A stretch of 64,000 nucleotides of DNA from assembly GCA_002238505.1 (NCBI GenBank), contig MPMM01000002.1, positions 1 to 64,000 of the forward strand, given 5' to 3'. The DNA is from SAR202 cluster bacterium bin22. GTDB taxonomy: Bacteria; Chloroflexota; Dehalococcoidia; Lucifugimonadales; UBA3495. Both the position numbers and the translations under genes were made by a program. Each line of letters begins with the position of its first letter. Position 1 is the first letter of the stretch. Under the pieces are notes generated by a model. That model was not told the origin of the DNA. It ran no database searches and was given only the letters and a program-made list of their open reading frames with translations. This document shows positions 1 through 64,000 of the stretch, piece after piece.

Positions 1-172
1 AAACGGGTTTATAGCCTTCCTTGCGGGAGGCGTTGCGGTTCAACTCCCGCGAAATTGTCGATGGCGAGCGATCCAGGCTTGTCGCGATTTGGCGCTTAGT
101 GTATCCCTGCTCACGTAAACTGGCCAAACTACACCGCTCTTCAAGGGTGAGGTGCTGATATACATTTCCCAT
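1..172 (-). CDS. IS30-family transposase, N-terminal part (cut by window edge)
   Basis: The minus strand reads from ATG at 172 to the window edge without a stop (57 codons). The product begins MGNVYQHLTLEERC and continues with Q-G-Y-T-K-R-Q-I-A, then SLDRSPSTISREL. This is the helix-turn-helix region (HTH_38 type) found at the N-terminus of IS30-family transposases, which cut and join DNA through a C-terminal DDE domain not visible here. Whether the gene is intact cannot be told. The inverted repeat of the element should lie just upstream of the ATG, at about 173-215, but I cannot fix its edge. It was too close to the edge to be called from ORF length alone. Confidence 0.8.
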   Translation of the reverse strand, partial: MGNVYQHLTLEERCSLASLREQGYTKRQIATSLDRSPSTISRELNRNASRKEGYKPV

Positions 173-464
173 GGCAACACTCTAACCAAGTGTTGCACTT
201 CGTTTGTGAGTCTAGCGAACCTCGAACCTGGAGGGAATTACCGTAGAGGTAAACTTCTCCAAGTGCGATAGCCCTGATGAAGGCGCCCAATGCCGCCTAG
301 TTTGCGCAAATTGCCAATCTGTAGGGGCGGGTTTGTAACCCGCCCCCGTGCCCAACGACCTGCTTCCTGCCCAAAGCGAAAGGCCTTCATCCCGCAATTG
401 CCGTGTCCCGCACTCCCATGAACGACGCCCGATTCTGCCCGATTCTCGCCGACCCTGATCGTTG
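173..464. other. Non-coding gap with IS end and one palindromic repeat
   Basis: No convincing gene. The left part probably holds the end of the IS30 element. At 321-350 lies a GC-rich palindromic unit (GGCGGGTTTGTAACCCGCC) of a family that recurs near 14.19, 41.88 and 43.46 kb. Confidence 0.5.
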
Positions 465-2000
465 TCAGTTCCCCGGCTCTCCCTCGTAAACCTTATTCCT
501 CCTGCGCGGATTGGCCCGCTGGAGCCACTCCGGTTTCATCGCCACCGGAATCAACGCCAGCAAGGCAGCCACGGCGGCGATGCGGAAGAACCGGTGGAAC
601 AGGGCCAGGCCGGCGCTCTCCAGTTCCGCCGTGTACGCGGCAACCCGTTCCGCTGTCTCAACTAGCGATTCGCCCGTCTCCGGCAGGGGCAGCAGCAGTC
701 CGCTGGTCAGCGTCTGGAAATGCTCAATACCGTAGGCCGCCAGAGCCGCCAGCCCCAGCGTCATGCCCATTAGACGGGCAACCACCACCATGGACGATGC
801 GGTGGCGTGGTATTCCTGCGGCGCGGCGTTCAACGCCTGGGCCATAATGGGGGCAATCACCAGTCCAAATCCGGACCCCACTATCACCAGGTGTAGGGTC
901 AGCTGCGGGTCGGTCACGCCCAGGGGCCAGCCGCTCACCAGGAACAGGCCGAAAGCCGTCAATATCAGTCCCCCGGCTATTACGGGCCGGTTCCCTGTTT
1001 TGGACAGCAACACCCCCCCGACCACCGCTCCCACGGGAATGGCCGCCGTCATCCGCAGCAGCCACATGGCTCCGGTGAATGGGTCCTTGCCCATTACCGT
1101 GTTGGCCATCAGCGGCACCGTCACCAGGGAAATCACCAGCGATACCCCCACCAGCAACTGGGTGATGTTGGCCGTCACAAAATTCAGGGTCTTGAACAGC
1201 AGCGGCAGCAGCAAGGGTTGCGCTGCGCGGCTCTCCCACCACCCCAGGGCCACCGCCAGCGCAGCCCCCAGACCCAGCAGCCCGTAGGGCCATACGGACG
1301 TGAGGGAGAACAGCGACTTTTGCGACAGTCCCAGGGACAGCGCCGCCAGCGCCGCCAGCACCAGGACGCCCCCGGTGTAGTCCACCTTCACGCCGGTCTG
1401 CCGCCGGTTGTGCTGCAGCAACAGCAAGGGGCCAATCAACATAACCTGGGGAATGTTAAGCCAGAAGAGCCACCGCCAGTTGGCCAGTTCCACGATGGCG
1501 CCCCCGTAGGCCGGCCCCAGCATGGATCCAGCCTCGGCGGCCCCGCCCACGATGCCCAGGGCCAGCCCCCGGCGTTCCGGCGGCACCGCGCTGACGGCCA
1601 GCGCAAAGCCAATGGGCACCGCCGCAGACCCGCCAATGGCCTGCACAACCCGCGCCCCAATCAGTTCCTCGACAGTGCGGGAAAGGGCCACCAGGATGCT
1701 GCCCACGGCAAACAGTCCCAGGCCCGCCATGTATAGTCTGGGATAACCGTAAACATCGGCCAGGCGACCGAATAGGGGCATGAAAGCCGTGTAGCCCAGC
1801 AGGTAGGCGGTTACCACCCAGACCAGCCGGTCCAGCTCGCTGATGGGGACGCGCAAATCCAGCATCACCGCCGGCAGCACCGTCACCACCACCGTCTGGT
1901 CCAGGGCGGTGAAGAAAGCGCCCAGTCCAATTATGGTCAAGACCAGCCACGTGGGCCTTGAGCTGTGTTCGCTCACGGATGCACTACCAGGGTTGTCCAC
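465..2000 (-). CDS. MFS transporter, DHA2 (EmrB/QacA/P55-like) family
   Basis: A 511-residue polytopic membrane protein, the usual length for 14-TM drug:H+ antiporters. An LDQTVV motif lies in TM1 (about residue 33), the MFS motif A GRLADVYG at about 78-85, and the antiporter motif C GSMLGPAYGG at about 159-168. The start is GTG at 2000; no strong ribosome site is visible. The gene lies 32 nt downstream of an LppX/LprG-like lipoprotein on the same strand. That gene order matches the mycobacterial lprG-p55 operon, where the pump and lipoprotein move lipids (triacylglycerides) outward. By context, lipid or amphiphile export is more likely than simple drug efflux, but the substrate is inferred. 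Confidence 0.85.
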   Translation of the reverse strand: MDNPGSASVSEHSSRPTWLVLTIIGLGAFFTALDQTVVVTVLPAVMLDLRVPISELDRLVWVVTAYLLGYTAFMPLFGRLADVYGYPRLYMAGLGLFAVGSILVALSRTVEELIGARVVQAIGGSAAVPIGFALAVSAVPPERRGLALGIVGGAAEAGSMLGPAYGGAIVELANWRWLFWLNIPQVMLIGPLLLLQHNRRQTGVKVDYTGGVLVLAALAALSLGLSQKSLFSLTSVWPYGLLGLGAALAVALGWWESRAAQPLLLPLLFKTLNFVTANITQLLVGVSLVISLVTVPLMANTVMGKDPFTGAMWLLRMTAAIPVGAVVGGVLLSKTGNRPVIAGGLILTAFGLFLVSGWPLGVTDPQLTLHLVIVGSGFGLVIAPIMAQALNAAPQEYHATASSMVVVARLMGMTLGLAALAAYGIEHFQTLTSGLLLPLPETGESLVETAERVAAYTAELESAGLALFHRFFRIAAVAALLALIPVAMKPEWLQRANPRRRNKVYEGEPGN

Positions 2001-2032
2001 GGTTACCGATGCTTAATCCGCAATGAATGGGC

Positions 2033-2749
2033 TTACGGCGGCGATATATCCGGCGGTTCGGCCAGGGATTCAATGGTCAGGGCGCGCACCGTTTCCGGAT
2101 CTTCGTCGGGAACCAGGGCTCCCAGCATCTGGGCGCGCAGCAGTTTTCCGTTGGCCTGGTTCACCCACACTTCCACCTCCAGTTGAGCGTCCGTCTGGGC
2201 GCCGGGTATTACCTGCCCCAGCGCTGCGGTGGAAGTAACCCCCTTGACCATCCAGGCCGAAGTGCCTTCCAGAACGTTCTCACCCACCGTTTCCAGGTCC
2301 GATACGTCACCCAGCATGGCCCCCACCAGCCCCGAAATGTATTCGAACCTGAAGGGTATCTGGGCGGGAGTTGCCTGAATCCACTCCCCGTTCAGGGGAT
2401 TGGTCATGTACGCGGTGTCTCCCGTAGAAATAAGGCCCAGGTGCAGCGCCGTTCCCGCAGACTCCATATCCAGTCCCACCTTGAACTGGTCAGGAAGTAT
2501 GGCCACACCCTCGGCTCGGGTAATAGCCGCCCCGGGCGCCAGGGGTGTCTTGCCCACCGGATGGTCGAACACAAAGCTTATGTACTGCTCCGTCTCCATC
2601 TGCTGAACCGCCCCGTCGATCAGCGCCTGGGGGTCGGGCAGGGGCACGGGAGTTGGAGTGGGTGGCTCGGCGGGACTGCACGCTACGGCCAGGACCGTCA
2701 CTGCCACTGCCACCGATGATAACCACCAGCGTAAATGGACCTTCATCAT
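2033..2749 (-). CDS. LppX/LprAFG-like lipoprotein
   Basis: About 238 residues. A signal sequence ends in VLAVAC, so lipid attachment at that cysteine is likely, followed by a Pro/Thr-rich spacer. The mature part resembles the LppX_LprAFG family, single-domain lipid carriers with a hydrophobic cavity: the regularly spaced YISFVFDHPVG, GLISTGDTAYM, EWIQATP and VEVWVNQANGKLLRAQM fit its half-barrel strands. ATG 2749 was chosen over the TTG at 2761 because it is a stronger codon with AAGG upstream; ATG 2746 is also possible. It precedes the MFS pump in an apparent two-gene operon, which suggests that it receives lipid from the pump on the outer face of the membrane. Confidence 0.75.
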   Translation of the reverse strand: MMKVHLRWWLSSVAVAVTVLAVACSPAEPPTPTPVPLPDPQALIDGAVQQMETEQYISFVFDHPVGKTPLAPGAAITRAEGVAILPDQFKVGLDMESAGTALHLGLISTGDTAYMTNPLNGEWIQATPAQIPFRFEYISGLVGAMLGDVSDLETVGENVLEGTSAWMVKGVTSTAALGQVIPGAQTDAQLEVEVWVNQANGKLLRAQMLGALVPDEDPETVRALTIESLAEPPDISPP

Positions 2750-2907
2750 CAGAATCACCAACCTTAGCTGACATGGCTGTCAGATATTTCCTGCTCCGGG
2801 TTAAGGGACAATAGGAGGGGAGCGGTTTCAGATGTCTGTTTTCCCTGGACTAATCCCGATGGCTCAACGCAACCGGATTGTGCCCATCGGCGCTGTTGTC
2901 CTGGCGC

Positions 2908-4401
2908 CTAATTCCACGACCAGAAGGCCACGTTGCCCTGGGCAATTTCGGCGGGGGGAGCGTCTCCAACGGCGTCCAGCACATAAATGCTCGCTCCGGT
3001 CGGTGTGTGACCGTTTCGCCGCTCGGCCACCGGACCCTCCGAACCTGCCACCACCAGGCGGGTTCCATCCGGCGACCAGGGAGAATGGGAATAGGCGTAC
3101 TGGTCGAAGAAGGACAGCATGGTAAAGACTTCTCCGCTGGGCCGGAATCGGAAAAGTTCCCGGGAGGCATTATCCCCGCCGGCGTCCCCGCCCTGGTGGG
3201 ATGCCGAAACCACCTTCCATTCAAACACCTGCTCCTCCGCGTCCACCCCCACCCAGGCCAGTCTCTGGCCGTCTGGGGCCCAATAAAAGGCCAGCAACGA
3301 TTCCTCCACCAGCGTACGCAGGTCGTTGCCTTCGGGCGTCAGCAACCGGATGCGGTTGTAGATGCGACCTTGCGGGTCGGGATTGTCCGCCACGGCCAGG
3401 GTCTGTCCGTCGGGCGACCACATGAAGGCGACCAGCGGCCCCGTCTCCAGTACATTGGTTGCAGCCGCCGGATTCCCGTCTTCCCCGACGTGCACGACGC
3501 TGCCGGTAGCATCACCCGTCGAGTAGGCCCACCGGTCCCCGCGGGGTGAGAAAGCGGGCGTTCGGAAACCCACCGCGTTGGTTAAGTGCTGGGCCGTGTC
3601 ACTCAGGAAGGGCCGGTGCAACACCTTTACGTCTTCCCGGGAATGAACGATTAAAGCTTGCCCGCTGCCGCTCCAGCTGTAGTAAAGCGGCGCACCCCGT
3701 TCCAGGGCGATGGCCCCGTCGGATGTGTCCGGGTTGACCGCGAACAGCGTCAATCCCTGGCGGGTGGTGGCCAGAAAGGACAACAACTCTCCGTCCGGTG
3801 ACCAGTAGAGGTAGTGGGGAGAACCATCGGCGATCAGTCCAGGAACGTCGTTGTCGTACACGAGGCGGCTGACGCCGGTAATGGCGTCAATGACCTGCAC
3901 CGATACTTCCAGGGAACGATTGGGCGTAATCTGCACCCGGGACACGGCCAGTCTGCTGCCGTCGGGCGCCCAGGTGGGCCAGGCGTATGACTCATTGAAG
4001 TCCAGGTCCTGCACCTGGAAGAAGGCCGCAGTATCGGAAGGGCTGGCTGGTCCGGCTGGGTCCGAGGGGCGAGACCGTACCCGGCTTACCCCCGTTAGAC
4101 GCCGTTCGTCGCTGCCATCGGGGTTGACCGTAAAAAGATCGCCGTAGGGTCCGATGTAGGCAATGCGGTCAACGCTCAAGTCGTGCAATGCTCCTGTTCC
4201 GGAGCCGGCTCTGGCTGCAGGGCTGGTGGGCGCAGGTGGCGCGGGGATGACAATTGTAGCGGTGGCGTCGGGGTTCAGTGACGGCGCTCCGGCGCAGGCG
4301 ATCAGTCCGGCCAGTGTCACCACTCCCCCGAACAACCTCAACCCTTTGACCGACTCTGTCCACAACCGTGCCAGGTTTCCACGAAAATTTGCCACCAGCA
4401 C
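2908..4401 (-). CDS. TolB-like (WD40/PD40) beta-propeller lipoprotein
   Basis: A 497-residue protein starting at a GTG. An N-terminal hydrophobic segment ends in LAGLIAC, a good lipobox, followed by a Pro/Ala/Thr linker. Repeats of the PD40/WD40-like type follow: DLFTVNPDGSDERRLTG, WAPDGSRLAVS, WSPDGELLSF, FSPRGDRWAYS, WSPDGQTLAVAD, WAPDGQRLAW and WSPDGTRLVVAG. Such repeats form a six- or seven-bladed propeller, as in TolB and the N-terminal part of prolyl oligopeptidases. No catalytic domain follows, so it is probably an exported binding or scaffold protein. The start is uncertain because no clear ribosome site precedes the GTG. Confidence 0.75.
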   Translation of the reverse strand: MLVANFRGNLARLWTESVKGLRLFGGVVTLAGLIACAGAPSLNPDATATIVIPAPPAPTSPAARAGSGTGALHDLSVDRIAYIGPYGDLFTVNPDGSDERRLTGVSRVRSRPSDPAGPASPSDTAAFFQVQDLDFNESYAWPTWAPDGSRLAVSRVQITPNRSLEVSVQVIDAITGVSRLVYDNDVPGLIADGSPHYLYWSPDGELLSFLATTRQGLTLFAVNPDTSDGAIALERGAPLYYSWSGSGQALIVHSREDVKVLHRPFLSDTAQHLTNAVGFRTPAFSPRGDRWAYSTGDATGSVVHVGEDGNPAAATNVLETGPLVAFMWSPDGQTLAVADNPDPQGRIYNRIRLLTPEGNDLRTLVEESLLAFYWAPDGQRLAWVGVDAEEQVFEWKVVSASHQGGDAGGDNASRELFRFRPSGEVFTMLSFFDQYAYSHSPWSPDGTRLVVAGSEGPVAERRNGHTPTGASIYVLDAVGDAPPAEIAQGNVAFWSWN

Positions 4402-5565
4402 CGCCGATTCCGGTTAATCAAGAATACCATTGGTATTCACGGGTAGCAACGGCGGCATTCCCGCCACCGGCGGAACCTACCCTAAGTTCTCGATGAGCTG
4501 GTAATTCTGGATGAACCGGTGCAGGTATCCTGTGCCGGTCCGAAATCTGGTTACAGCGCCATCGCGTCCCAAACTCAAACCACAGGAGGCCCACACCCCC
4601 CCAACCCACAAGTCATGTCCCCCCGAGCGCAGCCGAAGCCCCTCAAATCGCCGCCACATTACAAGCCAGGGGTAACTCAACCATCACCATCGCTACTCTC
4701 TCCGCATTGCAGTCCCGTTAGTCCTGCGTCTGGCGGAAGCCCCCAACCCCCCCGTAGGGGCAGACCTGCGTGTCTGCCCTGCCTGCCGCCCATTCAACTA
4801 ACCCCATTCCCGAAAATTCGTCCCCATTCGTGCAAGAGCTTCCCCCCGTTCGTCCTGAGCCTGTCGAAGGACATCCCCCCTCTCCCCCTCGCACAGGGGA
4901 AAGACAGAGGCCATTCCAATAATCCCTTCCCCCTCGAAGGGGGAAGGTTAGGATGGGGGTGAAGACACACCCGCAGGTCAACCCCTGCATTTGTGCCAAA
5001 CATCCCCCCTCGCCCATAGGGCCAGGGGCTAGGGGTGAGGGCTCCCCAAATACAAACCATGTCATCCTGAGCGAAGCCGAAGGATCTAAAATCCATACCA
5101 CATACCATGCCCAGCCAACCGCAACCAACATCAAAACCGAAGTTCCCCCCTCGCCCTATGGGAGAGGGGCCGGGGGTGAGGGCCAACCCCCTGACACCAC
5201 CCCCTTCCCACCCTGGCTAACCCACCCCTACCATCAAAAGAGAATAACCAAACATCCCCCCTCGCCCTATGAGACAGGGGGCGGGGGTGAGGGCTCCCCG
5301 CTGCCAGGCAAGCTGGAAAACGGCGGACCCCCCAAGCCATAAACCATGTCGCCCTGAGCCTGCCGAAGGGCCTCAAATCCCTCCCCTCAAGACGGTCACG
5401 GGTTCCAAATCCATTTCTTGGTTGGAGTCTGGATTCTTCACCGCCTTCAGAGTGACAGTCAACTCAAATGCAACTGCCCTCTGTCCTTTCTCCCAGCCCC
5501 TTGCGGCCATTTGACAGCGTTGAAATAATAGTTGGGAAGTTTACCTGCGTTGCATCCCGTCTTCT
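4402..5565. repeat. Composite intergenic block of palindromic repeats (copy 1)
   Basis: No gene is supported in this 1.1-kb gap. It is a string of different hairpin units: GGCAGACCTGCGTGTCTGCC (about 4759), a GTCCTGAGCCTGTCGAAGGAC unit (about 4853), TTCCCCCTCGAAGGGGGAAG (about 4929), three units of the CCCTCGCCC..GGGAGAGGGG..GGTGAGGG type (about 5007, 5148 and 5259), CATCCTGAGCGAAGCCGAAG (5064) and CGCCCTGAGCCTGCCGAAGGG (about 5350). Much of the order recurs, inverted, at about 41.2-41.9 and 46.5-47.1 kb, and in the same orientation at 18.9-19.4 kb. Confidence 0.85.
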
Positions 5566-6378
5566 ATGTACAGTATTTCCCTGCAGTTGCCCGCAAAACC
5601 ACTGGCGTCCGCCGCCCCGGCCGGTCGCCAGGTCGCCGAGGGTCCGCCAAGACAGGTGACCATAGATGGCAGGGCCATAGAATACCGGATCAAGCGCAGC
5701 CGCCAGCGCCGCAAGACGTACCAGGTTTCCGTAGTCTCCGGCCAGGTACTGCTGGCAGTGCCCTACCGCACTACCAACGGCCAGGCCGAAGAAATGGTGC
5801 GCCAGAAGGCCAGGTGGATATTCTCCAAGCTGGACACTGTCGAAGCCAGGCCGGAAGCCCCCCAGTTCCTGTCCGGGGAGTCGCTGCCCTTCCGCGGCCG
5901 CGACCTGATCCTTTGGGTGCAGGGTGTGGACCGCACCCCCTCCGGCCGTCCCGAGGTCTCCTCCGACCGCCGCAGGCTATTGGTGCGGATTCCCCTGGGA
6001 TTGGACAGCGCCACCCGCCAGGAGCAGGTGGCTGCCGCGCTGGTAGCCTGGTACGGTCAGCAGGCCCGGGAACAGGTCGAATCGCAGGTAGCCCGCTGGC
6101 TTCCGGCGTTGGGCAATGGCTCCGGCCCCCCGGTGCACATCCGCAACCAGCGTCGTCGCTGGGGAAGTTGCTCCAGCAAGGGAGTGCTGCGCTTCAACTG
6201 GCGGCTGTCCATGCTGGAACCGCCCCTGGTCGAATACGTGGTTGTCCACGAGCTTTGCCACCTGACCCACATGAACCACTCCCCTGACTTCTGGGGACTG
6301 GTGGCCCGGCATCTGCCCGACTACAAGGAGCTGCGCAAATTATTGAAGGAACGAGAGGCTGCCTTGCCGCCCCTCTAA
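5566..6378 (+). CDS. YgjP-like metallopeptidase (DUF45)
   Basis: A 270-residue cytosolic protein of the YgjP/DUF45 family, small M48-like zinc metallopeptidases. The hallmark RRRWGSC lies at about 197-203. The zinc site HELCH (about 228-232) is followed by LTHMNHSPDFW, which carries the downstream ligand histidine. The N-terminal half (an ITIDG-type strand, then KRSRQRRKTYQVSV) matches the usual family N-domain. The first about 28 residues are Pro/Ala-rich and may be an over-extension; GTG codons further in could be used instead. No partner gene is adjacent. Confidence 0.85.
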   Translation: MYSISLQLPAKPLASAAPAGRQVAEGPPRQVTIDGRAIEYRIKRSRQRRKTYQVSVVSGQVLLAVPYRTTNGQAEEMVRQKARWIFSKLDTVEARPEAPQFLSGESLPFRGRDLILWVQGVDRTPSGRPEVSSDRRRLLVRIPLGLDSATRQEQVAAALVAWYGQQAREQVESQVARWLPALGNGSGPPVHIRNQRRRWGSCSSKGVLRFNWRLSMLEPPLVEYVVVHELCHLTHMNHSPDFWGLVARHLPDYKELRKLLKEREAALPPL

Positions 6379-6524
6379 CTCACCGGTTCTTTAATTCATC
6401 AGGTGGACCGGTCCCCTTCACTGATGTCAATGTTCTTGCCCCAAACCCATCCGGATTATCCGTATGTTAAACTCTCCCAAAGACACCCCATAACGAAAAA
6501 TCACCGAGCCAAGGAGCGGTTGCC

Positions 6525-7652
6525 ATGACCAGCGTCAGCAAAGATCCCGTCCTGGTTGTCCTTCAGCTTACCGGCGGCAACGACTACATGAACACCGTTG
6601 TCCCCTACGACAACCCCCTCTACTACGACAACCGGCCCACGGTTAACGTTGCGCCCGAACGGGTGCTGCCCCTGGACAGCATGGTGGGTTTCAATCCGAC
6701 GCTGGCCCCCATCAAGGATCTGTATGACCAGGGCGATGTGGCCGTGGTTCACGGCGTGGGTTACTCCAATCCCAACCGATCCCACTTCCGTTCCATGGAC
6801 ATCTGGCACACCTGCGAACCCGACAAGATAGGTACCGAAGGCTGGCTGGGCAAGGTCATCCGCGATCTGGACCCCCGCGGCGAAAACGTGCTGACGGGCG
6901 TCAATTTCGGCCGGGGTCTGCCCCGGGCCATGGCCCTGCCTGGAGTCCCCGTGGCCTCGGTGGCCGTCCTGGAAAATTACGGGCTGCTCACCGCCATACC
7001 CCAGGAGGAGGCTCGCGCCCGTGCCCTGGACGTTTTCGCTCGGATGTACACTCCGGCCATGGGCACCGGCCCGACCATGGACTACCTGGGGCAGACGGGC
7101 CTGGACGCCCTGAAAGGGGCCGACATCCTTCGCACCGCGCCCGAAAAGTACACATCAACGGTGGAGTATGGCGACAACGCCATCGCCCGCAACCTGCGCG
7201 CCATTTCCCAGGTGCTTCTGGCTGACCTGGGTACGCGGGTCTTTTACACCCAGCACGGCGGCTACGACACCCACGCCGCCGAAATGGCGGTCCACACCCA
7301 GCTCTGGACTGAGTTGTCTGAAGCCATATCCTGCTTCTTCGCCGACCTGCGGGAGCACGACGTAGAAGACCGGGTGGTGATGCTGGTATTCACCGAGTTC
7401 GGGCGTCGGGTCAAGGACAACGGCTCCGGCACCGACCACGGTTCCGGCGGCCTGTCCATGGTCATGGGCGCCCCGGTAAAGGGCGGCCAGTACAACGAAT
7501 TCCCCTCAATGAAAGAAGGCGACCTCCTTGAAGGCGACCTCCACTTCAACTACGACTACCGCGGCCTCTACGGCACCCTCGCAGAACGCTGGCTGGGCCT
7601 CGACGCCACGTCAATAGTAGGCGGAAACTACGAAATGCTGGACGTGGTGTAG
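6525..7652 (+). CDS. DUF1501 family protein
   Basis: 375 residues. It opens directly with the family core VLVVLQLTGGNDYMNTVVPYD (first 20 shown in part) and contains GVGYSNPNRSHFRSMDIWHT, QHGGYDTHAAEM, VVMLVFTEFGRRVKDN and GTDHGSGGLSMVMG. These are the conserved stretches of DUF1501, a sulfatase/alkaline-phosphatase-like fold. AAGGAG precedes the ATG at good spacing. There is no Tat signal, though many DUF1501 proteins carry one, so it is probably cytosolic or uses another route. DUF1501 genes usually sit beside a DUF1800 gene; here the only DUF1800 gene is 40 kb away (47444). Confidence 0.9.
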   Translation: MTSVSKDPVLVVLQLTGGNDYMNTVVPYDNPLYYDNRPTVNVAPERVLPLDSMVGFNPTLAPIKDLYDQGDVAVVHGVGYSNPNRSHFRSMDIWHTCEPDKIGTEGWLGKVIRDLDPRGENVLTGVNFGRGLPRAMALPGVPVASVAVLENYGLLTAIPQEEARARALDVFARMYTPAMGTGPTMDYLGQTGLDALKGADILRTAPEKYTSTVEYGDNAIARNLRAISQVLLADLGTRVFYTQHGGYDTHAAEMAVHTQLWTELSEAISCFFADLREHDVEDRVVMLVFTEFGRRVKDNGSGTDHGSGGLSMVMGAPVKGGQYNEFPSMKEGDLLEGDLHFNYDYRGLYGTLAERWLGLDATSIVGGNYEMLDVV

Positions 7653-8319
7653 GGTGTGCAGCGCCTGAAAACCCGAAATTAATCCACCGCCTTGAGTTGA
7701 CATGCTTAACGCTATTGTATTTTTGGGGCTCCAGGTAAAATAACTGACCCCGAATCATATTAAAGTATATTAGTGCAGGAGCTTTGATTGCGCCCCGGGC
7801 AATTAGTCCAGGCGCGGGAAAGCTCGGATATACTCAAGATCGTCGAAGCCGACTGATCTATCTCAGAAGTCTCCCCGTTCGTCCGCAACATCCCGGACGG
7901 ACGGGAGACCCCCCGAAACCAACCCCCCACCCCACTTAACCCCCAGCGCTCCAGGTAAACCGGCGTCTTCGCACGTCATTGCATAATTTCCCCCCGCCCT
8001 TGCCTGCTCAGGCCCCAACCAAGCCTTAATCAACGCCTGCACAAGAGAATCCCACGATTTCCGTAATATGTCCCCATTTCCTCTAACGCTTTCATCCCAT
8101 ATACTGCTGTAAGATATATGCTGATGTTGACATTACCAGCTATTAAGAATATATTCCTTGCCGATTTAACAGAATTAAACCCTCTTTTCGTCTAGTCCCG
8201 ATATTGCGAAATCTAGCTATGGAGGTGTGTACAAGGAACTCTTTCCGTTCACCACCTGGGAACCCTGCTGGGGACATCCGTTCCTTTTTCAAGAAAGTCT
8301 GAACCTGGAGGATAAGACC
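7653..8319. other. Non-coding gap with strong hairpin and promoter
   Basis: No gene was recognised. A strong imperfect hairpin lies at 7869-7909: GTCTCCC...CGTCCG pairs with CGGACG...GGGAGAC, with one bulge and one wobble. A consensus promoter lies at 8127-8155 and a roughly 158-nt leader runs to the substrate-binding protein. A short unverified reading frame starts at 8219 in this leader. Confidence 0.5.
8127..8155 (+). promoter_or_regulatory. Sigma-70-type promoter of the substrate-binding protein gene
   Basis: TTGACA (8127-8132), a 17-nt spacer, then TATATT (8150-8155). Transcription would start near 8162, leaving a leader of about 158 nt before the ATG at 8320. Confidence 0.75.
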
Positions 8320-10245
8320 ATGTCCTACCACTGGCGGAAGCAATCTTTGAAGGAACCCAGGAAACTGTTACTGGGCCCGGTATTGGCGGTTCTGGCGTTG
8401 GCGCTCGTAGCCTGCGGCGCCGCTGAGTCCGAACCCGCAGCCCCCGAACCTGCAGCAGCCCCGGCCGCAGCTCCTGCGGCTGCACCTGCCGCCGCCCCCG
8501 CAGCGGAGCCAGCGGCCCAGCCTGAAGCCCCCGCTCCGACTGCAGCCCCCGCAGCCATGGCAGAGCCGGCCGACGAAATGATGAGCAAGCCCGAAAAGGC
8601 TGCCATGGCCTTCGCTGATTACTGGAATCCACCCACCGATTATTACGGCGAACCTGTTTACGGTGGCACACTCCGCGTCAACTACGAAGACCCACTGGAA
8701 CACGCTAACGACTGGGGCGCCGCCACCGGCGCTTCTGCCAGGTACCGTGGTCCCACCAGCGCGGTGCTGATCCAGGAAAATCCCTACGATGCCGGCGCGC
8801 CGGTAATCCCCGACCTGGCCGGCAGCTGGGACATTCACGAAGGACTGGACGGGGTAACCTTCTACTTCCGTGAAAATACCAACTGGCACAATGGCGAGCC
8901 CTTCGTCTGTGAGGACGCCCGTTTCTCCTTCGAGGTAATGGGCACTGGAAACGGCCTGACCGCCAGCTACATGAAGAGCCGCCTGGCCCACGTCAAATTG
9001 GATGAAATGGAATGCATCGACGATATGACGTTGAAGATGAACTTCAGCGGTCCTACCGGCATTCCCTTGCTTAACCTGTCCAACCGCCGGGCCATGGTAT
9101 TCAACAAGGCCTGGTTCGAGGCCGGTGGCGAGGAGGCCATGTTCCAGGATGTCAGCGTCGGTATCGGTCCCTTCAAGTGGCAGCCAGGCCAGACTGTGGG
9201 GAATGACGAGCAGCACTTCGACAAGAACGAGGACTACTTCGTCCCCGAATTGCCTTACGTTGACGAACTGGTTATCTTCGGCATCCTGGACGAGTCCACT
9301 CAGCAGGCCACCCAGCTTGCCCACCAGACCGACTGGCACTGGGTCCGTAACTGGGGGCAGTATCAGGCCTACGTGGACCACGACCAGATCATCACCGTTA
9401 TCCGGGCCACCAGGGGCAATTTCCGCCTGTGGATCAACAACCGCAACGAGCCCTTCGACAACGTAAGGGTGCGCCAGGCCATCGTCATGGGCATTGACCG
9501 GAACGCCGCTATCCAGATTCTCCAGGACGGCCACGGCGCCTGGGGTGGCTTCGGCTACGCTCCCGGCAGCCCCTGGGAACTGCCCAGGGAACAGCTCTGC
9601 TCCGTGCCCGGCTGGTGTGTCTCCGACGATGTTGAGGCAACCCGGGCCGAAGCAAGAGCCATCCTGGAGGAGGAAGGCTTCGACTTCGAAAGGACCTACT
9701 CCTTCAGTGTCGAGTCTGACGCCCAGGTTCAGGCCCGCGCCACCTTCCTGCAGGAACAGTTGCGCTTGATGGGTGTCAAGACCGACTTCGACCTGGTAGA
9801 GACCGTGGCATATCGGGAGCAGGAAGCCTCGGGTACCTGGGGCGATCTGAAACCCGGCAACAGTACCGTTCCTTCCGATGACCCCAACGCCGGTGTAGCC
9901 AGTTTCCTGCGCTGCGACTCCTCCGATAACGACTGGACCCCGCCGGAGTCCAACTGCGACCTGGACATCGTGACCATGCTGGACCAGGCCCAGGTAGAAT
10001 TGGACGCCGATAAGCGGCGGTCGATTGCCCACGAGATTGAACTGGCTGCCATGAAACAGTACAGTTCCTTCCCGGTTTACTGGGAGCAGGAAGCGGTATC
10101 CTTCTGGCCCGAGGTTAGGGGCTATGCCCACTTCCCCGCGCCTTTCGGTTCCTACCGCAAGCACATGCACATGTGGATCGACCCGTCCCACATGGACGAC
10201 ACTGGCAATGCTGGTCAGGTCTCAGGTGTACCCGGCGGAGCCTAG
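8320..10245 (+). CDS. ABC transporter substrate-binding lipoprotein, family 5 (peptide/nickel type)
   Basis: 641 residues from ATG 8320, which has CTGGAGG upstream; the longer frame from 8227 lacks this. The signal sequence ends LALALVAC, a clear lipobox. A roughly 60-residue Ala/Pro/Glu-rich linker follows (APAAAPAAAP-like), then the SBP_bac_5 domain: YGGTLRVNYED, WDIHEGLDGVTFYFRENTNWHNGEPF, EDARFSFEVM, FDNVRVRQAIVMGIDRNAA and a C-terminal YSSFPVYWEQEA. The protein binds its solute outside the cell and delivers it to an ABC permease. No permease or ATPase gene is adjacent, so the ligand (peptide, glycoside or other) is unknown. It is monocistronic, with its own promoter and terminator. Confidence 0.92.
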   Translation: MSYHWRKQSLKEPRKLLLGPVLAVLALALVACGAAESEPAAPEPAAAPAAAPAAAPAAAPAAEPAAQPEAPAPTAAPAAMAEPADEMMSKPEKAAMAFADYWNPPTDYYGEPVYGGTLRVNYEDPLEHANDWGAATGASARYRGPTSAVLIQENPYDAGAPVIPDLAGSWDIHEGLDGVTFYFRENTNWHNGEPFVCEDARFSFEVMGTGNGLTASYMKSRLAHVKLDEMECIDDMTLKMNFSGPTGIPLLNLSNRRAMVFNKAWFEAGGEEAMFQDVSVGIGPFKWQPGQTVGNDEQHFDKNEDYFVPELPYVDELVIFGILDESTQQATQLAHQTDWHWVRNWGQYQAYVDHDQIITVIRATRGNFRLWINNRNEPFDNVRVRQAIVMGIDRNAAIQILQDGHGAWGGFGYAPGSPWELPREQLCSVPGWCVSDDVEATRAEARAILEEEGFDFERTYSFSVESDAQVQARATFLQEQLRLMGVKTDFDLVETVAYREQEASGTWGDLKPGNSTVPSDDPNAGVASFLRCDSSDNDWTPPESNCDLDIVTMLDQAQVELDADKRRSIAHEIELAAMKQYSSFPVYWEQEAVSFWPEVRGYAHFPAPFGSYRKHMHMWIDPSHMDDTGNAGQVSGVPGGA

Positions 10246-10281
10246 TATCGCTGGTCATACCAAGCACTAACGGCTAACTCT

Positions 10282-10315
10282 GGGCCACCTTCCTGAAGAG
10301 GAAGGTGGCCCTTTT
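10282..10315 (+). terminator. Intrinsic terminator after the substrate-binding protein gene
   Basis: A perfect 13-bp stem GGGCCACCTTCCT/AGGAAGGTGGCCC with a GAAG loop, followed by TTTTGT. Confidence 0.92.
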
Positions 10316-10426
10316 GTCTGTTCTTCAATTGGTTATCGGAAGTACTAGTGGTTCTTGGCAGTGTCGAGGCCCAGCTACCTACCTGAGGCCCATGCAATAG
10401 TGATTCATAGTGACCAACTATCCTCT

Positions 10427-10442
10427 ATGCTACCGGTAGCAT
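10427..10442. promoter_or_regulatory. Perfect 16-bp palindrome, possible operator
   Basis: ATGCTACCGGTAGCAT is fully self-complementary. It lies about 110 bp upstream of the gene pair at 10550/11014. It is too tight for a hairpin and looks like a dimeric regulator site; no regulator gene is nearby. Confidence 0.35.
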
Positions 10443-10549
10443 GGAACAAGAATGCTATACGAGGTATTGCGGTATAAGGTAAGGGTTGAAATAATGGTGC
10501 CAACCAGGGTTTTCCTGCGGCCCCTTAACACTGTATCGACCTGCCACTC

Positions 10550-11017
10550 ATGGAACTTCTGGAATTCAAAATGGAAATGTCGGGCCGGCCTTCGATGGAT
10601 CAGGCTGCCAGAGAGCTATTGTTGGCAGGGGACGCCGTGCAACCATTGGCTCACAGTCTGAGATCACGGATACCCCAACGGCCAACTGCGCAGGGATCGC
10701 TGGAGGTCATGGTAGCGGAGACTGCTACTTTCATAACCGATGACTGGGTTGTTTCGATTCACAGTAAGAAGCTTACCCAATGCGTGGCTGCGATGGTGGC
10801 CCTGTTAAACTGTACCAGCAGTCAGTTGGGAGAATTGCCGGACGTCAAGCTGATTGGCCTTATCCACCGTCCCGTTGTCTCGCTGGATAAGGCTATTCGC
10901 CAGGATAAGTTGAAGCGCAATTTGTTGGGTGCAGCGAAGTGGGGAGCCACTATTCTCGTCAGTGCAGGAGCTGGCGCATTGTTGCAGTGGTCAATTTCCC
11001 AGGGGGCGACGCAATGA
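10550..11017 (+). CDS. Hypothetical protein with C-terminal membrane segment
   Basis: 155 residues, not recognised. The N-terminal 120 residues are soluble in character, with an alternating strand-like part (EVMVAETATFITDDWVVSIH) and a helical part (QCVAAMVALLNCTSS). A single hydrophobic segment, LLGAAKWGATILVSAGAGAL, spans about 126-145. Start codons at 10550, 10571 and 10577 are all possible; none has a clear ribosome site. Its stop overlaps the start of the next gene (ATGA), so the two are probably translationally coupled and work together. Confidence 0.55.
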   Translation: MELLEFKMEMSGRPSMDQAARELLLAGDAVQPLAHSLRSRIPQRPTAQGSLEVMVAETATFITDDWVVSIHSKKLTQCVAAMVALLNCTSSQLGELPDVKLIGLIHRPVVSLDKAIRQDKLKRNLLGAAKWGATILVSAGAGALLQWSISQGATQ

Positions 11018-11445
11018 ACAATATCCTCGAAAAGGACTTCGTCCAGGAAATCGCCAACAGCATCGATCAGTTGGGTTACCAGGTCAAGTTGGAACCTTCA
11101 GAGGTTCCTAACCGCAAGATGTGGAAGTTTGACCCCGCCTCGATTCTTCGCGGACCGAAATTCACACCCGACCTGCTCGTAGGAAACAACTCGGAATTTG
11201 CAGTGATTGAGGCGATGTCCAGGCCTTTCTTGATGGGCGGGATTATCGATGCCCGCAGTGTGGCCGAATATTTTGGCGTCCCGGCCATAATCTGCGTTCC
11301 TGACGAGGTTCTGCCAGATATCCCTGGAAGTGTGCTGAGGTTTGCCGACGAGGAGAACGTCAGCATAGCCGCTCTATCCGACCTGGCAAGTACCCTTGCT
11401 TTGTTGCTTTCCCCCGGAACGATCAATTTGACAGGCATAGAATGA
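11014..11445 (+). CDS. Hypothetical protein, possible degenerate PD-(D/E)XK-like fold
   Basis: 143 residues from the ATG that overlaps the upstream stop (ATGA). The middle reads FTPDLLVGNNSEFAVIEAMS, which has the spacing of a PD...(E)xK core, but Met replaces the expected Lys, so nuclease activity is doubtful. The rest (ARSVAEYFGVPAIICVPDEV) resembles the alpha/beta edge of that fold. No family was recognised. The membrane-segment protein encoded just upstream is its likely partner. Confidence 0.55.
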   Translation: MNNILEKDFVQEIANSIDQLGYQVKLEPSEVPNRKMWKFDPASILRGPKFTPDLLVGNNSEFAVIEAMSRPFLMGGIIDARSVAEYFGVPAIICVPDEVLPDIPGSVLRFADEENVSIAALSDLASTLALLLSPGTINLTGIE

Positions 11446-11475
11446 CCGTCAGTCCGACGACAGTAGCCCAAAAAC

Positions 11476-11504
11476 TTCGGGGCCCCAGCAACTGGGGCCC
11501 CGAA
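11476..11504 (-). terminator. Bidirectional terminator between convergent genes
   Basis: A perfect 13-bp stem TTCGGGGCCCCAG/CTGGGGCCCCGAA with a 3-nt loop. On the minus strand it is followed by GTTTTT, so it best serves the HesB-like gene, but it may also stop reading from the pair at 10550-11445. Confidence 0.85.
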
Positions 11505-11546
11505 TGGTTTACCTGAAAACTATTGCGTACTGGTGGCCGGTTCAGC

Positions 11547-11933
11547 CTAGTGGCCGCCGCAACCGCCGCCCCCGCCCGAACCACAGCCACAACCCCCGCC
11601 GCCACCGGAACCACAGCCGCATCCGGCTCCGCAGCCACCACCGGCGCTGGCATACATGGGATTGTTGATAACAAACCCTACTTGCCCGCCAAATTCTTCC
11701 ACATAGTCAATGGTCGCTTCTTCCAGGAAGGGGGCGCTGTCCGAGTCCATCAGAAAGCTCAAACCTTCCAGGCTCAGAACGGTGTCATCGGGCTGGGTTT
11801 CCTTTTCCATGGTGAGCATGTACTGAAGGCCACCGCCCGAAGGCATGGCAATCACTCGCAGGGAACTGTTGGCTTCCTGTTCTTGGTCCAGGACTTCCTT
11901 GAGTTTTTCAATAGCCAGGGTGGTTACTTCCAT
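11547..11933 (-). CDS. HesB/IscA-like protein with Cys-Gly-rich tail
   Basis: 128 residues from ATG 11933, with GGAG about 11 nt upstream (ATG 11948 is also possible). Residues 1-95 follow the A-type Fe-S carrier family: TTLAIEKLKEVLDQEQ, SLRVIAMPSGGGLQYMLTME, then DSAPFLEEATIDYVEE. The first conserved Cys of IscA/ErpA (normally GGCxGxxY) is a Gly here (GGGLQY). The tail is very unusual, with five Cys-containing clusters such as GCGAGCGCG and GGGCGCG ending in GGH, instead of the usual single GCGxSF motif. It may still bind metal through the tail. The gene is alone, with no isc or suf genes nearby. Confidence 0.75.
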   Translation of the reverse strand: MEVTTLAIEKLKEVLDQEQEANSSLRVIAMPSGGGLQYMLTMEKETQPDDTVLSLEGLSFLMDSDSAPFLEEATIDYVEEFGGQVGFVINNPMYASAGGGCGAGCGCGSGGGGGCGCGSGGGGGCGGH

Positions 11934-11948
11934 TATGCAACACTCCAT

Positions 11949-13028
11949 TCAAGTCGCGAGAGTGCGGAAGTTCCTCAAACTTCTGCTTGTCGTCTAGCCT
12001 ACCATACGGCCAAAAGGCTAGTCAATTGAGCCTGGAAGTAAGGGCAATCTCATTTCAGCTTTGGGGCAAACCCATTGGCGTATTAAACCGAAGCCACGGT
12101 GGAGATTGCATCGATGATCCCCAGCACTGTAGTGGTTGTGGTTCAGCTATTCCCCGAACCGTAGAGGCGCACGGCCGTGCGCCCCTGCTTTTAGCCTGAT
12201 ACTTCAGCAACATTGCAATGAAGGGTTGGGGCCGGCCCGTCATTCTGGCGAAAGCCAGAATCCAGTGCCTCTCTAATATAATGCAGTTGACCTTTCGCAA
12301 CCTGCCTGGATTCCGGCTCCAGGCCGGAATGACGATGCAAATTCAGCAGCCATCACTTCAATCCCTTTGGCCTGCTAAACCAAGAAACACTCTATTATCC
12401 CCAGCATCGTAGTGGTAGTGCTTCAGCTGTTCCCCGAACCGTAGGGGCGCACGGCCGTGCGCCCCTACCTTTAGCCTGATATTTCAACAACATTGCAAAG
12501 AAGGGTTGGAGCCAGCCCGTCATTCTGGCGAAAGCCAGAATCCAGTGCCTCTTTCATTCAATGCAGTTGACCTTTAGCACCCTGCCTGGCTTCCGGCTCA
12601 AGGCCGGAATGACAATGCAGATTCAGCAATCATCACTTCAATCCCATTGGCCTGCTAAACCAAAGACAAGATGAAGAACACTCGATGATCCCCGGCACTG
12701 TAGTGGTAGTAGTTCAGATGTTCCCCGAACCGTAGGGGCGCACGGCCGTGCGCCCCTACCTTTGGCCTGATACTTCAGCGACATTGTAATGAAGGGTTGG
12801 GGCCAGCCCGTCATTCTGGCGAAAGCCAGAATCCAGTGCCTCTCTCCATACAATGCAGTTGACCTTTCGCAACCTGCCTGGCTTCCGGCTCCGGGCCGGA
12901 ATGACAATGCAGATTCAGCAGCCACCATCTTAAATCTGGTGGCCTGCCAGCCTTCCCGTTTGACTGTCAAGCCTTCCATTCGCTAAACTCCCCTGCGTTA
13001 ATCAGCAACCCGGCAAGGAGTTTCCCCT
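11949..13028. repeat. Three tandem copies of a roughly 285-bp repeat unit
   Basis: Units start at about 12111, 12391 and 12682 (spacing 280 and 291) and end near 12957. Each unit holds, in order, CCGAACCGTAG, the palindrome GGCGCACGGCCGTGCGCC, the hairpin half CGTCATTCTGGCGAAAGCCA, then a CCGGCTCC(A/G)GGCCGGAATGAC stretch. The copies differ at scattered positions. No gene is supported in the 1.1 kb. Confidence 0.9.
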
Positions 13029-14162
13029 ATGAAGTTTGGCCTCTTCTACGAATGGCCCAACCCCAACCTGCGCAACTGGAAAACCCTCTTCGAGGAGGGA
13101 GTAGAACAGATACAGTACTCGGAAGAAATGGGCTTCGAATACTGCCTTATCGCCGAACACCATTTCTCCAACTATGGCAACTCCCCCGCGCCCCTCATGC
13201 AGGCCCTCTATATCGGGCAGCGCACCAAGAGACTGCAGATTGCCACCGGCATCATCGTGGTTCCTATTTGGGACGTCCTGCGCCTGGCCGAAGAGGTCGC
13301 CGTCCTGGACAACCTGATAGACGGTCGCTTTATCTGCGGCGTGGGCCGCGGCTACCAGCCACATGAAATGTCGCGCTTCGGCGTAACCCTGGAGGATTCC
13401 CGCCAGAAGTTCAACGAGAGCATGGACGTGCTGGTGAAGGCCTGGACCCAGGACGAGTCCTTCACCTACGACGGCGAGTTCATCAAGGTACCAAATGCTA
13501 CCACCGTGTGGCCCAAGCCCCTGCAGAAGCCCCATCCGCCCTTCTGGATCGCGGGTACCAGTGTCGAATCCATGAATATGGCGGCGGAATGGGACATGAT
13601 GCCCCTGACCACCGGACTGCTGGGCGGCGCCGGGGTCAAGACCCACTACGCCTCCCTGATTCATGCCCGCAAGAACCTGGGCAAGTCCTACCACGGGCTG
13701 GAACTGGGCCTTCAGTCCATCACCCACGTCGCCGAAACCGACGATGAAGCCCGCAAGCAACTGCCCTACGCCCGCTGGCAGAATCGGGCCGGCCGCGCCC
13801 TTAACCGCCTTGAGGTGGTGAACGGCCGCGTGCAGGTTGGCCCCTACGAGGGTGAACTGGACGACGACGGCTTCATGGAGCGCCTCTACTTTGGCAGCCC
13901 CGATTCGGTTATCAAGAAATTCTCCGCCGCCGCTGAGCTTGGCGTAACCAACGTCAGCAACTGGATGATGTTCGGTGGACTGGAACACGAAAAAATCATG
14001 CGCTCCATCCGCCTCATGGGCGAAGAAGTAATTCCCGCCCTGAAGGACGTTGAGCCTCCCGCCGGCCTGGCCGACGAACTGGCCGAAACCCCACCGGCCA
14101 CCTCGGAACAGCTACAGGCCGCCCGCTTCGGGGCCACCCCTTCGGACGTTACCGCTACTTAG
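13029..14162 (+). CDS. LLM-class flavin-dependent oxidoreductase (luciferase-like)
   Basis: 377 residues, preceded by AAGGAG. The N-terminus MKFGLFYEWPNP and the stretches EMGFEYCLIAEHHF, TKRLQIATGIIVVPIWDVLRLAEEVAVLDNL (partial) and RFICGVGRGYQPHEMSRFG define a bacterial luciferase-like TIM barrel that uses FMNH2 or F420. PFWIAGTS and the C-terminal FGSPDSVIKKF are also typical. Such enzymes hydroxylate or oxidise small organic substrates; none can be assigned here. A CoA transferase follows about 195 nt later, after a terminator, so they are not clearly an operon. Confidence 0.9.
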   Translation: MKFGLFYEWPNPNLRNWKTLFEEGVEQIQYSEEMGFEYCLIAEHHFSNYGNSPAPLMQALYIGQRTKRLQIATGIIVVPIWDVLRLAEEVAVLDNLIDGRFICGVGRGYQPHEMSRFGVTLEDSRQKFNESMDVLVKAWTQDESFTYDGEFIKVPNATTVWPKPLQKPHPPFWIAGTSVESMNMAAEWDMMPLTTGLLGGAGVKTHYASLIHARKNLGKSYHGLELGLQSITHVAETDDEARKQLPYARWQNRAGRALNRLEVVNGRVQVGPYEGELDDDGFMERLYFGSPDSVIKKFSAAAELGVTNVSNWMMFGGLEHEKIMRSIRLMGEEVIPALKDVEPPAGLADELAETPPATSEQLQAARFGATPSDVTAT

Positions 14163-14190
14163 GCTGCCATGCCACGCTACAGCCACCGTA

Positions 14191-14213
14191 CGGGCGGGTC
14201 GCAGACCCGCCCG
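14191..14213 (+). terminator. Terminator-like hairpin after the flavin oxidoreductase
   Basis: A 10-bp stem CGGGCGGGTC/GACCCGCCCG with a GCA loop, followed by CTTTCTTTCTC. It belongs to the same palindrome family as the unit at 321. Confidence 0.65.
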
Positions 14214-14356
14214 CTTTCTTTCTCACGCAGTCTGCAACGAAGGCTTTGATTTCCGATAGTCAAGGCGGTAATCTCTTTGCAGTAACTCTGCCAATCAATA
14301 TCATCCTGTATATCCTGTCCATCCATGTCCATTCACTTGCCAGCCGGAGGCCATCA

Positions 14357-15580
14357 ATGCCCAACCAACATCCCCTCCCACTTAACGGCATCCGCGTCCT
14401 TGACGCCACCCATATAGTCGCGGGCCCCTTCTGCTCCCAAATCCTCGCCGACATGGGCGCCGAGGTTATCAAGATTGAACGGCCCCGCACCGGCGACCTG
14501 ATAAGGGGCCGAGGTCCCTACGTCACCAAAGAGGACGGACAACGGATAAGCTCTCGGTACATTGGCCTCAACCGCAACAAGAAGAGCGTCACCCTCGACC
14601 TGCGCAATCCCCGCTGCAAAGCCGCCTTCGAAGAAATGGTCAAGGTATCCGACGTGCTACTTGACAACTGGGGACCGGGAGCCTTTCGCCGCCTGGGCCT
14701 GGGCTACGACTACCTCAGGGAATTGAATCCCGGCCTCATATACGCCAGCATCACCGGCTACGGCGACAGCGACGAATTGCGTGGCCCCTACTCCAACTGG
14801 CCCGCCAACAACCTGGCCATCCAGGGCATGGCCGGGTGGATGGAACTGACCGGGGAGCCCGGTCGCCCGCCCCAGAGCGTTGGCGACAACATCGGAGACT
14901 CCATTCCCGGCGTCTGGTCCGCGCTGGGTGTTGTGCTCGCCCTCCGCAGCCGGGAGCAAACTGGACAGGGCCAGCATGTGGACATGGCCATGTACGAGTG
15001 CATGGTGCTCCACACCCTCAGCAACATGTACGGTTACGAGGCCAGCGGAGAGTTGTTCACCCGCGACTGGAGCCGTCTGGCCAACGCCGGCATTACCTTC
15101 CGCGCTAGCGACGGCTACGTAATCATGGCCGGTGCCCGGGTCCCGGAACGGTGGCAGAATTTGTGGAAGCTGGTGGGCCGCAACGACCTGGCCGACAACC
15201 CCGATTACCTGGCCCCCAGCGACGGCGACTTTATCCACGAGCATGTCGTACCCGCCCTGGAAGAGTGGTCCCAGAGCCTCCCCAAGTGGGAAGTGGCCGG
15301 CAAAATCACCGAACTGGGCTTTTCCATGGGCGTGGCCCAGAACACCGAAGACCTGGCCAACTGCCCCCAGCTGGAGGCGCGGGATATGTTCGTGGAGACC
15401 GGCGACACCGCCGGAGGTCCCTTCCGCTCTCTCCGTACCCCGGTTCGCCTGCTCGACTGCGCCCCCATAGAACCGGAAACGGCCCCGCAATTGGGCCAGC
15501 ACAACCGTGAGGTCCTGTGCAGCCTCGGCGGGTTAACCGAGGAGGAACTGTCGGCCCTGGAGGAGGAAGGGGCGGTCTAG
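14357..15580 (+). CDS. CaiB/BaiF-type (family III) CoA transferase
   Basis: 407 residues from ATG 14357, which has CGGAGG 7 nt upstream; the longer frame from 14246 has no such site. The start MPNQHPLPLNGIRVLDATHI, then GPFCSQILADMGAEVIKIERP, is the family III signature. YIGLNRNKKSVTLDLRNP, the catalytic-Asp region DVLLDNWGPGAFRRLGLGYD, and MAMYECMVL agree. It moves CoA between carboxylic acids in the cytosol; the substrate is unknown. The length matches the family. Confidence 0.92.
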   Translation: MPNQHPLPLNGIRVLDATHIVAGPFCSQILADMGAEVIKIERPRTGDLIRGRGPYVTKEDGQRISSRYIGLNRNKKSVTLDLRNPRCKAAFEEMVKVSDVLLDNWGPGAFRRLGLGYDYLRELNPGLIYASITGYGDSDELRGPYSNWPANNLAIQGMAGWMELTGEPGRPPQSVGDNIGDSIPGVWSALGVVLALRSREQTGQGQHVDMAMYECMVLHTLSNMYGYEASGELFTRDWSRLANAGITFRASDGYVIMAGARVPERWQNLWKLVGRNDLADNPDYLAPSDGDFIHEHVVPALEEWSQSLPKWEVAGKITELGFSMGVAQNTEDLANCPQLEARDMFVETGDTAGGPFRSLRTPVRLLDCAPIEPETAPQLGQHNREVLCSLGGLTEEELSALEEEGAV

Positions 15581-15584
15581 TCGA

Positions 15585-15833
15585 ATGGCTGATATTGAGA
15601 CAACCGGATACTACGAACGTGCAGTCAGGGCCAATCACCCTGAGATTCTGGATGAATGGGTGGAACGGGTTTTGGATAGCCCGTACTATACTGAGCAACA
15701 GGAAGACGGTAGAATCAGGTATTATGGCTATATCCCTGAATTGAGACACTGGATTCGGGTGATTGTCTCGGATGGTAAGCCGCACAACCGCTTTATCGAC
15801 CACCACAAGCTGAAAATCTGGGGGAGACTATGA
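15585..15833 (+). CDS. Small protein of a TA-like pair (possible RelE/DUF4258-type)
   Basis: 82 residues starting 4 nt after the CoA transferase stop. The N-terminus YERAVRANHPEILDEWVERVL is helical, followed by a strand-rich part, RIRYYGYIPELRHWIRVIVS and HNRFIDHHKLKI. This helix-then-sheet order with a basic/His end is seen in small RNase-type toxins, but I cannot name the family firmly. Its stop overlaps the start of the DUF2283 gene (ATGA), the usual arrangement for such pairs. Confidence 0.6.
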   Translation: MADIETTGYYERAVRANHPEILDEWVERVLDSPYYTEQQEDGRIRYYGYIPELRHWIRVIVSDGKPHNRFIDHHKLKIWGRL

Positions 15834-16075
15834 AATTGAAAATCTCCTATTTTGAAGATACAGATACGCTCTGGTTGGGCAACGGACAGCCTGCGCCGGT
15901 GGGAGAAGACATTACGGAGAACGTAACCGTGTTCTTCGACATGGAAGTAACGCAACCAAATGGGGTATTGATAGAACACGCCGCCGAGACCTTGTTGCCA
16001 ATTCTCCAGGCCGCGATGCAGGCCAGGGAAGAGGCCTCGCAGAAGCCTTCCAAATCTGCCAAAACCTCATCCTGA
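15830..16075 (+). CDS. DUF2283 family protein
   Basis: 81 residues. MKLKISYFEDTDTLWLGNGQ followed by ENVTVFFDMEVTQPNGVLIEHA is the DUF2283 pattern (D.L.......V......V..D....V.G.EI). The end is Ala/Glu/Ser/Lys-rich. DUF2283 genes often follow a small toxin-like gene; here the overlap with 15585-15833 makes coupled expression likely. Toxin-antitoxin function is inferred only. Confidence 0.75.
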   Translation: MKLKISYFEDTDTLWLGNGQPAPVGEDITENVTVFFDMEVTQPNGVLIEHAAETLLPILQAAMQAREEASQKPSKSAKTSS

Positions 16076-16127
16076 CCGAAGTTTCCTCACCTGAACCATC
16101 AACCAACTGCCATACGGAGGAACCACC

Positions 16128-17225
16128 ATGCCCACCAACGGAATGGGAGTTATATCCAGAAAAGCCGGCGAGCCGGCCCTGCTGGAAGAAATAATCGTTG
16201 ACGACCCGGGCCCGGGCGAAGTGCTGGTCCGCATCCAGGCCAGCGGTGTCTGCCACACCGACCTGCACTACAAGCTGGGCAGAATCAACAACGAGTTCCC
16301 CTTCCTGCTGGGCCACGAGGGTTCCGGCATAGTGGAGGCCGTGGGCGAGGGCGTCACCGAACCCAGCGTGGGCGATTACGTGGTCCTCGCCTGGCGCGCG
16401 CCCTGCGGTTACTGCCGCTTCTGCGCCCTGGGACAGCCCAACCTCTGCTCTGCCAGCCTCAACGCCCAGCCCCGGATGACGGCAAAGAGAGATGGCGCCG
16501 TCCTCAATCCCGCCCTGGGCATCGGCACCTTCTGCACCCATACCGTGGTGGCAGCCCGCCAGGCCGTTCCCGTTCCCACCGCCTGCCCGCCGGAACAGGC
16601 CAGCCTGCTTGGCTGCGGCGTCACCACCGGCATTGGCGCGGTCCTCTACACCGCTGGCGTGCGGCGCGGCGGCACCGTGGCCGTCTATGGCTGTGGCGGC
16701 ATAGGCTCCAGCGTAATCATGGGCGCTAAACTTGCCCGCGCCTCCAGGATCATCGGCGTGGACATCGCCGAGAACAAGCTGGCCTGGGCTAAAGAGTTCG
16801 GCGCAACCGATGTGGTCAACGCCGCCGACACTGATCCGGTAGAGGCCATCAAGGAACTGACCGGCGGCAACGGCGTGGACTACTCCTTCGAGTGCGTGGG
16901 CATGCCCCAGACCTTGTTGCAGGCCCTCTGGTCCCGTGACCTGGCCGGCACCTGTGTCCTTATTGGCGTACCCGACCCCACCATGGTGGTGGACGTCCCC
17001 ATGCTCCAGTTCTTCGGCCTTGGCGGATCGTTGCGGGTAAGCTGGTACGGCGACAACCTCCCCTCCCGCGACTTCCCCCTGTTCGCCAACTACTACCTCT
17101 CCGGCGAACTGGACCTGGATCGCGTGGTGTCCGCAGTCATCGGCCTGGAGGATACCGAGTCCGCCTTCGGGGCCATGGAGCGGGGAGAAACCCTGCGGTC
17201 GGTAATCCGGATACCGGATGCGTAA
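16128..17225 (+). CDS. Zinc-dependent alcohol dehydrogenase, class III/MscR-like
   Basis: 365 residues with GGAGG before the ATG. The catalytic zinc ligands are in SGVCHTDLHY (Cys), GHEGSGIVEAVGEGV (His-Glu) and the later LLGCGVTTG (Cys). The structural zinc cysteines are in CGYCRFCALGQPNLC. A Rossmann motif, VYGCGGIGSSVIMGA, and the NAD-selecting Asp in IIGVDI follow. The closest well-known relatives are S-(hydroxymethyl)glutathione/mycothiol dehydrogenases and NDMA-dependent alcohol dehydrogenases, so a role in formaldehyde or primary-alcohol oxidation is possible. It acts in the cytosol. Confidence 0.88.
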   Translation: MPTNGMGVISRKAGEPALLEEIIVDDPGPGEVLVRIQASGVCHTDLHYKLGRINNEFPFLLGHEGSGIVEAVGEGVTEPSVGDYVVLAWRAPCGYCRFCALGQPNLCSASLNAQPRMTAKRDGAVLNPALGIGTFCTHTVVAARQAVPVPTACPPEQASLLGCGVTTGIGAVLYTAGVRRGGTVAVYGCGGIGSSVIMGAKLARASRIIGVDIAENKLAWAKEFGATDVVNAADTDPVEAIKELTGGNGVDYSFECVGMPQTLLQALWSRDLAGTCVLIGVPDPTMVVDVPMLQFFGLGGSLRVSWYGDNLPSRDFPLFANYYLSGELDLDRVVSAVIGLEDTESAFGAMERGETLRSVIRIPDA

Positions 17226-17307
17226 CGGAGGGGCCCACTCTGCACGAAATCGTCTGGCCTTCTCCCGGTAACTGTGTGGTAACATTGTTTGGACCCTAAG
17301 TCTTTAC

Positions 17308-17334
17308 GGAAACCGAGTTGATTCCTCGGTTTCC
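17308..17334 (+). terminator. Hairpin after the alcohol dehydrogenase gene
   Basis: A 10-bp stem GGAAACCGAG/CTCGGTTTCC with a 7-nt loop. There is no clear T-run, so terminator activity is uncertain. Confidence 0.45.
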
Positions 17335-17391
17335 CAACTTCGCGCTCTATGCTTGCGCATTCCGCAACCACAACACGAAGGAGGCGTGCAA

Positions 17392-18834
17392 ATGCCCGGC
17401 AACATCAAAGACCGTTATGGAATGACCCTCTCCACCAATTCTCCCGCCGCCGCTGACCTCTGGCAGGAGGGCATTGACCTCCTCCTCTCCCAGTCCTACG
17501 GCGCAGAGGAGAAGCTGCAAGAGGCCATTGACACCGACGAAGGCTTTGCCATCGCCCACGGTTGCCTCGCCTTCCTGCACATGACCCGCGCCCGCCCCGA
17601 CCAGGCCCGGGAAAGCGTCAAGCGGGGTCTGGAACTGGCCGACGGCATCACCGACCGGGAACGCCGTCACATCGAGGCAGTTAACCTTTGGGCCAACGGC
17701 AAGGGCCCCGACGCCCTGCGGCTGGTCAGGGAACACCTGGTCGAATGGCCCAGGGATTCGGTGCTGCACCGGCTCGCCCAGCGCCTCTACATGCTGGGTT
17801 GCAGCGGCGCCGGCGACCCCTCTTTCCCGCCTGCCCTCTTGGCCATGATGGACGAGGTGGCCCCCCACTGCGGCGACGACTGGGCCTTCCTGGGCCAGTA
17901 TGCCTTCGCTCACCACGAGAACGGCATCCTCGACAAGGCCCTCAGCCTGGCCGAAAAGTCCCTCGAAATGAACCCCGGCAATGCCGTGGCCGCCCACTCG
18001 GTTACCCACTCCTACTTCGAGTACGGCGATGCGGCCACCGGCGGCAACTTCCTGGGTAACTGGCTGGAGGGCTTCGACGCCCGTGCTCACTACCACACCC
18101 ACCTGTCCTGGCACCAGGCCCTGTTCGAGTTGGCGTTGGGCAGGTACGGCGAGGCGTTGCAGCTCTACGAGGACTGGATTCGCCCCACCGCCATCAACAA
18201 GAACATCTCGGGCTTGTCCGACAGCGCTTCCTTCATGTGGCGAATGACCATCTACGGCGGCGAAGCCCCTCCCAAGCCCTGGGATGAAGTCAAGGAGCAG
18301 GCGGCTCCGGCGGCCACCACCCCGGGCGCGGCCTTCCGCGATGCCCATGCCGCCCTGGCTTTCGCGGCCAGCGGCGACCGGGAACTCATGGACCAGATGA
18401 TCAACCGTCTCCGGACCAACGCTGAAAACGGCAACATCTTCGCCAAGGAAGTCATCCTGCCCCTGGCCCAGGGCATCGACGCCTTCGCCCAGCAGGACTA
18501 CAGCGCTTCGGTGGACTACCTGGAACCGGTGTTCCCCCAGCTTATCCGCATCGGTGGCAGCCACGCCCAGCGCGAAGTGTTCGAGGATACTCTGCTGGAG
18601 GCCTACCTGCGCGCCGAGCAGTTTGACAAGGCCGAAGCCATGCTTCAGGAACGCCTCGGCCGCCGCGACACCCCCAGGGACACTTTCTGGCTCGGTCGCG
18701 TTATGGCCGGCAAGGGCGAGTCCTCAACGGCCCAGGACAGCCTGTCCAAAGCAGCCGGCGTCTGGCAGGAGACGGGCGACGCCGAAACCCCGGAACTAAG
18801 AAACATCGAGCAACTCTCCGGCGCCCTGTCCTAG
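17392..18834 (+). CDS. TTC38-like tetratricopeptide repeat protein
   Basis: 480 residues from ATG 17392, with GAAGGAGG 9 nt upstream. Helical-repeat character throughout: AEEKLQEAIDTDEGFAIAHG, ARESVKRGLELADGITDRER, ALSLAEKSLEMNPGNAVAAH and HLSWHQALFELALGRYGEAL. The last stretch, with Y-H-T-H-L-S-W-H just before it, is the hallmark of the TTC38 family (bacterial and eukaryotic TPR proteins of unknown biochemical role). No signal or membrane segment. The gene stands alone, flanked by repeats. Confidence 0.8.
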   Translation: MPGNIKDRYGMTLSTNSPAAADLWQEGIDLLLSQSYGAEEKLQEAIDTDEGFAIAHGCLAFLHMTRARPDQARESVKRGLELADGITDRERRHIEAVNLWANGKGPDALRLVREHLVEWPRDSVLHRLAQRLYMLGCSGAGDPSFPPALLAMMDEVAPHCGDDWAFLGQYAFAHHENGILDKALSLAEKSLEMNPGNAVAAHSVTHSYFEYGDAATGGNFLGNWLEGFDARAHYHTHLSWHQALFELALGRYGEALQLYEDWIRPTAINKNISGLSDSASFMWRMTIYGGEAPPKPWDEVKEQAAPAATTPGAAFRDAHAALAFAASGDRELMDQMINRLRTNAENGNIFAKEVILPLAQGIDAFAQQDYSASVDYLEPVFPQLIRIGGSHAQREVFEDTLLEAYLRAEQFDKAEAMLQERLGRRDTPRDTFWLGRVMAGKGESSTAQDSLSKAAGVWQETGDAETPELRNIEQLSGALS

Positions 18835-19454
18835 CCTTCCCCACATCGGTTGCTCGCATAAGCAGCGCCAGGGACAATACGCGTCAGCGCGGTCCTTGGC
18901 GCTTTTCTGTTCGCCGTTCCAATCCGCCCAGCCGCCCCGTCCCATCAACGCTGCATTGCCCGACATCGGTAGGGGGGCACCGCCGCGCGCCCCCCGTCCC
19001 ACCACCGCTGCATGGCCCGACATCGGTAGGGCCGCACGGCCGTGCGCCCCGCGCCCTCGCGCCCCTGCGCCGCCCTGCGCCAAAAAAACGCCCACCAGAC
19101 CTTCCGACCCTTACGCCGCCGCCAACCGCAACCAACATCAAAACCAAACTCCCCCCTCTCCCTATGGGAGAGGGGCCGGGGGTGAGGGCCGCCCCACCAA
19201 ACCATGTCATCCTGAGCGAAGCCGAAGGATCCAAAATCCCTACCAAATACCATGCCCAGCCAATCGCAACCAACCCTGAAAACCAAACTCTCCCCTCGCC
19301 CTATGGGAGAGGGGCCGGGGGTGAGGGCCCCCGCCACCACATACCATGCCCAGCCAATCGCAACCAACCCTGAAAACCAAACTCTCCCCTCGCCCTATGG
19401 GAGAGGGGCCGGGGGTGAGGGCTCCCGCTCCTTCCCCCCATTTGCCCTTCACGC
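18835..19454. repeat. Composite intergenic block of palindromic repeats (copy 2)
   Basis: No gene. It holds two CATCGGTAGGG..GCGCCCC-type units (about 18960-19050) and three copies of the GAGAGGGGCCGGGGGTGAGGG hairpin (ending about 19188, 19328 and 19421). The last copies are joined to a repeated linker (CATGCCCAGCCAATCGCAAC at 19250 and again at 19345). A CATCCTGAGCGAAGCCGAAG unit lies at 19208. The order matches 5060-5190. Confidence 0.85.
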
Positions 19455-19460
19455 TATAAT
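19455..19460 (+). promoter_or_regulatory. -10 box next to pcrA start (leaderless mRNA likely)
   Basis: TATAAT at 19455-19460 ends only 9 nt before the ATG at 19470. Transcription would start at or within a few nt of the start codon, leaving no room for a ribosome site. Confidence 0.6.
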
Positions 19461-19469
19461 CTTGTGGTT

Positions 19470-21713
19470 ATGTCCACACATCCACCTGACCTCCTGGACG
19501 GCTTGAACGACGCCCAGGCCGAAGCCGTCATTACCACCGAAGGCCCCCTGCTCATTGTGGCCGGCCCTGGCAGCGGTAAAACCCGTGTCGTAACTCACCG
19601 CATCGCCTACCTGGTTCGGGAGTCCTCCGTCAGCCCCTACCGCATCGCTGCAGTCACCTTCACCAACAAGGCGGCGCGTGAGATGCGCGATCGTATCCAG
19701 GGCTTGCAGGTCCCCGATGCCGACTCCGTCTTCGCCGGCACCTTCCATGCCTTCTGTGCCCGCCTGCTGCGCCGGTATGGGGAGGGCGTGGGCCTCGATT
19801 CCAACTACACCATCTATGACGCCGATGACCAGTTGGGCCTGATTAAGCAGTCTATGCAGTTGGCCGATGTGGATGAGAAACGCAATCCTCCCCGGGCCAT
19901 CCAGGGCGTCATCTCTCGGGCCAAGAGCCTGTTGATGGACTCGGTTGGCCTGGCCAAGCGGGCTCAGATTGAAGACGATTTCCAGGCCGAAATAGCCGCC
20001 CGCGTCTATCACCACTATGAGGAACTGCTGGGCCGCAGCAACGCGGTGGACTTTGACGATCTGCTCATGCGGGCCGTTCAACTGCTGCAGGAGAACCTTG
20101 ACGTAAGGGAGGACTACCACCGTCGCTACCACTACCTGATGGTGGACGAGTTCCAGGACACCAACATTGCCCAGTACCGCCTGGCCCGCCTGTTAACCGG
20201 ACCCGACCAGAATATCTGCGTGGTGGGCGACCCCGACCAGTCAATCTACTCCTGGCGCAACGCTGATATCAGGAACATTCTCAGTTTCCAGCAGGACTAT
20301 CCCGACGCCCGGACCATTGCCCTGGAGCAGAATTACCGCTCCTCCCGCAACATCCTGGACACGGCCAGCGCCCTCATTGCCAACAACGGCATGCGTGTGG
20401 AAAAGGAACTGGTGACGGAAAAGACCGCCGGCGCCGATGTGGTGGTCCACGAGGCCTACAGTGCGGTGGAGGAAGCCGAGTTTGTAGTTAAACAGATTAA
20501 AGACCTGAAGAACCGAGAAAAGATCTCGCTAGGCGATTGCGCGGTAATGTACCGCATAAACGCCCAGTCCCGTATTTTGGAAAGAGCTTGCTCTGACCAT
20601 GACTTAAAATACCGGCTTGTGGGCGGAACCCAGTTTTACCGTAGAAGGGAAGTTCGGGACGTATTGGCATTTCTGTTTGTATTACGGAATCCTCAGGATG
20701 ACGTGAATTTGGAAAGAGCCATTAAGACTTCATCCAGAGGAATTGGCGACAAGACCCTCCAGGGCATAGTCCGTTGGTCTCTTGGCCAGCACATCACCGT
20801 TCTAGAAGGAATTAAACGAATATCTCTTGCAAAGGCAGCTGGTTTACCCTGTCCTGCTCCCCTGGCATCCCGCGCCTACACCGCCGTGTCCCGGTTCGGC
20901 GAATTGATGATTAGGATGGAGGATTTGAGGGATAAGCTGCCCATTTCGCGTCTGATAAAGGTCTTGGTGGATGAGGCAGGCTTGGAGGCTTATATTCGTA
21001 GTGTGGACACTAACCCAGAAGAGCGAATGGAGAACCTCTATGAGCTTATCGCTTCGGCCGAGGAAAAAGAAACCGGCTCGCCAGAGGATGACATGCGCGA
21101 TTTCTTGGAATATGCCTCACTTCAGTCGGATGTGGACACTTATGACGATACTGAAGATGCACTCACCCTGATAACCCTGCACCAGGCCAAGGGTCTGGAG
21201 TTCCCCGTAGTCTTCATCGTTGGTCTGGAAGAGGGTCTGCTGCCCCACAGCCGTTCCATGGACAGCAATGAAGAATTGGAGGAGGAGCGCCGGTTGTGCT
21301 ACGTGGGCATCACCCGGGCCCAGGAGCGGCTGTACCTGTTGCGGGCCTTCCAGCGCGCCATGTATGGCCGGTCGTCGTCCACCCTTCCCTCCCGGTTCCT
21401 GGACGAAATCCCACAAAAGCTGCTGACCTACGCCAGTGCCCCCGGCGCCAGAACTGTCCAGACCGTGTCCCACCGCACCAGCTTCGACCGCAGCCTGACC
21501 ACTTGGGACCGGGGCAGCAGCGTTGAGGAACCCGCCGGCCCCGAATACGTCCCCTCCGTCGGTGACCAGGTGAAACACGTGAAGTTCGGGCAGGGCGAAG
21601 TTGTCCAGTGCGAGCGGTGGGGCAGCGACTACGAGGTCTCCGTCTGCTTTGACGGGGGTGAACTTCGCCGTCTGCTGTTGAGCTTCGCCGGCCTGGAAAA
21701 GGTCCAGGGGTGA
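19470..21713 (+). CDS. pcrA: ATP-dependent DNA helicase PcrA/UvrD
   Basis: 747 residues (ATG 19470; a GTG two codons earlier is the alternative). SF1A helicase motifs in order: Q-motif LNDAQAEAV, Walker A GPGSGKT (about 33-39), GTFHAFCARLLRR, Walker B DEFQD (about 226-230), motif III GDPDQSIYSWR, motif IV QNYRSS, TLHQAKGLEFPVVF and motif VI VGITRAQERLY. The C-terminus (GDQVKHVKFGQGEVVQ...LLLSFAGLEKV) is the PcrA-type Tudor-like domain that binds RNA polymerase. It unwinds DNA 3'-5' in repair and replication restart. Bases 20480-21150 have much lower GC at third positions than the rest of the gene (see findings). Confidence 0.95.
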   Translation: MSTHPPDLLDGLNDAQAEAVITTEGPLLIVAGPGSGKTRVVTHRIAYLVRESSVSPYRIAAVTFTNKAAREMRDRIQGLQVPDADSVFAGTFHAFCARLLRRYGEGVGLDSNYTIYDADDQLGLIKQSMQLADVDEKRNPPRAIQGVISRAKSLLMDSVGLAKRAQIEDDFQAEIAARVYHHYEELLGRSNAVDFDDLLMRAVQLLQENLDVREDYHRRYHYLMVDEFQDTNIAQYRLARLLTGPDQNICVVGDPDQSIYSWRNADIRNILSFQQDYPDARTIALEQNYRSSRNILDTASALIANNGMRVEKELVTEKTAGADVVVHEAYSAVEEAEFVVKQIKDLKNREKISLGDCAVMYRINAQSRILERACSDHDLKYRLVGGTQFYRRREVRDVLAFLFVLRNPQDDVNLERAIKTSSRGIGDKTLQGIVRWSLGQHITVLEGIKRISLAKAAGLPCPAPLASRAYTAVSRFGELMIRMEDLRDKLPISRLIKVLVDEAGLEAYIRSVDTNPEERMENLYELIASAEEKETGSPEDDMRDFLEYASLQSDVDTYDDTEDALTLITLHQAKGLEFPVVFIVGLEEGLLPHSRSMDSNEELEEERRLCYVGITRAQERLYLLRAFQRAMYGRSSSTLPSRFLDEIPQKLLTYASAPGARTVQTVSHRTSFDRSLTTWDRGSSVEEPAGPEYVPSVGDQVKHVKFGQGEVVQCERWGSDYEVSVCFDGGELRRLLLSFAGLEKVQG

Positions 21714-21733
21714 GCGGCGCGCCCGGCTGACCG

Positions 21734-22372
21734 CTATTGCTCCTTACCGCTTTCCGACATCTCGGTAAACAGACGGCGCCACTCCTCATCACTCCCCTGA
21801 CCCATGTTGCCCCGGTAAATGATGAATCCCTCGGAGTCAAAGGCGATTTTGGTGGACTGAAGGGTAATGTTGAAGTCCGCCAGCATTTGGACGGAACTGG
21901 CCGCCACCGGCCAGGGGTATCCCCGACTCTCTCCGTACATGATCAGGGTGTCGACGTCCTCGACTATGCCGTAGTGGGCGCCCACCGCATAAAAGGCCAC
22001 GTCATCGGCAAACTCGGGGTAAATGTCCTTCATCCGCCGCAACTCGGCGGTACATACCGGTCAGGTTGTCGCCCAAAAATACAGAAATGTGGGCCGACCC
22101 TGTTCCAGCAGGTCTGGCAGAGCCAGGCTCTCGCCTCCTTCCAGTTCAAGTTCAAAGTATGGCGCCAAGGTGCCAATTCCGGCGTTGCCAGGCTCGGACA
22201 GTAGCGTCGGACCCTCGTGAATGTGCTGATCCAGGTGTTTCGCCTCGGAATTGGGCAAGAAGGGATTGGGAATGTCGAACAGGACAAGAGAGAGGTAGAT
22301 CACCAGCGCCGCTGCCGGGGCGGTGTATGCCAGCCCTAACAGGGCTTTGCTCTTCCAGGCTCTGCCGGTCAT
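21734..22372 (-). CDS. Membrane-anchored thioredoxin-fold selenoprotein (UPVC), copy A
   Basis: If TGA 22063-22061 is read as selenocysteine, the frame gives 212 residues from ATG 22372, which has GGGGAG 9 nt upstream (ATG 22390 is the alternative). One N-terminal membrane segment (LLGLAYTAPAAALVIYLSLV) is followed by a spacer and a redoxin domain: LAPYFELELEGGESLALPDL, RPTFLYFWATT, then U-P-V-C at about 104-107, TAELRRMKDIYPEFADDVAF and STKIAFDSEGFIIYRGNMG. U takes the first position of the CxxC thiol pair, as in UxxC redox selenoproteins. The domain would face outside the cytoplasm. Read as a stop, TGA would cut the protein just before the active site. It converges with pcrA. Confidence 0.85.
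22034..22050 (-). promoter_or_regulatory. bSECIS-like stem-loop, copy A
   Basis: It starts 10 nt after the in-frame TGA. A 6-bp stem CCGCCG/CGGCGG encloses the loop AGTTG. The loop begins 17 nt after the TGA and has G as its second base, which agrees with the published bacterial SECIS pattern. Confidence 0.75.
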
Positions 22373-22519
22373 ATCAATTGGCTCCCCCATTTCCGGGCCC
22401 GATCACTCGCCCGGGGCCTTCCGCGCCGCAGGGAGTTAGTCCAGGGCAGAACGATGAAAGAGGGGCCGGGTTGGCTGGGGGATTAGGGGGAGGCCTTCCC
22501 TGGGTTCGCTGCCGCTGGT

Positions 22520-23152
22520 CTATTGAGACTGGGATAGCTCGGTGAATATCCGATGCCACTCCTCGTTGTCTCCCTGTCCCATGCCTTCTCGATAGATAAT
22601 GGTCCCGCTGGAGTCAAATGCGATCTTGGTGGACTGAATGGTGACACCCAGTTCCGCCATCACTTCCGATGGAGCGGTGGCAACCGGCCACGGGTGCTGC
22701 CTTTCAGCCCGATACTGCTCAAGAGTCTCTAGGTCTTCTACAATTCCCGGATGGACGCCGATGGCATAGAAGTCCACATCGTCGGCGTACTGCGGGTAAA
22801 TGTCCTTCATCCGCCGCAACTCGGCGGTGCAGACCGGTCAAATCGTGGCCCAGAAGAACAGGTAGGTTGGCCTTCCCTGTTCCACCAGGCTGGCGGAGGT
22901 CACGCTCGTGCCGTCCACCAGTTCCATGGTCACGTCGGGAATCTGGTACCCGACCTGGTTGCCTGTCTCCTGCGTCTCCGGAAAGTCCGCCGCCGTCAGA
23001 ACGTACTCATCGGCAGCAGGGGTATCTGCAGTCGAAAAAGGATTAATGGACTGTCCGCTACTGGACAAATAAACAGAGGCCGCAAAGCCTGCCACCGGTA
23101 CCAATATCCCCAGCGCCAGCAAGACCTTGCCTATCCAACCGTTCTTGTTCAT
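22520..23152 (-). CDS. Membrane-anchored thioredoxin-fold selenoprotein (UPVC), copy B
   Basis: 210 residues with TGA 22840-22838 read as selenocysteine (residue 105). The N-terminus MNKNGWIGKVLLALGILVPV begins one membrane segment and an exported part follows. The redoxin domain contains VGYQIPDVTMELVDGTSVT, PTYLFFWATI, U-P-V-C (105-108), TAELRRMKDIYPQYADDVDF and STKIAFDSSGTIIYREGMG. It is a close paralogue of copy A downstream and starts at an ATG preceded by GGGGG. A TATAAT box lies at 23181-23176, between it and the terminator of the upstream gene, so it likely has its own promoter. It probably works as an extracytoplasmic reductase or peroxidase; the substrate is unknown. Confidence 0.86.
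22811..22827 (-). promoter_or_regulatory. bSECIS-like stem-loop, copy B
   Basis: Identical to copy A: stem CCGCCG/CGGCGG, loop AGTTG, 10 nt after the TGA. Confidence 0.75.
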
Positions 23153-23175
23153 TTACCCCCGCCTATAGAAACCCA

Positions 23176-23181
23176 ATTATA
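23176..23181 (-). promoter_or_regulatory. -10 box for selenoprotein gene B
   Basis: TATAAT on the minus strand, with a weak TGGAAA 17 nt upstream and the ATG about 24 nt downstream. Confidence 0.5.
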
Positions 23182-23270
23182 CATCGCCCTGCGATATATT
23201 TCCACGTGCATGAGTCTCCGAAACACCCCATCCTCCCCCGCAACTGCCAACCTGCACCGCCACCCCCACA

Positions 23271-23311
23271 AAATCAAAGACCCAGGGCAGCAAAACCAGT
23301 TGCCCTGGGTC
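23271..23311 (-). terminator. Intrinsic terminator after selenoprotein gene C
   Basis: A perfect 11-bp stem GACCCAGGGCA/TGCCCTGGGTC with an 11-nt loop, followed on the minus strand by TTTGATTTT. It separates gene C from gene B. Confidence 0.88.
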
Positions 23312-23363
23312 ATCAATTCTTGCAGGAACCCCCGGGTCCATACCCGGTCAGCGCCCCTCGGAC

Positions 23364-24422
23364 CTATTGATTGGCTAGGTCCGTAAACACCCGGTTCCAG
23401 GTGTTGGAGCTTCCACCGCCAAAGCCGTCCCGGTAGGTAATTACACCCTGGGAGTCAAAAGCTATCTTGGTGGACTGTTTGGAAACGTTCAGGGCGGACA
23501 ATGCCTGGTTTTCCTCTACTATATTGGCCACCGGCCAGGGATAACCCTGCTGCTGCCGCTGGTTCTCGAGACGGTCAAGGTTATCAAAGGACTTGGAAAC
23601 TGCTATTGCGAAAAAGTTAACCTGGTCAGCGTACTCCGGGTAGATGGACTTCATCTGCCGCAACTCGGCAGCGCACTGCCCTCAAGTGGATGAGGTAAAG
23701 AACAGGAAGGCAGGCTTGCCCGACTCCACTATGCTCGATACCGAAACCGTCGTGCCACCCACCAGTTCAAGGGTAAAGTCTGGCATCCGGTTGCCTACCT
23801 GGTTCCCTAGGTCGGGCAAAGGCTCCTGCTCCACAACCGCCGGCGCCTCGGTGGGCACGGGCGCTGCCGTAGGAGCGGGCGCGGGCACCACCACCGGTGC
23901 GGACGCAGGCTCAGCGGGCGCCGGGTCCGGAGCAGCCTCCTGTTTCGCCGGCATGGCCTCGCTCGGCGCGGAAGCAGGTTCGGTCTGCGGTTCCATGGCC
24001 TTGACCACAGGCTCCGGATGGGACTCCATGGTCTCGGTAGCCGGCTTTTCCATGGCCCTCTCAGGCATAGCCTCTACAACCGCCGGCTGTTCTCCTGGCA
24101 TCTGCTTGACCGCCGGTTGCACTATCAGCGGTTGTGTCTGCGTGTCTGGCGCAGTGGCCGGTTCTGTCTTCGCCATGCCCTCCGTCGCTGTCGCCCCAGC
24201 GGGTTGCTCTGCCGGAACGCTCTGTACCGGAGTCTCCGGCTGCGTGGCCGGCTGCGACTGGACTGCCGGACCGGGTTCGCTGGCTGGCGCTGCCGGTGCT
24301 GCCGGCTCATCAGCGGCTCCACAGGCCAGGGCCAGTACCAGCAATAACGTCGAAAGCGCCAGCGCTATCACCTTAACAGGCGGGCGCCCGGGCGACCCCA
24401 GGCGTCGCTTCAAGATTCTCAT
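23364..24422 (-). CDS. Thioredoxin-fold selenolipoprotein (UGQC), copy C
   Basis: 352 residues from ATG 24422 (a TTG 9 codons upstream is the alternative) with TGA 23684-23682 read as selenocysteine (about residue 247). A signal peptide ends LVLALAC, a probable lipid-attachment Cys. A roughly 150-residue linker rich in Pro, Ala, Glu and Gln follows, then the redoxin domain: VGNRMPDFTLELVGGTTVSV, KPAFLFFTSST, U-G-Q-C (about 247-250), AAELRQMKSIYPEYADQVNF and STKIAFDSQGVITYRDGFG. The domain would be tethered outside the membrane at the end of a flexible arm. It is a paralogue of copies A and B but carries UGQC in place of UPVC. Confidence 0.86.
23655..23671 (-). promoter_or_regulatory. bSECIS-like stem-loop, copy C, with compensatory change
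   Basis: Stem CTGCCG/CGGCAG, loop AGTTG, 10 nt after the TGA. Compared with copies A and B, the second base pair is T-A in place of C-G: both sides changed and the pairing is kept. Confidence 0.78.
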
Positions 24423-24852
24423 AGGGAATACCCCCACACAAAAATTCAAACCTTCCGTCCTTTAAAGACGTCGGTAATTTTAGCATACGATTCCGATGGG
24501 CTGTCGGATTTCAGTGATGGCCCGGAGCAATCCCGTTTTGACGTATTCGTAGATTGCAAAGGACCCTTCAACAGGAAATGAATGTCACTGTGATCTTGCT
24601 GAAACCTGTGAAATCCACGCTGAAGGCTGTTACAAGGGAACCATAACCGGATTTGTTGGGCTGTAGTTCAGATGCTTCGGCTCAGCCTGTCCTGTGTTTG
24701 CCTGGGGGCGCGGCATAACGTTTCGCCATAATGCGGCCACCCTGGGGTGGGTAGGAATGGGATACGTGCTTGCGTATCGTGGGAAGGGGAAGGGGCCCGC
24801 ACTCGAAGATGTGGGTTTTGCCACTGCCTCGGCGGGTGGTGGATGTTTAACT
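24423..24852. other. Non-coding gap between divergently placed neighbours; one promoter
   Basis: No gene seen. An extended -10 (TATGC then TAAAAT at 24482-24477, minus strand) lies about 55 nt before selenoprotein gene C. The remaining part (24530-24850) shows nothing recognisable. Confidence 0.45.
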
Positions 24853-26343
24853 TCAGCGGGCCCGGCCTCCTTGCAGCCACGCTCGGCCGTCACTTCCCAG
24901 GAACCGGTCGGCTTCCACCGGGCCCCAGCTTCCCTCAGAGTAATAGTAAGGACGGGGCGCCTGCGGAAGGTCCAGGCCGGCAATTATGGGATCCACAATG
25001 CCCCACGCCTGCTCGATTTCGTCAGCGCGGGTGAACAGGGAGGCGTCCCCGTTGAGCGCATCCAGCAGCAGCCGCTCGTAGGCGTCGGGGATCGCTTGAC
25101 CGCTGAAGGCCTCGTGGTAGTGAAACTCCAGCTCCGCCTTGCGCATTTGCAGGCCGGCCTCCGGCGTCTTGGTCTGAAACTCCAGTTGAAAGCCCTCGTC
25201 TGGCTGAACGAAGATGGCCAGGGTGTTGGCCGGAATGTCCTCGTCCTCCGCCAGCGGGAACAGCATGTGGGGCGGGTTTCGAAACTGGATTATTATCTCG
25301 GTGGACTTGCTGCGCAGAGCCTTGCCCGACCGCAGGTAAAACGGCACTCCCTGCCACCGCCAGTTGTCCACGTGAAGGCGCAGGGCGGCGTAGGTGGCCG
25401 TTTCGGAGTCAGGAGAAACTCCGGTCTCATCCCGGTAGCTGCGGTACTGGCCCGGAATCGCGTGCCGGCCCACGTCCTCCGCGTGAATGCGACGAATGGC
25501 GCTCAAAACCTTTACCTTTTCGTTGCGCAGCGCCTCTGCCTCGAAGGCGTGGGGCGGTTCCATGGCCACCAGGGTAAGTAGCTGGAGCAGGTGGTTCTGG
25601 AACATGTCCCGCATAATCCCCGTCTGGTCGTAGTACTCCCCCCTCTCGTCAATCCGCAGGGTTTCGGACACAGTTATCTGAACGTGGTCAATGTAGTTGC
25701 GGTTCCAGACCGGTTCGAAAATGGCGTTAGCGAATCGGAACACCAGCAGGTTCTGTACCGTCTCCTTGCCCAGGTAATGGTCAATGCGGAATACCTGGTC
25801 CTCCCGGAACACCGAGTGGGCGATGTCGTTTAGCTCCCGGGCCGAAGCCAGGTCGGTTCCGAAAGGCTTCTCAACAACCAGCCGCCGCCAGCAGTTGGCG
25901 TCGTCAGCCATGCCGGCGTCGCCCAGCCCGGTTATGGCCGGCTGGTACAGGGAGGGAGCAAGGGAAAGGTAGTAGAGGCGGTTGCCATCGCGGCCATCGC
26001 CTTCAATTTCGGCCAGCTTTCGCTTCACCTCGGCGATGTCCTCCGCCTTGGTCACGTCGCCGTGGATGTAGTGAATGCGGGAAGTAAATTCGGCCCACTG
26101 GTCCGGGGTTGGTTTGCTCATCCCGTCACCGCCCAGGAACTCCTCAAGCAGCGTGTGGAATTCTGCGTCCCCCATGTCGCTGCGGGCCACCCCCAGGATG
26201 TTCAGGTTAGGGGGGAGTCGTCCCTTGCTGTGGAGGCTTGCCAGGGCCGGAATCAGCTTGCGCCGCGTCAGGTCGCCGCTGGCGCCGAATATTACCAGGG
26301 TAATGGGACCGTCAGATGGGTCAATGGTTTCAGGCATCGCCAT
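24853..26343 (-). CDS. zwf: Glucose-6-phosphate dehydrogenase
   Basis: 496 residues from ATG 26343, which has GGAGG 7 nt upstream; the longer frame to 26409 runs inside gnd. The Rossmann start is LVIFGASGDLTRRKLIPAL. VVEKPFGTDLASARELN and the active-site stretch FRIDHYLGKETVQNLL identify the enzyme. IRRIHAEDVGRHAIPGQY and FYLRSGKAL agree. It oxidises glucose 6-phosphate to 6-phosphogluconolactone with NAD(P). It overlaps the end of gnd by 14 nt and is the last gene of pgi-gnd-zwf. No lactonase gene (pgl) is next to it. Confidence 0.96.
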   Translation of the reverse strand: MAMPETIDPSDGPITLVIFGASGDLTRRKLIPALASLHSKGRLPPNLNILGVARSDMGDAEFHTLLEEFLGGDGMSKPTPDQWAEFTSRIHYIHGDVTKAEDIAEVKRKLAEIEGDGRDGNRLYYLSLAPSLYQPAITGLGDAGMADDANCWRRLVVEKPFGTDLASARELNDIAHSVFREDQVFRIDHYLGKETVQNLLVFRFANAIFEPVWNRNYIDHVQITVSETLRIDERGEYYDQTGIMRDMFQNHLLQLLTLVAMEPPHAFEAEALRNEKVKVLSAIRRIHAEDVGRHAIPGQYRSYRDETGVSPDSETATYAALRLHVDNWRWQGVPFYLRSGKALRSKSTEIIIQFRNPPHMLFPLAEDEDIPANTLAIFVQPDEGFQLEFQTKTPEAGLQMRKAELEFHYHEAFSGQAIPDAYERLLLDALNGDASLFTRADEIEQAWGIVDPIIAGLDLPQAPRPYYYSEGSWGPVEADRFLGSDGRAWLQGGRAR

Positions 26344-27250
26344 CGCCGGACCTCCGCACTGGGTGGCCTCCGAACTGGTTGCGCAGGGCTGCCAGCAGCT
26401 TGGCGCCAAAGGGCTGGGCCTGGCGGGAACGGAATCGCTGCAGCAGCGAGAGGGTTATTACCGGCGCAGGCACGGCCAGGTCCACCGACTCCTGGACTGT
26501 CCACCTGCCCTCGCCCGAATCCTCCACGTAGGCCTGTAGGTCCGACAGGCTGGGGTCCTCTTCCAGCGCCGACACCACCAGGTCCAGCAGCCAGGAGCGA
26601 ACCACGCTGCCATGCCTCCAGGTGTTGGCAATCCTGGTCAGGTCCAGGTTGAACTCTTCCTTGGCTGCCATCAACTCGAAGCCTTCGGCGTAGGCCTCCA
26701 TCAGGGCGTACTCCACTCCGTTGTGGATCATCTTGACGAAATGCCCCGCGCCCACCGGCCCCACGTGGCTGTACCCCCGGTCAGAGCCGGGAGCCAGGGA
26801 CTGGAAGATGGGTTCAAGCCGCTGGAACACCTCGTCCTTTCCGCCCACCATGAGCGTATAGCCCTCGGACAGGCCCCAGATGCCGCCGCTGGTTCCAACA
26901 TCCACCAGCTCTATGCCCATGCTTGCCAGCTTTTCGGCCCGCCGCAGGGTGTCCTTGTAGTTGGCGTTTCCCCCATCCAGTATTACGTCCCCGGGCTGCA
27001 GCAGGGGCGCCAGCCGGTACATGGTGTCTTCCGTGGGCTCGCCCTGGGGCAGCATCAACCATATGGGACGTGGGGGGGTGAGCTGGGTAATCAGCTCTTC
27101 CAGTGTGTGGGCCCCGTCCGCTCCCTGGGTTATGCTCCCGTACACCGCCTCGGTATTGGTGTCGAAGGTCACCACCCGGTGGCCGGCGCCCAGCAGCCTC
27201 TGTACCATGTTGCCGCCCATGCGGCCCAGGCCGATCATTCCCAGTTCCAC
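26330..27250 (-). CDS. gnd: 6-phosphogluconate dehydrogenase, short (GndA/YqeC, probably NAD) type
   Basis: 306 residues from GTG 27250, with GGAGG upstream. The Rossmann motif is MIGLGRMGGNMVQRLL, followed by FDTN, which has an acidic residue where NADP enzymes have NRT, so NAD is likely. PGDVILDGGNANYKDTLRR and the catalytic GPVGAGHFVKMIHNGVEYAL are diagnostic. The length of about 300 residues (not about 470) is that of the short dimeric form. It decarboxylates 6-phosphogluconate to ribulose 5-phosphate and is coupled to zwf by overlapping reading frames. Confidence 0.94.
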   Translation of the reverse strand: MELGMIGLGRMGGNMVQRLLGAGHRVVTFDTNTEAVYGSITQGADGAHTLEELITQLTPPRPIWLMLPQGEPTEDTMYRLAPLLQPGDVILDGGNANYKDTLRRAEKLASMGIELVDVGTSGGIWGLSEGYTLMVGGKDEVFQRLEPIFQSLAPGSDRGYSHVGPVGAGHFVKMIHNGVEYALMEAYAEGFELMAAKEEFNLDLTRIANTWRHGSVVRSWLLDLVVSALEEDPSLSDLQAYVEDSGEGRWTVQESVDLAVPAPVITLSLLQRFRSRQAQPFGAKLLAALRNQFGGHPVRRSGDGDA

Positions 27251-27279
27251 GGATTGACCTCCGTCGCGGGGGTGAGTGA

Positions 27280-28905
27280 TTACAGTTGGGCGGTCAGCCG
27301 CCGGATTGCTGCGGCCGGTTCATCCCCAAGATGCACCCGGGCCGCCCGCCGTCCCAGTTCCTGCAGGGCCTGCAGGTCGCCGGTGGACTGGGCATCCGCC
27401 AGTGTTCCGAAAGAGTATGGCCGGTCTGGTATGGGCATTTCGACCGGGTGGTCTGCCGTAAGCTGCAGGAAGATTCCGGTGTTGGGCCCGCCCTTGTGCA
27501 GCTGGCCGGTGGAGTGGAGGTAGCGGGGTCCGAACCCCGTGGTTGTGGGTATCCCCAGCTTCTGGGTAAGACGCAAGCGGAGTTGTGCCAGCGCTCGGCA
27601 AACCTCTTCGTTGTCCGGCAGGTAGGCCAGGATGGCCAGGTAGTCGCCCGACTTCGCCTTTGCCAGCAGGTTTTCCAGGGCCTCCGCAGCTTTTATGCTT
27701 GGCAGGTGGCCGGTGGTGGTGAACTGCTCCAGCACCAGGTCGGTCTTGTCCTTGGCTCCCTGCACATTGGGCTGATCGAAGGGATGGACACCCAGGATGT
27801 GCCCGGCCACCGCAGTGGCAAACTCCCAGCGGTAGAATTCGGCGCCCAGGTCGGCTCGGTCGCACACTTCCAACTGCACCGTTGGGTGCTTCCCCGAAAG
27901 ACTGTCAGTGAGCGAGTCGGTGGCCTTGTTGTCGTCTCCCCGCAGGCGCAGGTAAACGATTAACCGGTCCGCGCTGTACTGTTCCGGCGGTAGTTCCGGT
28001 TCTCCGGCCACGGGTATGATGCCCTTGCCCGACTTGCCCAGGCTTTCCGCCAGTAGTTGCTCTACCCACAGCCCGAACCCGGCCAGCGCCGGTGAGGTCA
28101 CCAGGGTCAGCTTGTCCCGGCCTTCCACGGCCATTGACCCCATTATTGCTCCCAGCCTGGCGCCCGGGTTGGCGGCTGCCTCCTTAATGGAGCAGCTTGT
28201 CTGCATGCCTCCGGCCCTTGCCAGGAAATCTCCCAGATCCAGGCCAATCAGCGCGGCGGGAATCATCCCGAAATAGGAAAGGACCGAATATCGTCCGCCA
28301 ATTTCAGGGGGATTCAGGAAAACGTGGCGAAATCCTTCCCGTTCGCCCTGCAGTTGCAGGGGAGTACCCGGGTCGGTGATAGCTACGAAGTTGCCGCCCG
28401 CTGGCCCTTCTCCCACGGCATCTGCTACTCGCTGCCCGAAATGGGAGCAAAGGGTCCTGGACTCAATGGTGGTGCCGGATTTGGAGGAAACCAGGAAAAT
28501 TGTCCTGGCAGTATCAATGGCCTCTTCCCCAGCTAGAATCCAGGCGGGCAGGGTCGAGTCCAGTACCCGAAGTTCAGGGTAGCCGGCGGCGCTTCCGAGG
28601 GTTCGGCGTATGACTTCAGGGCCCAGGCTGCTGCCACCCATGCCCAGCAGAACAACGTTGCAAAAACCCGCAGTCCGTACGTCAGAGGCAAAGGAAGAAA
28701 GCTCAGGGACCTTGGCGGTCATTTTTTCGGGAAGGGTCAGCCATCCCAGCCGATCTTCAATCTCGGCAGGGTCGTCGCTCCAGACCCGGTGGTCGCCCTG
28801 CCACATGCGGGTGATAATGCTTTCCTGGTCCAGTCGCGCGCGAGTGGACTCAACCAGGGATTCATAGCTCCCCAGAGCCTCGACCATTCGGGCGACTTCA
28901 GCCAA
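27280..28905 (-). CDS. pgi: Glucose-6-phosphate isomerase domain protein (Tal-Pgi type, without transaldolase)
   Basis: 541 residues from TTG 28905, with GGAGGG just upstream. SIS-type isomerase sequence: NVVLLGMGGSSLGPEVIRRT, FLVSSKSGTTIESRTLC, GGRYSVLSYFGMIPAALIGL, GVHPFDQPNVQGAKDKTD and RYLHSTGQLHKGGPN. This matches the C-terminal half of bifunctional transaldolase/phosphoglucose isomerase proteins (usually about 950 residues) rather than the classical Pgi. Here the transaldolase half is absent. It feeds glucose 6-phosphate to zwf and gnd in the same operon. Confidence 0.88.
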   Translation of the reverse strand: MAEVARMVEALGSYESLVESTRARLDQESIITRMWQGDHRVWSDDPAEIEDRLGWLTLPEKMTAKVPELSSFASDVRTAGFCNVVLLGMGGSSLGPEVIRRTLGSAAGYPELRVLDSTLPAWILAGEEAIDTARTIFLVSSKSGTTIESRTLCSHFGQRVADAVGEGPAGGNFVAITDPGTPLQLQGEREGFRHVFLNPPEIGGRYSVLSYFGMIPAALIGLDLGDFLARAGGMQTSCSIKEAAANPGARLGAIMGSMAVEGRDKLTLVTSPALAGFGLWVEQLLAESLGKSGKGIIPVAGEPELPPEQYSADRLIVYLRLRGDDNKATDSLTDSLSGKHPTVQLEVCDRADLGAEFYRWEFATAVAGHILGVHPFDQPNVQGAKDKTDLVLEQFTTTGHLPSIKAAEALENLLAKAKSGDYLAILAYLPDNEEVCRALAQLRLRLTQKLGIPTTTGFGPRYLHSTGQLHKGGPNTGIFLQLTADHPVEMPIPDRPYSFGTLADAQSTGDLQALQELGRRAARVHLGDEPAAAIRRLTAQL

Positions 28906-29095
28906 AGGACCCTCCGGTTACTGGTGTGACTGTTGCCATCAACCTTTACTTGGCGGGGCACTTACAAGATAGCATACCCATTCCTTTGGGGCCAAGACAA
29001 TACAGGTCGAGGCCAGCGCATTTTCAGTTCTGCTGGGGGCAGAGGGCAATCTTCTGCAAAGAAACTGCGCCAGCCTGAGCCATGCCCAATGGCCA

Positions 29096-29282
29096 AGAAA
29101 CTATCTCAAAGTCCCTTCCCCCTTGACGGGGGAAGGTTAGGAAGGGGGTGATCCCTTCCCCCAAGACGGGAGAAGGTTAGAGCCTGTCCTGAGCCTGCCG
29201 AAGGAATGGGGGTGAGAAGCAATGCCTCTTGCTGCCGCATTTAGCCCAATGCTCTGCCTTGATTAACTTTGAGATAGTTTCT
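29096..29282. mobile_element. MITE-like element with 17-bp terminal inverted repeats
   Basis: AGAAACTATCTCAAAGT (29096-29112) and its exact complement ACTTTGAGATAGTTTCT (29266-29282) enclose 153 bp. Inside are two TTCCCCC..GGGGGAAGG hairpin units and a CCTGAGCCTGCCGAAGG unit. There is no transposase and no clear target duplication. Its plan is like that of the element at 63769. Confidence 0.55.
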
Positions 29283-29411
29283 AAGTGCAAACCATACAAT
29301 GATGTCATTGCCCTGACACTTCCACCTATTCAGCCTGCATAACCCCGGCCTATTATTCTTAACAGAATGGGGTAACTCAACCCGGAAGAATTACGTCCGG
29401 CTCTCTTTCGA

Positions 29412-29896
29412 GCAGGCAAATCCCTTGAGGAGCCGTGGTAGGTCGATCCTTTCAAAAGCCCCTTATTTTCCTGTCACAGTCAGCAATTTACAGATACAAA
29501 ACGAGGGGAAACGAAAGGAAATGACAGGAAAATACAATTTTTCAGATTTCGTATGGCAAGGCGTTACTTTCCTGCAAGCAAGAGCCCTGATGAGCCGTGG
29601 TGGGGCAAACCTGTCAAAAGCCCCCTATTTCCCGTCACCGTCAGAAATTTACAGATATAAAACAAAGGGAAACGAAAGGAAATGACAGGGAAATTTAATT
29701 CATCAGATTTCGTACGGCAAGGTGTTACTTTCCTGCAAGTAAAAGCCATGATGAGCCGTGGTGGGGCAATCCTGTCACAAGCCCCTTATTTTCCTGTCAC
29801 CGTCAGCAATTTACAGATACAAAACGAGGGGAAACAAAAGGAAATGACAGGAAAGTACAATTTTCCGGATTTCGTATGGCAAGCCGTTACTTTCCT
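29412..29896. repeat. Three tandem copies of a 161/162-bp repeat
   Basis: Units lie at 29412-29573, 29574-29734 and 29735-29896. Each holds GAGCCGTGGT, CCCCTTATTTTCCTGTCA, CAATTTACAGATA, AAACGAAAGGAAATGACAGG and CAGATTTCGTATGGCAAG, or close variants. The first unit has a perfect 13-bp inverted repeat, TATTTTCCTGTCA/TGACAGGAAAATA. The array is AT-rich compared with its surroundings. A diverged fragment of the same unit lies at about 41296-41335 in opposite orientation. Confidence 0.92.
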
Positions 29897-29936
29897 GCAA
29901 CGCAAGAGGGCAGGGCTTGGGTCAAATTGCCCGTGC

Positions 29937-29942
29937 TATAAT
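29937..29942 (+). promoter_or_regulatory. Extended -10 promoter for the alpha/beta hydrolase gene
   Basis: TGCTATAAT, with the TATAAT at 29937-29942 about 53 nt before the TTG start. Confidence 0.6.
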
Positions 29943-29994
29943 CGCCCCACTCCTGTGAAATGCCCTTTCCAGCCAGCATTCTGGAGGATTTGCA

Positions 29995-30885
29995 TTGACT
30001 AACTCTGGCAACGGTTCCGCCACTCCGATTGAACATCGCGCCACCATCGGTGACTTGGAAGTCCGGTACCTGGAGTGGCTTTCTTCCGGGGAGTCATCTG
30101 CCACTCCCATCCTGGCTCTGCATGGCCTGGCTTCCTCGGCCAACTGGTACGAAAGGCTGGCCGCTCGACTTTCCGGGCAGTACCGGGTGTGGGCCCCCGA
30201 TCAGCGCGGTCACGGCCAGACGACCCAGGCCCCCACCGGATACGATTGGCAGACCCTGGCGGCGGACGCAATCCGGTTCCTGGACCACCTCGGGATCGAA
30301 AAGGCCGCGGTCCTGGGCCATTCCTGGGGCGGCAACGTAGCCATCAACGTAGCTGCCAGGTTTCCGGAAAGAGTCAGCATGCTGGTCATGATTGACGGCG
30401 GTTTTCTCGATGGCCACTTGCTCCCCGATGCTTCGTGGGAATTGTTCCGTAACCGCTTTGCGCCCCGCAACGTATCCGGTGACCGCCAGGAGTTTCTGGA
30501 CCGGATAAGCGCACAACTGGATGATTGCTGGGCGGAAGACCTGGAACGAATAGTCCAGACCATGGTTTACGAGGACGAAGCCGGCCAGATCCAGGACATC
30601 CTGCGCCCGTCCAACCACGCGCAGGTGCTGGAGGCCATGTGGGGAGAACCCCCGTCGGTGACCCTGCCCGACATCCTGTGTCCCACCCTGATCGTTCCCG
30701 CCGGACCTCGTCCCGACCGCGCCGGCGGCGAATTCAGACGTACCAAAACTGTCATGGTGGAAGCCGCCGCAGAAGCCGTTCCCAATAACCGGGTCCACTG
30801 GATTCCCGAAACCATCCACGACATCGGCTACCACAAGCCCGACGAACTCGCTGCCGTGATAATGGACTTCCTGGCCGGGTCGTAG
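29995..30885 (+). CDS. Alpha/beta hydrolase
   Basis: 296 residues. The start is TTG at 29995, supported by GGAGG 7 nt upstream. Alpha/beta-hydrolase core: ILALHGLASSANWYERLAAR (oxyanion HG), RVWAPDQRGHGQT, the nucleophile elbow GHSWGG (about residue 107), LVMIDGG, and a late IPETIHDIGYHKPDELA that supplies the catalytic His. An Asp is plausible in the ILCPTLIVPAGPRPDR region. Substrate unknown (ester, epoxide or C-C bond). Cytosolic. Confidence 0.88.
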   Translation: MTNSGNGSATPIEHRATIGDLEVRYLEWLSSGESSATPILALHGLASSANWYERLAARLSGQYRVWAPDQRGHGQTTQAPTGYDWQTLAADAIRFLDHLGIEKAAVLGHSWGGNVAINVAARFPERVSMLVMIDGGFLDGHLLPDASWELFRNRFAPRNVSGDRQEFLDRISAQLDDCWAEDLERIVQTMVYEDEAGQIQDILRPSNHAQVLEAMWGEPPSVTLPDILCPTLIVPAGPRPDRAGGEFRRTKTVMVEAAAEAVPNNRVHWIPETIHDIGYHKPDELAAVIMDFLAGS

Positions 30886-30911
30886 GTCGGGGCAGCGCAG
30901 GGCCAAAAAAT

Positions 30912-30938
30912 CAGGGGCAGGTATAACACCCGCCCCTG
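30912..30938 (-). terminator. Terminator of the ABC exporter operon
   Basis: A stem of about 10 bp with one mismatch (CAGGGGC..GGT/ACC..GCCCCTG), followed on the minus strand by ATTTTTT. It lies between the convergent alpha/beta hydrolase and ABC genes. Confidence 0.75.
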
Positions 30939-30965
30939 TCCTTGTCGCCTGAGTGACCGAATTAC

Positions 30966-32885
30966 CTAGTCATTATCCGCTGGAGCGGGTATCAACTGCC
31001 CGCCGCCGGGTTCGGCGCCATTGTCGTGGGCAAGGCCGTAGTTGATTGCGTACAGGCGGGCGTAAACGCCACCCTGGCGCAGCAGGTCCTCGTGGCGCCC
31101 CACCTCGACGATGCGCCCCCGGTCCAGTACCACTATCTTGTCTGCGCTGCGTATGGTTGACAGGCGGTGGGCAATCACTATGGACGTCCGCCCCTCCAGG
31201 ACGTGGCTCAGTGCCTCCTGGATCAGGATTTCCGTGTGTGTGTCAATGTTGGCCGTGGCCTCGTCCAGGACGATAATCCTGGGGTCGCCAACGATGGCCC
31301 GCGCGAAGCTGATCAGCTGCCGCTGGCCCACGCTCAGGTTAACGCCCCGTTCCGCCAGAATGGTGTCGTAGCCTTCCTCCAGCGCCATTATAAAGTCATG
31401 CGCGCCTACGGCCTTGGCTGCGTCGATTACGTCCTCGTCAGTGGCGTCGTCATAGCAGTAACGGATGTTGTCGCGTACGTTGCCCGAGAACAGGTAGGGC
31501 TCCTGCAGCACCATGCTCATCTGGGACACCAGGGACTCCCGCCGGACATCCCTCAAGTCATAACCGTCAATGGTTATCTTGCCATTGGTCACGTCGGCAA
31601 ACCGATGAATCAGGGTCACCAGCGTGCTCTTGCCCGCGCCCGTGGAACCCACCAGGGCCACGTTCTCGCCAGGTCGGATGTGCAGGTTCACGTCCTGCAG
31701 CACTTCGACGCCTTCCACGTAGTGGAAGTTGACGTCTTCGAACCGGACCTCTCCTCGCACCGGGGGCATTTCGATGGCGTCGGCCTTGTCATTCACTTCC
31801 GGCTTCAGGTCCATCAATTCAAAGATGCGTACGCCGGCCGCCATCGACCGCTGGAAGACTCCGTACTGCATGGTGAGGTGCCGGATAGGCTCGAAGAACC
31901 GCTGAATCCAGACGGCGAATGCCAGAAGAACGCCCCATTCCAGGTTGCCGTTCTTGGCCAGCAGGCCGCCCACAAACACCACGCCGAACCCCATGCCTAT
32001 GCCGATAAGGAACTCCACCATGGGCTGAAGGCCGCCCGAGAATCGGCTCGCCTGCAGGTTGGCATCCAGGTGCTCGTGGTTCAGTTCTTCAAAGTGGCGA
32101 AGATTCTCTTCCTGCCGGTTGAGGCTCTGCACCACACGAACGCCCGTAATGTTCTGGTTGTATTCCCCGTTGACCATGGCAATGGCCCGGCGGATGCGCA
32201 TAAACGAACGGCGGGCGAAACGCTGCCAGTAGGCCAGGATGAAGAACAGCACCGGCACTATGCTCAAGCTTACCAGGGCCAGTTGCCAGTCAACCACCAG
32301 CATGAAGATGATGATGAACGCCAGTGTCAGCACGTCGGCCAGGGCCAGCACCAGCATCTCAAAGGTTTCCTGCAGTTGCAGCACGTCGCTTTGGCTGCGG
32401 GACATAATCCGCCCCGTCGCCGTCCGATGGTAAAAGGAGGGCGACATGTCCTGCAGGTGGCTGAACATCTGGGTCCGCAGGGAGTAAAGGATGCTTTGTC
32501 CCACCCGTGCCATAAACACAAACTGCAGGTAGTTGGAGGCAAAGTGCACCAGGGTAACGGCCAGGAAGGCCGCGCCTACCAGGTGCAGGGGATGCATGCT
32601 CCAGAAATTGCCAGAGCTGATTCCGTTGTTGACACCCAGCAGTATCAGCATGGGTATGCTGGCGTTGGCCAACGTGTATATCAGTACCGCAATCAGGCTC
32701 TTGATCACATCGGACCTGTACGGGCCCATGTAGGAGATCAGGCGCAGTACTACCCTGTTGTTGTAAACCGCGCCCAGCGCATTTTCATCACTGAGACTGT
32801 CCATCGTCGGGGAATTGATGCCGCCTGATTGCAGGCCGCGCATTCCTCCCATCATGCCGCCGAAACCGCCGCCCATTCCGCGCAT
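30966..32885 (-). CDS. Heterodimeric ABC exporter half-transporter, subunit with catalytic Walker B
   Basis: 639 residues: a Gly/Met-rich N-terminus (MRGMGGGFGGMMGGMRG), six membrane helices, then an ATPase domain. Walker A is GSTGAGKST, the Q-loop MVLQEPYLFSG and the Walker B IIVLDEATANID, with the catalytic Glu present. The H-loop is IAHRLST. The ABC signature is LSVGQ in place of LSGGQ. The partner has LSGGQ but lacks the Glu, so one ATP site is complete and one degenerate, as in TM287/288-type exporters. It starts at TAATG, overlapping the partner's stop by 1 nt. Substrate unknown (drug, lipid or peptide). Confidence 0.92.
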   Translation of the reverse strand: MRGMGGGFGGMMGGMRGLQSGGINSPTMDSLSDENALGAVYNNRVVLRLISYMGPYRSDVIKSLIAVLIYTLANASIPMLILLGVNNGISSGNFWSMHPLHLVGAAFLAVTLVHFASNYLQFVFMARVGQSILYSLRTQMFSHLQDMSPSFYHRTATGRIMSRSQSDVLQLQETFEMLVLALADVLTLAFIIIFMLVVDWQLALVSLSIVPVLFFILAYWQRFARRSFMRIRRAIAMVNGEYNQNITGVRVVQSLNRQEENLRHFEELNHEHLDANLQASRFSGGLQPMVEFLIGIGMGFGVVFVGGLLAKNGNLEWGVLLAFAVWIQRFFEPIRHLTMQYGVFQRSMAAGVRIFELMDLKPEVNDKADAIEMPPVRGEVRFEDVNFHYVEGVEVLQDVNLHIRPGENVALVGSTGAGKSTLVTLIHRFADVTNGKITIDGYDLRDVRRESLVSQMSMVLQEPYLFSGNVRDNIRYCYDDATDEDVIDAAKAVGAHDFIMALEEGYDTILAERGVNLSVGQRQLISFARAIVGDPRIIVLDEATANIDTHTEILIQEALSHVLEGRTSIVIAHRLSTIRSADKIVVLDRGRIVEVGRHEDLLRQGGVYARLYAINYGLAHDNGAEPGGGQLIPAPADND

Positions 32886-34705
32886 TAGTTGTCACCTCCG
32901 TCACCGCCGGCCAGCGAAGCGTCCAGCAGGACTTCTTCCTGGGGCCGCAGCTGCAGTTCGTAAATGTCGCGGTATATCCCCCGTCGGGCCATCAGTTCGA
33001 CGTGGTTGCCCTCCTCAACAATTTGTCCGTCCTTCAGCACCAGGATCTGGTCCGCTTCCCGTACCGTGCTGAGACGGTGGGCAATTACAAAGGTCGTCCT
33101 CCCCTTCATCACATTAACCATGGCCTGGTGAATCTGGCGCTCGGTTTCCACGTCCACGCTGGAGGTGGAGTCGTCCAGAATCAGGATGGGCGGGTTAACC
33201 AGCACAGTCCGGGCTATGGACAGTCTCTGCCGCTGCCCGCCGGAAAGGGTGCTGCCCCGCTCGCCAACCCAGGTGTCGTACCCGTGGGAGAACGACATTA
33301 TCTGGTCGTGAAGCTGGGCAACCTTGGCTGCATTGATGATGTCTTCTTCGCTCGCGTTGGAAACCCCGTAGGCGATGTTGTCCCGGATGGTTGCGTCAAA
33401 CAGGAAAATATCCTGCTGAACTATTCCGACATTTCGCCGCAAGGACTCCAGGGTAAACTCCCGTATATCCTCGCCGTCTATGGTTACTCGACCCTCGGTT
33501 ACGTCATAGAAGCGGGGAATCAGGTTGACGATGGTGCTCTTGCCGCTGCCCGGGGCTCCCAGTATGGCCGTAACCTTGCCGGGCGGTGCCACAATGTCCA
33601 CTTTCTGCAAGGTCGCCGACCGCGCGTCGTATGCGAAGGAAGCTTTTTCAAACCGGACGTGACCCTCTGCCCGAGACATGACCCGCGCGTCCGGCTTTTC
33701 TTCCACCGGGGACGAGCTGTCCAGCACGTCGAAGATTCGCCGTCCCGAGGATATGGCCCGGGAGAAGCTGTTAATGATTTGCGCCGACGCCCTGATCGGG
33801 AAGGTCAACTGGTTCAGGTACAGCACGAACTGGGCCAACTGGCCGGGAGTGAGGTCACCCCGAATGATTTCCCAGCCGCCGTACCATACGATCAGGCACA
33901 GTGCGAAGGTGAAGTAAAGACTCATCCACGCGCTGTTGGTGCCCTGCAGTCTTTCCGACTGGTAGTACTCCTCGCGCAGTTCCTGGGCCTTCTTCTCGTA
34001 CTTGCGTCTCTCGAAGTTCTCCGACCCGAAGGCCTTTACCACGTGAATTCCCACCAGGTTTTCCTGGAGTACGGTTACCAGTTCGCCGTTGACCTCCTGT
34101 ACGTGCAGCCACATCCGGCGCAGCTTGCCGATAACCAGGGTGGAGCGCAGGATCAGGAAGGGAACGAATATAAGGCTGATGAGAGCCAGTTCCCAGTTAA
34201 TCCAGATCAAGATGCTGGTGACGGCGATGGTCCGTACCACCACTTCCAGGGAACGGACCAACCCCATGTTGACGAATCTGCGAATGGCCTCCACGTCCGC
34301 GGTTGCCTTGGACATAAGGTTGCCGGTGTGTTCCTTGTCATGGTACGCAAAGCTGACGTTTTGCAGCTTGTCATAAATCTGGTTACGAAAATCGTAACTG
34401 ACGAGCTGCGACAGTGAGTCGGTGGTGTAGGTGCGGGCAAAGTCGAAGAACCCTCGGAACAGGCTGGCGCCCAGCAGCATGCTGGCCAAAACGAACAGGG
34501 CTTGCCAGGTGAGGTCCGGGTTGGGAATCAGCCGTCCCCCCTCTTCCAGTACGCCCTCGATAACCACCAGCTGGTCTATGGACTTGCCGAACAGCCAGGG
34601 GATCAGCAGGGAGAAGCCAATGGCGGCGAAGAAAGAGAAGTAAGCGAGAATCAACCGTTTACGGTAGTAGTAGGCCATCCGGGTGATTCTCATCAGGATG
34701 TTCAT
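32885..34705 (-). CDS. Heterodimeric ABC exporter half-transporter, subunit with degenerate Walker B
   Basis: 606 residues; membrane domain, then ATPase domain. Walker A GAPGSGKST, Q-loop IVQQDIFLFD, signature LSGGQRQRLS and H-loop IAHRLST are intact. The Walker B reads ILILDDSTSSVD, with Asp at the catalytic Glu position. Together with LSVGQ in the partner, this shows an asymmetric heterodimer. It is the first gene of the two-gene operon, with a good promoter about 180 nt upstream. Confidence 0.92.
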   Translation of the reverse strand: MNILMRITRMAYYYRKRLILAYFSFFAAIGFSLLIPWLFGKSIDQLVVIEGVLEEGGRLIPNPDLTWQALFVLASMLLGASLFRGFFDFARTYTTDSLSQLVSYDFRNQIYDKLQNVSFAYHDKEHTGNLMSKATADVEAIRRFVNMGLVRSLEVVVRTIAVTSILIWINWELALISLIFVPFLILRSTLVIGKLRRMWLHVQEVNGELVTVLQENLVGIHVVKAFGSENFERRKYEKKAQELREEYYQSERLQGTNSAWMSLYFTFALCLIVWYGGWEIIRGDLTPGQLAQFVLYLNQLTFPIRASAQIINSFSRAISSGRRIFDVLDSSSPVEEKPDARVMSRAEGHVRFEKASFAYDARSATLQKVDIVAPPGKVTAILGAPGSGKSTIVNLIPRFYDVTEGRVTIDGEDIREFTLESLRRNVGIVQQDIFLFDATIRDNIAYGVSNASEEDIINAAKVAQLHDQIMSFSHGYDTWVGERGSTLSGGQRQRLSIARTVLVNPPILILDDSTSSVDVETERQIHQAMVNVMKGRTTFVIAHRLSTVREADQILVLKDGQIVEEGNHVELMARRGIYRDIYELQLRPQEEVLLDASLAGGDGGDN

Positions 34706-35402
34706 GTATATTTCCTTGGGGGGTGCAAGTGGGCCATCGACCTGGAGTGAGTCCAGGGTATGACGGGAGTGCGCACCGTTTCAGTTAAGGATAAGGTGAG
34801 TCAGCCTGAGAAATGGCTAACTGGCAAAGTGAAGTTCGTGGAATCTGGCGTAAAAGCCGTTCAAATGCCTTGAATACAGCGGACATAATAAACCTTAAAC
34901 GCAAATAATTCAAGCGACATTTAATCGGGATTAACAATAATAATGCAATTATGACTCTCTTCCGTCACACACCTGTGGCCGCATTGGCACCCACTAACGA
35001 CCTTGCCTCAATGCCCATTCTGGACAATTGACATTCGCCACTTCCCAGGCAGGACAACCCGTCCCCACAATGATAATGAGGCCGAAGAACAATGGGTCCG
35101 AGCTAGTGGCACGCAATGACATGGACGTCAGGATCCACGATTTCCGCTTCTTTAGCCCGGAATCCTATTGCCGCATCGGCGGGACTGTCCGCCATTCAGT
35201 CGTCATTTTCTTGTCCCAGTCGCCAGCATCCAGATACAAAGCAACCACAATTGACTGATAATGGCGGGATATTATGATTTTCCTCGAATTATGGCGAGGC
35301 GGACCGCTAGAGATAAGGAAAAAGTGCGTGGCCCCACATTGCGTGGAGCCACTTAAAGACCGAAACAAGAAACTGGGGTGGGTTTGTAGTCCGGCCGGAC
35401 GG
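34706..35402. other. Gene-free gap of about 700 bp with the ABC operon promoter
   Basis: Apart from the promoter at 34885-34913 I see no gene, RNA or repeat. It is more AT-rich than its surroundings. Confidence 0.5.
34885..34913 (-). promoter_or_regulatory. Promoter of the ABC exporter operon
   Basis: On the minus strand TTGAAT (34913-34908), a 17-nt spacer, then TATTAT (34890-34885), about 180 nt before the ATG. Confidence 0.65.
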
Positions 35403-37082
35403 TTACATCCGTTCCGGGGCGTTCATGCCCATCAATTCCAGGGAGCGGCGGAAGACGATCTGTGCCGATTCCACCAACTTGAGGCGCGCCAGGGTTATGT
35501 CGTTGTCCTCTGCGTTAGCCGAAATCACCCGGCAGTTCTCGTAGAACCAGTGGAAGGCTGTGGCCAATTCCATGGCGTAGTGCGGCAGATGGTGGGGTTC
35601 CAGGGAACGAGCCATCTGGTCCACCAGTTCGGGCAGGCGAATCATGGTGCGGATCAGGTTAAGTTCATTGGGGTCGGTGAGCAGGGATACATCCCCCTGG
35701 CTCCAGTCTATATTGCGGCTGCGGGCCAGATTCAGAATACTGAAGTTTCTGGCATGGGCGTACTGGATGTAATAGACCGGATTCTCCGACGACTCCTTCT
35801 TGGCTAGTTCCAGGTCGAACTCCATCTGGGTCGAGGGAGAACGGGCCAGGAAAAAGTACCGGCAGGCGTCCGAGCCCACTTCTTCGGCCAGTTCCCTAAG
35901 GGTAATGAAGTCGCCGGTGCGCTTGGAGGCCCGCACCACTTCCGAACCCCGCTTCAGGGTTACCATCTGGGAGATAAGGACGGTCAGGCCGTCCGGTTCT
36001 ATACCCAAGGCCTCCACCGCTGCCTTCATCCGTGGCACATGCCCCTGGTGATCGGCGCCCCAGATATCTATAACACGGTCAAACTGGCGCTTTACAAACT
36101 TGTTGTAGTGGTATGCGATGTCCGACGCGAAGTAGGTGGGCTCTCCCGAAGACCGGACGACCACATTATCCTTGTCGTCACCCAGCATGGTGGATTTGAA
36201 CCACAAGGCGTTTTCGCGCTCCGACAGGTAATTGTTCTCCCTGAGCAGGTCCATCGCCTGCTCGTACTCCTGGTTGCCGAAAAGGGTCCTTTCGCTGAAC
36301 CAGTTGTCAAACCCAACGCCAATCTCCTGGAGGTCGTCCCGTATCAGCGATATCATCTTTTCGCGGGCCACGTCACCAATCTCGCGGATGGCCCGGCTTT
36401 CCTCCATATCCAGGAACCGTTCGCCCTCGGCGTCGACAATTTCCTTCGCCAGGCCGTATATGTAGTCCCCCGCATAACCATTGGAAGGGAAATCGAAGTC
36501 CTTTCCCAGGGTCTCCAGGTAGCGGGCGTAAACGGAGCGATAGAAGGCCTCCATCTGGGTGCCGGCATCGTTGACGTAGTACTCTCGGGTTACCGCGTAA
36601 CCCGCGGCGTCCAGGGTGTTGGCCAGTGCGCTGCCCAGAACGGCGCCCCGGGTGTGGCCCACGTGCACCGGCCCGGTGGGATTGACGCTGACGAACTCGA
36701 CCATTACCGGGCGGCCCTCGCCCGATGGCACGTTCCCGTACCGGTCCCCGGCCTGCCTGACTACCTCGACCTGGCTCTGGATCCACGCGTCCTCCAGATA
36801 GAAGTTGATGAATCCCGGGTGGGCTGCCTCTACTTTCTTCACCTCAGCGGCGGTGGGCATGAAACCTGTCAGCGTTTCGGCCAGCTGCAACGGATTGATT
36901 CGGGTGGCCCGGGCCAGGCGCAGGGGAAGGCTGGTTGCGAAATCCCCGTGGTCCGGATTGCCAGGCCGTTCCACCAGGAATTCGGGCATGGACTCCAGCT
37001 GGATTGCCCCCTCCTTGCGGGCCCTGTCGATGGCCTCCGCCACCATTTCCTGAATGCGGTCTCGAACCAATGCCGTTGACAT
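35403..37082 (-). CDS. argS: Arginyl-tRNA synthetase
   Basis: 559 residues, normal length. The N-terminal Add-1 domain contains PGNPDHGDFATSLPLRLARA. The HIGH-type motif is in NPTGPVHVGHTRGAVLGSAL (about residue 120-135), and IWGADHQGHVPRMKAAVEAL and VVRASKRTGDFITLREL (KMSKS region, reading RASKR) follow. The anticodon-binding end is YYIQYAHARNFSILN and later LPHYAMELATAFHWFYENCR. It charges tRNA-Arg in the cytosol. A hairpin CCCGTTT/AAACGGG lies in its leader (about 37125-37143). Confidence 0.97.
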   Translation of the reverse strand: MSTALVRDRIQEMVAEAIDRARKEGAIQLESMPEFLVERPGNPDHGDFATSLPLRLARATRINPLQLAETLTGFMPTAAEVKKVEAAHPGFINFYLEDAWIQSQVEVVRQAGDRYGNVPSGEGRPVMVEFVSVNPTGPVHVGHTRGAVLGSALANTLDAAGYAVTREYYVNDAGTQMEAFYRSVYARYLETLGKDFDFPSNGYAGDYIYGLAKEIVDAEGERFLDMEESRAIREIGDVAREKMISLIRDDLQEIGVGFDNWFSERTLFGNQEYEQAMDLLRENNYLSERENALWFKSTMLGDDKDNVVVRSSGEPTYFASDIAYHYNKFVKRQFDRVIDIWGADHQGHVPRMKAAVEALGIEPDGLTVLISQMVTLKRGSEVVRASKRTGDFITLRELAEEVGSDACRYFFLARSPSTQMEFDLELAKKESSENPVYYIQYAHARNFSILNLARSRNIDWSQGDVSLLTDPNELNLIRTMIRLPELVDQMARSLEPHHLPHYAMELATAFHWFYENCRVISANAEDNDITLARLKLVESAQIVFRRSLELMGMNAPERM

Positions 37083-37229
37083 TACAATTTACCTTTTCAC
37101 AAATTCTTTAAATGGGAACTTAAACCCGTTTATAGGAAACGGGCCTATATTCTAAACCAAAGCCAAAATGGATGACAGACTTGTAACACGCCGGATCAGG
37201 CCAATCGCGCTGTGTCCGGCGCGCACAAA

Positions 37230-38939
37230 CTAGATGGATAGCGCCACGTCCACCAGGGCTATTCGGCCTTCGTTCACGGCTTCCAGTCCCTTCTTAAGGG
37301 CAGGTACCAGTTCCGCCGGGTCCTCTACCCTTACGCCGTAGCCCCCGAAGGGATCCACCAGCTTGGGGTAGTCCGGGCCTGGGATGTGAACACCGTGCCA
37401 GATGCCGGAACGGGCAGCGTCGCCATCCGGATAGTAGTGGGCGTGGTTGCGGCGCATGGCCTCGTAGTTGCCGTTGTTGAAGATCACGGTCAGGAAAGGC
37501 AGGTTAGCCTCGCAGGCCACGCCAAAGCTCTGGGTTACGGGATTGTAGAGGAACCCGCCGTCGCCCATCAGGGCCACTACCGGCCGGTCGGGCATGGCCA
37601 GTTTCACGCCCAGGGCCAGCCCCAGTCCTTGGCCGAGACCGCCATTGGGATGGAAGTAGCTTTGGGGACGGTCCCACTGTACGTGGCGCAAAACCTGGCC
37701 CCGGTGGGACGTAACCTCTTCGGCGTAGGCGGCGTTGTCGGGCATGGCCTCGCTTATGGCGGCGCAAAGCCAAACCGGATCTATGGGAGACCTGGTACGA
37801 GCAGCATCCTCAGCCGCCTGGCGGGCGGCAGTAAGTCGGTCGTGCTCAGCAGTCCATTGTTCGCGGCGCTGGGCGATCTTTGCCGCGTTGGAGCCCTTCG
37901 CCGCTCCATTGGCTTCCAGTGCTTCGGTCAGCAGCTGAAGGGTGATGGTCATATCTCCTTCAACGTACATATCGGCCAGGAGGTTCTGGTAAACCATCTG
38001 TCCCTTCAGCGGGTTTTCACCCAGGGCGACGACCGTGGCGCTTGCGGGGCCTGCGCTGGGAGGATACCAGGGTGATCGAGTGCCCAGCAGCAGCACCAGG
38101 TCGCACTGGTTCAGGTAGGCCTCCGGGGCCCCCAGGTATAGTGGGTGCCCTTTGGGAAAGTTGGCGTAGATTGAAGAACTCTCCGTGACCGGGATGCCCA
38201 TCGTTTCCGCCAGCTTGACCAGGCTCTCGTAGCCGGCAACCTCCTGCCCGGAGCCTTCGGTGATTATCAAGGGAAGGCTGCTGTTGGCGATGAGATCGGC
38301 CAGCCGTTCGATGGAATCGGTAGCCGGCTGGACTTTGGGGGCTTGGGCTACACGGCGAATCTTGGCCGGTGGCGCCCAGTCGTGAATCATCGTCTCTATG
38401 GGAATGTCCAGGAAGGTTGGCCCCTTGGGCACGCGTTGGGCCATTTCCCCGGCGCGGACAAGCTGCTCGTAGAGTGTGTAGGGGCTGGTGGCCTGGCCAC
38501 TCCACTTGACGAACGGGTCCACGAAGCGGTTAGGGCCGCCAACCACGCTGAGATTGCGGTACCACTGGCCCTGGGGATCGAGTTCGGGATTCTCCCCGTA
38601 GCTGTTGGCTTCGCCGGAGCAGACCAGCATGGGGACTTCGCCCAGGTAAGCGCTGTGGATGCCCACGCCGCCCTGGAGCAGTCCTACACCGGCGTGGAGC
38701 AGGACGGCCTGCATCTTTCCCGTGACCCGGGTATAACCCAGGGCCATATCCACGGCCAGGGTCTCGTGCCAGCAGTTGATGTAGGTGGGGCCGTCCACCT
38801 CGTTGATCTTCTGTCGGGCCAGGGCTTCCCAAACGGGCGCCCACTCCGAACCCGGGGAAGAGATGATGTAGTCAATGCCCAGGTTACGGAAGGCTTCCAG
38901 AATGGCGTCGCCGCCGTCCCTGGAGTGAACTTGCGTCAT
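37230..38939 (-). CDS. Thiamine-pyrophosphate enzyme, acetolactate synthase-like
   Basis: 569 residues; AGGAGG precedes the ATG. The N-terminal Pyr domain has CWHETLAVDMALGYTRVTGK, with the catalytic Glu, then HAGVGLLQGGVGIHSAY and EVPMLVCSGE. A central domain follows. The C-terminal PP domain has the ThDP motif GDGGFLYNPVTQSFGVACEA and ends in NN (VIFNNGNY). This is the ALS/benzoylformate decarboxylase/sulfopyruvate superfamily; no partner subunit gene is adjacent and the substrate cannot be assigned. It is divergent from the maleylacetate-reductase-like gene, and both have good promoters. Confidence 0.88.
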   Translation of the reverse strand: MTQVHSRDGGDAILEAFRNLGIDYIISSPGSEWAPVWEALARQKINEVDGPTYINCWHETLAVDMALGYTRVTGKMQAVLLHAGVGLLQGGVGIHSAYLGEVPMLVCSGEANSYGENPELDPQGQWYRNLSVVGGPNRFVDPFVKWSGQATSPYTLYEQLVRAGEMAQRVPKGPTFLDIPIETMIHDWAPPAKIRRVAQAPKVQPATDSIERLADLIANSSLPLIITEGSGQEVAGYESLVKLAETMGIPVTESSSIYANFPKGHPLYLGAPEAYLNQCDLVLLLGTRSPWYPPSAGPASATVVALGENPLKGQMVYQNLLADMYVEGDMTITLQLLTEALEANGAAKGSNAAKIAQRREQWTAEHDRLTAARQAAEDAARTRSPIDPVWLCAAISEAMPDNAAYAEEVTSHRGQVLRHVQWDRPQSYFHPNGGLGQGLGLALGVKLAMPDRPVVALMGDGGFLYNPVTQSFGVACEANLPFLTVIFNNGNYEAMRRNHAHYYPDGDAARSGIWHGVHIPGPDYPKLVDPFGGYGVRVEDPAELVPALKKGLEAVNEGRIALVDVALSI

Positions 38940-39034
38940 GCTGCTGCCTCCTGGCTGGCTGATTCAGGTGTCATCGGCTGTCCCGTGCGGCCCAGAGCCT
39001 GATCATCACTTCTGTGCGGGCCGACATGGGTTTG

Positions 39035-39063
39035 AGTATAGGTAGGCCCCTATTCAGTGTCAA
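39035..39063 (-). promoter_or_regulatory. Promoter of the TPP-enzyme gene
   Basis: On the minus strand TTGACA (39063-39058), a 17-nt spacer, then TATACT (39040-39035). Close to consensus. Confidence 0.78.
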
Positions 39064-39086
39064 CGCAGTAGCCTGTGACCGCCGAG

Positions 39087-39115
39087 TTGTATCCCCTGGG
39101 GTAACGGGCTAAACT
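39087..39115 (+). promoter_or_regulatory. Promoter of the iron-dehydrogenase gene
   Basis: TTGTAT (39087-39092), a 17-nt spacer, then TAAACT (39110-39115). It lies back to back with the promoter at 39035-39063. Confidence 0.6.
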
Positions 39116-39159
39116 CAACCTGCTACCAGTGCCCTACTATTGATACGAGAGGAGTTGCC

Positions 39160-40356
39160 ATGCCTGGATTGTATGGAACCTACGAGCCGCCGGTGCCTTC
39201 GAAGGTTATATTTGGACAGGGTAGGGGGGAAGACCTGCCTTCGGAGCTGGACTGGCTGGGCAGCCAGCGAGTGATGGTGCTGTCGGGTCGGAGCATTGCC
39301 GAGCGGACCAACACCGTCAAGCGGGTGGAAGCCCTGCTGGGCGACAAGTGCATGGCCGTCTATTCCAACCTGCCGCAGCGGGCGCCGCTGGCCACCGCAG
39401 TGGAAGCCACCCAGATCGCCCTGGACAACGGCGTGGACACGCTGGTGGGTGTGGGCGGCAGCACCATCTCAGATGCGGCCCGGATGATTGGGGTGATGAT
39501 GGCCGAGGGCCTCACCTCGGAGGACGCGTTAAGGGACCGGGGACATGAGGGCGGCGGCAACTTCCAGTCCACCGCCGAGCGGGCCAGTCTGCCCCTGCAG
39601 GTATCCATACCGACCACCCTGTCGGCGGGGGAGTTCAACACGGGCGGAGGCAACGTACTGGACGACCAGGCGGGTCACAAGATAAGGGTCCGGCACCCCG
39701 GGCTGTACGCCCACCTGATAGTCCTGGACCCGGACATGACCGAGGGAACGCCCGACTGGCTTTGGCTGTCCAGCGGGGTGAAGGCCCTGGACCACTGCAT
39801 CGAGCGCCTGTACTGCCGGGGCAGCCAGCCAGCCACCGATGCCACAACCCAGAAGGCCGCCGAACTGCTGTTCAGGCATCTGCCCCAGTCCAGGGAGGAG
39901 ATGGGCAACTCGGAGGCCCGCCTTGGATGCCTGATGGGGGCATGGATGTCGATGATGGGCGCGCCCAGCGTGGGGTCGGGGTTGAGCCATGCCATCGGCC
40001 ACGTCATCGGTGTCAAGTACAGCGTGGGGCACGGCTACACATCCTGCGTCACCCAGCCCTATGTGATGGAGTTCAACCGTCCCGCCTCGGCGGACAAGCA
40101 GGCCATGCTGGCCCAGGCGGCCGGCCTGGACACCCGGGGCATGAGCGACGATGTGGCCTCGGAGGCGGTGGCGGAAGTGGTGGACCAGTTCATCCTGGAA
40201 CTGGGCATGCCCCACCGGCTGAGGGAGCTGGAAATCCCCCATGAGGACCTGCCGGAGATCGCCCGAATGACGCTGGAGGACGGCCCGTCGCGCAACAACC
40301 CGGTGCAGGTAACCAGCCCCGAGGAGTTGCTGCCACTGCTGGAAAAGGCGTGGTAG
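39160..40356 (+). CDS. Iron-containing alcohol dehydrogenase / maleylacetate reductase-like
   Basis: 398 residues with GAGGAG before the ATG. The N-terminal nucleotide-binding part has VIFGQGRGEDLPSEL, RVMVLSGRSI and TLVGVGGSTISDAARMIGV. The C-terminal metal-binding part has SSGVKALDHCIERLYC, GSGLSHAIGHVIGVKY and VGHGYTSCVTQPYVMEF, with the expected His residues. This pattern fits maleylacetate reductases within the Fe-ADH family. It is followed, 158 nt later, by a dienelactone hydrolase, whose product is maleylacetate. Confidence 0.85.
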   Translation: MPGLYGTYEPPVPSKVIFGQGRGEDLPSELDWLGSQRVMVLSGRSIAERTNTVKRVEALLGDKCMAVYSNLPQRAPLATAVEATQIALDNGVDTLVGVGGSTISDAARMIGVMMAEGLTSEDALRDRGHEGGGNFQSTAERASLPLQVSIPTTLSAGEFNTGGGNVLDDQAGHKIRVRHPGLYAHLIVLDPDMTEGTPDWLWLSSGVKALDHCIERLYCRGSQPATDATTQKAAELLFRHLPQSREEMGNSEARLGCLMGAWMSMMGAPSVGSGLSHAIGHVIGVKYSVGHGYTSCVTQPYVMEFNRPASADKQAMLAQAAGLDTRGMSDDVASEAVAEVVDQFILELGMPHRLRELEIPHEDLPEIARMTLEDGPSRNNPVQVTSPEELLPLLEKAW

Positions 40357-40451
40357 GACGGGGTTTCATCACGAATGTCCACGAATAATGAGTAGTGAAA
40401 TGCATATGCGGCCAGGCCGGTCTCCCTCAAATAGGAAAGTCCTCACTTTGC

Positions 40452-40457
40452 TACAAT
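40452..40457 (+). promoter_or_regulatory. Extended -10 box for the dienelactone hydrolase gene
   Basis: TTTGCTACAAT, with TACAAT at 40452-40457, about 57 nt before the ATG at 40515. Confidence 0.45.
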
Positions 40458-40514
40458 GGGCGGGCCGGAGTAGCCGGCGAATGTAACACCATATAGACAT
40501 TGGAGGTTTCTGTA

Positions 40515-41228
40515 ATGCCATCTTTTATGGACAAGTTGACCGTTGACGGCAATGAAATGGACATGTATGCCGCCATACCCGAGGGGTCGGGGCCCTTTCC
40601 TGCCGTGGTGATTGCCTTTCACGTGGGCGGGATGGACGAGTTTGACAAGGTTATGGCCGACCGCTTTGCGGAGGAAGGCTACGTGGCGGTGGTGCCCGAC
40701 CTGTTCCACCGCTACACCGAAGAGCAGCTGAACGGCCCCCGGCTGGAGCGGTTGACCTACCTGAACGACGCCGAGGTCATCGCCGACATGAACGCGGCGG
40801 TGGACTTCCTGACGGGCAACTCGGCCATCGACAACGACCGCATTGGGGTCACCGGCTTCTGCATGGGCGGGCGCATCGCCTGGCTGATGGCGGCGGTGAA
40901 TCCCATCTTCAAGGCCACGGTACCCTTCTATGGAGGTACCATAATGGGCAAGTGGGGCGAACCCGAGAAGACCCCCTTTGAGCTGTCGGACGGGATAGAC
41001 TGTCCCATGCTGTTCCACTTTGGCGAGATAGACCGGAACCCGTCGCAGGAGGATATGGCCAAGCTGGACGCGGAGCTGACGAGGCTGGGGAAGGAGCACA
41101 CCTTCCACACCTACGCCGGCGCCGACCACGCCTTCATGGACTGGACGGGCGCCCGCCACAACGCGGAGGGGGCGGCCGTGGCCTGGCCCCGGACCGTTGA
41201 GTTTTTTGACAAGTATCTGAAGGCGTAG
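40515..41228 (+). CDS. Dienelactone hydrolase family protein
   Basis: 237 residues from ATG 40515, which has TTGGAGG 9-10 nt upstream. Catalytic triad: Cys in GVTGFCMGGRIAW (about 115), Asp in FGEIDRNPS, His in YAGADHAFMDW. The active-site Glu helper may be in the early IAFHVGGMDEF. These enzymes open dienelactone to maleylacetate in chlorocatechol or hydroxyquinol-type degradation. Together with the gene at 39160 it could make 3-oxoadipate. Confidence 0.88.
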   Translation: MPSFMDKLTVDGNEMDMYAAIPEGSGPFPAVVIAFHVGGMDEFDKVMADRFAEEGYVAVVPDLFHRYTEEQLNGPRLERLTYLNDAEVIADMNAAVDFLTGNSAIDNDRIGVTGFCMGGRIAWLMAAVNPIFKATVPFYGGTIMGKWGEPEKTPFELSDGIDCPMLFHFGEIDRNPSQEDMAKLDAELTRLGKEHTFHTYAGADHAFMDWTGARHNAEGAAVAWPRTVEFFDKYLKA

Positions 41229-42094
41229 GGTTCGAGTTAGTCCACGACCCTCACCCTGGCCCCTCTCCCAATGGGAGAGGGGTGAATTTTGTTTTTTCCT
41301 GTTATTTCCTTTCCTTTCCCGTTGTTTTGTAGCTGGTGGCGGGGGTGGATGACAGGGTTATGACAGGGTGGTGCCCTCACCCCCGGCCCCTCTCCCATGG
41401 GGAGAGGGGAGAACTTCGGTTTTGATGTTGGTTGCGGTTGGCTGGGCATGGTGTGTGGTATGGATTCCAGATCCTTCGGCTTCGCTCAGGATGACATGGT
41501 TTGGTCGGTGGCCCTCACCCCCGGCCCCTCTCCCATAGGGCGAGGGGAGATTCTTGGTATTGTCTTTTGATGGTAGGGGTGGGTTATCCAGGGTGGGAAG
41601 GGGGTGGTGTCAGTGTGGTGGGAGTTCTTTCATGAATGGGGGTCCTTCGACAAGCTCAGGACGAACGGGGAAGAGTTGTCCACGAAGGGGGACGTCCTTC
41701 GACAAGCTCAGGATGAACGTAGGGAGGGAATTTCTTCACGAAGGGGGGCAAATTTTCGCGAATGGGGTTGGTTGAATGGGCAGCACAGGGCAGACACGTG
41801 GGCGTGCCCCTACGGGGGGTTGGGGGCCTTCGGCTGGGCTTGGGGAGGCATGGTTCCATTGTGTTGGCGGCGGGGCGGGTTTCAAACCCGCCCCTACAAG
41901 GGGCAGGGGTGTCGCATTTGGAGGATTTCACGTCGGGCGTAAGTCCTTCCAAGTTCGAGGTTTCCGCCTGCACGGACACGACGGGATTGACGCGAACTGA
42001 AATGCGATTGATCTGACGGCTTCTGGCGGAGCAGTGGACATTGGTGTCTGTTGGTGGATAAACTAGGTTAACACTCCCATTGGAGGCGCGATTT
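41229..42094. repeat. Composite intergenic block of palindromic repeats (copy 3, inverted)
   Basis: No gene. Units in order: CCCTCACCC..GGGAGAGG (about 41247), a piece of the 161-bp repeat (about 41296), CCCTCACCCCCGGCCCCTCT (41376 and 41513), GATCCTTCGGCTTCGCTCAG (about 41470), two TCCTTCGACAAGCTCAGGA units (41642 and 41694), GGGCAGACACG..GTGCCCCTAC (41791) and GGCGGGTTTCAAACCCGCC (41875). The order is the reverse of 4750-5350. Confidence 0.85.
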
Positions 42095-43330
42095 ATGACG
42101 ACTACTGAGAAGAAGCAGTACAGCGTGGGCGGGGTGATGCTGGACCGGCCTTTCAAGATTCGCCGGCTGGGTCACTTCGGGTTTAATTCCGACAAGATGG
42201 AGGAGTCGGTGCGGTTCTACCGGGACCTGCTGGGCTTCTATGAGTCGGATGTGCTGGACTTTAAACAGATTCCCGGGCTGGAGGAAAAGCTGGCCCACAT
42301 TGAGGACGGCCGGGGGGTGTTTTTTACCCACGGGAGCGACCATCACGCCTTTGTGCTGTTCCCGCGCAACGTTATGGACGCCTTTGTGGCGGCGGGCGGC
42401 GGTGGCGGCGGCAAGGGCGAGGTGACCATCAACCAGATTACCTGGCAGACCGGTGCGCTGGAAGAGGTAGTCAACGGGGCGCACTTCTTCGAGGAACAGG
42501 GCATCGGGATTCAGCGGGTGGGACGGGATATGCCGGGGAGCAACTGGCACGTCTATCCCTACGACCCGGACGGTCACATCAACGAGCTTTACTACGGGAT
42601 TGAGCAGATTGACTGGACGCGCCGCAGCAAACCGAGGGAGATGTACTACCGGATCTTCCACGATGAACCCGCCCTGCCGCAGATGTCGGAAGAGGCGGAA
42701 GTGGAAGAGGCCGTGGCCAAGGGGATTGATATCTTCTCGGGATTCCGGGGCGTGAACCAGTTGCCGGCCAATTACGACGTAGAAGGGGTGATGCTGCCGA
42801 GGCCCTTCAAGATTACCAAGATCGGGCCGGTGAACCTGTTCGTCCAGGACATGGAGGCGTCGCTGAACTTCTACCAGAATCACCTGGGGTTTGTGCTGAC
42901 CGAGGAGACGGAGTTCAACGGGCACCGGATGTACTTCCTGCGCAACGGTTCCGAGCACCACAGCCTGGGCCTGTTCCCGAGGGCGCTGCGGGCGGAACTG
43001 GGATGCAGCCCCCACACCACCAGCGCGTCGTTTGGCGTGGAGGTGGGCAGCTACAGCCAGTTGCGGAATGCGGTGGCCTTTTTGAAGGACAACGGGGTTA
43101 CGTTCAAGGAGATGCCGGCGGAGTTGCACCCGGGCATTGACTACGCTGCGTATGCCTTTGATCCGGATGGGCACATGATTGAGCTTTACTACTATATGGA
43201 GCAGATTGGATGGAGCGGGAAGCCGCGTCCGCAGGAGTTGCGGCGGCAGGTTCCGGCCAACTGGCCCGATACGCTTGAGCCAATGTCGGATACGTACGTG
43301 GACCAGGTGTTCCAGGGGCCGCTGGGCTAG
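42095..43330 (+). CDS. Two-module VOC (glyoxalase/extradiol dioxygenase-fold) protein
   Basis: 411 residues from ATG 42095, with GGAGG 8 nt upstream. It contains two VOC modules. Module 1 (about 20-185) has RRLGHFGFNSDKMEESVRFY, DHHAFVLFP and PDGHINELYYGIEQ. Module 2 (about 240-390) has KIGPVNLFVQDMEASLNFYQ, GSEHHSLGLFP and PDGHMIELYYYMEQIGW. In module 1 the His and Glu ligand positions of catechol 2,3-dioxygenases look present; in module 2 the first His is Asn (GPVNLF). An extradiol dioxygenase or a related enzyme is possible. Ring cleavage would fit the neighbouring dienelactone hydrolase only loosely. Confidence 0.82.
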   Translation: MTTTEKKQYSVGGVMLDRPFKIRRLGHFGFNSDKMEESVRFYRDLLGFYESDVLDFKQIPGLEEKLAHIEDGRGVFFTHGSDHHAFVLFPRNVMDAFVAAGGGGGGKGEVTINQITWQTGALEEVVNGAHFFEEQGIGIQRVGRDMPGSNWHVYPYDPDGHINELYYGIEQIDWTRRSKPREMYYRIFHDEPALPQMSEEAEVEEAVAKGIDIFSGFRGVNQLPANYDVEGVMLPRPFKITKIGPVNLFVQDMEASLNFYQNHLGFVLTEETEFNGHRMYFLRNGSEHHSLGLFPRALRAELGCSPHTTSASFGVEVGSYSQLRNAVAFLKDNGVTFKEMPAELHPGIDYAAYAFDPDGHMIELYYYMEQIGWSGKPRPQELRRQVPANWPDTLEPMSDTYVDQVFQGPLG

Positions 43331-43505
43331 GGAGATTGGCAGATTCGCCGATTACGGTCCCAAGGAATTGAAGCTACAGGGGCGCACGGCCGTGCGCCCC
43401 TACGAGTTTGTTGACGGTACATCTACATGGGCAGGTTGCCGGGTAATGATGAAGGGGGCGGGTTTCAAACCCGCCCCATGGTTTTTTCCGGGACTCTGCG
43501 GGGGG
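43331..43505. repeat. Two palindromic repeat units
   Basis: GGGGCGCACGGCCGTGCGCC (about 43379) is the same palindrome found in each unit of the 12.1-kb array, and GGCGGGTTTCAAACCCGCC (about 43458) is the second unit. No gene. Confidence 0.85.
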
Positions 43506-44417
43506 TTACATCATGCGGCGGATGATGTTGTTGGCCTGATCTTCGGACAGGCCGAGTTCGCGGAAGGCCAGCGGACCGCCATCGTCGAGGACGGGTTCGC
43601 GGCGGCCGAGGCTGACGCTTTCGGGGGACTGGAAGAAGACGCCGGAGTAGATAGTCTCGCCCCAGACCATGGCCTTCTCGCAAGCCAGCTTCCAGTCGCT
43701 GGTATTGTGCTCCTCGTCCTCCAGCTTGACGATGCGTTCCTTGAAGAAATTGTGGGTGTTGTCAAGATTGAAGGTGACACAGGGGCTGAAGACGTCAATC
43801 AAGGCGAATCCCTTGTGCTCGATGGCCTGCTGCATCAGGTCGGTCAGTTGGCGGACATCGCCACTGTAGCCGCGGGCCACGAAGGTGGCGCCGTTCATGA
43901 TGGCGGAGGTGATGGGATTGACGGGCATTTCCACGCTGCCGAAGGGAGTGCTCTTGGTCTTCATCCCGTCGCGGCTGGTGGGGGAGACCTGGCCGGTGGT
44001 GAGACCGTAGATCTGATTGTTCATAACGATGTAGGTGAGGTCGATGTTGCGGCGGGCGGTGTGGGTAAAGTGGTTGCCGCCGATGCCATAACCGTCGCCG
44101 TCACCGCCGGTGACCACAACGTTCAGTTCGTGGTTGGCAAGCTTGGCGCCGGTGGCCACGGCCAGGGAGCGGCCGTGGAGGGTGTGCATTCCGTAGCTGT
44201 TGAAGTAGCCCGGCAGGTTGGAGGAGCAGCCGATGCCGCTGATGGTCAGGATTTGGTGGGGCTGGAGGCCCAGCCCGGCCACGGCACGCTGCAGGCTGTT
44301 GAGTACCCCGAAATCGCCGCACCCCGGGCACCAGTCAGGGTCAACGGCCCCCTTAAAGTCGCGTGCCGTCAAGGCTACGACACCAGAGTCTCCCGTGTTT
44401 CTTTCGGTTGTAGTCAT
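43506..44417 (-). CDS. korB: 2-oxoacid:ferredoxin oxidoreductase, beta subunit
   Basis: 303 residues from ATG 44417, with GGGAAGG upstream; the longer frame to 44624 runs over korA. It has the WCPGCGDFGVLNSLQRAV motif, GIGCSSNLPGYFNSYGMHTL, and the ThDP motif GGDGDGYGIGGNHF...NNQIYGLTTGQVSPTS. Length and motifs match KorB. With KorA it forms acyl-CoA from 2-oxoglutarate or a related 2-oxoacid and reduces ferredoxin. It lies 82 nt after korA, with a TTCCCC..GGGGAAGG repeat between them. Confidence 0.94.
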   Translation of the reverse strand: MTTTERNTGDSGVVALTARDFKGAVDPDWCPGCGDFGVLNSLQRAVAGLGLQPHQILTISGIGCSSNLPGYFNSYGMHTLHGRSLAVATGAKLANHELNVVVTGGDGDGYGIGGNHFTHTARRNIDLTYIVMNNQIYGLTTGQVSPTSRDGMKTKSTPFGSVEMPVNPITSAIMNGATFVARGYSGDVRQLTDLMQQAIEHKGFALIDVFSPCVTFNLDNTHNFFKERIVKLEDEEHNTSDWKLACEKAMVWGETIYSGVFFQSPESVSLGRREPVLDDGGPLAFRELGLSEDQANNIIRRMM

Positions 44418-44499
44418 TGGCCTTCCCTCTAAACGATGAATTTGTTGGGGATGGTGTTCACCCCCAGCCGGAGATTCCCCCGTCAAAGGGGAAGGAATC

Positions 44500-46278
44500 T
44501 TATACGATGACTTCCTGGGTGGGGACGAAGACTTCGGTGTTACCGGCCAGCAATTCCTTGACGCCGTCGGCGATGTGGTGAGGCATGAAGGGTTCGCCGT
44601 CATACTTGCGAATGTGGCCGTCAACGGAAAGGCCAGTTTCGCTGCGCATATAGCGGTAAAACTGGCCGGAGTGGTTGTTCTCTACGATGAACACCTTCTT
44701 AGCGCCGTTAACGGCGTCCGTAACCGCGTCAACGTGGAAGGGTACGATCCACTTGATGGCGAGCTGGTTGACGGAGACGCCCTGGTCGGCCAGGAGCTGC
44801 CGAGCCTCGCGGATGACGCCCTCGGTGGAACCCCATCCCACGAGAGTGACGTCGGCGTCGGCGGGGCCTTCGATCTCGGGGGCGGCGATTTCCTTGACGA
44901 TGTCCTGGAACTTGCGGGCGCGCTTTTCGACCATCATGCGACGCTTGTGGGGGTTGGTGAACTCGTCGCTGATGAGGATGGAATTCTCGTCGTGCTCGTC
45001 AGTGGCGACGATGTGGACGTAGCCGGGGACACCAGGCAGGGCCCTGGGAGACACGCCCGACTCGGTATTTTCGTAGCGCATGTACCCGTTGGAGGGCGCG
45101 GCCTCGGTAATCAGGTTGCCCCGGTCGATGCCGGGATGCATGTTGATGTCGTCGGGGTCAACGCTGAAGCGACCCTCGCCGATGAGCAGGTCGGAGAGGA
45201 CGATGGCGGGGCACTGGGCATTGTCCACCAGGTTGAAAAGTTCGGGCATGGTGTTAAAGCAGTCGAGGGCATCTTTGGGGGCGACGATAAAGCGTTCGAA
45301 GTCGCCCTGGCTGGCGCCCAGGGCCTGCCAGAGGTCGCCCTGTTCAGTCTTGGTAGGAACACCAGTGGAGGGGCCGGCCCGCTGGACATTGATGAATACC
45401 ACGGGGATTTCCATCATGCCCGCCGCGCCGACGGCCTCGGTCATCAGGGCGAAGCCACCGCCGGAGGTGCCGCACATGGTGCGGACGCCGGTGTGAGCGG
45501 CGCCAATGGCCATGTTGGCCACGCCGATTTCGTCCTCGACCTGGCGGACCATGATGCCCAGATTGCGGGCGTTGGCGGCCATCCAGTGGAGGATGCCGCT
45601 GGAGGGACTCATGGGGTAGGCGCAGTAGAACTTGACCCCGGCGGCGGCACCGCCCATGGCGATGGCGTCGTTGCCAGCCCAGACACCGAGGGGCTTGCCA
45701 CCGTCGGGCAGGGCGTCGTAGTAGGGGACGAAGTTCTCGGCGGCGTAGTCGAAACCGGCGCGGGCCACGCGCACGTTCTCATCGATGACGTTCTGGCCCT
45801 GGCGCTGGAAGCGGAGACCCAAGCTCTCTTCGAGAACCTCGAAGTCCACGCCCATGAGGGACATAATGGCGCCGACGGCGATGGTGTTCTGCACGAGGCG
45901 GTTGCGGCTTTCGCTGAGGGCGCCGACGGGCAGGGGGCAGAGATGGACGCCGTCGTTGACGTTGCCGGGATTGATGCTGTCGCCGTTATAGATGACGCGG
46001 CTGCCCGGGCCCATGAGATTGAGGTGCCGGTCCATGGTGTCCTGGTTCAGGCAGAGGAGAAGGTCGAGCTTGTCGCCGTGGCTGTAGATCTCCTTGTCAG
46101 ACACGCGGACAGTAAGGAAGATGTGACCGCCGCGAATGATGGACTGGTATGCATTATAGGTATAGAGGTGGAGGCCACGGCGAACGAATATGCGGGCGAG
46201 AATGTCGCCCGGGGTTGCGATGCCCTGACCGGCCTCACCGCCGATACCCATGGCAAGATCGTACTTATTTGAAGCCAT
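44500..46278 (-). CDS. korA: 2-oxoacid:ferredoxin oxidoreductase, fused gamma-alpha subunit
   Basis: 592 residues. Residues 1-185 are the gamma domain (GIGGEAGQGIATPGDILARI, YNAYQSIIRGGHIFLTVRVS). The alpha Pyr domain follows (GNDAIAMGGAAAGVKFYCAY, PMSPSSGILHWM, VEDEIGVANMAIGAAHTGVR, TSGGGFALMTEAVGAAGMME). A C-terminal domain contains WGSTEGVIREARQLL. The gamma-alpha fusion is usual for KorA/OorA. Neither subunit in this window carries a ferredoxin domain, so an external ferredoxin is needed. It has its own strong promoter. Confidence 0.94.
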   Translation of the reverse strand: MASNKYDLAMGIGGEAGQGIATPGDILARIFVRRGLHLYTYNAYQSIIRGGHIFLTVRVSDKEIYSHGDKLDLLLCLNQDTMDRHLNLMGPGSRVIYNGDSINPGNVNDGVHLCPLPVGALSESRNRLVQNTIAVGAIMSLMGVDFEVLEESLGLRFQRQGQNVIDENVRVARAGFDYAAENFVPYYDALPDGGKPLGVWAGNDAIAMGGAAAGVKFYCAYPMSPSSGILHWMAANARNLGIMVRQVEDEIGVANMAIGAAHTGVRTMCGTSGGGFALMTEAVGAAGMMEIPVVFINVQRAGPSTGVPTKTEQGDLWQALGASQGDFERFIVAPKDALDCFNTMPELFNLVDNAQCPAIVLSDLLIGEGRFSVDPDDINMHPGIDRGNLITEAAPSNGYMRYENTESGVSPRALPGVPGYVHIVATDEHDENSILISDEFTNPHKRRMMVEKRARKFQDIVKEIAAPEIEGPADADVTLVGWGSTEGVIREARQLLADQGVSVNQLAIKWIVPFHVDAVTDAVNGAKKVFIVENNHSGQFYRYMRSETGLSVDGHIRKYDGEPFMPHHIADGVKELLAGNTEVFVPTQEVIV

Positions 46279-46344
46279 TTGGGACTCCTAGACTAGACTA
46301 CCCCTCTACCCACACCGCCCGAAACCACCCTTGTATTGGGTGCT

Positions 46345-46373
46345 AGTATAATGCCCGCCATTGCCGGGCGCAA
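46345..46373 (-). promoter_or_regulatory. Promoter of korAB
   Basis: On the minus strand TTGCGC (46373-46368), a 17-nt spacer, then TATACT (46350-46345), about 67 nt before the korA ATG. Confidence 0.68.
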
Positions 46374-46399
46374 CGTGACGGGGTTGGGGGGATGGGCAA

Positions 46400-47190
46400 T
46401 CGGGCTTTGGGGAGATTGTCGCTTTGCGAGGATTAACGCATACAAACACCATTACGCGAAGCAGCTTTCGGGCCCGCGACCGGACAGTCGGGATGGGTTT
46501 CAGGCCCTTCGGCTGCGCTCAGGGCGGTATTGACTGTTGGGTCGTGTGGGTTTGGGTGTTTGCCCTCACCCCCGGCCCCTCTCCCATAGGGAGAGGGGGG
46601 AGGGTTGGCACAAATGCAGGGGTTGACCTGCGGGTGGGCCTTCACCCCCATCCCCGAATCGGGTTCGGGGCAGGCTCTAACCTTCCCCCGTCGAGGGGGA
46701 TGGGATTATTGGAATGGCCTCTGTCTTTCTCATATGCCTGGGGGAGAGGGGGACGGCCCTAACCCCCGGCCCCTCTCCCATAGGGAGAGGGGAGAACTTT
46801 GGCGTTGGTGTTGGTTGCGGGTGGCTGGGCATGGTATGTGGTATGGATTCTAGATCCTTCGGCTGCGCTCAGGATGACAGGGTTTGTGATGTGTGGCCCA
46901 CACCCCTAGCCCCTCTCCCTATAGGAGAGGGGGGATGCAGTTTTTTCGCGAAGGGAGGCGAATTTTCGGGAATTGGGGGGTTGGTTGAATGGGCAGCAGC
47001 CAGGGCAGACACGCAGGTCTGCCCCTACAGGGAGTTGGGGGCTTCGGCAGAGCAGGTATCGGGCCCGCCAACCGGACAGTCGGGTGGGATTTCAGGCCCT
47101 TCGGCAGGCTCAGGGCGACATGACTTATGGCCTGGGGGATTGGGCCGGTTATGTGGGAGTTGGTTGTGGGAGTTGGTGATGGGGGTGTGG
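46400..47190. repeat. Composite intergenic block of palindromic repeats (copy 4, inverted)
   Basis: No gene. Units: CTGCGCTCAGGGCGGT (about 46515), CCCTCACCCCCGGCCCCTCT (46563), CACAAATGCAGGGGTTGACC (46609), TTCACCCCCATCC..GGGATGGG (46640-46705), ATTGGAATGGCCTCTGTCTT (46708), a second CCCCGGCCCCTCTCCC (46765), GATCCTTCGGCTGCGCTCAG (about 46853), and GGGCAGACACG..GTCTGCCCC (46999). The stretch 46609-46740 matches 4885-5000 read on the other strand, including parts that are not palindromes. Confidence 0.85.
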
Positions 47191-47315
47191 GCGGCTACGC
47201 GGGTTTTGAGCTTGTCGGCGATGCGGGGTTGGACCTTGGTAGTGACGCGGGGTTTAATCTTGGCGGCGACGGGGGGTTGGCCTTTACGGCGGGGCGGGGT
47301 TCAACCTTGACGGGG
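47190..47315 (+). repeat. Degenerate short tandem repeat upstream of the DUF1800 gene
   Basis: Four to five imperfect units of about 25 nt resembling GCGGGGTT(T/G)(A/G)A(C/T)CTTGG, each ending in a GGCGAC-type link. It would encode a GD-G-L-like repeat in one frame, but there is no supported start or family. Confidence 0.45.
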
Positions 47316-47443
47316 AAACCAATAAATCCGATAATTGCCGTTGGTTTATGAATGGCGCAGTGTGCCTTGCTGTCCGTTGGTTTCTGGATGGATTGGGCAG
47401 GGGCCCGAATGCGCTGAATATCCCTGCTACGGAGGTAAGACAG

Positions 47444-48835
47444 GTGTCTAATCAGGATATTGAACTTATGGCCCACCTGATGCGCCGCGCCGGCTTTGGC
47501 GCTACCCGCGATGAACTGGAAGCGCGGGTGGCCAAGGGCTACGAGGCCACGGTGGAAGAACTGCTGAACCCCGAGATGGTGGAAGGGTCGGACCGGCTGG
47601 ACTTTCTGCGTTACCAGCCCGGGTACTGGAAGCCCCCTACATCGGCAGGAATGGGCGGCGCGGTATGGCTGAACGATATGGTCAACAGCCAGCGGGTGCT
47701 GCAGGAGAAGATGGTGCTGTTCTGGCACCAGGTGTTTGCCACGGGTTATTCCAAGATTGACCACTTCCACGAGGTGTTCAAGCAGATTGACATGTTCCGA
47801 GATATGGGCATGGGCAACTATCGGGACCTGCTGGTGGCGCTGGCCAAGGACCCGGCCATGATTTACTGGCTGGATAACTGCGACAACCACGTTTACGCGG
47901 TCAACGAGAACTGGGGCCGCGAACTGCTGGAGCTGTTCAGCATGGGTGTGGGCAACTACACCGAGGATGACGTTCGGGAGTGCTCGCGGGCCTTCACCGG
48001 CTGGACCATTTCCCCGATGATTCCGCGCCAGGCCTACGGCCGCTTTGACTGGGAGTTTGAATACCAGGAAGAAGACCACGACGACGAGGAGAAGAACTTC
48101 CTGGGCCACACCGGCAACTTTGACGGCGAAGACATCATTGACATCGTGTGCGCGCATCCCGCGACGGCGCGGTTCGTTGCCCGCCATTTGTACAACTTCT
48201 TTGTGGCCGACGAGGCGCAGGTTCCGGCGTGGTCGGTGACGCCGCCCAATGACCCGGAGGCCATCGAGTTGCTGGCCCAGACCTTCGTGGACTCGGGTTA
48301 CGACATGACGCCGGTGCTGCGGGTGCTGTTCAATGCCGATTTCTTCAAGAATGCCCGATTCGCCAAGATCAAGAGTCCCGTGGAAGTGGTGGTCGGTACG
48401 CTGCGGATGGTGGGAGATTACGAGTTTCCTGCCCCGGGCATCGGCATCCTTACCAAGGAATCGGGGTACATGGGCCAGGAACTGATGAATCCCCCCAGCG
48501 TGGAGGGGTGGCACACGGGCGCCGAGTGGATTAACAGCGGCTCGCTGATGAAGCGCATCAACTTCTCGGCAGACATGGTGGCCCAGACGGACCGGCCGGG
48601 TATTCGCAGCATGGTAAACCGGTTGCGTGAACAGGGTGACCTGACGCCGGAGCAGCTGGTTGACGGGTGCCTGGACCTGATGGGTCCGCTGACGGTGCAG
48701 GCAGAGAACCGGCAGGAAATGATCAACCACGTCGGAGAGGCGGGTGACCTGAACTGGGGCAACGCCGATGCCGAAGACCGGGTAACGGAGATGCTGCAAC
48801 TGGTGGTTTCGCTGCGGGAGTACCAGTACGCGTAG
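47444..48835 (+). CDS. DUF1800 family protein
   Basis: 463 residues from GTG 47444, with GGAGG 8 nt upstream; the longer frame to 47348 has no such site. The conserved parts of DUF1800 are present: LMAHLMRRAGFGATRDELEA, LQEKMVLFWHQVFATG, RDLLVALAKDPAMIYWLDN, NENWGRELLELFSMGVGNYT, VRECSRAFTGWTI, HPATARFVARHLYNFFV, MNPPSVEGWHTGAEW. The family function is unknown. It normally pairs with DUF1501 (here at 6525). No signal peptide is seen. Confidence 0.93.
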   Translation: MSNQDIELMAHLMRRAGFGATRDELEARVAKGYEATVEELLNPEMVEGSDRLDFLRYQPGYWKPPTSAGMGGAVWLNDMVNSQRVLQEKMVLFWHQVFATGYSKIDHFHEVFKQIDMFRDMGMGNYRDLLVALAKDPAMIYWLDNCDNHVYAVNENWGRELLELFSMGVGNYTEDDVRECSRAFTGWTISPMIPRQAYGRFDWEFEYQEEDHDDEEKNFLGHTGNFDGEDIIDIVCAHPATARFVARHLYNFFVADEAQVPAWSVTPPNDPEAIELLAQTFVDSGYDMTPVLRVLFNADFFKNARFAKIKSPVEVVVGTLRMVGDYEFPAPGIGILTKESGYMGQELMNPPSVEGWHTGAEWINSGSLMKRINFSADMVAQTDRPGIRSMVNRLREQGDLTPEQLVDGCLDLMGPLTVQAENRQEMINHVGEAGDLNWGNADAEDRVTEMLQLVVSLREYQYA

Positions 48836-49162
48836 GGGCTGCGGTGGACGCTTTTCACCCCCATTCCTTCGGCAGGCTCAGGACAGGCTCTAACCTTCCC
48901 CCTTCGAGGGGGAAGGGAATTTGGGAGCAGCCTTCCCCGGTTGAGGGGGAAGCGCTTTTGGGAATAGCCTTCCCCGGTTGAGGGGGGAGGGAATTTGGGA
49001 GCAGGCTTCCCCGGTCGAAGGGGATGCTTTTCACCCCCATTCCTTCGGCAGGCTCAGGACAGGCTCTGACCTTCCCCCTTCAAGGGGGAAGGGAATTTGG
49101 AAACAGGTTTTTGAGAGGGCAGCGTCTCCTTAAGATGGTGGGCGCGCCGGGAGGACTTGATA
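48836..49162. repeat. Tandem palindromic repeats of the CTTCCCC family
   Basis: Five TTCCCC..GGGGGAAG-type units (about 48892, 48930, 48969, 49007 and 49072) plus two copies of CATTCCTTCGGCAGGCTCAG (48861 and 49039). The first and last parts (about 48855-48915 and 49025-49100) are near-copies of each other. Confidence 0.8.
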
Positions 49163-50212
49163 ATGGTAACCCAGTTGGTGGCTGGCAGAGTTTTTGACTT
49201 CAGCCGCGTGATAGGCAGAGGCGCAGTGAGCGGCGCCGGATTTAATACGCCGATTGACATGTGCCTGGTCGGAGAGGACAAGGTATTCGTGGTTAACCGG
49301 GGGGCCGAATATGTCCCCGGGGCGCCGTGGAACAAGATGGCCCACGGATCTCGAATCGGAGTTTTCACCATCGGCGGCGAGAACGAGGACGAGGAGTGGG
49401 TCTCGGAATTCGGGGACTATGGCGATGGGGTCGGAGAGTTCATCTGGCCGGCGGGAGTGGCCCTGGATTCCAGGGGCAACGCCTACATCACCGACGAGTG
49501 GATGAACCGGGTGACCGTCTATGGGGCCGATGGCAAGTACGTCACCCACTGGGGAAGCGAGGGCAGCGGCCCGGGGCAGTTCCTTGGTCCCAATCGGATT
49601 TTGATAGACGACCAGGACACAGTTTATGTGGTGGACGGGCGCAACAACCGGGTGCAGAAGCTGGGCCTGGACGGCAGTTTCAAGTCGGAGTTCGGTGTAT
49701 TTGGCGGCGGTGAGGGTCAGTTCAACAATCCCTGGGGGCTGACCATCGGGCCGTATGGCTACGTTTACATCGCCGATACCAAGAACAACCGGGTGCAGAA
49801 GCTGACCACCGAAGGCGTGTACGAAGGCGAGTTCGGATCTTACGGGACCGGCCGTGGGCAGCTTAACCGGCCCTCGGACGTTACGGTGGATGCGGACGGC
49901 GACGTTTACGTGTGCGACTGGGGGAACAGCCGGGTGCAGGTGTTTGGGCCGGATGGCAGGTTCCTGACCAGTTTCGTGGGCGATGCCCAGGAGTTTTCGA
50001 AGTGGGCCAGGCCGGCGGTCAACGCCAGTCCCCAGGCGTTGCTGCGACGCCGGGAGGTAAAGGATCTGTCGGTGGAGTGGCGGCTGGCCATGCCGCAGGC
50101 GGTGGAATATGACCACGCCCGGAACCGGTTGCTGATCGCTGACACGCAGCGCAACCGGATACAGATTTACAGCAAGCTGGACAGTTACTCCTCGGCGCAG
50201 AAGAACCTGTAG
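49163..50212 (+). CDS. NHL-repeat beta-propeller protein
   Basis: 349 residues from ATG 49163, with GGGAGG 8 nt upstream. NHL repeats of the form G.F..P.G+..D..G.+YV.D..N.R+.. are clear: GVGEFIWPAGVALDSRGNAY, GPGQFLGPNRILIDDQDTVY, GEGQFNNPWGLTIGPYGYVY, GRGQLNRPSDVTVDADGDVY, and a last ARNRLLIADTQRNRIQIYSK that closes the ring. No signal peptide and no catalytic domain, so a cytosolic binding or lyase-like role is open. It ends at an intrinsic terminator. Confidence 0.85.
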   Translation: MVTQLVAGRVFDFSRVIGRGAVSGAGFNTPIDMCLVGEDKVFVVNRGAEYVPGAPWNKMAHGSRIGVFTIGGENEDEEWVSEFGDYGDGVGEFIWPAGVALDSRGNAYITDEWMNRVTVYGADGKYVTHWGSEGSGPGQFLGPNRILIDDQDTVYVVDGRNNRVQKLGLDGSFKSEFGVFGGGEGQFNNPWGLTIGPYGYVYIADTKNNRVQKLTTEGVYEGEFGSYGTGRGQLNRPSDVTVDADGDVYVCDWGNSRVQVFGPDGRFLTSFVGDAQEFSKWARPAVNASPQALLRRREVKDLSVEWRLAMPQAVEYDHARNRLLIADTQRNRIQIYSKLDSYSSAQKNL

Positions 50213-50238
50213 CCGCAGGAGTCGAGACGAGTTTCAGG

Positions 50239-50267
50239 AAAGAGGCCGGGGCAACCCAGCCTCTTTT
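50239..50267 (+). terminator. Intrinsic terminator after the NHL-repeat gene
   Basis: Stem AAAGAGGC..GGG/CCC..GCCTCTTT with one internal mismatch and a GCAA loop, ending in TTTT. Confidence 0.82.
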
Positions 50268-50313
50268 GCTATACACTGCAACCCCCCAATTCAACCTGCC
50301 AGGACTAACACCC

Positions 50314-50652
50314 GTGGAAATTCCGAACATACTTCCCGAAGACGAGGCCAGGTATCTGCAACTGGCCACGGACAATCCGAACATGCTTTGCTCGGAGGCG
50401 CCGCCGGAAATCCTCCAGGCATCGTCCTATTCTGGGGATGAGCCTACTGCCTTTCTGTTTGAGTTTTTTGCCACGGGGTACAACCAGTGGCACCAGAGGA
50501 CCCACGGTTTCCGGGTTGACTTTGATCCGGAACGGGTGGCGCGGGGAGTTATCTTGCTGTGGTTTCGGGCATGTGACCTTTACACGAGCCTGGTGTATGA
50601 GCGGCCGCATGGGGACTGGGAGAAGGAGTTCTTCTCGGACGAGGGGTTGTAG
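50314..50652 (+). CDS. Hypothetical protein
   Basis: 112 residues from GTG 50314, with AGGA 8 nt upstream; the longer frame begins at a TTG inside the upstream terminator. No family recognised. It is acidic and aromatic-rich (FLFEFFATGYNQWHQRTHGF, VILLWFRACDLYTSLVYERP), with no signal or membrane segment. A TATACA box at 50270-50275 could drive it. Confidence 0.5.
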   Translation: MEIPNILPEDEARYLQLATDNPNMLCSEAPPEILQASSYSGDEPTAFLFEFFATGYNQWHQRTHGFRVDFDPERVARGVILLWFRACDLYTSLVYERPHGDWEKEFFSDEGL

Positions 50653-51079
50653 GAGGATGCGCCAGGGTTACCGCTGAAAGGGGCGGAGGCTGGAAGAGGC
50701 GGAGATTGGAGGACAAGGGGAGATCCGGTGGGGAATGGGCGGCCACGAGGTCGCACCTGCAGAGATGGGGGATCAGGGAAAGCGCGGGGCTTTCGATCTT
50801 TGAGAAATTTGCGCCGGGCGTGGTTGCCTGTGGGGTGCGAGGTTCCCGCCGGCGCGGGAACGACGGGGTAGCGCGGAGGAGAGGGTGGTTCGACGGGCTC
50901 ACCACGAACGGGGGCGGTGTTCACCACGAACGGGGGCGAGTTTGGGGGAAGGCGGGTGCGAGGTTCCCGCCGGCGCGGGAACGACGGGGTTGGCCCAAAG
51001 CTGGAAAGCGATTGCCCTGAGGGAAAGGGCCTGAAGGGCTGGCATTATTTGGGATATGAGAGAGAGAGGAGTCTGCGCC
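50653..51079. repeat. Non-coding gap with two copies of a CCCGCCGGCGCGGG hairpin unit
   Basis: GTGCGAGGTTCCCGCCGGCG and then CGGGAACGACGGGGT occur at 50835-50869 and again at 50956-50990. A variant occurs at about 62066-62098. A CACCACGAACGGGGGCG motif is doubled at about 50901-50940. No gene. Confidence 0.8.
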
Positions 51080-52033
51080 ATGAAGTTTGGATTTGCGCTT
51101 TCGGGGCGGGGGCCACTGGCAGAGCCGGATGCGTTGTCGGCGATTGCCAGGAGGGGTGATGAACTGGGGTTTGAGTGGCTGTTGACGGGCGACCATATCG
51201 TGGTGCCGAACAGCATTGACTCCACCTATCCCTACACGGAAGGGGGAGAGTTCCCCGGGTCGGCGTCGGGAGTTGCGATGGAGCAGCTGACGGTACTGTC
51301 TTTCCTGGCGGGTCAGACCAGCAATATCAAGCTGGTTACCAGCGTGATGATTGTGCCGCACCGGAACCCGATGGTGGCGGCCAAGGCCCTGTCCACCCTG
51401 GATGTGCTGTCGAAGGGACGACTGGTGGTGGGCATTGGCGCGGGGTGGATGCGAGAGGAGTTCGAGGCGCTGGGGCTGCCACCCTTCGAGGAACGGGGAG
51501 CGGTAACGGACGAATATATCCGGGTCTTCAAGGAGTTGTGGACCAGCGAGAACCCGACCTTTGACGGCAAGTACCTGAGCTTCTCGGACGTTACTTTTTT
51601 GCCCAAGCCGGTGCAAAAGCCGCATCCGCCCATATGGGTTGGGGGCGAGAGCCGGGCGGCGGTGAGACGGGCCGGACAGGTGGGAGATGCGTGGTATCCC
51701 ATCGGCTCAAATCCGCAGTTTCCCATGGGCGACCCGGAATCGCTGGCCGCGGGGATGCGGAGGCTGGCGTCCCAGGCGGAACGAGCGGGCAGAGAGGCGT
51801 CGGAGGTTACGACAGTCTTCCGGACGCATGATTACAAGCTGGAACCGGAAGGAATTTCGGGAGAACGGCCGTATTTTTGCGGCAGCGTGGAGCAGATCGC
51901 GGGGGATATCCACACCTACGAGGAGCTGGGGGTTTCGGGACTGGTTATAGACCTGGGACGCAGCAGCAGGGACGTGGATGACGTGCTGGGGCACCTGGAG
52001 GACCTGGCGACGCGGGTGATGCCCGGGGTTTAG
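51080..52033 (+). CDS. LLM-class flavin/F420-dependent oxidoreductase
   Basis: 317 residues from ATG 51080, with AGGAG 10-12 nt upstream. MKFGFALSGRGPLAEPDAL, ARRGDELGFEWLLTGDHIVV, NIKLVTSVMIVPHRNPMVAA, KGRLVVGIGAGWMREEFEAL and HPPIWVGGESRAAVRRAGQV give a full luciferase-like barrel of the F420-dependent (TIGR03619-like) type. It is unlike the enzyme at 13029 in length and detail. Substrate unknown. Confidence 0.9.
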   Translation: MKFGFALSGRGPLAEPDALSAIARRGDELGFEWLLTGDHIVVPNSIDSTYPYTEGGEFPGSASGVAMEQLTVLSFLAGQTSNIKLVTSVMIVPHRNPMVAAKALSTLDVLSKGRLVVGIGAGWMREEFEALGLPPFEERGAVTDEYIRVFKELWTSENPTFDGKYLSFSDVTFLPKPVQKPHPPIWVGGESRAAVRRAGQVGDAWYPIGSNPQFPMGDPESLAAGMRRLASQAERAGREASEVTTVFRTHDYKLEPEGISGERPYFCGSVEQIAGDIHTYEELGVSGLVIDLGRSSRDVDDVLGHLEDLATRVMPGV

Positions 52034-52096
52034 GGACTGACTGCAGCCTGGCCTGGGCTGATTGCGCTGCGGCCGAGACCGCTTCGGGAATGAGAT

Positions 52097-52127
52097 GGGC
52101 AGACCTGTGTGTCTGCCCTTGTTTTTT
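52097..52127 (+). terminator. Intrinsic terminator after the second flavin oxidoreductase
   Basis: Stem GGGCAGAC/GTCTGCCC with a 6-nt loop, followed by TTGTTTTTT. The stem is also a member of the GGCAGACC..GTCTGCC repeat family, so a repeat may have been adopted as terminator. Confidence 0.85.
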
Positions 52128-52153
52128 GAGTATATTTTCGCAAGGACTAGAAG

Positions 52154-52705
52154 ATGATTGTGATACGACAGCCGACGCTGGACGACGCTGGCGCCATTGC
52201 GCGGGTGCAGGCGTTAAGCTGGCAAGCCACTTACAGGGGGATGGTGCCGGACGAGTATCTTGACGCCATTGATGTGGACGCCTGGGCAGAGCGGTATCGA
52301 GGCCATATGCTGGAGGACCTGGAGGGGTTTGTCCCTTACGTTGCGGAGGTGGACGAAGAGATTGTGGGCTGGGCCCTGGGCGGGCCGAACCGCGACCGGA
52401 CGATGATATATTCGGCAGAACTCTTCACCATTTATCTGTTGCCTGGCTACGAGAGGCAGGGCATTGGCCGGAGGCTGATGAACGCGGTTGCCCAAGGGCT
52501 GTCGGGTTTCGGGTTCGAGTCGATGATCCTGTGGGTGTTGACGGATAACAGGCCGGCGCGAGAGTTTTATGAGGCGTTGGGGGGCGTCTATGTGGTCAGG
52601 GGTGCGATGGACCTGGAAGGGACTGATGTGCCGGTGGTTGCCTACGGTTGGAGGGATCTGGATGTATTGCTGCGGGCGACGGGGCCAGGGGATCGGGTGG
52701 ATTAG
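52154..52705 (+). CDS. GNAT-family N-acetyltransferase
   Basis: 183 residues. The start IRQPTLDDAGAIARVQALSW is a common GNAT opening. The acetyl-CoA loop is in FTIYLLPGYERQGIGRRLMN (Q-G-I-G-R-R), and motif B is in LWVLTDNRPAREFYEALGG. It transfers acetyl from acetyl-CoA to an amine; the acceptor is unknown. Confidence 0.88.
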   Translation: MIVIRQPTLDDAGAIARVQALSWQATYRGMVPDEYLDAIDVDAWAERYRGHMLEDLEGFVPYVAEVDEEIVGWALGGPNRDRTMIYSAELFTIYLLPGYERQGIGRRLMNAVAQGLSGFGFESMILWVLTDNRPAREFYEALGGVYVVRGAMDLEGTDVPVVAYGWRDLDVLLRATGPGDRVD

Positions 52706-53083
52706 GGGTGGACCTTCGACAGGCTCGGGATGAACGGAGGATGGGGGGATGATCCTTCGACAAGCTCAAGACGAACGGGAGAAGGGGGAATGGACCTTCG
52801 ACAGGCTCAGGACGAACGGGGGATGTGGGAGTGGTCCTTCGACGGGCTCAGGACGAATCCTTCGACAAGCTCAGGACGAACGGAGGGAGGGGGGGGGGGG
52901 GAGGGGATTGGGGAGGGGGGGGGGGGGGCGCGAGCGGCTCGGGAAGAAGCGTTGGAGAGGTGGGGGGGGAGGGGGGGGAGGGGGGTGGGTGGATGGAATT
53001 GGCTATGGTAATTCGTTTATGTAGATATTATGATACGGCCATACCCGAAGGTGTAGCTCATTTCCTTAAGAGGAGGGAAGAGA
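52706..53083. repeat. Five CTTCGACA/GGCTCAGGACGAACG repeats, then long G-runs
   Basis: CCTTCGACAAGCTCAGGACG-type units lie at about 52713, 52752, 52795, 52834 and 52858. Right after them the plus strand has nearly unbroken G-runs (52881-52928 and 52961-52994), with strong G-quadruplex potential. The next gene follows after about 90 nt. No gene in this stretch. Confidence 0.85.
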
Positions 53084-54070
53084 ATGGCCGGAAACTATAC
53101 AATCTCCATAGGCACGGTGGGCGGCGGTCTGTCGTGCAGTCCCGATGGCGGCGAAAGCTGGAACCGCATCCGCAACCCCATCCCCTCGGAGTGCAACGTA
53201 CGCGCGCTGGCAGTCTATCCGGATAATCCGCACCGGCTGATAGCGGGCACCGATGTGGGCATTTACCGCAGCGACGATAACGGGATGACCTGGTTTGACC
53301 TGGAAGCGCCGGTGGGCGACCTGCAGGTGTGGTCGGTGACGGTGGATCCGGAGGACTCGGATATTATCTTTGCCGGAACCCGCCCCGACGCATTCAGGTC
53401 GCGGGACGGCGGCAAGACCTGGGACCAACTGGCCCTGGGGGTGACGCTGCCCTGTCCGGTGGGCATTCCCCGCACCACCAACATGATTGTTGACCCGCGA
53501 GACCACCGCACGGTGTGGGCGGGTATTGAGGTGGACGGCATCTACAAGAGCCTGGACGGCGGGGATAACTGGATACACCTGCCCGACCTGGGCCCGGACC
53601 CGTTCCACGGCGACATTCACGGCATGACGCTGCGCTTCAGCGACAGCGGCACGTCGGTACACGCTACGACTCCCTTCGGTATTTCGACCAGCAACGACGA
53701 GGGCGAAAGCTGGGAACTTCACGAGTTTCCGAAGTTCCACGAAGCGGACATGCGGTCTTACTGCCGGGGCATGGCCATCAAGCCCGACGATCCCCAGGTA
53801 ATGTTCGTGGGCAACGGCGACTCCATCCCTGGTGTTACCGGAGTGATCCAGCGGTCAACTGACGGGGGCGCTTCCTGGCAGGCAGCGAACCTGCCTCAGG
53901 AACCAAACTCGGTGGTTTACTGGTTCGGCGTCCATCCTGAGGTCAGGGACGTGGTGGTGGGAGTCAGCCTCTATGGCTACGTTTACGTCAGCGAGGACGG
54001 CGGCAACTCCTGGGAGAAGCTGCAGAAGGAGTTTGGGGAGATAAGGTCGGTGGCGTTGACGCCGAATTAG
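53084..54070 (+). CDS. BNR/Asp-box repeat propeller (sialidase/Ycf48-like)
   Basis: 328 residues with GGAGGG before the ATG. Asp-box motifs S-x-D-x-G-x-x-W recur: SPDGGESWNRI, SDDNGMTWFDL, SRDGGKTWDQL, SLDGGDNWIHL, SNDEGESWELH, STDGGASWQAA and SEDGGNSWEKL. Seven such repeats give one full propeller. There is no sialidase active-site arginine cluster that I can point to and no signal peptide, so it is probably a binding protein. Confidence 0.85.
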   Translation: MAGNYTISIGTVGGGLSCSPDGGESWNRIRNPIPSECNVRALAVYPDNPHRLIAGTDVGIYRSDDNGMTWFDLEAPVGDLQVWSVTVDPEDSDIIFAGTRPDAFRSRDGGKTWDQLALGVTLPCPVGIPRTTNMIVDPRDHRTVWAGIEVDGIYKSLDGGDNWIHLPDLGPDPFHGDIHGMTLRFSDSGTSVHATTPFGISTSNDEGESWELHEFPKFHEADMRSYCRGMAIKPDDPQVMFVGNGDSIPGVTGVIQRSTDGGASWQAANLPQEPNSVVYWFGVHPEVRDVVVGVSLYGYVYVSEDGGNSWEKLQKEFGEIRSVALTPN

Positions 54071-54173
54071 GGTGGTTCGCTTAACCACGAATGTTCACGA
54101 AGGAATGGTGGATTCCGGCGCAAGGCGGAATCCACGTTCCACTCATGGCCGGTAATAGAGATAGGAGTACTTT

Positions 54174-56078
54174 ATGACTCAACAGCAGGAATCGGTAGAA
54201 CCGCAGGATTACATTGAGGAAAACCTGCCCCAACAGGAGCAGTTCTACCGGGCCCCTGCCCGCTTTGGCTCCATCCCGGTTGAGGCTGAACCCAAAGGCT
54301 GGGACCGGCGCGAGGGATTCCGAAAGCACTATCCCCGAATTGACCTGCCCACCCAGATTATTGAGCGGGTTTCATTGGGCCACCATGACCCGACCCACGA
54401 ACCCAACCGCCTGATTTGGGGCGACAACCTTCACGTTATGCGCCAGTTGCCCTCCAACTCTGTAGACCTGATTTACATCGACCCGCCATTTTTCTCTGGG
54501 AAAGAGTACAACGTGATGTGGGGCGATAGTAATGAGCTTCGCTCCTTCAATGATATTTGGGAAGGGGGCTTGGACGGTTACCTCATTTGGCTTAATGCTC
54601 GGCTGTACGAAATGAAGCGGCTCTTGAAGACTACAGGGTCGATTTATGTACATTGCGATTGGCATGCCAGCCACTACATCAAGGTGGAAATGGACAGGAT
54701 ATTTGGCAACTCCTTTTTCATGAATGAAGTCATTTGGCACTATAAGAGCTTTCACGGAAATGTGAAGCGATATTACCCTAGAAAGCACGATGTCTTGTTA
54801 GTTTACACAAAGCCCGGGAAATGGACTTTCAACCGTCAGTATGATGAAAATAATGAGGACACGATTGACTTTACCCGATGGAATGAGTACTTGGTTGATG
54901 GGTACAAGATAATGGGTAGTAATATGCCCATGCAAGATTCCAGATTCACCCGATTTTATAGAAGGTGGGTCAAGCAAAATGGAAGAGAGCCGGGTCCGGA
55001 TGACGTAGTCTATGAGGTAAAGGGGCAAGCACTTGACACTGTATGGGATATAAAACCAGTGGATCCTAAGGATAGCGAAGAGAGAATTGGATATCCTACG
55101 CAAAAGCCCGAGACATTGTTGGAACGCATTATCTCTGCCTCTTCTTATGAAGGTGATGTTGTTGCCGACTTTTTCGTTGGAGGGGGCACAACTGCTGCCG
55201 TTGCCCAACGCTTAGGCCGGCATTTCATCGCCTGCGACCAATCTCGTGTTGCTATAGCTGTTACCGCCGAGCGCCTGAAACAGCAGGCACAGACTCGGGC
55301 AATGGGGGATGAGTACACTCCCGACTTCACAGTGGAACAGTGGGGCATTTACGAAGCAGAGCGGTTGTCCGATATGCCAGTTGACCAATTCCGAGATTTT
55401 GTGCTGCGGGCCTATGGCGCCTCCCGGATCGGCCAAACCGGCGACGGCCCGCACATCCACGGCTGGCGCAACCAGTTGCCCATTTGGGTCGGGGAGCCTG
55501 AGTTGGTTTCTCAAGCTACTGCCGCCGACGTGCAAGACTTCGCCAACGCCATCCGCCGTTCGACCCAATACCAGCAAGCTAATCTGCGTGACGGCATAAT
55601 GTTGGCCTGGGGGTTCCGGCCCGATGCTCTAGCCGCCGCTGAACAATTGCGCCAACTGGCAGACGTAGATGTCAACTTTATCCGCTTGAAGCAAGTCAGT
55701 ATCGGCGATGCCGACTTCCGGGAACACATCATTGGCCGCTCCACCGACAAGGCGGACTATGGCGAATTCCTCACCTTTGTCCAGCCGCCCGTGGTTAATG
55801 TGGGCTACCGCTCCTTGGGGGGCGGCAGCGTTACCTTTGACGCCGGTGATACGGCGGTCATCAATTTGGACGCCGAAGTGGTGAACGTTCAATGGGATTT
55901 CGAGTATAATGGCAGGCGATTTTCCGCCACACCTGGATATTCCTTCCAGAAGAACAAGAAGCCTCAATTGAGGGTAACCCACAAGTTCTCAAGTAGAGGA
56001 AAGCGAAGGATAGCCTGCCGAGTGCAGGACAGCCGAGGCGGTGAAGGCATTTGGGTAGGCGAGGTCGAAGTAAATTAG
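54174..56078 (+). CDS. Type III-like DNA methyltransferase (Mod), with PKD-like tail
   Basis: 634 residues. An N6-adenine/N4-cytosine methyltransferase of beta class: the catalytic motif IV DPPF is at about 103-106 (VDLIYIDPPFFSGKEYNVMW), and the SAM-binding motif I VVADFFVGGGTTAAVAQRLG comes later, at about 330-350, in the beta order. The region between them is the target-recognition domain. After about residue 545 comes a strand-rich end (VQWDFEYNGRRFS, VTHKFSSRGKRRIACRVQDS, then RGGEG) that looks like a PKD/Ig-type domain, unusual for Mod. It is the first gene of a tight operon; the helicase gene starts 3 nt after its stop. Confidence 0.88.
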   Translation: MTQQQESVEPQDYIEENLPQQEQFYRAPARFGSIPVEAEPKGWDRREGFRKHYPRIDLPTQIIERVSLGHHDPTHEPNRLIWGDNLHVMRQLPSNSVDLIYIDPPFFSGKEYNVMWGDSNELRSFNDIWEGGLDGYLIWLNARLYEMKRLLKTTGSIYVHCDWHASHYIKVEMDRIFGNSFFMNEVIWHYKSFHGNVKRYYPRKHDVLLVYTKPGKWTFNRQYDENNEDTIDFTRWNEYLVDGYKIMGSNMPMQDSRFTRFYRRWVKQNGREPGPDDVVYEVKGQALDTVWDIKPVDPKDSEERIGYPTQKPETLLERIISASSYEGDVVADFFVGGGTTAAVAQRLGRHFIACDQSRVAIAVTAERLKQQAQTRAMGDEYTPDFTVEQWGIYEAERLSDMPVDQFRDFVLRAYGASRIGQTGDGPHIHGWRNQLPIWVGEPELVSQATAADVQDFANAIRRSTQYQQANLRDGIMLAWGFRPDALAAAEQLRQLADVDVNFIRLKQVSIGDADFREHIIGRSTDKADYGEFLTFVQPPVVNVGYRSLGGGSVTFDAGDTAVINLDAEVVNVQWDFEYNGRRFSATPGYSFQKNKKPQLRVTHKFSSRGKRRIACRVQDSRGGEGIWVGEVEVN

Positions 56079-56081
56079 CTA

Positions 56082-58091
56082 ATGCTTAATGAGTTTTACC
56101 CCCACGAGGACGACTTTCTGAATTGGGTCAGGAGCGGATACCCCGGAGCAAAATCGGCCACCCTCGATTACATCCAGCACTTGAGCGACCCGGAGGATGA
56201 CAGCATGCCCCGGGAAGGAACCCTTTGGGAACACCAGTGGGATTGCTTCCTGCGGGTGGTTTATGGGTACGAAATTGCGAAGGAAACAATAACCGAACCT
56301 AACGGCGTCTTGCTTAACGTGGTAACCGGAGGAGGTAAGACAGCTATCATTGCCGCCCTCATGGTCTGGCTGCGCCTGGCCCACGACGTGTACAAATTCC
56401 TGCTCCTCTGCCCCAACCTCATCGTTCGTGACCGGTTGGAGGACGATTTTGAACACGGGAAGGTTTTCGTCGACCGGGACCTGATTCCGAAAGGCGCCTT
56501 TGTTAGCAAGGACGACTTTGGCTTGACTACGCTAGGCAGCGACCGCGCCGGCGGCTGGGCTACCTTGTTGGGCGCCAATGTCATTTTGGGAAATATCCAT
56601 CAGTTCTACGCCAGCAATACCGTAGGTCAAAGCAACTTAACCAGCCTGCTCAACGGCACCCGGTTTGCCCTGTTCAATGATGAGGCCCACAACTCCCCGG
56701 CTCCAGAATGGGACGCAACATTGGCGAAACTAAGGCCCCATACTATCCTCCGAGTCGACACGACCGCCACTCCGGACCGTGCCGACGGCCAAACCCCAGA
56801 CAGCCGGATGATTTGCGAGTACGAAATTCGGGATGCTCTGGCGGACCGGCTGGTCAAGACGCCGGTAGTCTATCAGCCCAGCATCGCTACCGTGGAACTG
56901 ACCTACACCGACGCCCGCACCGGTGAAACCCGGGCTGTTGAGGAAATTGATTGGGCCGAAGTTGACCGTTTGGGCATTAACGCCACCCAATGGGTTACCG
57001 ACGACAAACCAATGCAGCAGCAGATGGCTATCGCACTGCAACGGCTTAAAGAGCAGGAGCGCCGGGCCAAGGGCCGCTACCAACCGATCCTGTTTGTCGT
57101 TGCCGTCTGCAAACTGGACGCAGAGAAGGCCGCCAAAACGCTGAACGATTTCTTTAAGGTCAAAACTTTGCTGGTAACGGAAGACAGCTCCAATGAGGAG
57201 CGGCGGCAGGCCACTGAATTGGGCCGCGCCCAACGTGGTCGGCAACCCTATAAAGCAGTAGTCAGCGTTCTAATGTTGCGGGAAGGCTGGGATGTGCCAG
57301 AGGTGGGGGTAATTTTGCTACTTCGCAAGTTTGGCAGTCGAGTCTATGGTCAGCAGGTAATTGGGCGGGGCCTTCGCCGGGTCCGGAAACCTGACGTGGC
57401 CCTAGAAGAACAGCAAATCTGCGCCGTGGTTGACCACCCCAAGCTAGAACACCAGTGGCTCTGGGAGATTTTCAACAGCCGGGTTCGCGAACACGTCGGC
57501 ATGGACGATATGTTTGACGAAGATGAAGACTTGCCGGAACCGCCGCCTCGCCAGCAGTTAGTTAATCCTGGCAACCTGATTGATTTGCCTGAGCCATCTG
57601 GGGATGACGATGGTTCGTTTGTGATTGATCCAGTTGACGGGCCAGCCGATCCTCGGAAGGACTGGCAATCGGTGTTGGAAGGTCTCGATTACCCGACTGA
57701 AACCGTTATCATTACCGACCAGTCTATTGTTGGCGTTGAGCGCAGAGAACTAACCGGGGCCGGGTGGATGACTCTGGAATCGGCGCCAGTTTCTGAGGGC
57801 GATGTGTCCGTCGATATAACTCCCGAGGCTTTGGCAGATGCGGTTAAAGAGGAGATGCTGCAGATGTCGGAGCGGCTACTGAACCACGCCGGTCATTCTT
57901 CCCAATTTAAGGGTCTAATTTACGACATTCTGTTGAGGCATGTTCGGAGCAGCTTCCTTGAGGGAGCATCCTTGGGGTTGGCCGAATCCCACCATCTTGA
58001 AGCCGCATGGAGAATGCTGCCCCAAGTTGAGAAGCAAATTAAGGGCGTACCCGGCTTGGTGGAAGGCATGGTGAAGTATGCCAATAAGTAA
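56082..58091 (+). CDS. Type III-like restriction helicase (Res without nuclease domain)
   Basis: 669 residues. SF2 helicase: Walker A VTGGGKTAII (about 81-90), DEAH box NDEAHNS (about 199-205), VDTTATPDRADG (motif III), then VSVLMLREGWDVPEVGVILL and YGQQVIGRGLRRVRKP (motif VI). This is the Res translocase that moves along DNA after recognition by Mod. Type III Res proteins normally have about 900-1000 residues and end in a PD-(D/E)XK nuclease domain; here the polypeptide ends before it and the nuclease is in the next, overlapping gene. Confidence 0.9.
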   Translation: MLNEFYPHEDDFLNWVRSGYPGAKSATLDYIQHLSDPEDDSMPREGTLWEHQWDCFLRVVYGYEIAKETITEPNGVLLNVVTGGGKTAIIAALMVWLRLAHDVYKFLLLCPNLIVRDRLEDDFEHGKVFVDRDLIPKGAFVSKDDFGLTTLGSDRAGGWATLLGANVILGNIHQFYASNTVGQSNLTSLLNGTRFALFNDEAHNSPAPEWDATLAKLRPHTILRVDTTATPDRADGQTPDSRMICEYEIRDALADRLVKTPVVYQPSIATVELTYTDARTGETRAVEEIDWAEVDRLGINATQWVTDDKPMQQQMAIALQRLKEQERRAKGRYQPILFVVAVCKLDAEKAAKTLNDFFKVKTLLVTEDSSNEERRQATELGRAQRGRQPYKAVVSVLMLREGWDVPEVGVILLLRKFGSRVYGQQVIGRGLRRVRKPDVALEEQQICAVVDHPKLEHQWLWEIFNSRVREHVGMDDMFDEDEDLPEPPPRQQLVNPGNLIDLPEPSGDDDGSFVIDPVDGPADPRKDWQSVLEGLDYPTETVIITDQSIVGVERRELTGAGWMTLESAPVSEGDVSVDITPEALADAVKEEMLQMSERLLNHAGHSSQFKGLIYDILLRHVRSSFLEGASLGLAESHHLEAAWRMLPQVEKQIKGVPGLVEGMVKYANK

Positions 58092-58431
58092 TCGGGGAAT
58101 ATACGAAGCCCCGGCCAAGAGCCCCTACAGCTTTGAGCGTTATGACAGCGACTTAGAACGCAGGATGATGGTCAAGCTGGAGGCCGATGCCGAAGTTGCA
58201 AAGTGGCAGAAGCGCCACGGCATATCCATACGCTGGATTGACTCCCACGGCCGGCAATGCAATTATCGCCCTGACTTCCTAGTGGAGTATGACGACGGTC
58301 GTAGGGTGATTATCGAAGTAAAGGACCCTTCACGCATGGATTCGCCGAGTGTCCTCCGAAAGCGGAATGCCGCCCAAGAATGGTGCCGACGTCGCGGAAT
58401 GGATTACGAAATAACTACGATACCCAAGTGA
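58078..58431 (+). CDS. Stand-alone PD-(D/E)XK nuclease of the restriction operon
   Basis: 117 residues starting at ATG 58078, inside the last 14 nt of the helicase gene in another frame. The nuclease core is YRPDFLVEYDDGRRVIIEVK: Asp at about 66, then Glu 80 and Lys 82 (EVK). The helix Glu is probably in FERYDSDLERRMM (about 20-32). This TnsA/VRR-like arrangement matches an active enzyme. It likely supplies the cutting activity of the Mod-Res complex. AAGG is present upstream, and coupling to the helicase gene is expected. Confidence 0.87.
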   Translation: MPISNRGIYEAPAKSPYSFERYDSDLERRMMVKLEADAEVAKWQKRHGISIRWIDSHGRQCNYRPDFLVEYDDGRRVIIEVKDPSRMDSPSVLRKRNAAQEWCRRRGMDYEITTIPK

Positions 58432-58506
58432 CAGCAGAATGACCCAGCGGTGGGTTAACCGTCATTGCCGAGTAGTTCCAATGCTGGCTGAAGAGGAGGT
58501 ACCAAC

Positions 58507-58866
58507 ATGGCGTTCAAGCTTAACCATTTGCATTTGAAGACTCCTAACCCGAAGGAGACGGCGGATTTTTACGTGAATAACCTGGGGGCGACGGTGGTGG
58601 CGGAGACGGCGAACGGCGGGTTCCGGCTGGACCTGCACGGGCTGCCGCTGAACGTGACCGGCAAGATTGACAGCCAGACCCACGACCAGATTTATGGTAT
58701 TGAGCACATTGCCATCGACACGGACGACATAGACGGGACGGTGGAGGCGTTGAAGGCGGGGGGGGCCAGGATTACCGAGGAGACCCAGGTGGGCAATGGA
58801 CGGCGGGTCTGTTTCTTTGAGGGGCCGGAAGGGGTGTGCCTGGAAGTGCTGGAGATGGAGGGGTAG
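58507..58866 (+). CDS. VOC-family (glyoxalase-like) protein
   Basis: 119 residues, AGGAGG before the ATG. One VOC module: FKLNHLHLKTPNPKETADFY, YGIEHIAIDTDDIDGTVEAL and VCFFEGPEGVCLEVLEME. Metal-ligand candidates are the His in LNHLHL, the His in IEHIAI and the final Glu in CLEVLE. Small lyase or dioxygenase-type enzyme; substrate unknown. Its last codons are part of the tandem duplication that follows. Confidence 0.85.
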   Translation: MAFKLNHLHLKTPNPKETADFYVNNLGATVVAETANGGFRLDLHGLPLNVTGKIDSQTHDQIYGIEHIAIDTDDIDGTVEALKAGGARITEETQVGNGRRVCFFEGPEGVCLEVLEMEG

Positions 58867-59098
58867 GGGAATTTACATGGATGAGCAGGATGTACAGGAT
58901 GGTGTTGGCGTTTGGGTGGGGAGACTGGCCCGCTAAGGACGCGACATCCTGTTGGCGCTGGAGATGGAAGGTGGGGTGGAATTTACATGGATGAGCAGGA
59001 TGTACAGGATGGAGTTGGCCTTTGGGTGGGGAGACTTGCCCGCTAAAGGCGCGACATCCTGGAAGTGCTGTCAATCCTGTTCATCCATGTTTGAATAG
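58867..59098. repeat. Two tandem copies of a roughly 112-bp unit
   Basis: The two copies start at about 58869 and 58980. Both contain ATTTACATGGATGAGCAGGA, TGTACAGGATGG, GGGTGGGGAGACT and CGCGACATCCTG. The copied unit includes the last 12 bases of the VOC gene (CTGGAGATGGA). A related ATCCTGT..CCATCCATGT piece lies at 14305-14335 before the CoA transferase. Confidence 0.88.
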
Positions 59099-59099
59099 C

Positions 59100-59828
59100 T
59101 TAGCTGGGCCAGATGCGGGTTCCGAGGCTGGGCGAGTGGGGAGCGTGGATCAGGTTGGCCACCACCCGTTCGGAGAACTCGGCGTCGGTGTCGATGAAAT
59201 GGTTTTCCACGTCTTCCAGGGTCAGGAATTCGTAGAGGATGGCGTGCTTGGCCCAACCTGCGATGGAAACCAGCTTGCGGGCGCCAACGCACCCGGGCAT
59301 GGGGCGCATCAAGGGCAGGCGGGAGCGGGCGTACCAAGTGCCCATCTCGTCTTCGTTTTCCAGGGCGTTGATGTTGAAGCTGCCGAACTGGATTACGGGG
59401 CCAGGGGTCAGGCCGGGATGTCGGGACCGGTATTCGGGGCCCTCGACCCTTTCCTCCTCGACGAAAATACAGTAGCGGACATTCTGCCGGAGGCTGAGCA
59501 TCTCCAGCGTGTGAGCATCGGCGCTGGCCTGAAGCTCGCGGACGCTGGGGTCCACAAAGGTGTGGGGCGACTCGGCGCCGCGAATTAACAGGAACTGGTT
59601 GCCGCCGGGAACACCGGTGTCGTCCACGCCGGGGTCGTCGACGTGGACCAACCGGGAGTAGATCTGCGCCTCCCGCTGGGGCGTCATGATGTTCTGCTGG
59701 TGGCAGGCCCAGAGGTAGCCGGGGCGCTCAAGAGCCCTGGGTATGTATTCGTCGTGCATCCAGGACAAGAACTCTTCCCTGCCATCCTCGGGCAGGTCGT
59801 ACCAGGTTGCCCAGATTCCTCGGTCCAT
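59100..59828 (-). CDS. Uncharacterised protein, probably two dimeric alpha/beta-barrel modules
   Basis: 242 residues; AGGAGG lies 6 nt before the ATG. Two similar halves are visible: WATWYDLPEDGREEFLSWMH in the first, and GTWYARSRLPLM then GWAKHAILYEFLTLEDVENH in the second. Strand-helix-strand repeats of this kind occur in EthD/ABM-type stress or monooxygenase barrels. No firm family. No signal peptide. It is divergent from the SMP-30 genes. Confidence 0.65.
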   Translation of the reverse strand: MDRGIWATWYDLPEDGREEFLSWMHDEYIPRALERPGYLWACHQQNIMTPQREAQIYSRLVHVDDPGVDDTGVPGGNQFLLIRGAESPHTFVDPSVRELQASADAHTLEMLSLRQNVRYCIFVEEERVEGPEYRSRHPGLTPGPVIQFGSFNINALENEDEMGTWYARSRLPLMRPMPGCVGARKLVSIAGWAKHAILYEFLTLEDVENHFIDTDAEFSERVVANLIHAPHSPSLGTRIWPS

Positions 59829-59929
59829 TGCTGTCCTCCTGGGTTGAAGTTGTAGCAGTCTAGGTAGTTGGGAGCCGTTGTGTCAAATGGGGTGGCGGAC
59901 GCGGCAGGGTTTAGAGAGGCACGCTTTCC

Positions 59930-59958
59930 TTGACAAGGTATGGGCGCCTACCTACAAT
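59930..59958 (+). promoter_or_regulatory. Promoter of the first SMP-30 gene
   Basis: TTGACA (59930-59935), a 17-nt spacer, then TACAAT (59953-59958). The ATG at 60069 is about 110 nt downstream; the next SMP-30 gene may share the transcript. Confidence 0.75.
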
Positions 59959-60068
59959 CCGGTAATCCGAGAGCCCCCGTTTCTATTACCTACAAACGCA
60001 GCTATAAATGGCTGCTGCTCGAACCGGTCCGGCGTGGCCGATTTGCAGCCGGGCATAAGGAGCCACGA

Positions 60069-60983
60069 ATGTCCTCAGAGATGTTCTCCCCCGGATTCAG
60101 CCGTATCGTGAAGCCTGACGCCACCCTGGAAAAGATTTCGGGCGGCCACATTTTTACCGAGGGTCCCGTGTGGAACAATAAGGAAAAGTTCTTCGTGTGG
60201 ACGGATATCATCGACAACAAGATCTGGAAGTGGACGCCGGGCAAGGGGGCAGAAATCATCATGCATCCCTCGGGCAAGGCTGACGGGATGTGCTATGACC
60301 ATGAGGGGAGGTTGCTGGTAGCAGGGTGGAGCAGTCGCACCGTGTGGCGATGGGAGCACGACCGGTCTACGACGGTGCTGGCGTCCCACGTGGACGGGAA
60401 GAAGCTGAACACGCCCAATGACATCATCATGAAGTCGGACGGGATGGTCTATTTTACCGACCCGTCCAACGGCATCCGCAACGTAGGCATGGAAAGCGAG
60501 GACGTGCAGAAGTACGTGGACTACGAGGCGGTGTACAAGCTGGACCTGAGGGATGGCAGCCTGACCCTGTTGGCGGACGACTACGTCAATTGCAACGGCC
60601 TGTGCTTTTCGCCGGATGAGTCTCTGCTTTACATAAACGACACGGCACGGCGACACATAAGGGTTTATGACGTGCTGGAAGACGGTAACATAGGCAATGG
60701 CCGGTTGTTCGCAGAGTTGTTCCACGACGACCACGGGGCGCCCGACGGGATGAAGGTGGACGTGGAGGGCAACGTTTACTGCACGGGCCCCGGCGGGGTG
60801 TGGGTGACGGACCCGCAGGGCAACCACCTGGGCCGGTTGCTGATTCCAGAGGACTGCGCCAACTTTGGATTCGGGGATTCGGACTACCGGACCATCTATT
60901 TCACCGCGCGGACGTCGATCTACCGGATGCGGGTGGAGATTCCTGGGTTGCCGACGTATCCGATACCGGGCCTCGGCGACTGA
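60069..60983 (+). CDS. SMP-30/gluconolactonase-like protein 1
   Basis: 304 residues from ATG 60069, with AAGGAG about 6 nt upstream; the longer frame from 59940 overlaps the promoter. SMP-30 propeller with the metal ligands in place: Glu in HIFTEGPVWN, Asn in KKLNTPNDIIMKSDG and Asp in GLCFSPDESLLYINDT. The family hydrolyses sugar lactones or other esters with a divalent metal. Very similar to SMP-30 protein 3 (62200). Confidence 0.9.
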   Translation: MSSEMFSPGFSRIVKPDATLEKISGGHIFTEGPVWNNKEKFFVWTDIIDNKIWKWTPGKGAEIIMHPSGKADGMCYDHEGRLLVAGWSSRTVWRWEHDRSTTVLASHVDGKKLNTPNDIIMKSDGMVYFTDPSNGIRNVGMESEDVQKYVDYEAVYKLDLRDGSLTLLADDYVNCNGLCFSPDESLLYINDTARRHIRVYDVLEDGNIGNGRLFAELFHDDHGAPDGMKVDVEGNVYCTGPGGVWVTDPQGNHLGRLLIPEDCANFGFGDSDYRTIYFTARTSIYRMRVEIPGLPTYPIPGLGD

Positions 60984-61039
60984 CGGATTATCCACGAACT
61001 GGCGAGAATATTCACCAATGACCTCTACAGGAGGCGTCA

Positions 61040-61981
61040 ATGACCTGGGAGTTTGAACTACTGGCTGGGCCGGACGGCAACCGGGCTGACGGGCCCGCCT
61101 GGGATGGAGAAGGACTGCTGTTCACCACGGTTTCGGTGCCGTCCAACACCATCCATAACAAGATACTGCGGTACGACCCGGGGACGGGTGAAGTTTCGGA
61201 CTACCGGCGGTGGACCAACCGGGTGGTGGGACTGACCTTCTCGGCCGATGGGACCCTTTATGGGTGCCAGAGCGGGGCGCGGAGGATATTAAGGTACAAC
61301 GGGGATGGTTCCGCGTCGGTCATGGCGTACAAGGTGGACGGCAAGTACCACAATCAGCCCAAGGACCTGGCGATAGACAGCAAGGGGCGCATCTGGTTTG
61401 CCGACCCGGTCTGGGGTCCGCCGGTGGTGGGCGGCCTAAGGGACTACGAGCTGGCGCCATACTCCATCGATTACCGGGCAGTCCTGAGAATCGAGTCACC
61501 CAACAAGGACGCGCCGCTGACCCGGATGACGAATGATACGACGACGCCCCTGGACGTGGCCCTGTCGAAAGACGAGGATGTGCTGTACGTGGCGGAGAGC
61601 AGCGAAGAGCCGGAAGGGAAACGGGAGCTGAGGGCGTACCCAATTAACAAAGATGGCAGCCTGGGCGAGTACAGGACGCTGCACAGCTTTGGAGCCGATT
61701 ACCGGGGCATTCACCGGGGAATCAGCGGGATATGCCTGGACACGGAGGGCAACATTATTGCCTGCGCCGGATGGGAGCAAAGCGGCCCGGGTCCGATGAT
61801 TTACGTTTTTTCTGCAACAGGGCAGGTGCTGGAGACCCACCCCGTGCCGGTGGAACCCACCAACTGCGCCTTTGGCGGGCCGGATTTGACGGACCTGTAC
61901 GTTACGACCACTGAGGGGCACCTGTACCGGGTGGGGAATACGGGACGGCAGGGGCATTTGCTTTACCCGAAGGTGGGATAG
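61040..61981 (+). CDS. SMP-30/gluconolactonase-like protein 2 (diverged)
   Basis: 313 residues; ACAGGAGG before the ATG, 56 nt after the first SMP-30 gene. Six-bladed propeller pattern retained, but the ligand positions differ: ADGPAWDGEGLLF has Asp where Glu is usual, and YHNQPKDLAIDSKGRIWFAD has Asn in a changed context. DVALSKDEDVLYVAES keeps the Asp. It may have a different substrate or activity. Confidence 0.85.
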   Translation: MTWEFELLAGPDGNRADGPAWDGEGLLFTTVSVPSNTIHNKILRYDPGTGEVSDYRRWTNRVVGLTFSADGTLYGCQSGARRILRYNGDGSASVMAYKVDGKYHNQPKDLAIDSKGRIWFADPVWGPPVVGGLRDYELAPYSIDYRAVLRIESPNKDAPLTRMTNDTTTPLDVALSKDEDVLYVAESSEEPEGKRELRAYPINKDGSLGEYRTLHSFGADYRGIHRGISGICLDTEGNIIACAGWEQSGPGPMIYVFSATGQVLETHPVPVEPTNCAFGGPDLTDLYVTTTEGHLYRVGNTGRQGHLLYPKVG

Positions 61982-62063
61982 GGTTTGGAAGGCGAGGGTT
62001 TGGCGTGGGAGTGACCGGGCGATGGCACCTGGAGAATTCAGGTCAACCGAGGTTCCGTACTGG

Positions 62064-62099
62064 TTCGAGGTTCCCGCTGTTGCGGGAACGACGGGGTTG
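62064..62099. repeat. CCCGC..GCGGG hairpin unit
   Basis: TTCGAGGTTCCCGCTGTTGC then GGGAACGACGGGGTTG is a diverged member of the 50.8-kb family, between SMP-30 genes 2 and 3. Nothing else is seen in this 218-bp gap. Confidence 0.75.
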
Positions 62100-62199
62100 T
62101 CGCAAAGGCGGCAATGCGTTTGGCCTGACTGGAGTGGGTAGGACTGCAGGTGGTTCCTGGCAACTTTCGGGCAAGGGCTTTTGAAGACAGGAGATATCG

Positions 62200-63096
62200 A
62201 TGGTAACCGAGGCGTACAGTTCCGAGTTTCGCAGGCTGGTGCCGGAGGATGCAGCCTTTTCCAAGGTGGCTACGGGCCTGACATTTACCGAGGGACCGGT
62301 GTGGAACTACCGGGAAGGATACCTGGCCTGGGTGGACATAATCGGAGATACCATCTGGAAGTGGATCCCCGGAGAGGGTAAGAGCATTGTCATGCGGCCC
62401 TCGGCCCACGCCAACGGGATGACCTTTGACGACGAGGGCAGGCTGGTCATCGCCGGGTGGAGCGGGCGAACCGTCTGGCGGATTGAACGGGACGGGACGC
62501 CTACCACGCTGGCCTCTCATTACAACGGGGTCAAGCTGAACACACCCAATGACATTGTGATTAAGTCGGATGGGCAGGTCTATTTTACCGATCCCTCCAA
62601 TGGCTGCCACCTGGTGGGACACCAGGGAGAGGACTTGCAGAAGTACCTGGACTACGAGGGGGTTTACCGGTTGAACCCCGAGTCGAGGGAATTGACGCTG
62701 CTGAATGACGATATGGTGTTTCCCAACGGGTTATGCTTCTCGCCGGATGAGTCGCGGCTGTACGTGAACGACACGACGCAGCATTACATCCGGGTATTTG
62801 ACGTGCTGGAAGACGGGACCGTGGGGAATCCCCGGCACTTTGCGGACTTGCATGGGGCGGACGTGGGGCACCCGGATGGTATCAAGGTCGATACTGAGGG
62901 GAATGTGTACTGCACCGGCCCCGGCGGGGTTTGGGTGATGGACCCGGAGGGGAACCACCTGGGGCTGATCCGGACGCCTGAGCCGTGCCATAACTTCACC
63001 ATTGGCGGGGGGGACCTGAGCACGATTTTCTTCGCGTGCCGCACCACCATTTACCGGATGGGGATAAAGGCGCAGGGGATTGCGGTTTGCGGGTAG
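62200..63096 (+). CDS. SMP-30/gluconolactonase-like protein 3
   Basis: 298 residues; an AGGAG-type site precedes the ATG. Closely similar to protein 1: GLTFTEGPVWNYREGYLAWV, VKLNTPNDIVIKSDGQVYFT, GLCFSPDESRLYVNDT and GPGGVWVMDPEGNHLG. All three metal ligands (Glu, Asn, Asp) are present. Probably a tandem duplicate of gene 1, with gene 2 an older or inserted relative between them. Confidence 0.9.
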   Translation: MVTEAYSSEFRRLVPEDAAFSKVATGLTFTEGPVWNYREGYLAWVDIIGDTIWKWIPGEGKSIVMRPSAHANGMTFDDEGRLVIAGWSGRTVWRIERDGTPTTLASHYNGVKLNTPNDIVIKSDGQVYFTDPSNGCHLVGHQGEDLQKYLDYEGVYRLNPESRELTLLNDDMVFPNGLCFSPDESRLYVNDTTQHYIRVFDVLEDGTVGNPRHFADLHGADVGHPDGIKVDTEGNVYCTGPGGVWVMDPEGNHLGLIRTPEPCHNFTIGGGDLSTIFFACRTTIYRMGIKAQGIAVCG

Positions 63097-63120
63097 GGGG
63101 CGGGGGTCTTGAACCGTCCT

Positions 63121-63465
63121 CTAGAGGCGGACACGACCCCGGCCTGGTTCAAGAGTTACCAGAGCCCCATTAAGTAGTTCCTGCTGGTATCTTTCCAACG
63201 CGGTTACACAGGCTTGAGCCTGCATCCTGGCGGACCAGTTCACCAGGCGCACTATGCCTGAGTGAGGCCGTCCACGAGATACGGCCAGTTCGCCAAAGTC
63301 CTTATCAAGGGTTACCAGAATCTGGCCATGCGCAAGGGCGTGAGCAAGAATATTGTCGTCGCCAGGGTCTTCAACCCAATTCCCGACCCAGTCCACATCG
63401 TGCCCCGCAGCTTCCAGATCGGAAATAACACCGCCCCAGACGCAGGTGTCGAGCAGGAGCCTCAA
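63121..63465 (-). CDS. DUF5615 (PIN-like/Mut7-C) protein, putative toxin
   Basis: 114 residues. MRLLLDTCVWGGVISDLEAA, then WVEDPGDDNILAHALAHGQI and LVTLDKDFGELAVSRG give the PIN-like acidic set (Asp 6, Asp-Asp near 35, Asp-x-Asp in LDKDF). Such proteins are candidate RNases. The ATG overlaps the DUF433 stop (ATGA). With DUF433 it forms a common, TA-like pair; toxicity is inferred. Confidence 0.85.
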   Translation of the reverse strand: MRLLLDTCVWGGVISDLEAAGHDVDWVGNWVEDPGDDNILAHALAHGQILVTLDKDFGELAVSRGRPHSGIVRLVNWSARMQAQACVTALERYQQELLNGALVTLEPGRGRVRL

Positions 63466-63713
63466 CTGGCTGAACCCAGGTTCAGGGCTTCAATCCGTTC
63501 GCTGCCAATCACTTTTCGGGCGTAGAGCAGGCAGGCCTGGACATCTTCCACTTCCAGCCAGGGATAGCCGCTGACAATCGTTTCCGGCGAGTCTCCCGCT
63601 GCCAACATGCTCAGGACGTGCTCTACAGCCAGCCGGCGGCCCCGGACAATTGGTTTTCCGCCGAATATTTCTGAGTTAAAGGTGATTCTTTCCAGCAATT
63701 GCTTCTCGTCCAT
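63462..63713 (-). CDS. DUF433 protein, putative antitoxin
   Basis: 83 residues from ATG 63713 (alternatives at 63722 and 63764). RITFNSEIFGGKPIVRGRRL then AVEHVLSMLAAGDSPETIVS and GYPWLEVEDVQACLLYA are the DUF433 winged-helix-like pattern. TATAAT at 63726-63721 ends 7 nt before this ATG, so the mRNA is probably leaderless and starts at the A of ATG. The DUF433 protein probably represses its own operon and blocks the partner. Confidence 0.87.
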   Translation of the reverse strand: MDEKQLLERITFNSEIFGGKPIVRGRRLAVEHVLSMLAAGDSPETIVSGYPWLEVEDVQACLLYARKVIGSERIEALNLGSAS

Positions 63714-63720
63714 GAAGACC

Positions 63721-63726
63721 ATTATA
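63721..63726 (-). promoter_or_regulatory. -10 box of the DUF433/DUF5615 operon (leaderless)
   Basis: TATAAT on the minus strand, 7 nt before the DUF433 ATG. No clear -35. Confidence 0.6.
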
Positions 63727-63768
63727 CGCCGGCTAAAGCCAGGCTGACATTTGAGGCACTGCACACTC

Positions 63769-63922
63769 CAGGGTCTTTCGATTTTCCCTCTCCCCTGGCG
63801 GGAGAGGGTTAGGGTGAGGGGGCGTTCTTCGGCCAGATGACTCGTTGCCTCGCACTTTCACCCCCATCCTAACCTTCCCCCATCAAGGGGGAAGGGACAT
63901 CTTGGAAAATCGAAAGACCCTG
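63769..63922. mobile_element. MITE-like element with 19-bp terminal inverted repeats
   Basis: CAGGGTCTTTCGATTTTCC (63769-63787) and its exact complement GGAAAATCGAAAGACCCTG (63904-63922) enclose a CCTCTCCC..GGGAGAGG unit and a CTTCCCCC..GGGGGAAG unit. CTGCACAC occurs at 63759-63766 (2 nt before the left end) and at 63923-63930 (directly after the right end), possibly a target-site duplication. Confidence 0.6.
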
Positions 63923-64000
63923 CTGCACACCCTGGGACTTCCAGGGTTGACCGGTTCTAAAGGTGTATGCATACTTGGGCCAAATTGAGGTACAACTTTC

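Follow-up and report, generated by a model that had tools for sequence, protein, structure and literature searches.

The locus described here raises the question of whether three adjoining genes, each interrupted by an in-frame TGA, are broken genes, genes read with an altered code or genes for selenoproteins, and, if the last, whether they make up a dedicated redox set. The window analysed is the whole stretch of 64,000 nucleotides from SAR202 cluster bacterium bin22; it forms the start of contig C53 in a genome of 4.39 Mb that is 97% complete. Judged from the sequences, the three genes almost certainly encode selenoproteins. We consider highly probable the fuller reading that they are three paralogous, exported and membrane-anchored ResA/TlpA-like selenoproteins, which arose by tandem duplication, are decoded through hairpins read by SelB and have a redox role based on a UxxC motif.

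Three adjoining genes with an in-frame TGA

The three genes and their TGA codons, predicted to encode selenocysteine (Sec), are located in the window as follows.

23364..24422, minus strand: gene C, 352 aa from an ATG at 24422, with a UGQC redoxin domain at the C-terminus
23682..23684, minus strand: in-frame TGA codon of gene C, predicted Sec
22520..23152, minus strand: gene B, 210 aa, with an N-terminal transmembrane (TM) anchor and a UxxC redoxin domain (UPVC)
22838..22840, minus strand: in-frame TGA codon of gene B, predicted Sec
21734..22390, minus strand: gene A, up to 218 aa, with an N-terminal TM anchor and a UxxC redoxin domain (UPVC)
22061..22063, minus strand: in-frame TGA codon of gene A, predicted Sec

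Each gene has a single in-frame TGA, which takes the place of the first Cys in a ResA/TlpA-like CxxC motif (FFWATIUPVC, YFWATTUPVC and FFTSSTUGQC in the three genes) and is followed three codons later by Cys, and each frame then runs on to a TAG stop. The preliminary description had placed the TGA codons at 22063-22061, 22840-22838 and 23684-23682 on the minus strand, with Cys three codons further on and a normal stop at the end of each frame, and all of this was confirmed exactly. Its two kinds of membrane anchoring were also recovered, as a lipoprotein signal in the upstream gene C and one N-terminal TM segment in each of genes A and B. The signal of gene C is lipobox-like (LALAC), and a long Pro/Ala/Glu-rich linker separates it from the redoxin domain. 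In a profile search, all three genes scored above the cut-offs for Pfam AhpC-TSA and Redoxin, and in alignments the match of the three genes runs across the TGA.

TGA serves as the terminator of both neighbouring genes, a helicase (19464-21713) and a glucose-6-phosphate dehydrogenase (24853-26409), the names of which were read from sequence. Upstream of the helicase, window positions 18700-19600 hold a repeated, low-complexity intergenic sequence, which translates as SPLALWERGRG / HPRPLSHRERG.

Predicted selenocysteine insertion and conservation of the TGA

The preliminary description had proposed a search of the genome for selA, selB, selC and selD and would have taken the lack of selB, selC and selD as a refutation; all four are present: SelA (541.7 bits), SelD (385.6 bits), SelB and the tRNA-Sec (SelC). 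The SelD gene (L020:1396-2466, minus strand) is itself a TGA gene, with the in-frame TGA in HCAGUAAK. SelB was found above the cut-off in 87 of the 95 TGA-bearing genomes tested; each of the remaining eight is an incomplete or fragmented bin (75-92% complete). This co-occurrence is supportive but weak, because SelB is widespread across the class, also in genomes that do not have the UxxC redoxin family.

In each gene the TGA is followed, at a distance of 16 nt, by a hairpin that resembles a bacterial SECIS element and has the loop AGUUG.

23655..23671, minus strand: SECIS-like hairpin of gene C
22811..22827, minus strand: SECIS-like hairpin of gene B
22034..22050, minus strand: SECIS-like hairpin of gene A

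The stem has 6 bp in all three genes, and that of gene C differs from those of genes A and B by one compensated change, from a C-G to a U-A pair. The published model of bacterial SECIS elements calls for a 3-9-nt loop that has G in the first two positions, a distance of 16-37 nt from the UGA and a stem of at least 4 bp (PMC13188914), and the hairpins of all three genes satisfy it. Among TGA genes of the family, 24 of 31 satisfied the model against 4.0 expected from synonymous codon shuffling that kept the peptide and used codon frequencies pooled from relatives, and among Cys homologues 10 of 41 did so against 5.4 expected from the same shuffling; because the sequences are related, these counts do not represent independent events. 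Over 24 distinct TGA sequences, compensated changes were found in five of the six hairpin pairs, and the covariation score was 0.548, compared with 0.146 for shuffled sequences and no more than 0.212 when the partners were slid. RNAalifold recovered the same helix unprompted.

Relatives with the TGA were collected in one class-wide and one order-wide search. In the order-wide search the family was found in 101 of 247 genomes, and exactly one TGA was present in 138 of the 148 family matches listed; for several dozen matches the TGA position and its UxxC context were verified residue by residue. Cys occupies the Sec site in G157, G753, G788 and G765 and in archaeal homologues, its codon being TGT in genus g441 and TGC in G765. 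In two of the Cys-only genomes (G157 and G765), no SelB match above the cut-off was detected. A separate pattern scan of contigs, which crossed the active site, gave Cys homologues only, because the pattern demanded Cys, and the viral contigs scanned yielded no relatives of the family. Two TGT orthologues of genus g441 (L215 and L216), which come from genomes that still have SelB, group within the TGA forms in the tree and are probably Sec-to-Cys replacements; the tree's count of one change for Cys was set aside, because it omitted unlabelled rows. When the frames were aligned with their homologues, as the preliminary description had proposed, the site held TGA or Cys and the sequence was kept downstream. 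In comparisons of this genome with genus relatives, dN/dS 3' of the TGA was 0.07-0.15, about as low as 5' of it, and therefore the C-terminal halves are translated and constrained.

Two explanations that do without Sec can be weighed against these data. If the TGA codons were nonsense mutations, the genes would be pseudogenes that produce only N-terminal fragments or restarts, and a standard gene caller would probably indeed split each of them at the TGA. However, the same codon recurs in 138 matches (among the matches listed) from dozens of genera, and with strong purifying selection past the TGA (dN/dS as above) and the covariation of the hairpins we rejected this explanation as extremely improbable. 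A genome-wide reassignment of TGA to an ordinary amino acid would account for its translation in these genes, but TGA terminates the helicase and dehydrogenase genes on either side, the family TGA is confined to the redox site, and a full Sec machinery is present together with covarying SECIS-like hairpins. The TGA-terminated neighbours and the hairpin covariation led us to discard reassignment too, as having next to no likelihood. The selenoprotein reading of all three genes, already put forward in the preliminary description, is thus strongly supported by the Sec machinery, the TGA and Cys homologues and the conserved sequence downstream.

Fold, active site and arrangement in relatives

An AlphaFold2 model of gene B (pLDDT 85.5; 95-98 for most of the domain, falling to about 50-65 in the anchor) has a ResA-like thioredoxin fold. 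Its best structural match is ResA (Z 21), ResA and its relatives giving Z values of 19-21 and the AhpE and Bcp structures about 17. The Glu three residues past the second Cys is conserved, as in ResA/TlpA, and the position aligned to the cis-Pro of ResA is occupied by Ser in 35, Ala in 4 and Asp in 1 of 40 sequences. Two short copies, in G006 and G066, have QPSK at this site, and Pro has therefore been kept in a few copies. The NCBIfam ResA and DsbE models gave at best 37.1 bits against a cut-off of 170. For the CcdA/DsbD electron donor (DsbD_TM, PF02683), no match was found in this 97% complete genome, while 10 of 14 controls were positive; yet several exported proteins with a thioredoxin fold are encoded in this genome (G000).

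The order of gene C and then gene B is shared by the genus relatives G795, G815, G854 and G855, and also by G784 of the same family. In the four testable relatives (G795, G815, G855 and G784), in which the contig continues past gene B, gene A does not follow; in G854 the contig ends, and this genome was left out of the test. Three copies in a row were found only in the present genome, and the unit of the genus is the pair. In the tree, in which the row Balneol_C_40 was disregarded as a wrong-frame pick, gene A branches separately, close to the B group, and local support there is weak. Other families within the order and the class have tandem pairs as well, and many relatives are single-copy. 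In G357, G745 and G813, one frame with no intervening stop encodes two UxxC domains and has a separate TGA for each. At L065 (U at 2767 and 3529), L209 (2728 and 1945) and L213 (1817 and 2561), one ORF covers two UxxC redoxin domains, both with an in-frame TGA, and the products are predicted to be double-Sec proteins. The search output for L210 (G802 contig 282) has two tandem copies, one with a TGA and one without a stop. Among the neighbourhoods of 18 relatives, no conserved neighbour or operon partner was found beyond closely related genera. A single-contig genome of 1.52 Mb from the same class encodes at least five proteins with reductive dehalogenase features, Tat motifs RRDF(M/V/I)K among them, and on this basis the class was taken to be Dehalococcoidia.

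With Sec accepted, two further questions concern what the proteins do and whether they act as a set. They might be mainly peroxidases that work outside the membrane and reduce H2O2 or organic hydroperoxides, with Sec as the peroxidatic and Cys as the resolving residue. The best Pfam family (AhpC-TSA), the good alignment of AhpE and Bcp, the Ser or Ala in place of the cis-Pro of thiol oxidoreductases and the naming of catalogued Sec homologues as Prx-like (PMC13188914) all point that way, but the ResA-type structures align better, the peroxiredoxin motif PxxxTxxC/U is absent around the TGA of the three genes, and UxxC with the conserved Glu is a ResA/TlpA-like combination, so that we hold a peroxidase role to be possible but on the unlikely side. 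As to the second question, the preliminary description proposed that the three paralogues form a dedicated extracytoplasmic set, and a strict version would have three distinct components working in series as a relay rather than redundant or niche-partitioned paralogues. The adjoining of two anchoring kinds, the C-then-B order kept in the genus and G784, and the recurrent pairs and fused double-Sec proteins are in its favour, while the restriction of the third copy to this genome, the many single-copy relatives and the lack of conserved partner genes make such a relay improbable. Of the proposed set of three, the part that stands is the pair of a lipoprotein and a TM-anchored protein kept in the genus; the third gene, found in none of the four testable relatives, and the missing conserved partners do not bear out the rest.

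Proposed mechanism and comparison with known systems

For the preferred reading, that of ResA/TlpA-like UxxC selenoproteins, we propose the following course of events. Sec-tRNA-Sec would be made by SelD and SelA, and SelB would bind the hairpin 16 nt past the in-frame UGA and direct Sec to the first residue of UxxC; this SelA/SelD/SelB route and the predicted place of Sec are, at the sequence level, the strongly supported part. The products are predicted to be exported, with gene C lipidated and genes A and B held by one TM helix each. Outside the membrane, the Sec selenolate would attack an oxidised sulfur (a sulfenate, a disulfide or the disulfide form of a methionine sulfoxide reductase), the motif's Cys would resolve the product through a selenenylsulfide, and a putative membrane donor other than CcdA/DsbD would re-reduce the protein. 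Tandem duplication may have given the conserved pair of a lipoprotein and a TM-anchored protein, and then the third copy in this genome. A broader proposal is an envelope selenium redox system specific to Dehalococcoidia, with paired or fused Sec redoxins, a membrane donor distinct from CcdA/DsbD and, because the active site has lost the cis-Pro, substrates unlike those of known thioredoxins; we regard it as speculative and rather unlikely.

Dehalococcoidia are a large and mostly uncultured class. The present lineage makes unusually heavy use of UxxC redoxins, which occur as tandem pairs, as one triplet and as double-selenium fusions, and the locus is a clear case of adjoining selenoprotein paralogues likely to be overlooked by standard annotation. 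Since Sec is dominant (138 of the 148 matches listed) and Cys forms are scattered, Sec-to-Cys exchange can be tested here in one well-sampled family. The family further suggests that these bacteria carry out selenium-dependent chemistry outside the membrane, with a putative electron donor other than CcdA/DsbD.

The preliminary description did not recognise the three genes as a described system. This holds in part: our search of the literature on selenoproteins of Chloroflexi, Chloroflexota, SAR202 and Dehalococcoidia, with incomplete journal coverage, found no description of this tandem family, while UxxC selenoproteins have been catalogued as Prx-like thiol:disulfide oxidoreductases (PF00578) and in the Redoxin family (PF08534) (PMC13188914, PMC2398784). 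The catalogued proteins share with ours the Pfam domains, Sec as the first residue of UxxC and a bacterial SECIS downstream, and differ, as far as their descriptions set them apart, from the membrane-anchored or lipoprotein forms, the tandem pairs or triplet, the double-Sec fusions in relatives and the loss of the cis-Pro seen here. ResA, TlpA and CcmG are alike in fold (Z up to 21), in the FxATWCxxC setting, in the Glu past the second Cys and in the membrane anchor, whereas our family has Sec for Cys and Ser or Ala for the cis-Pro, and the search of the genome for a CcdA/DsbD-type partner was negative. Deiodinase-like selenoproteins (PF00837, NF038285) have a related thioredoxin fold, but against NF038285 genes B and C scored 18.7 and 31.1 bits, respectively, with a cut-off of 250. 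Another TGA gene with a thioredoxin fold on the same contig (L017:3854-4639, minus strand; about 465853-466638 of C53; GSYTUPPFRA) is deiodinase-like and scored 186 bits against the same cut-off.

Several selenoprotein genes also adjoin in Tso (three selenoprotein operon) and Sao (PMC13188914); those operons combine different protein families, whereas three paralogues of one family adjoin here. The pneumococcal lipoproteins Etrx1 and Etrx2 are likewise paralogous extracytoplasmic thioredoxin-fold proteins that match in structure, and differ in having CxxC, a known MsrAB partner and no Sec (PMC3914529); they are the nearest functional model found. Because selenoproteins are already known among both UxxC redoxins and thiol:disulfide oxidoreductases, the novelty is that of a lineage-specific variant: the kind of protein is familiar, and what appears to be new is a Dehalococcoidia family with tandem and double-Sec forms and a lost cis-Pro.
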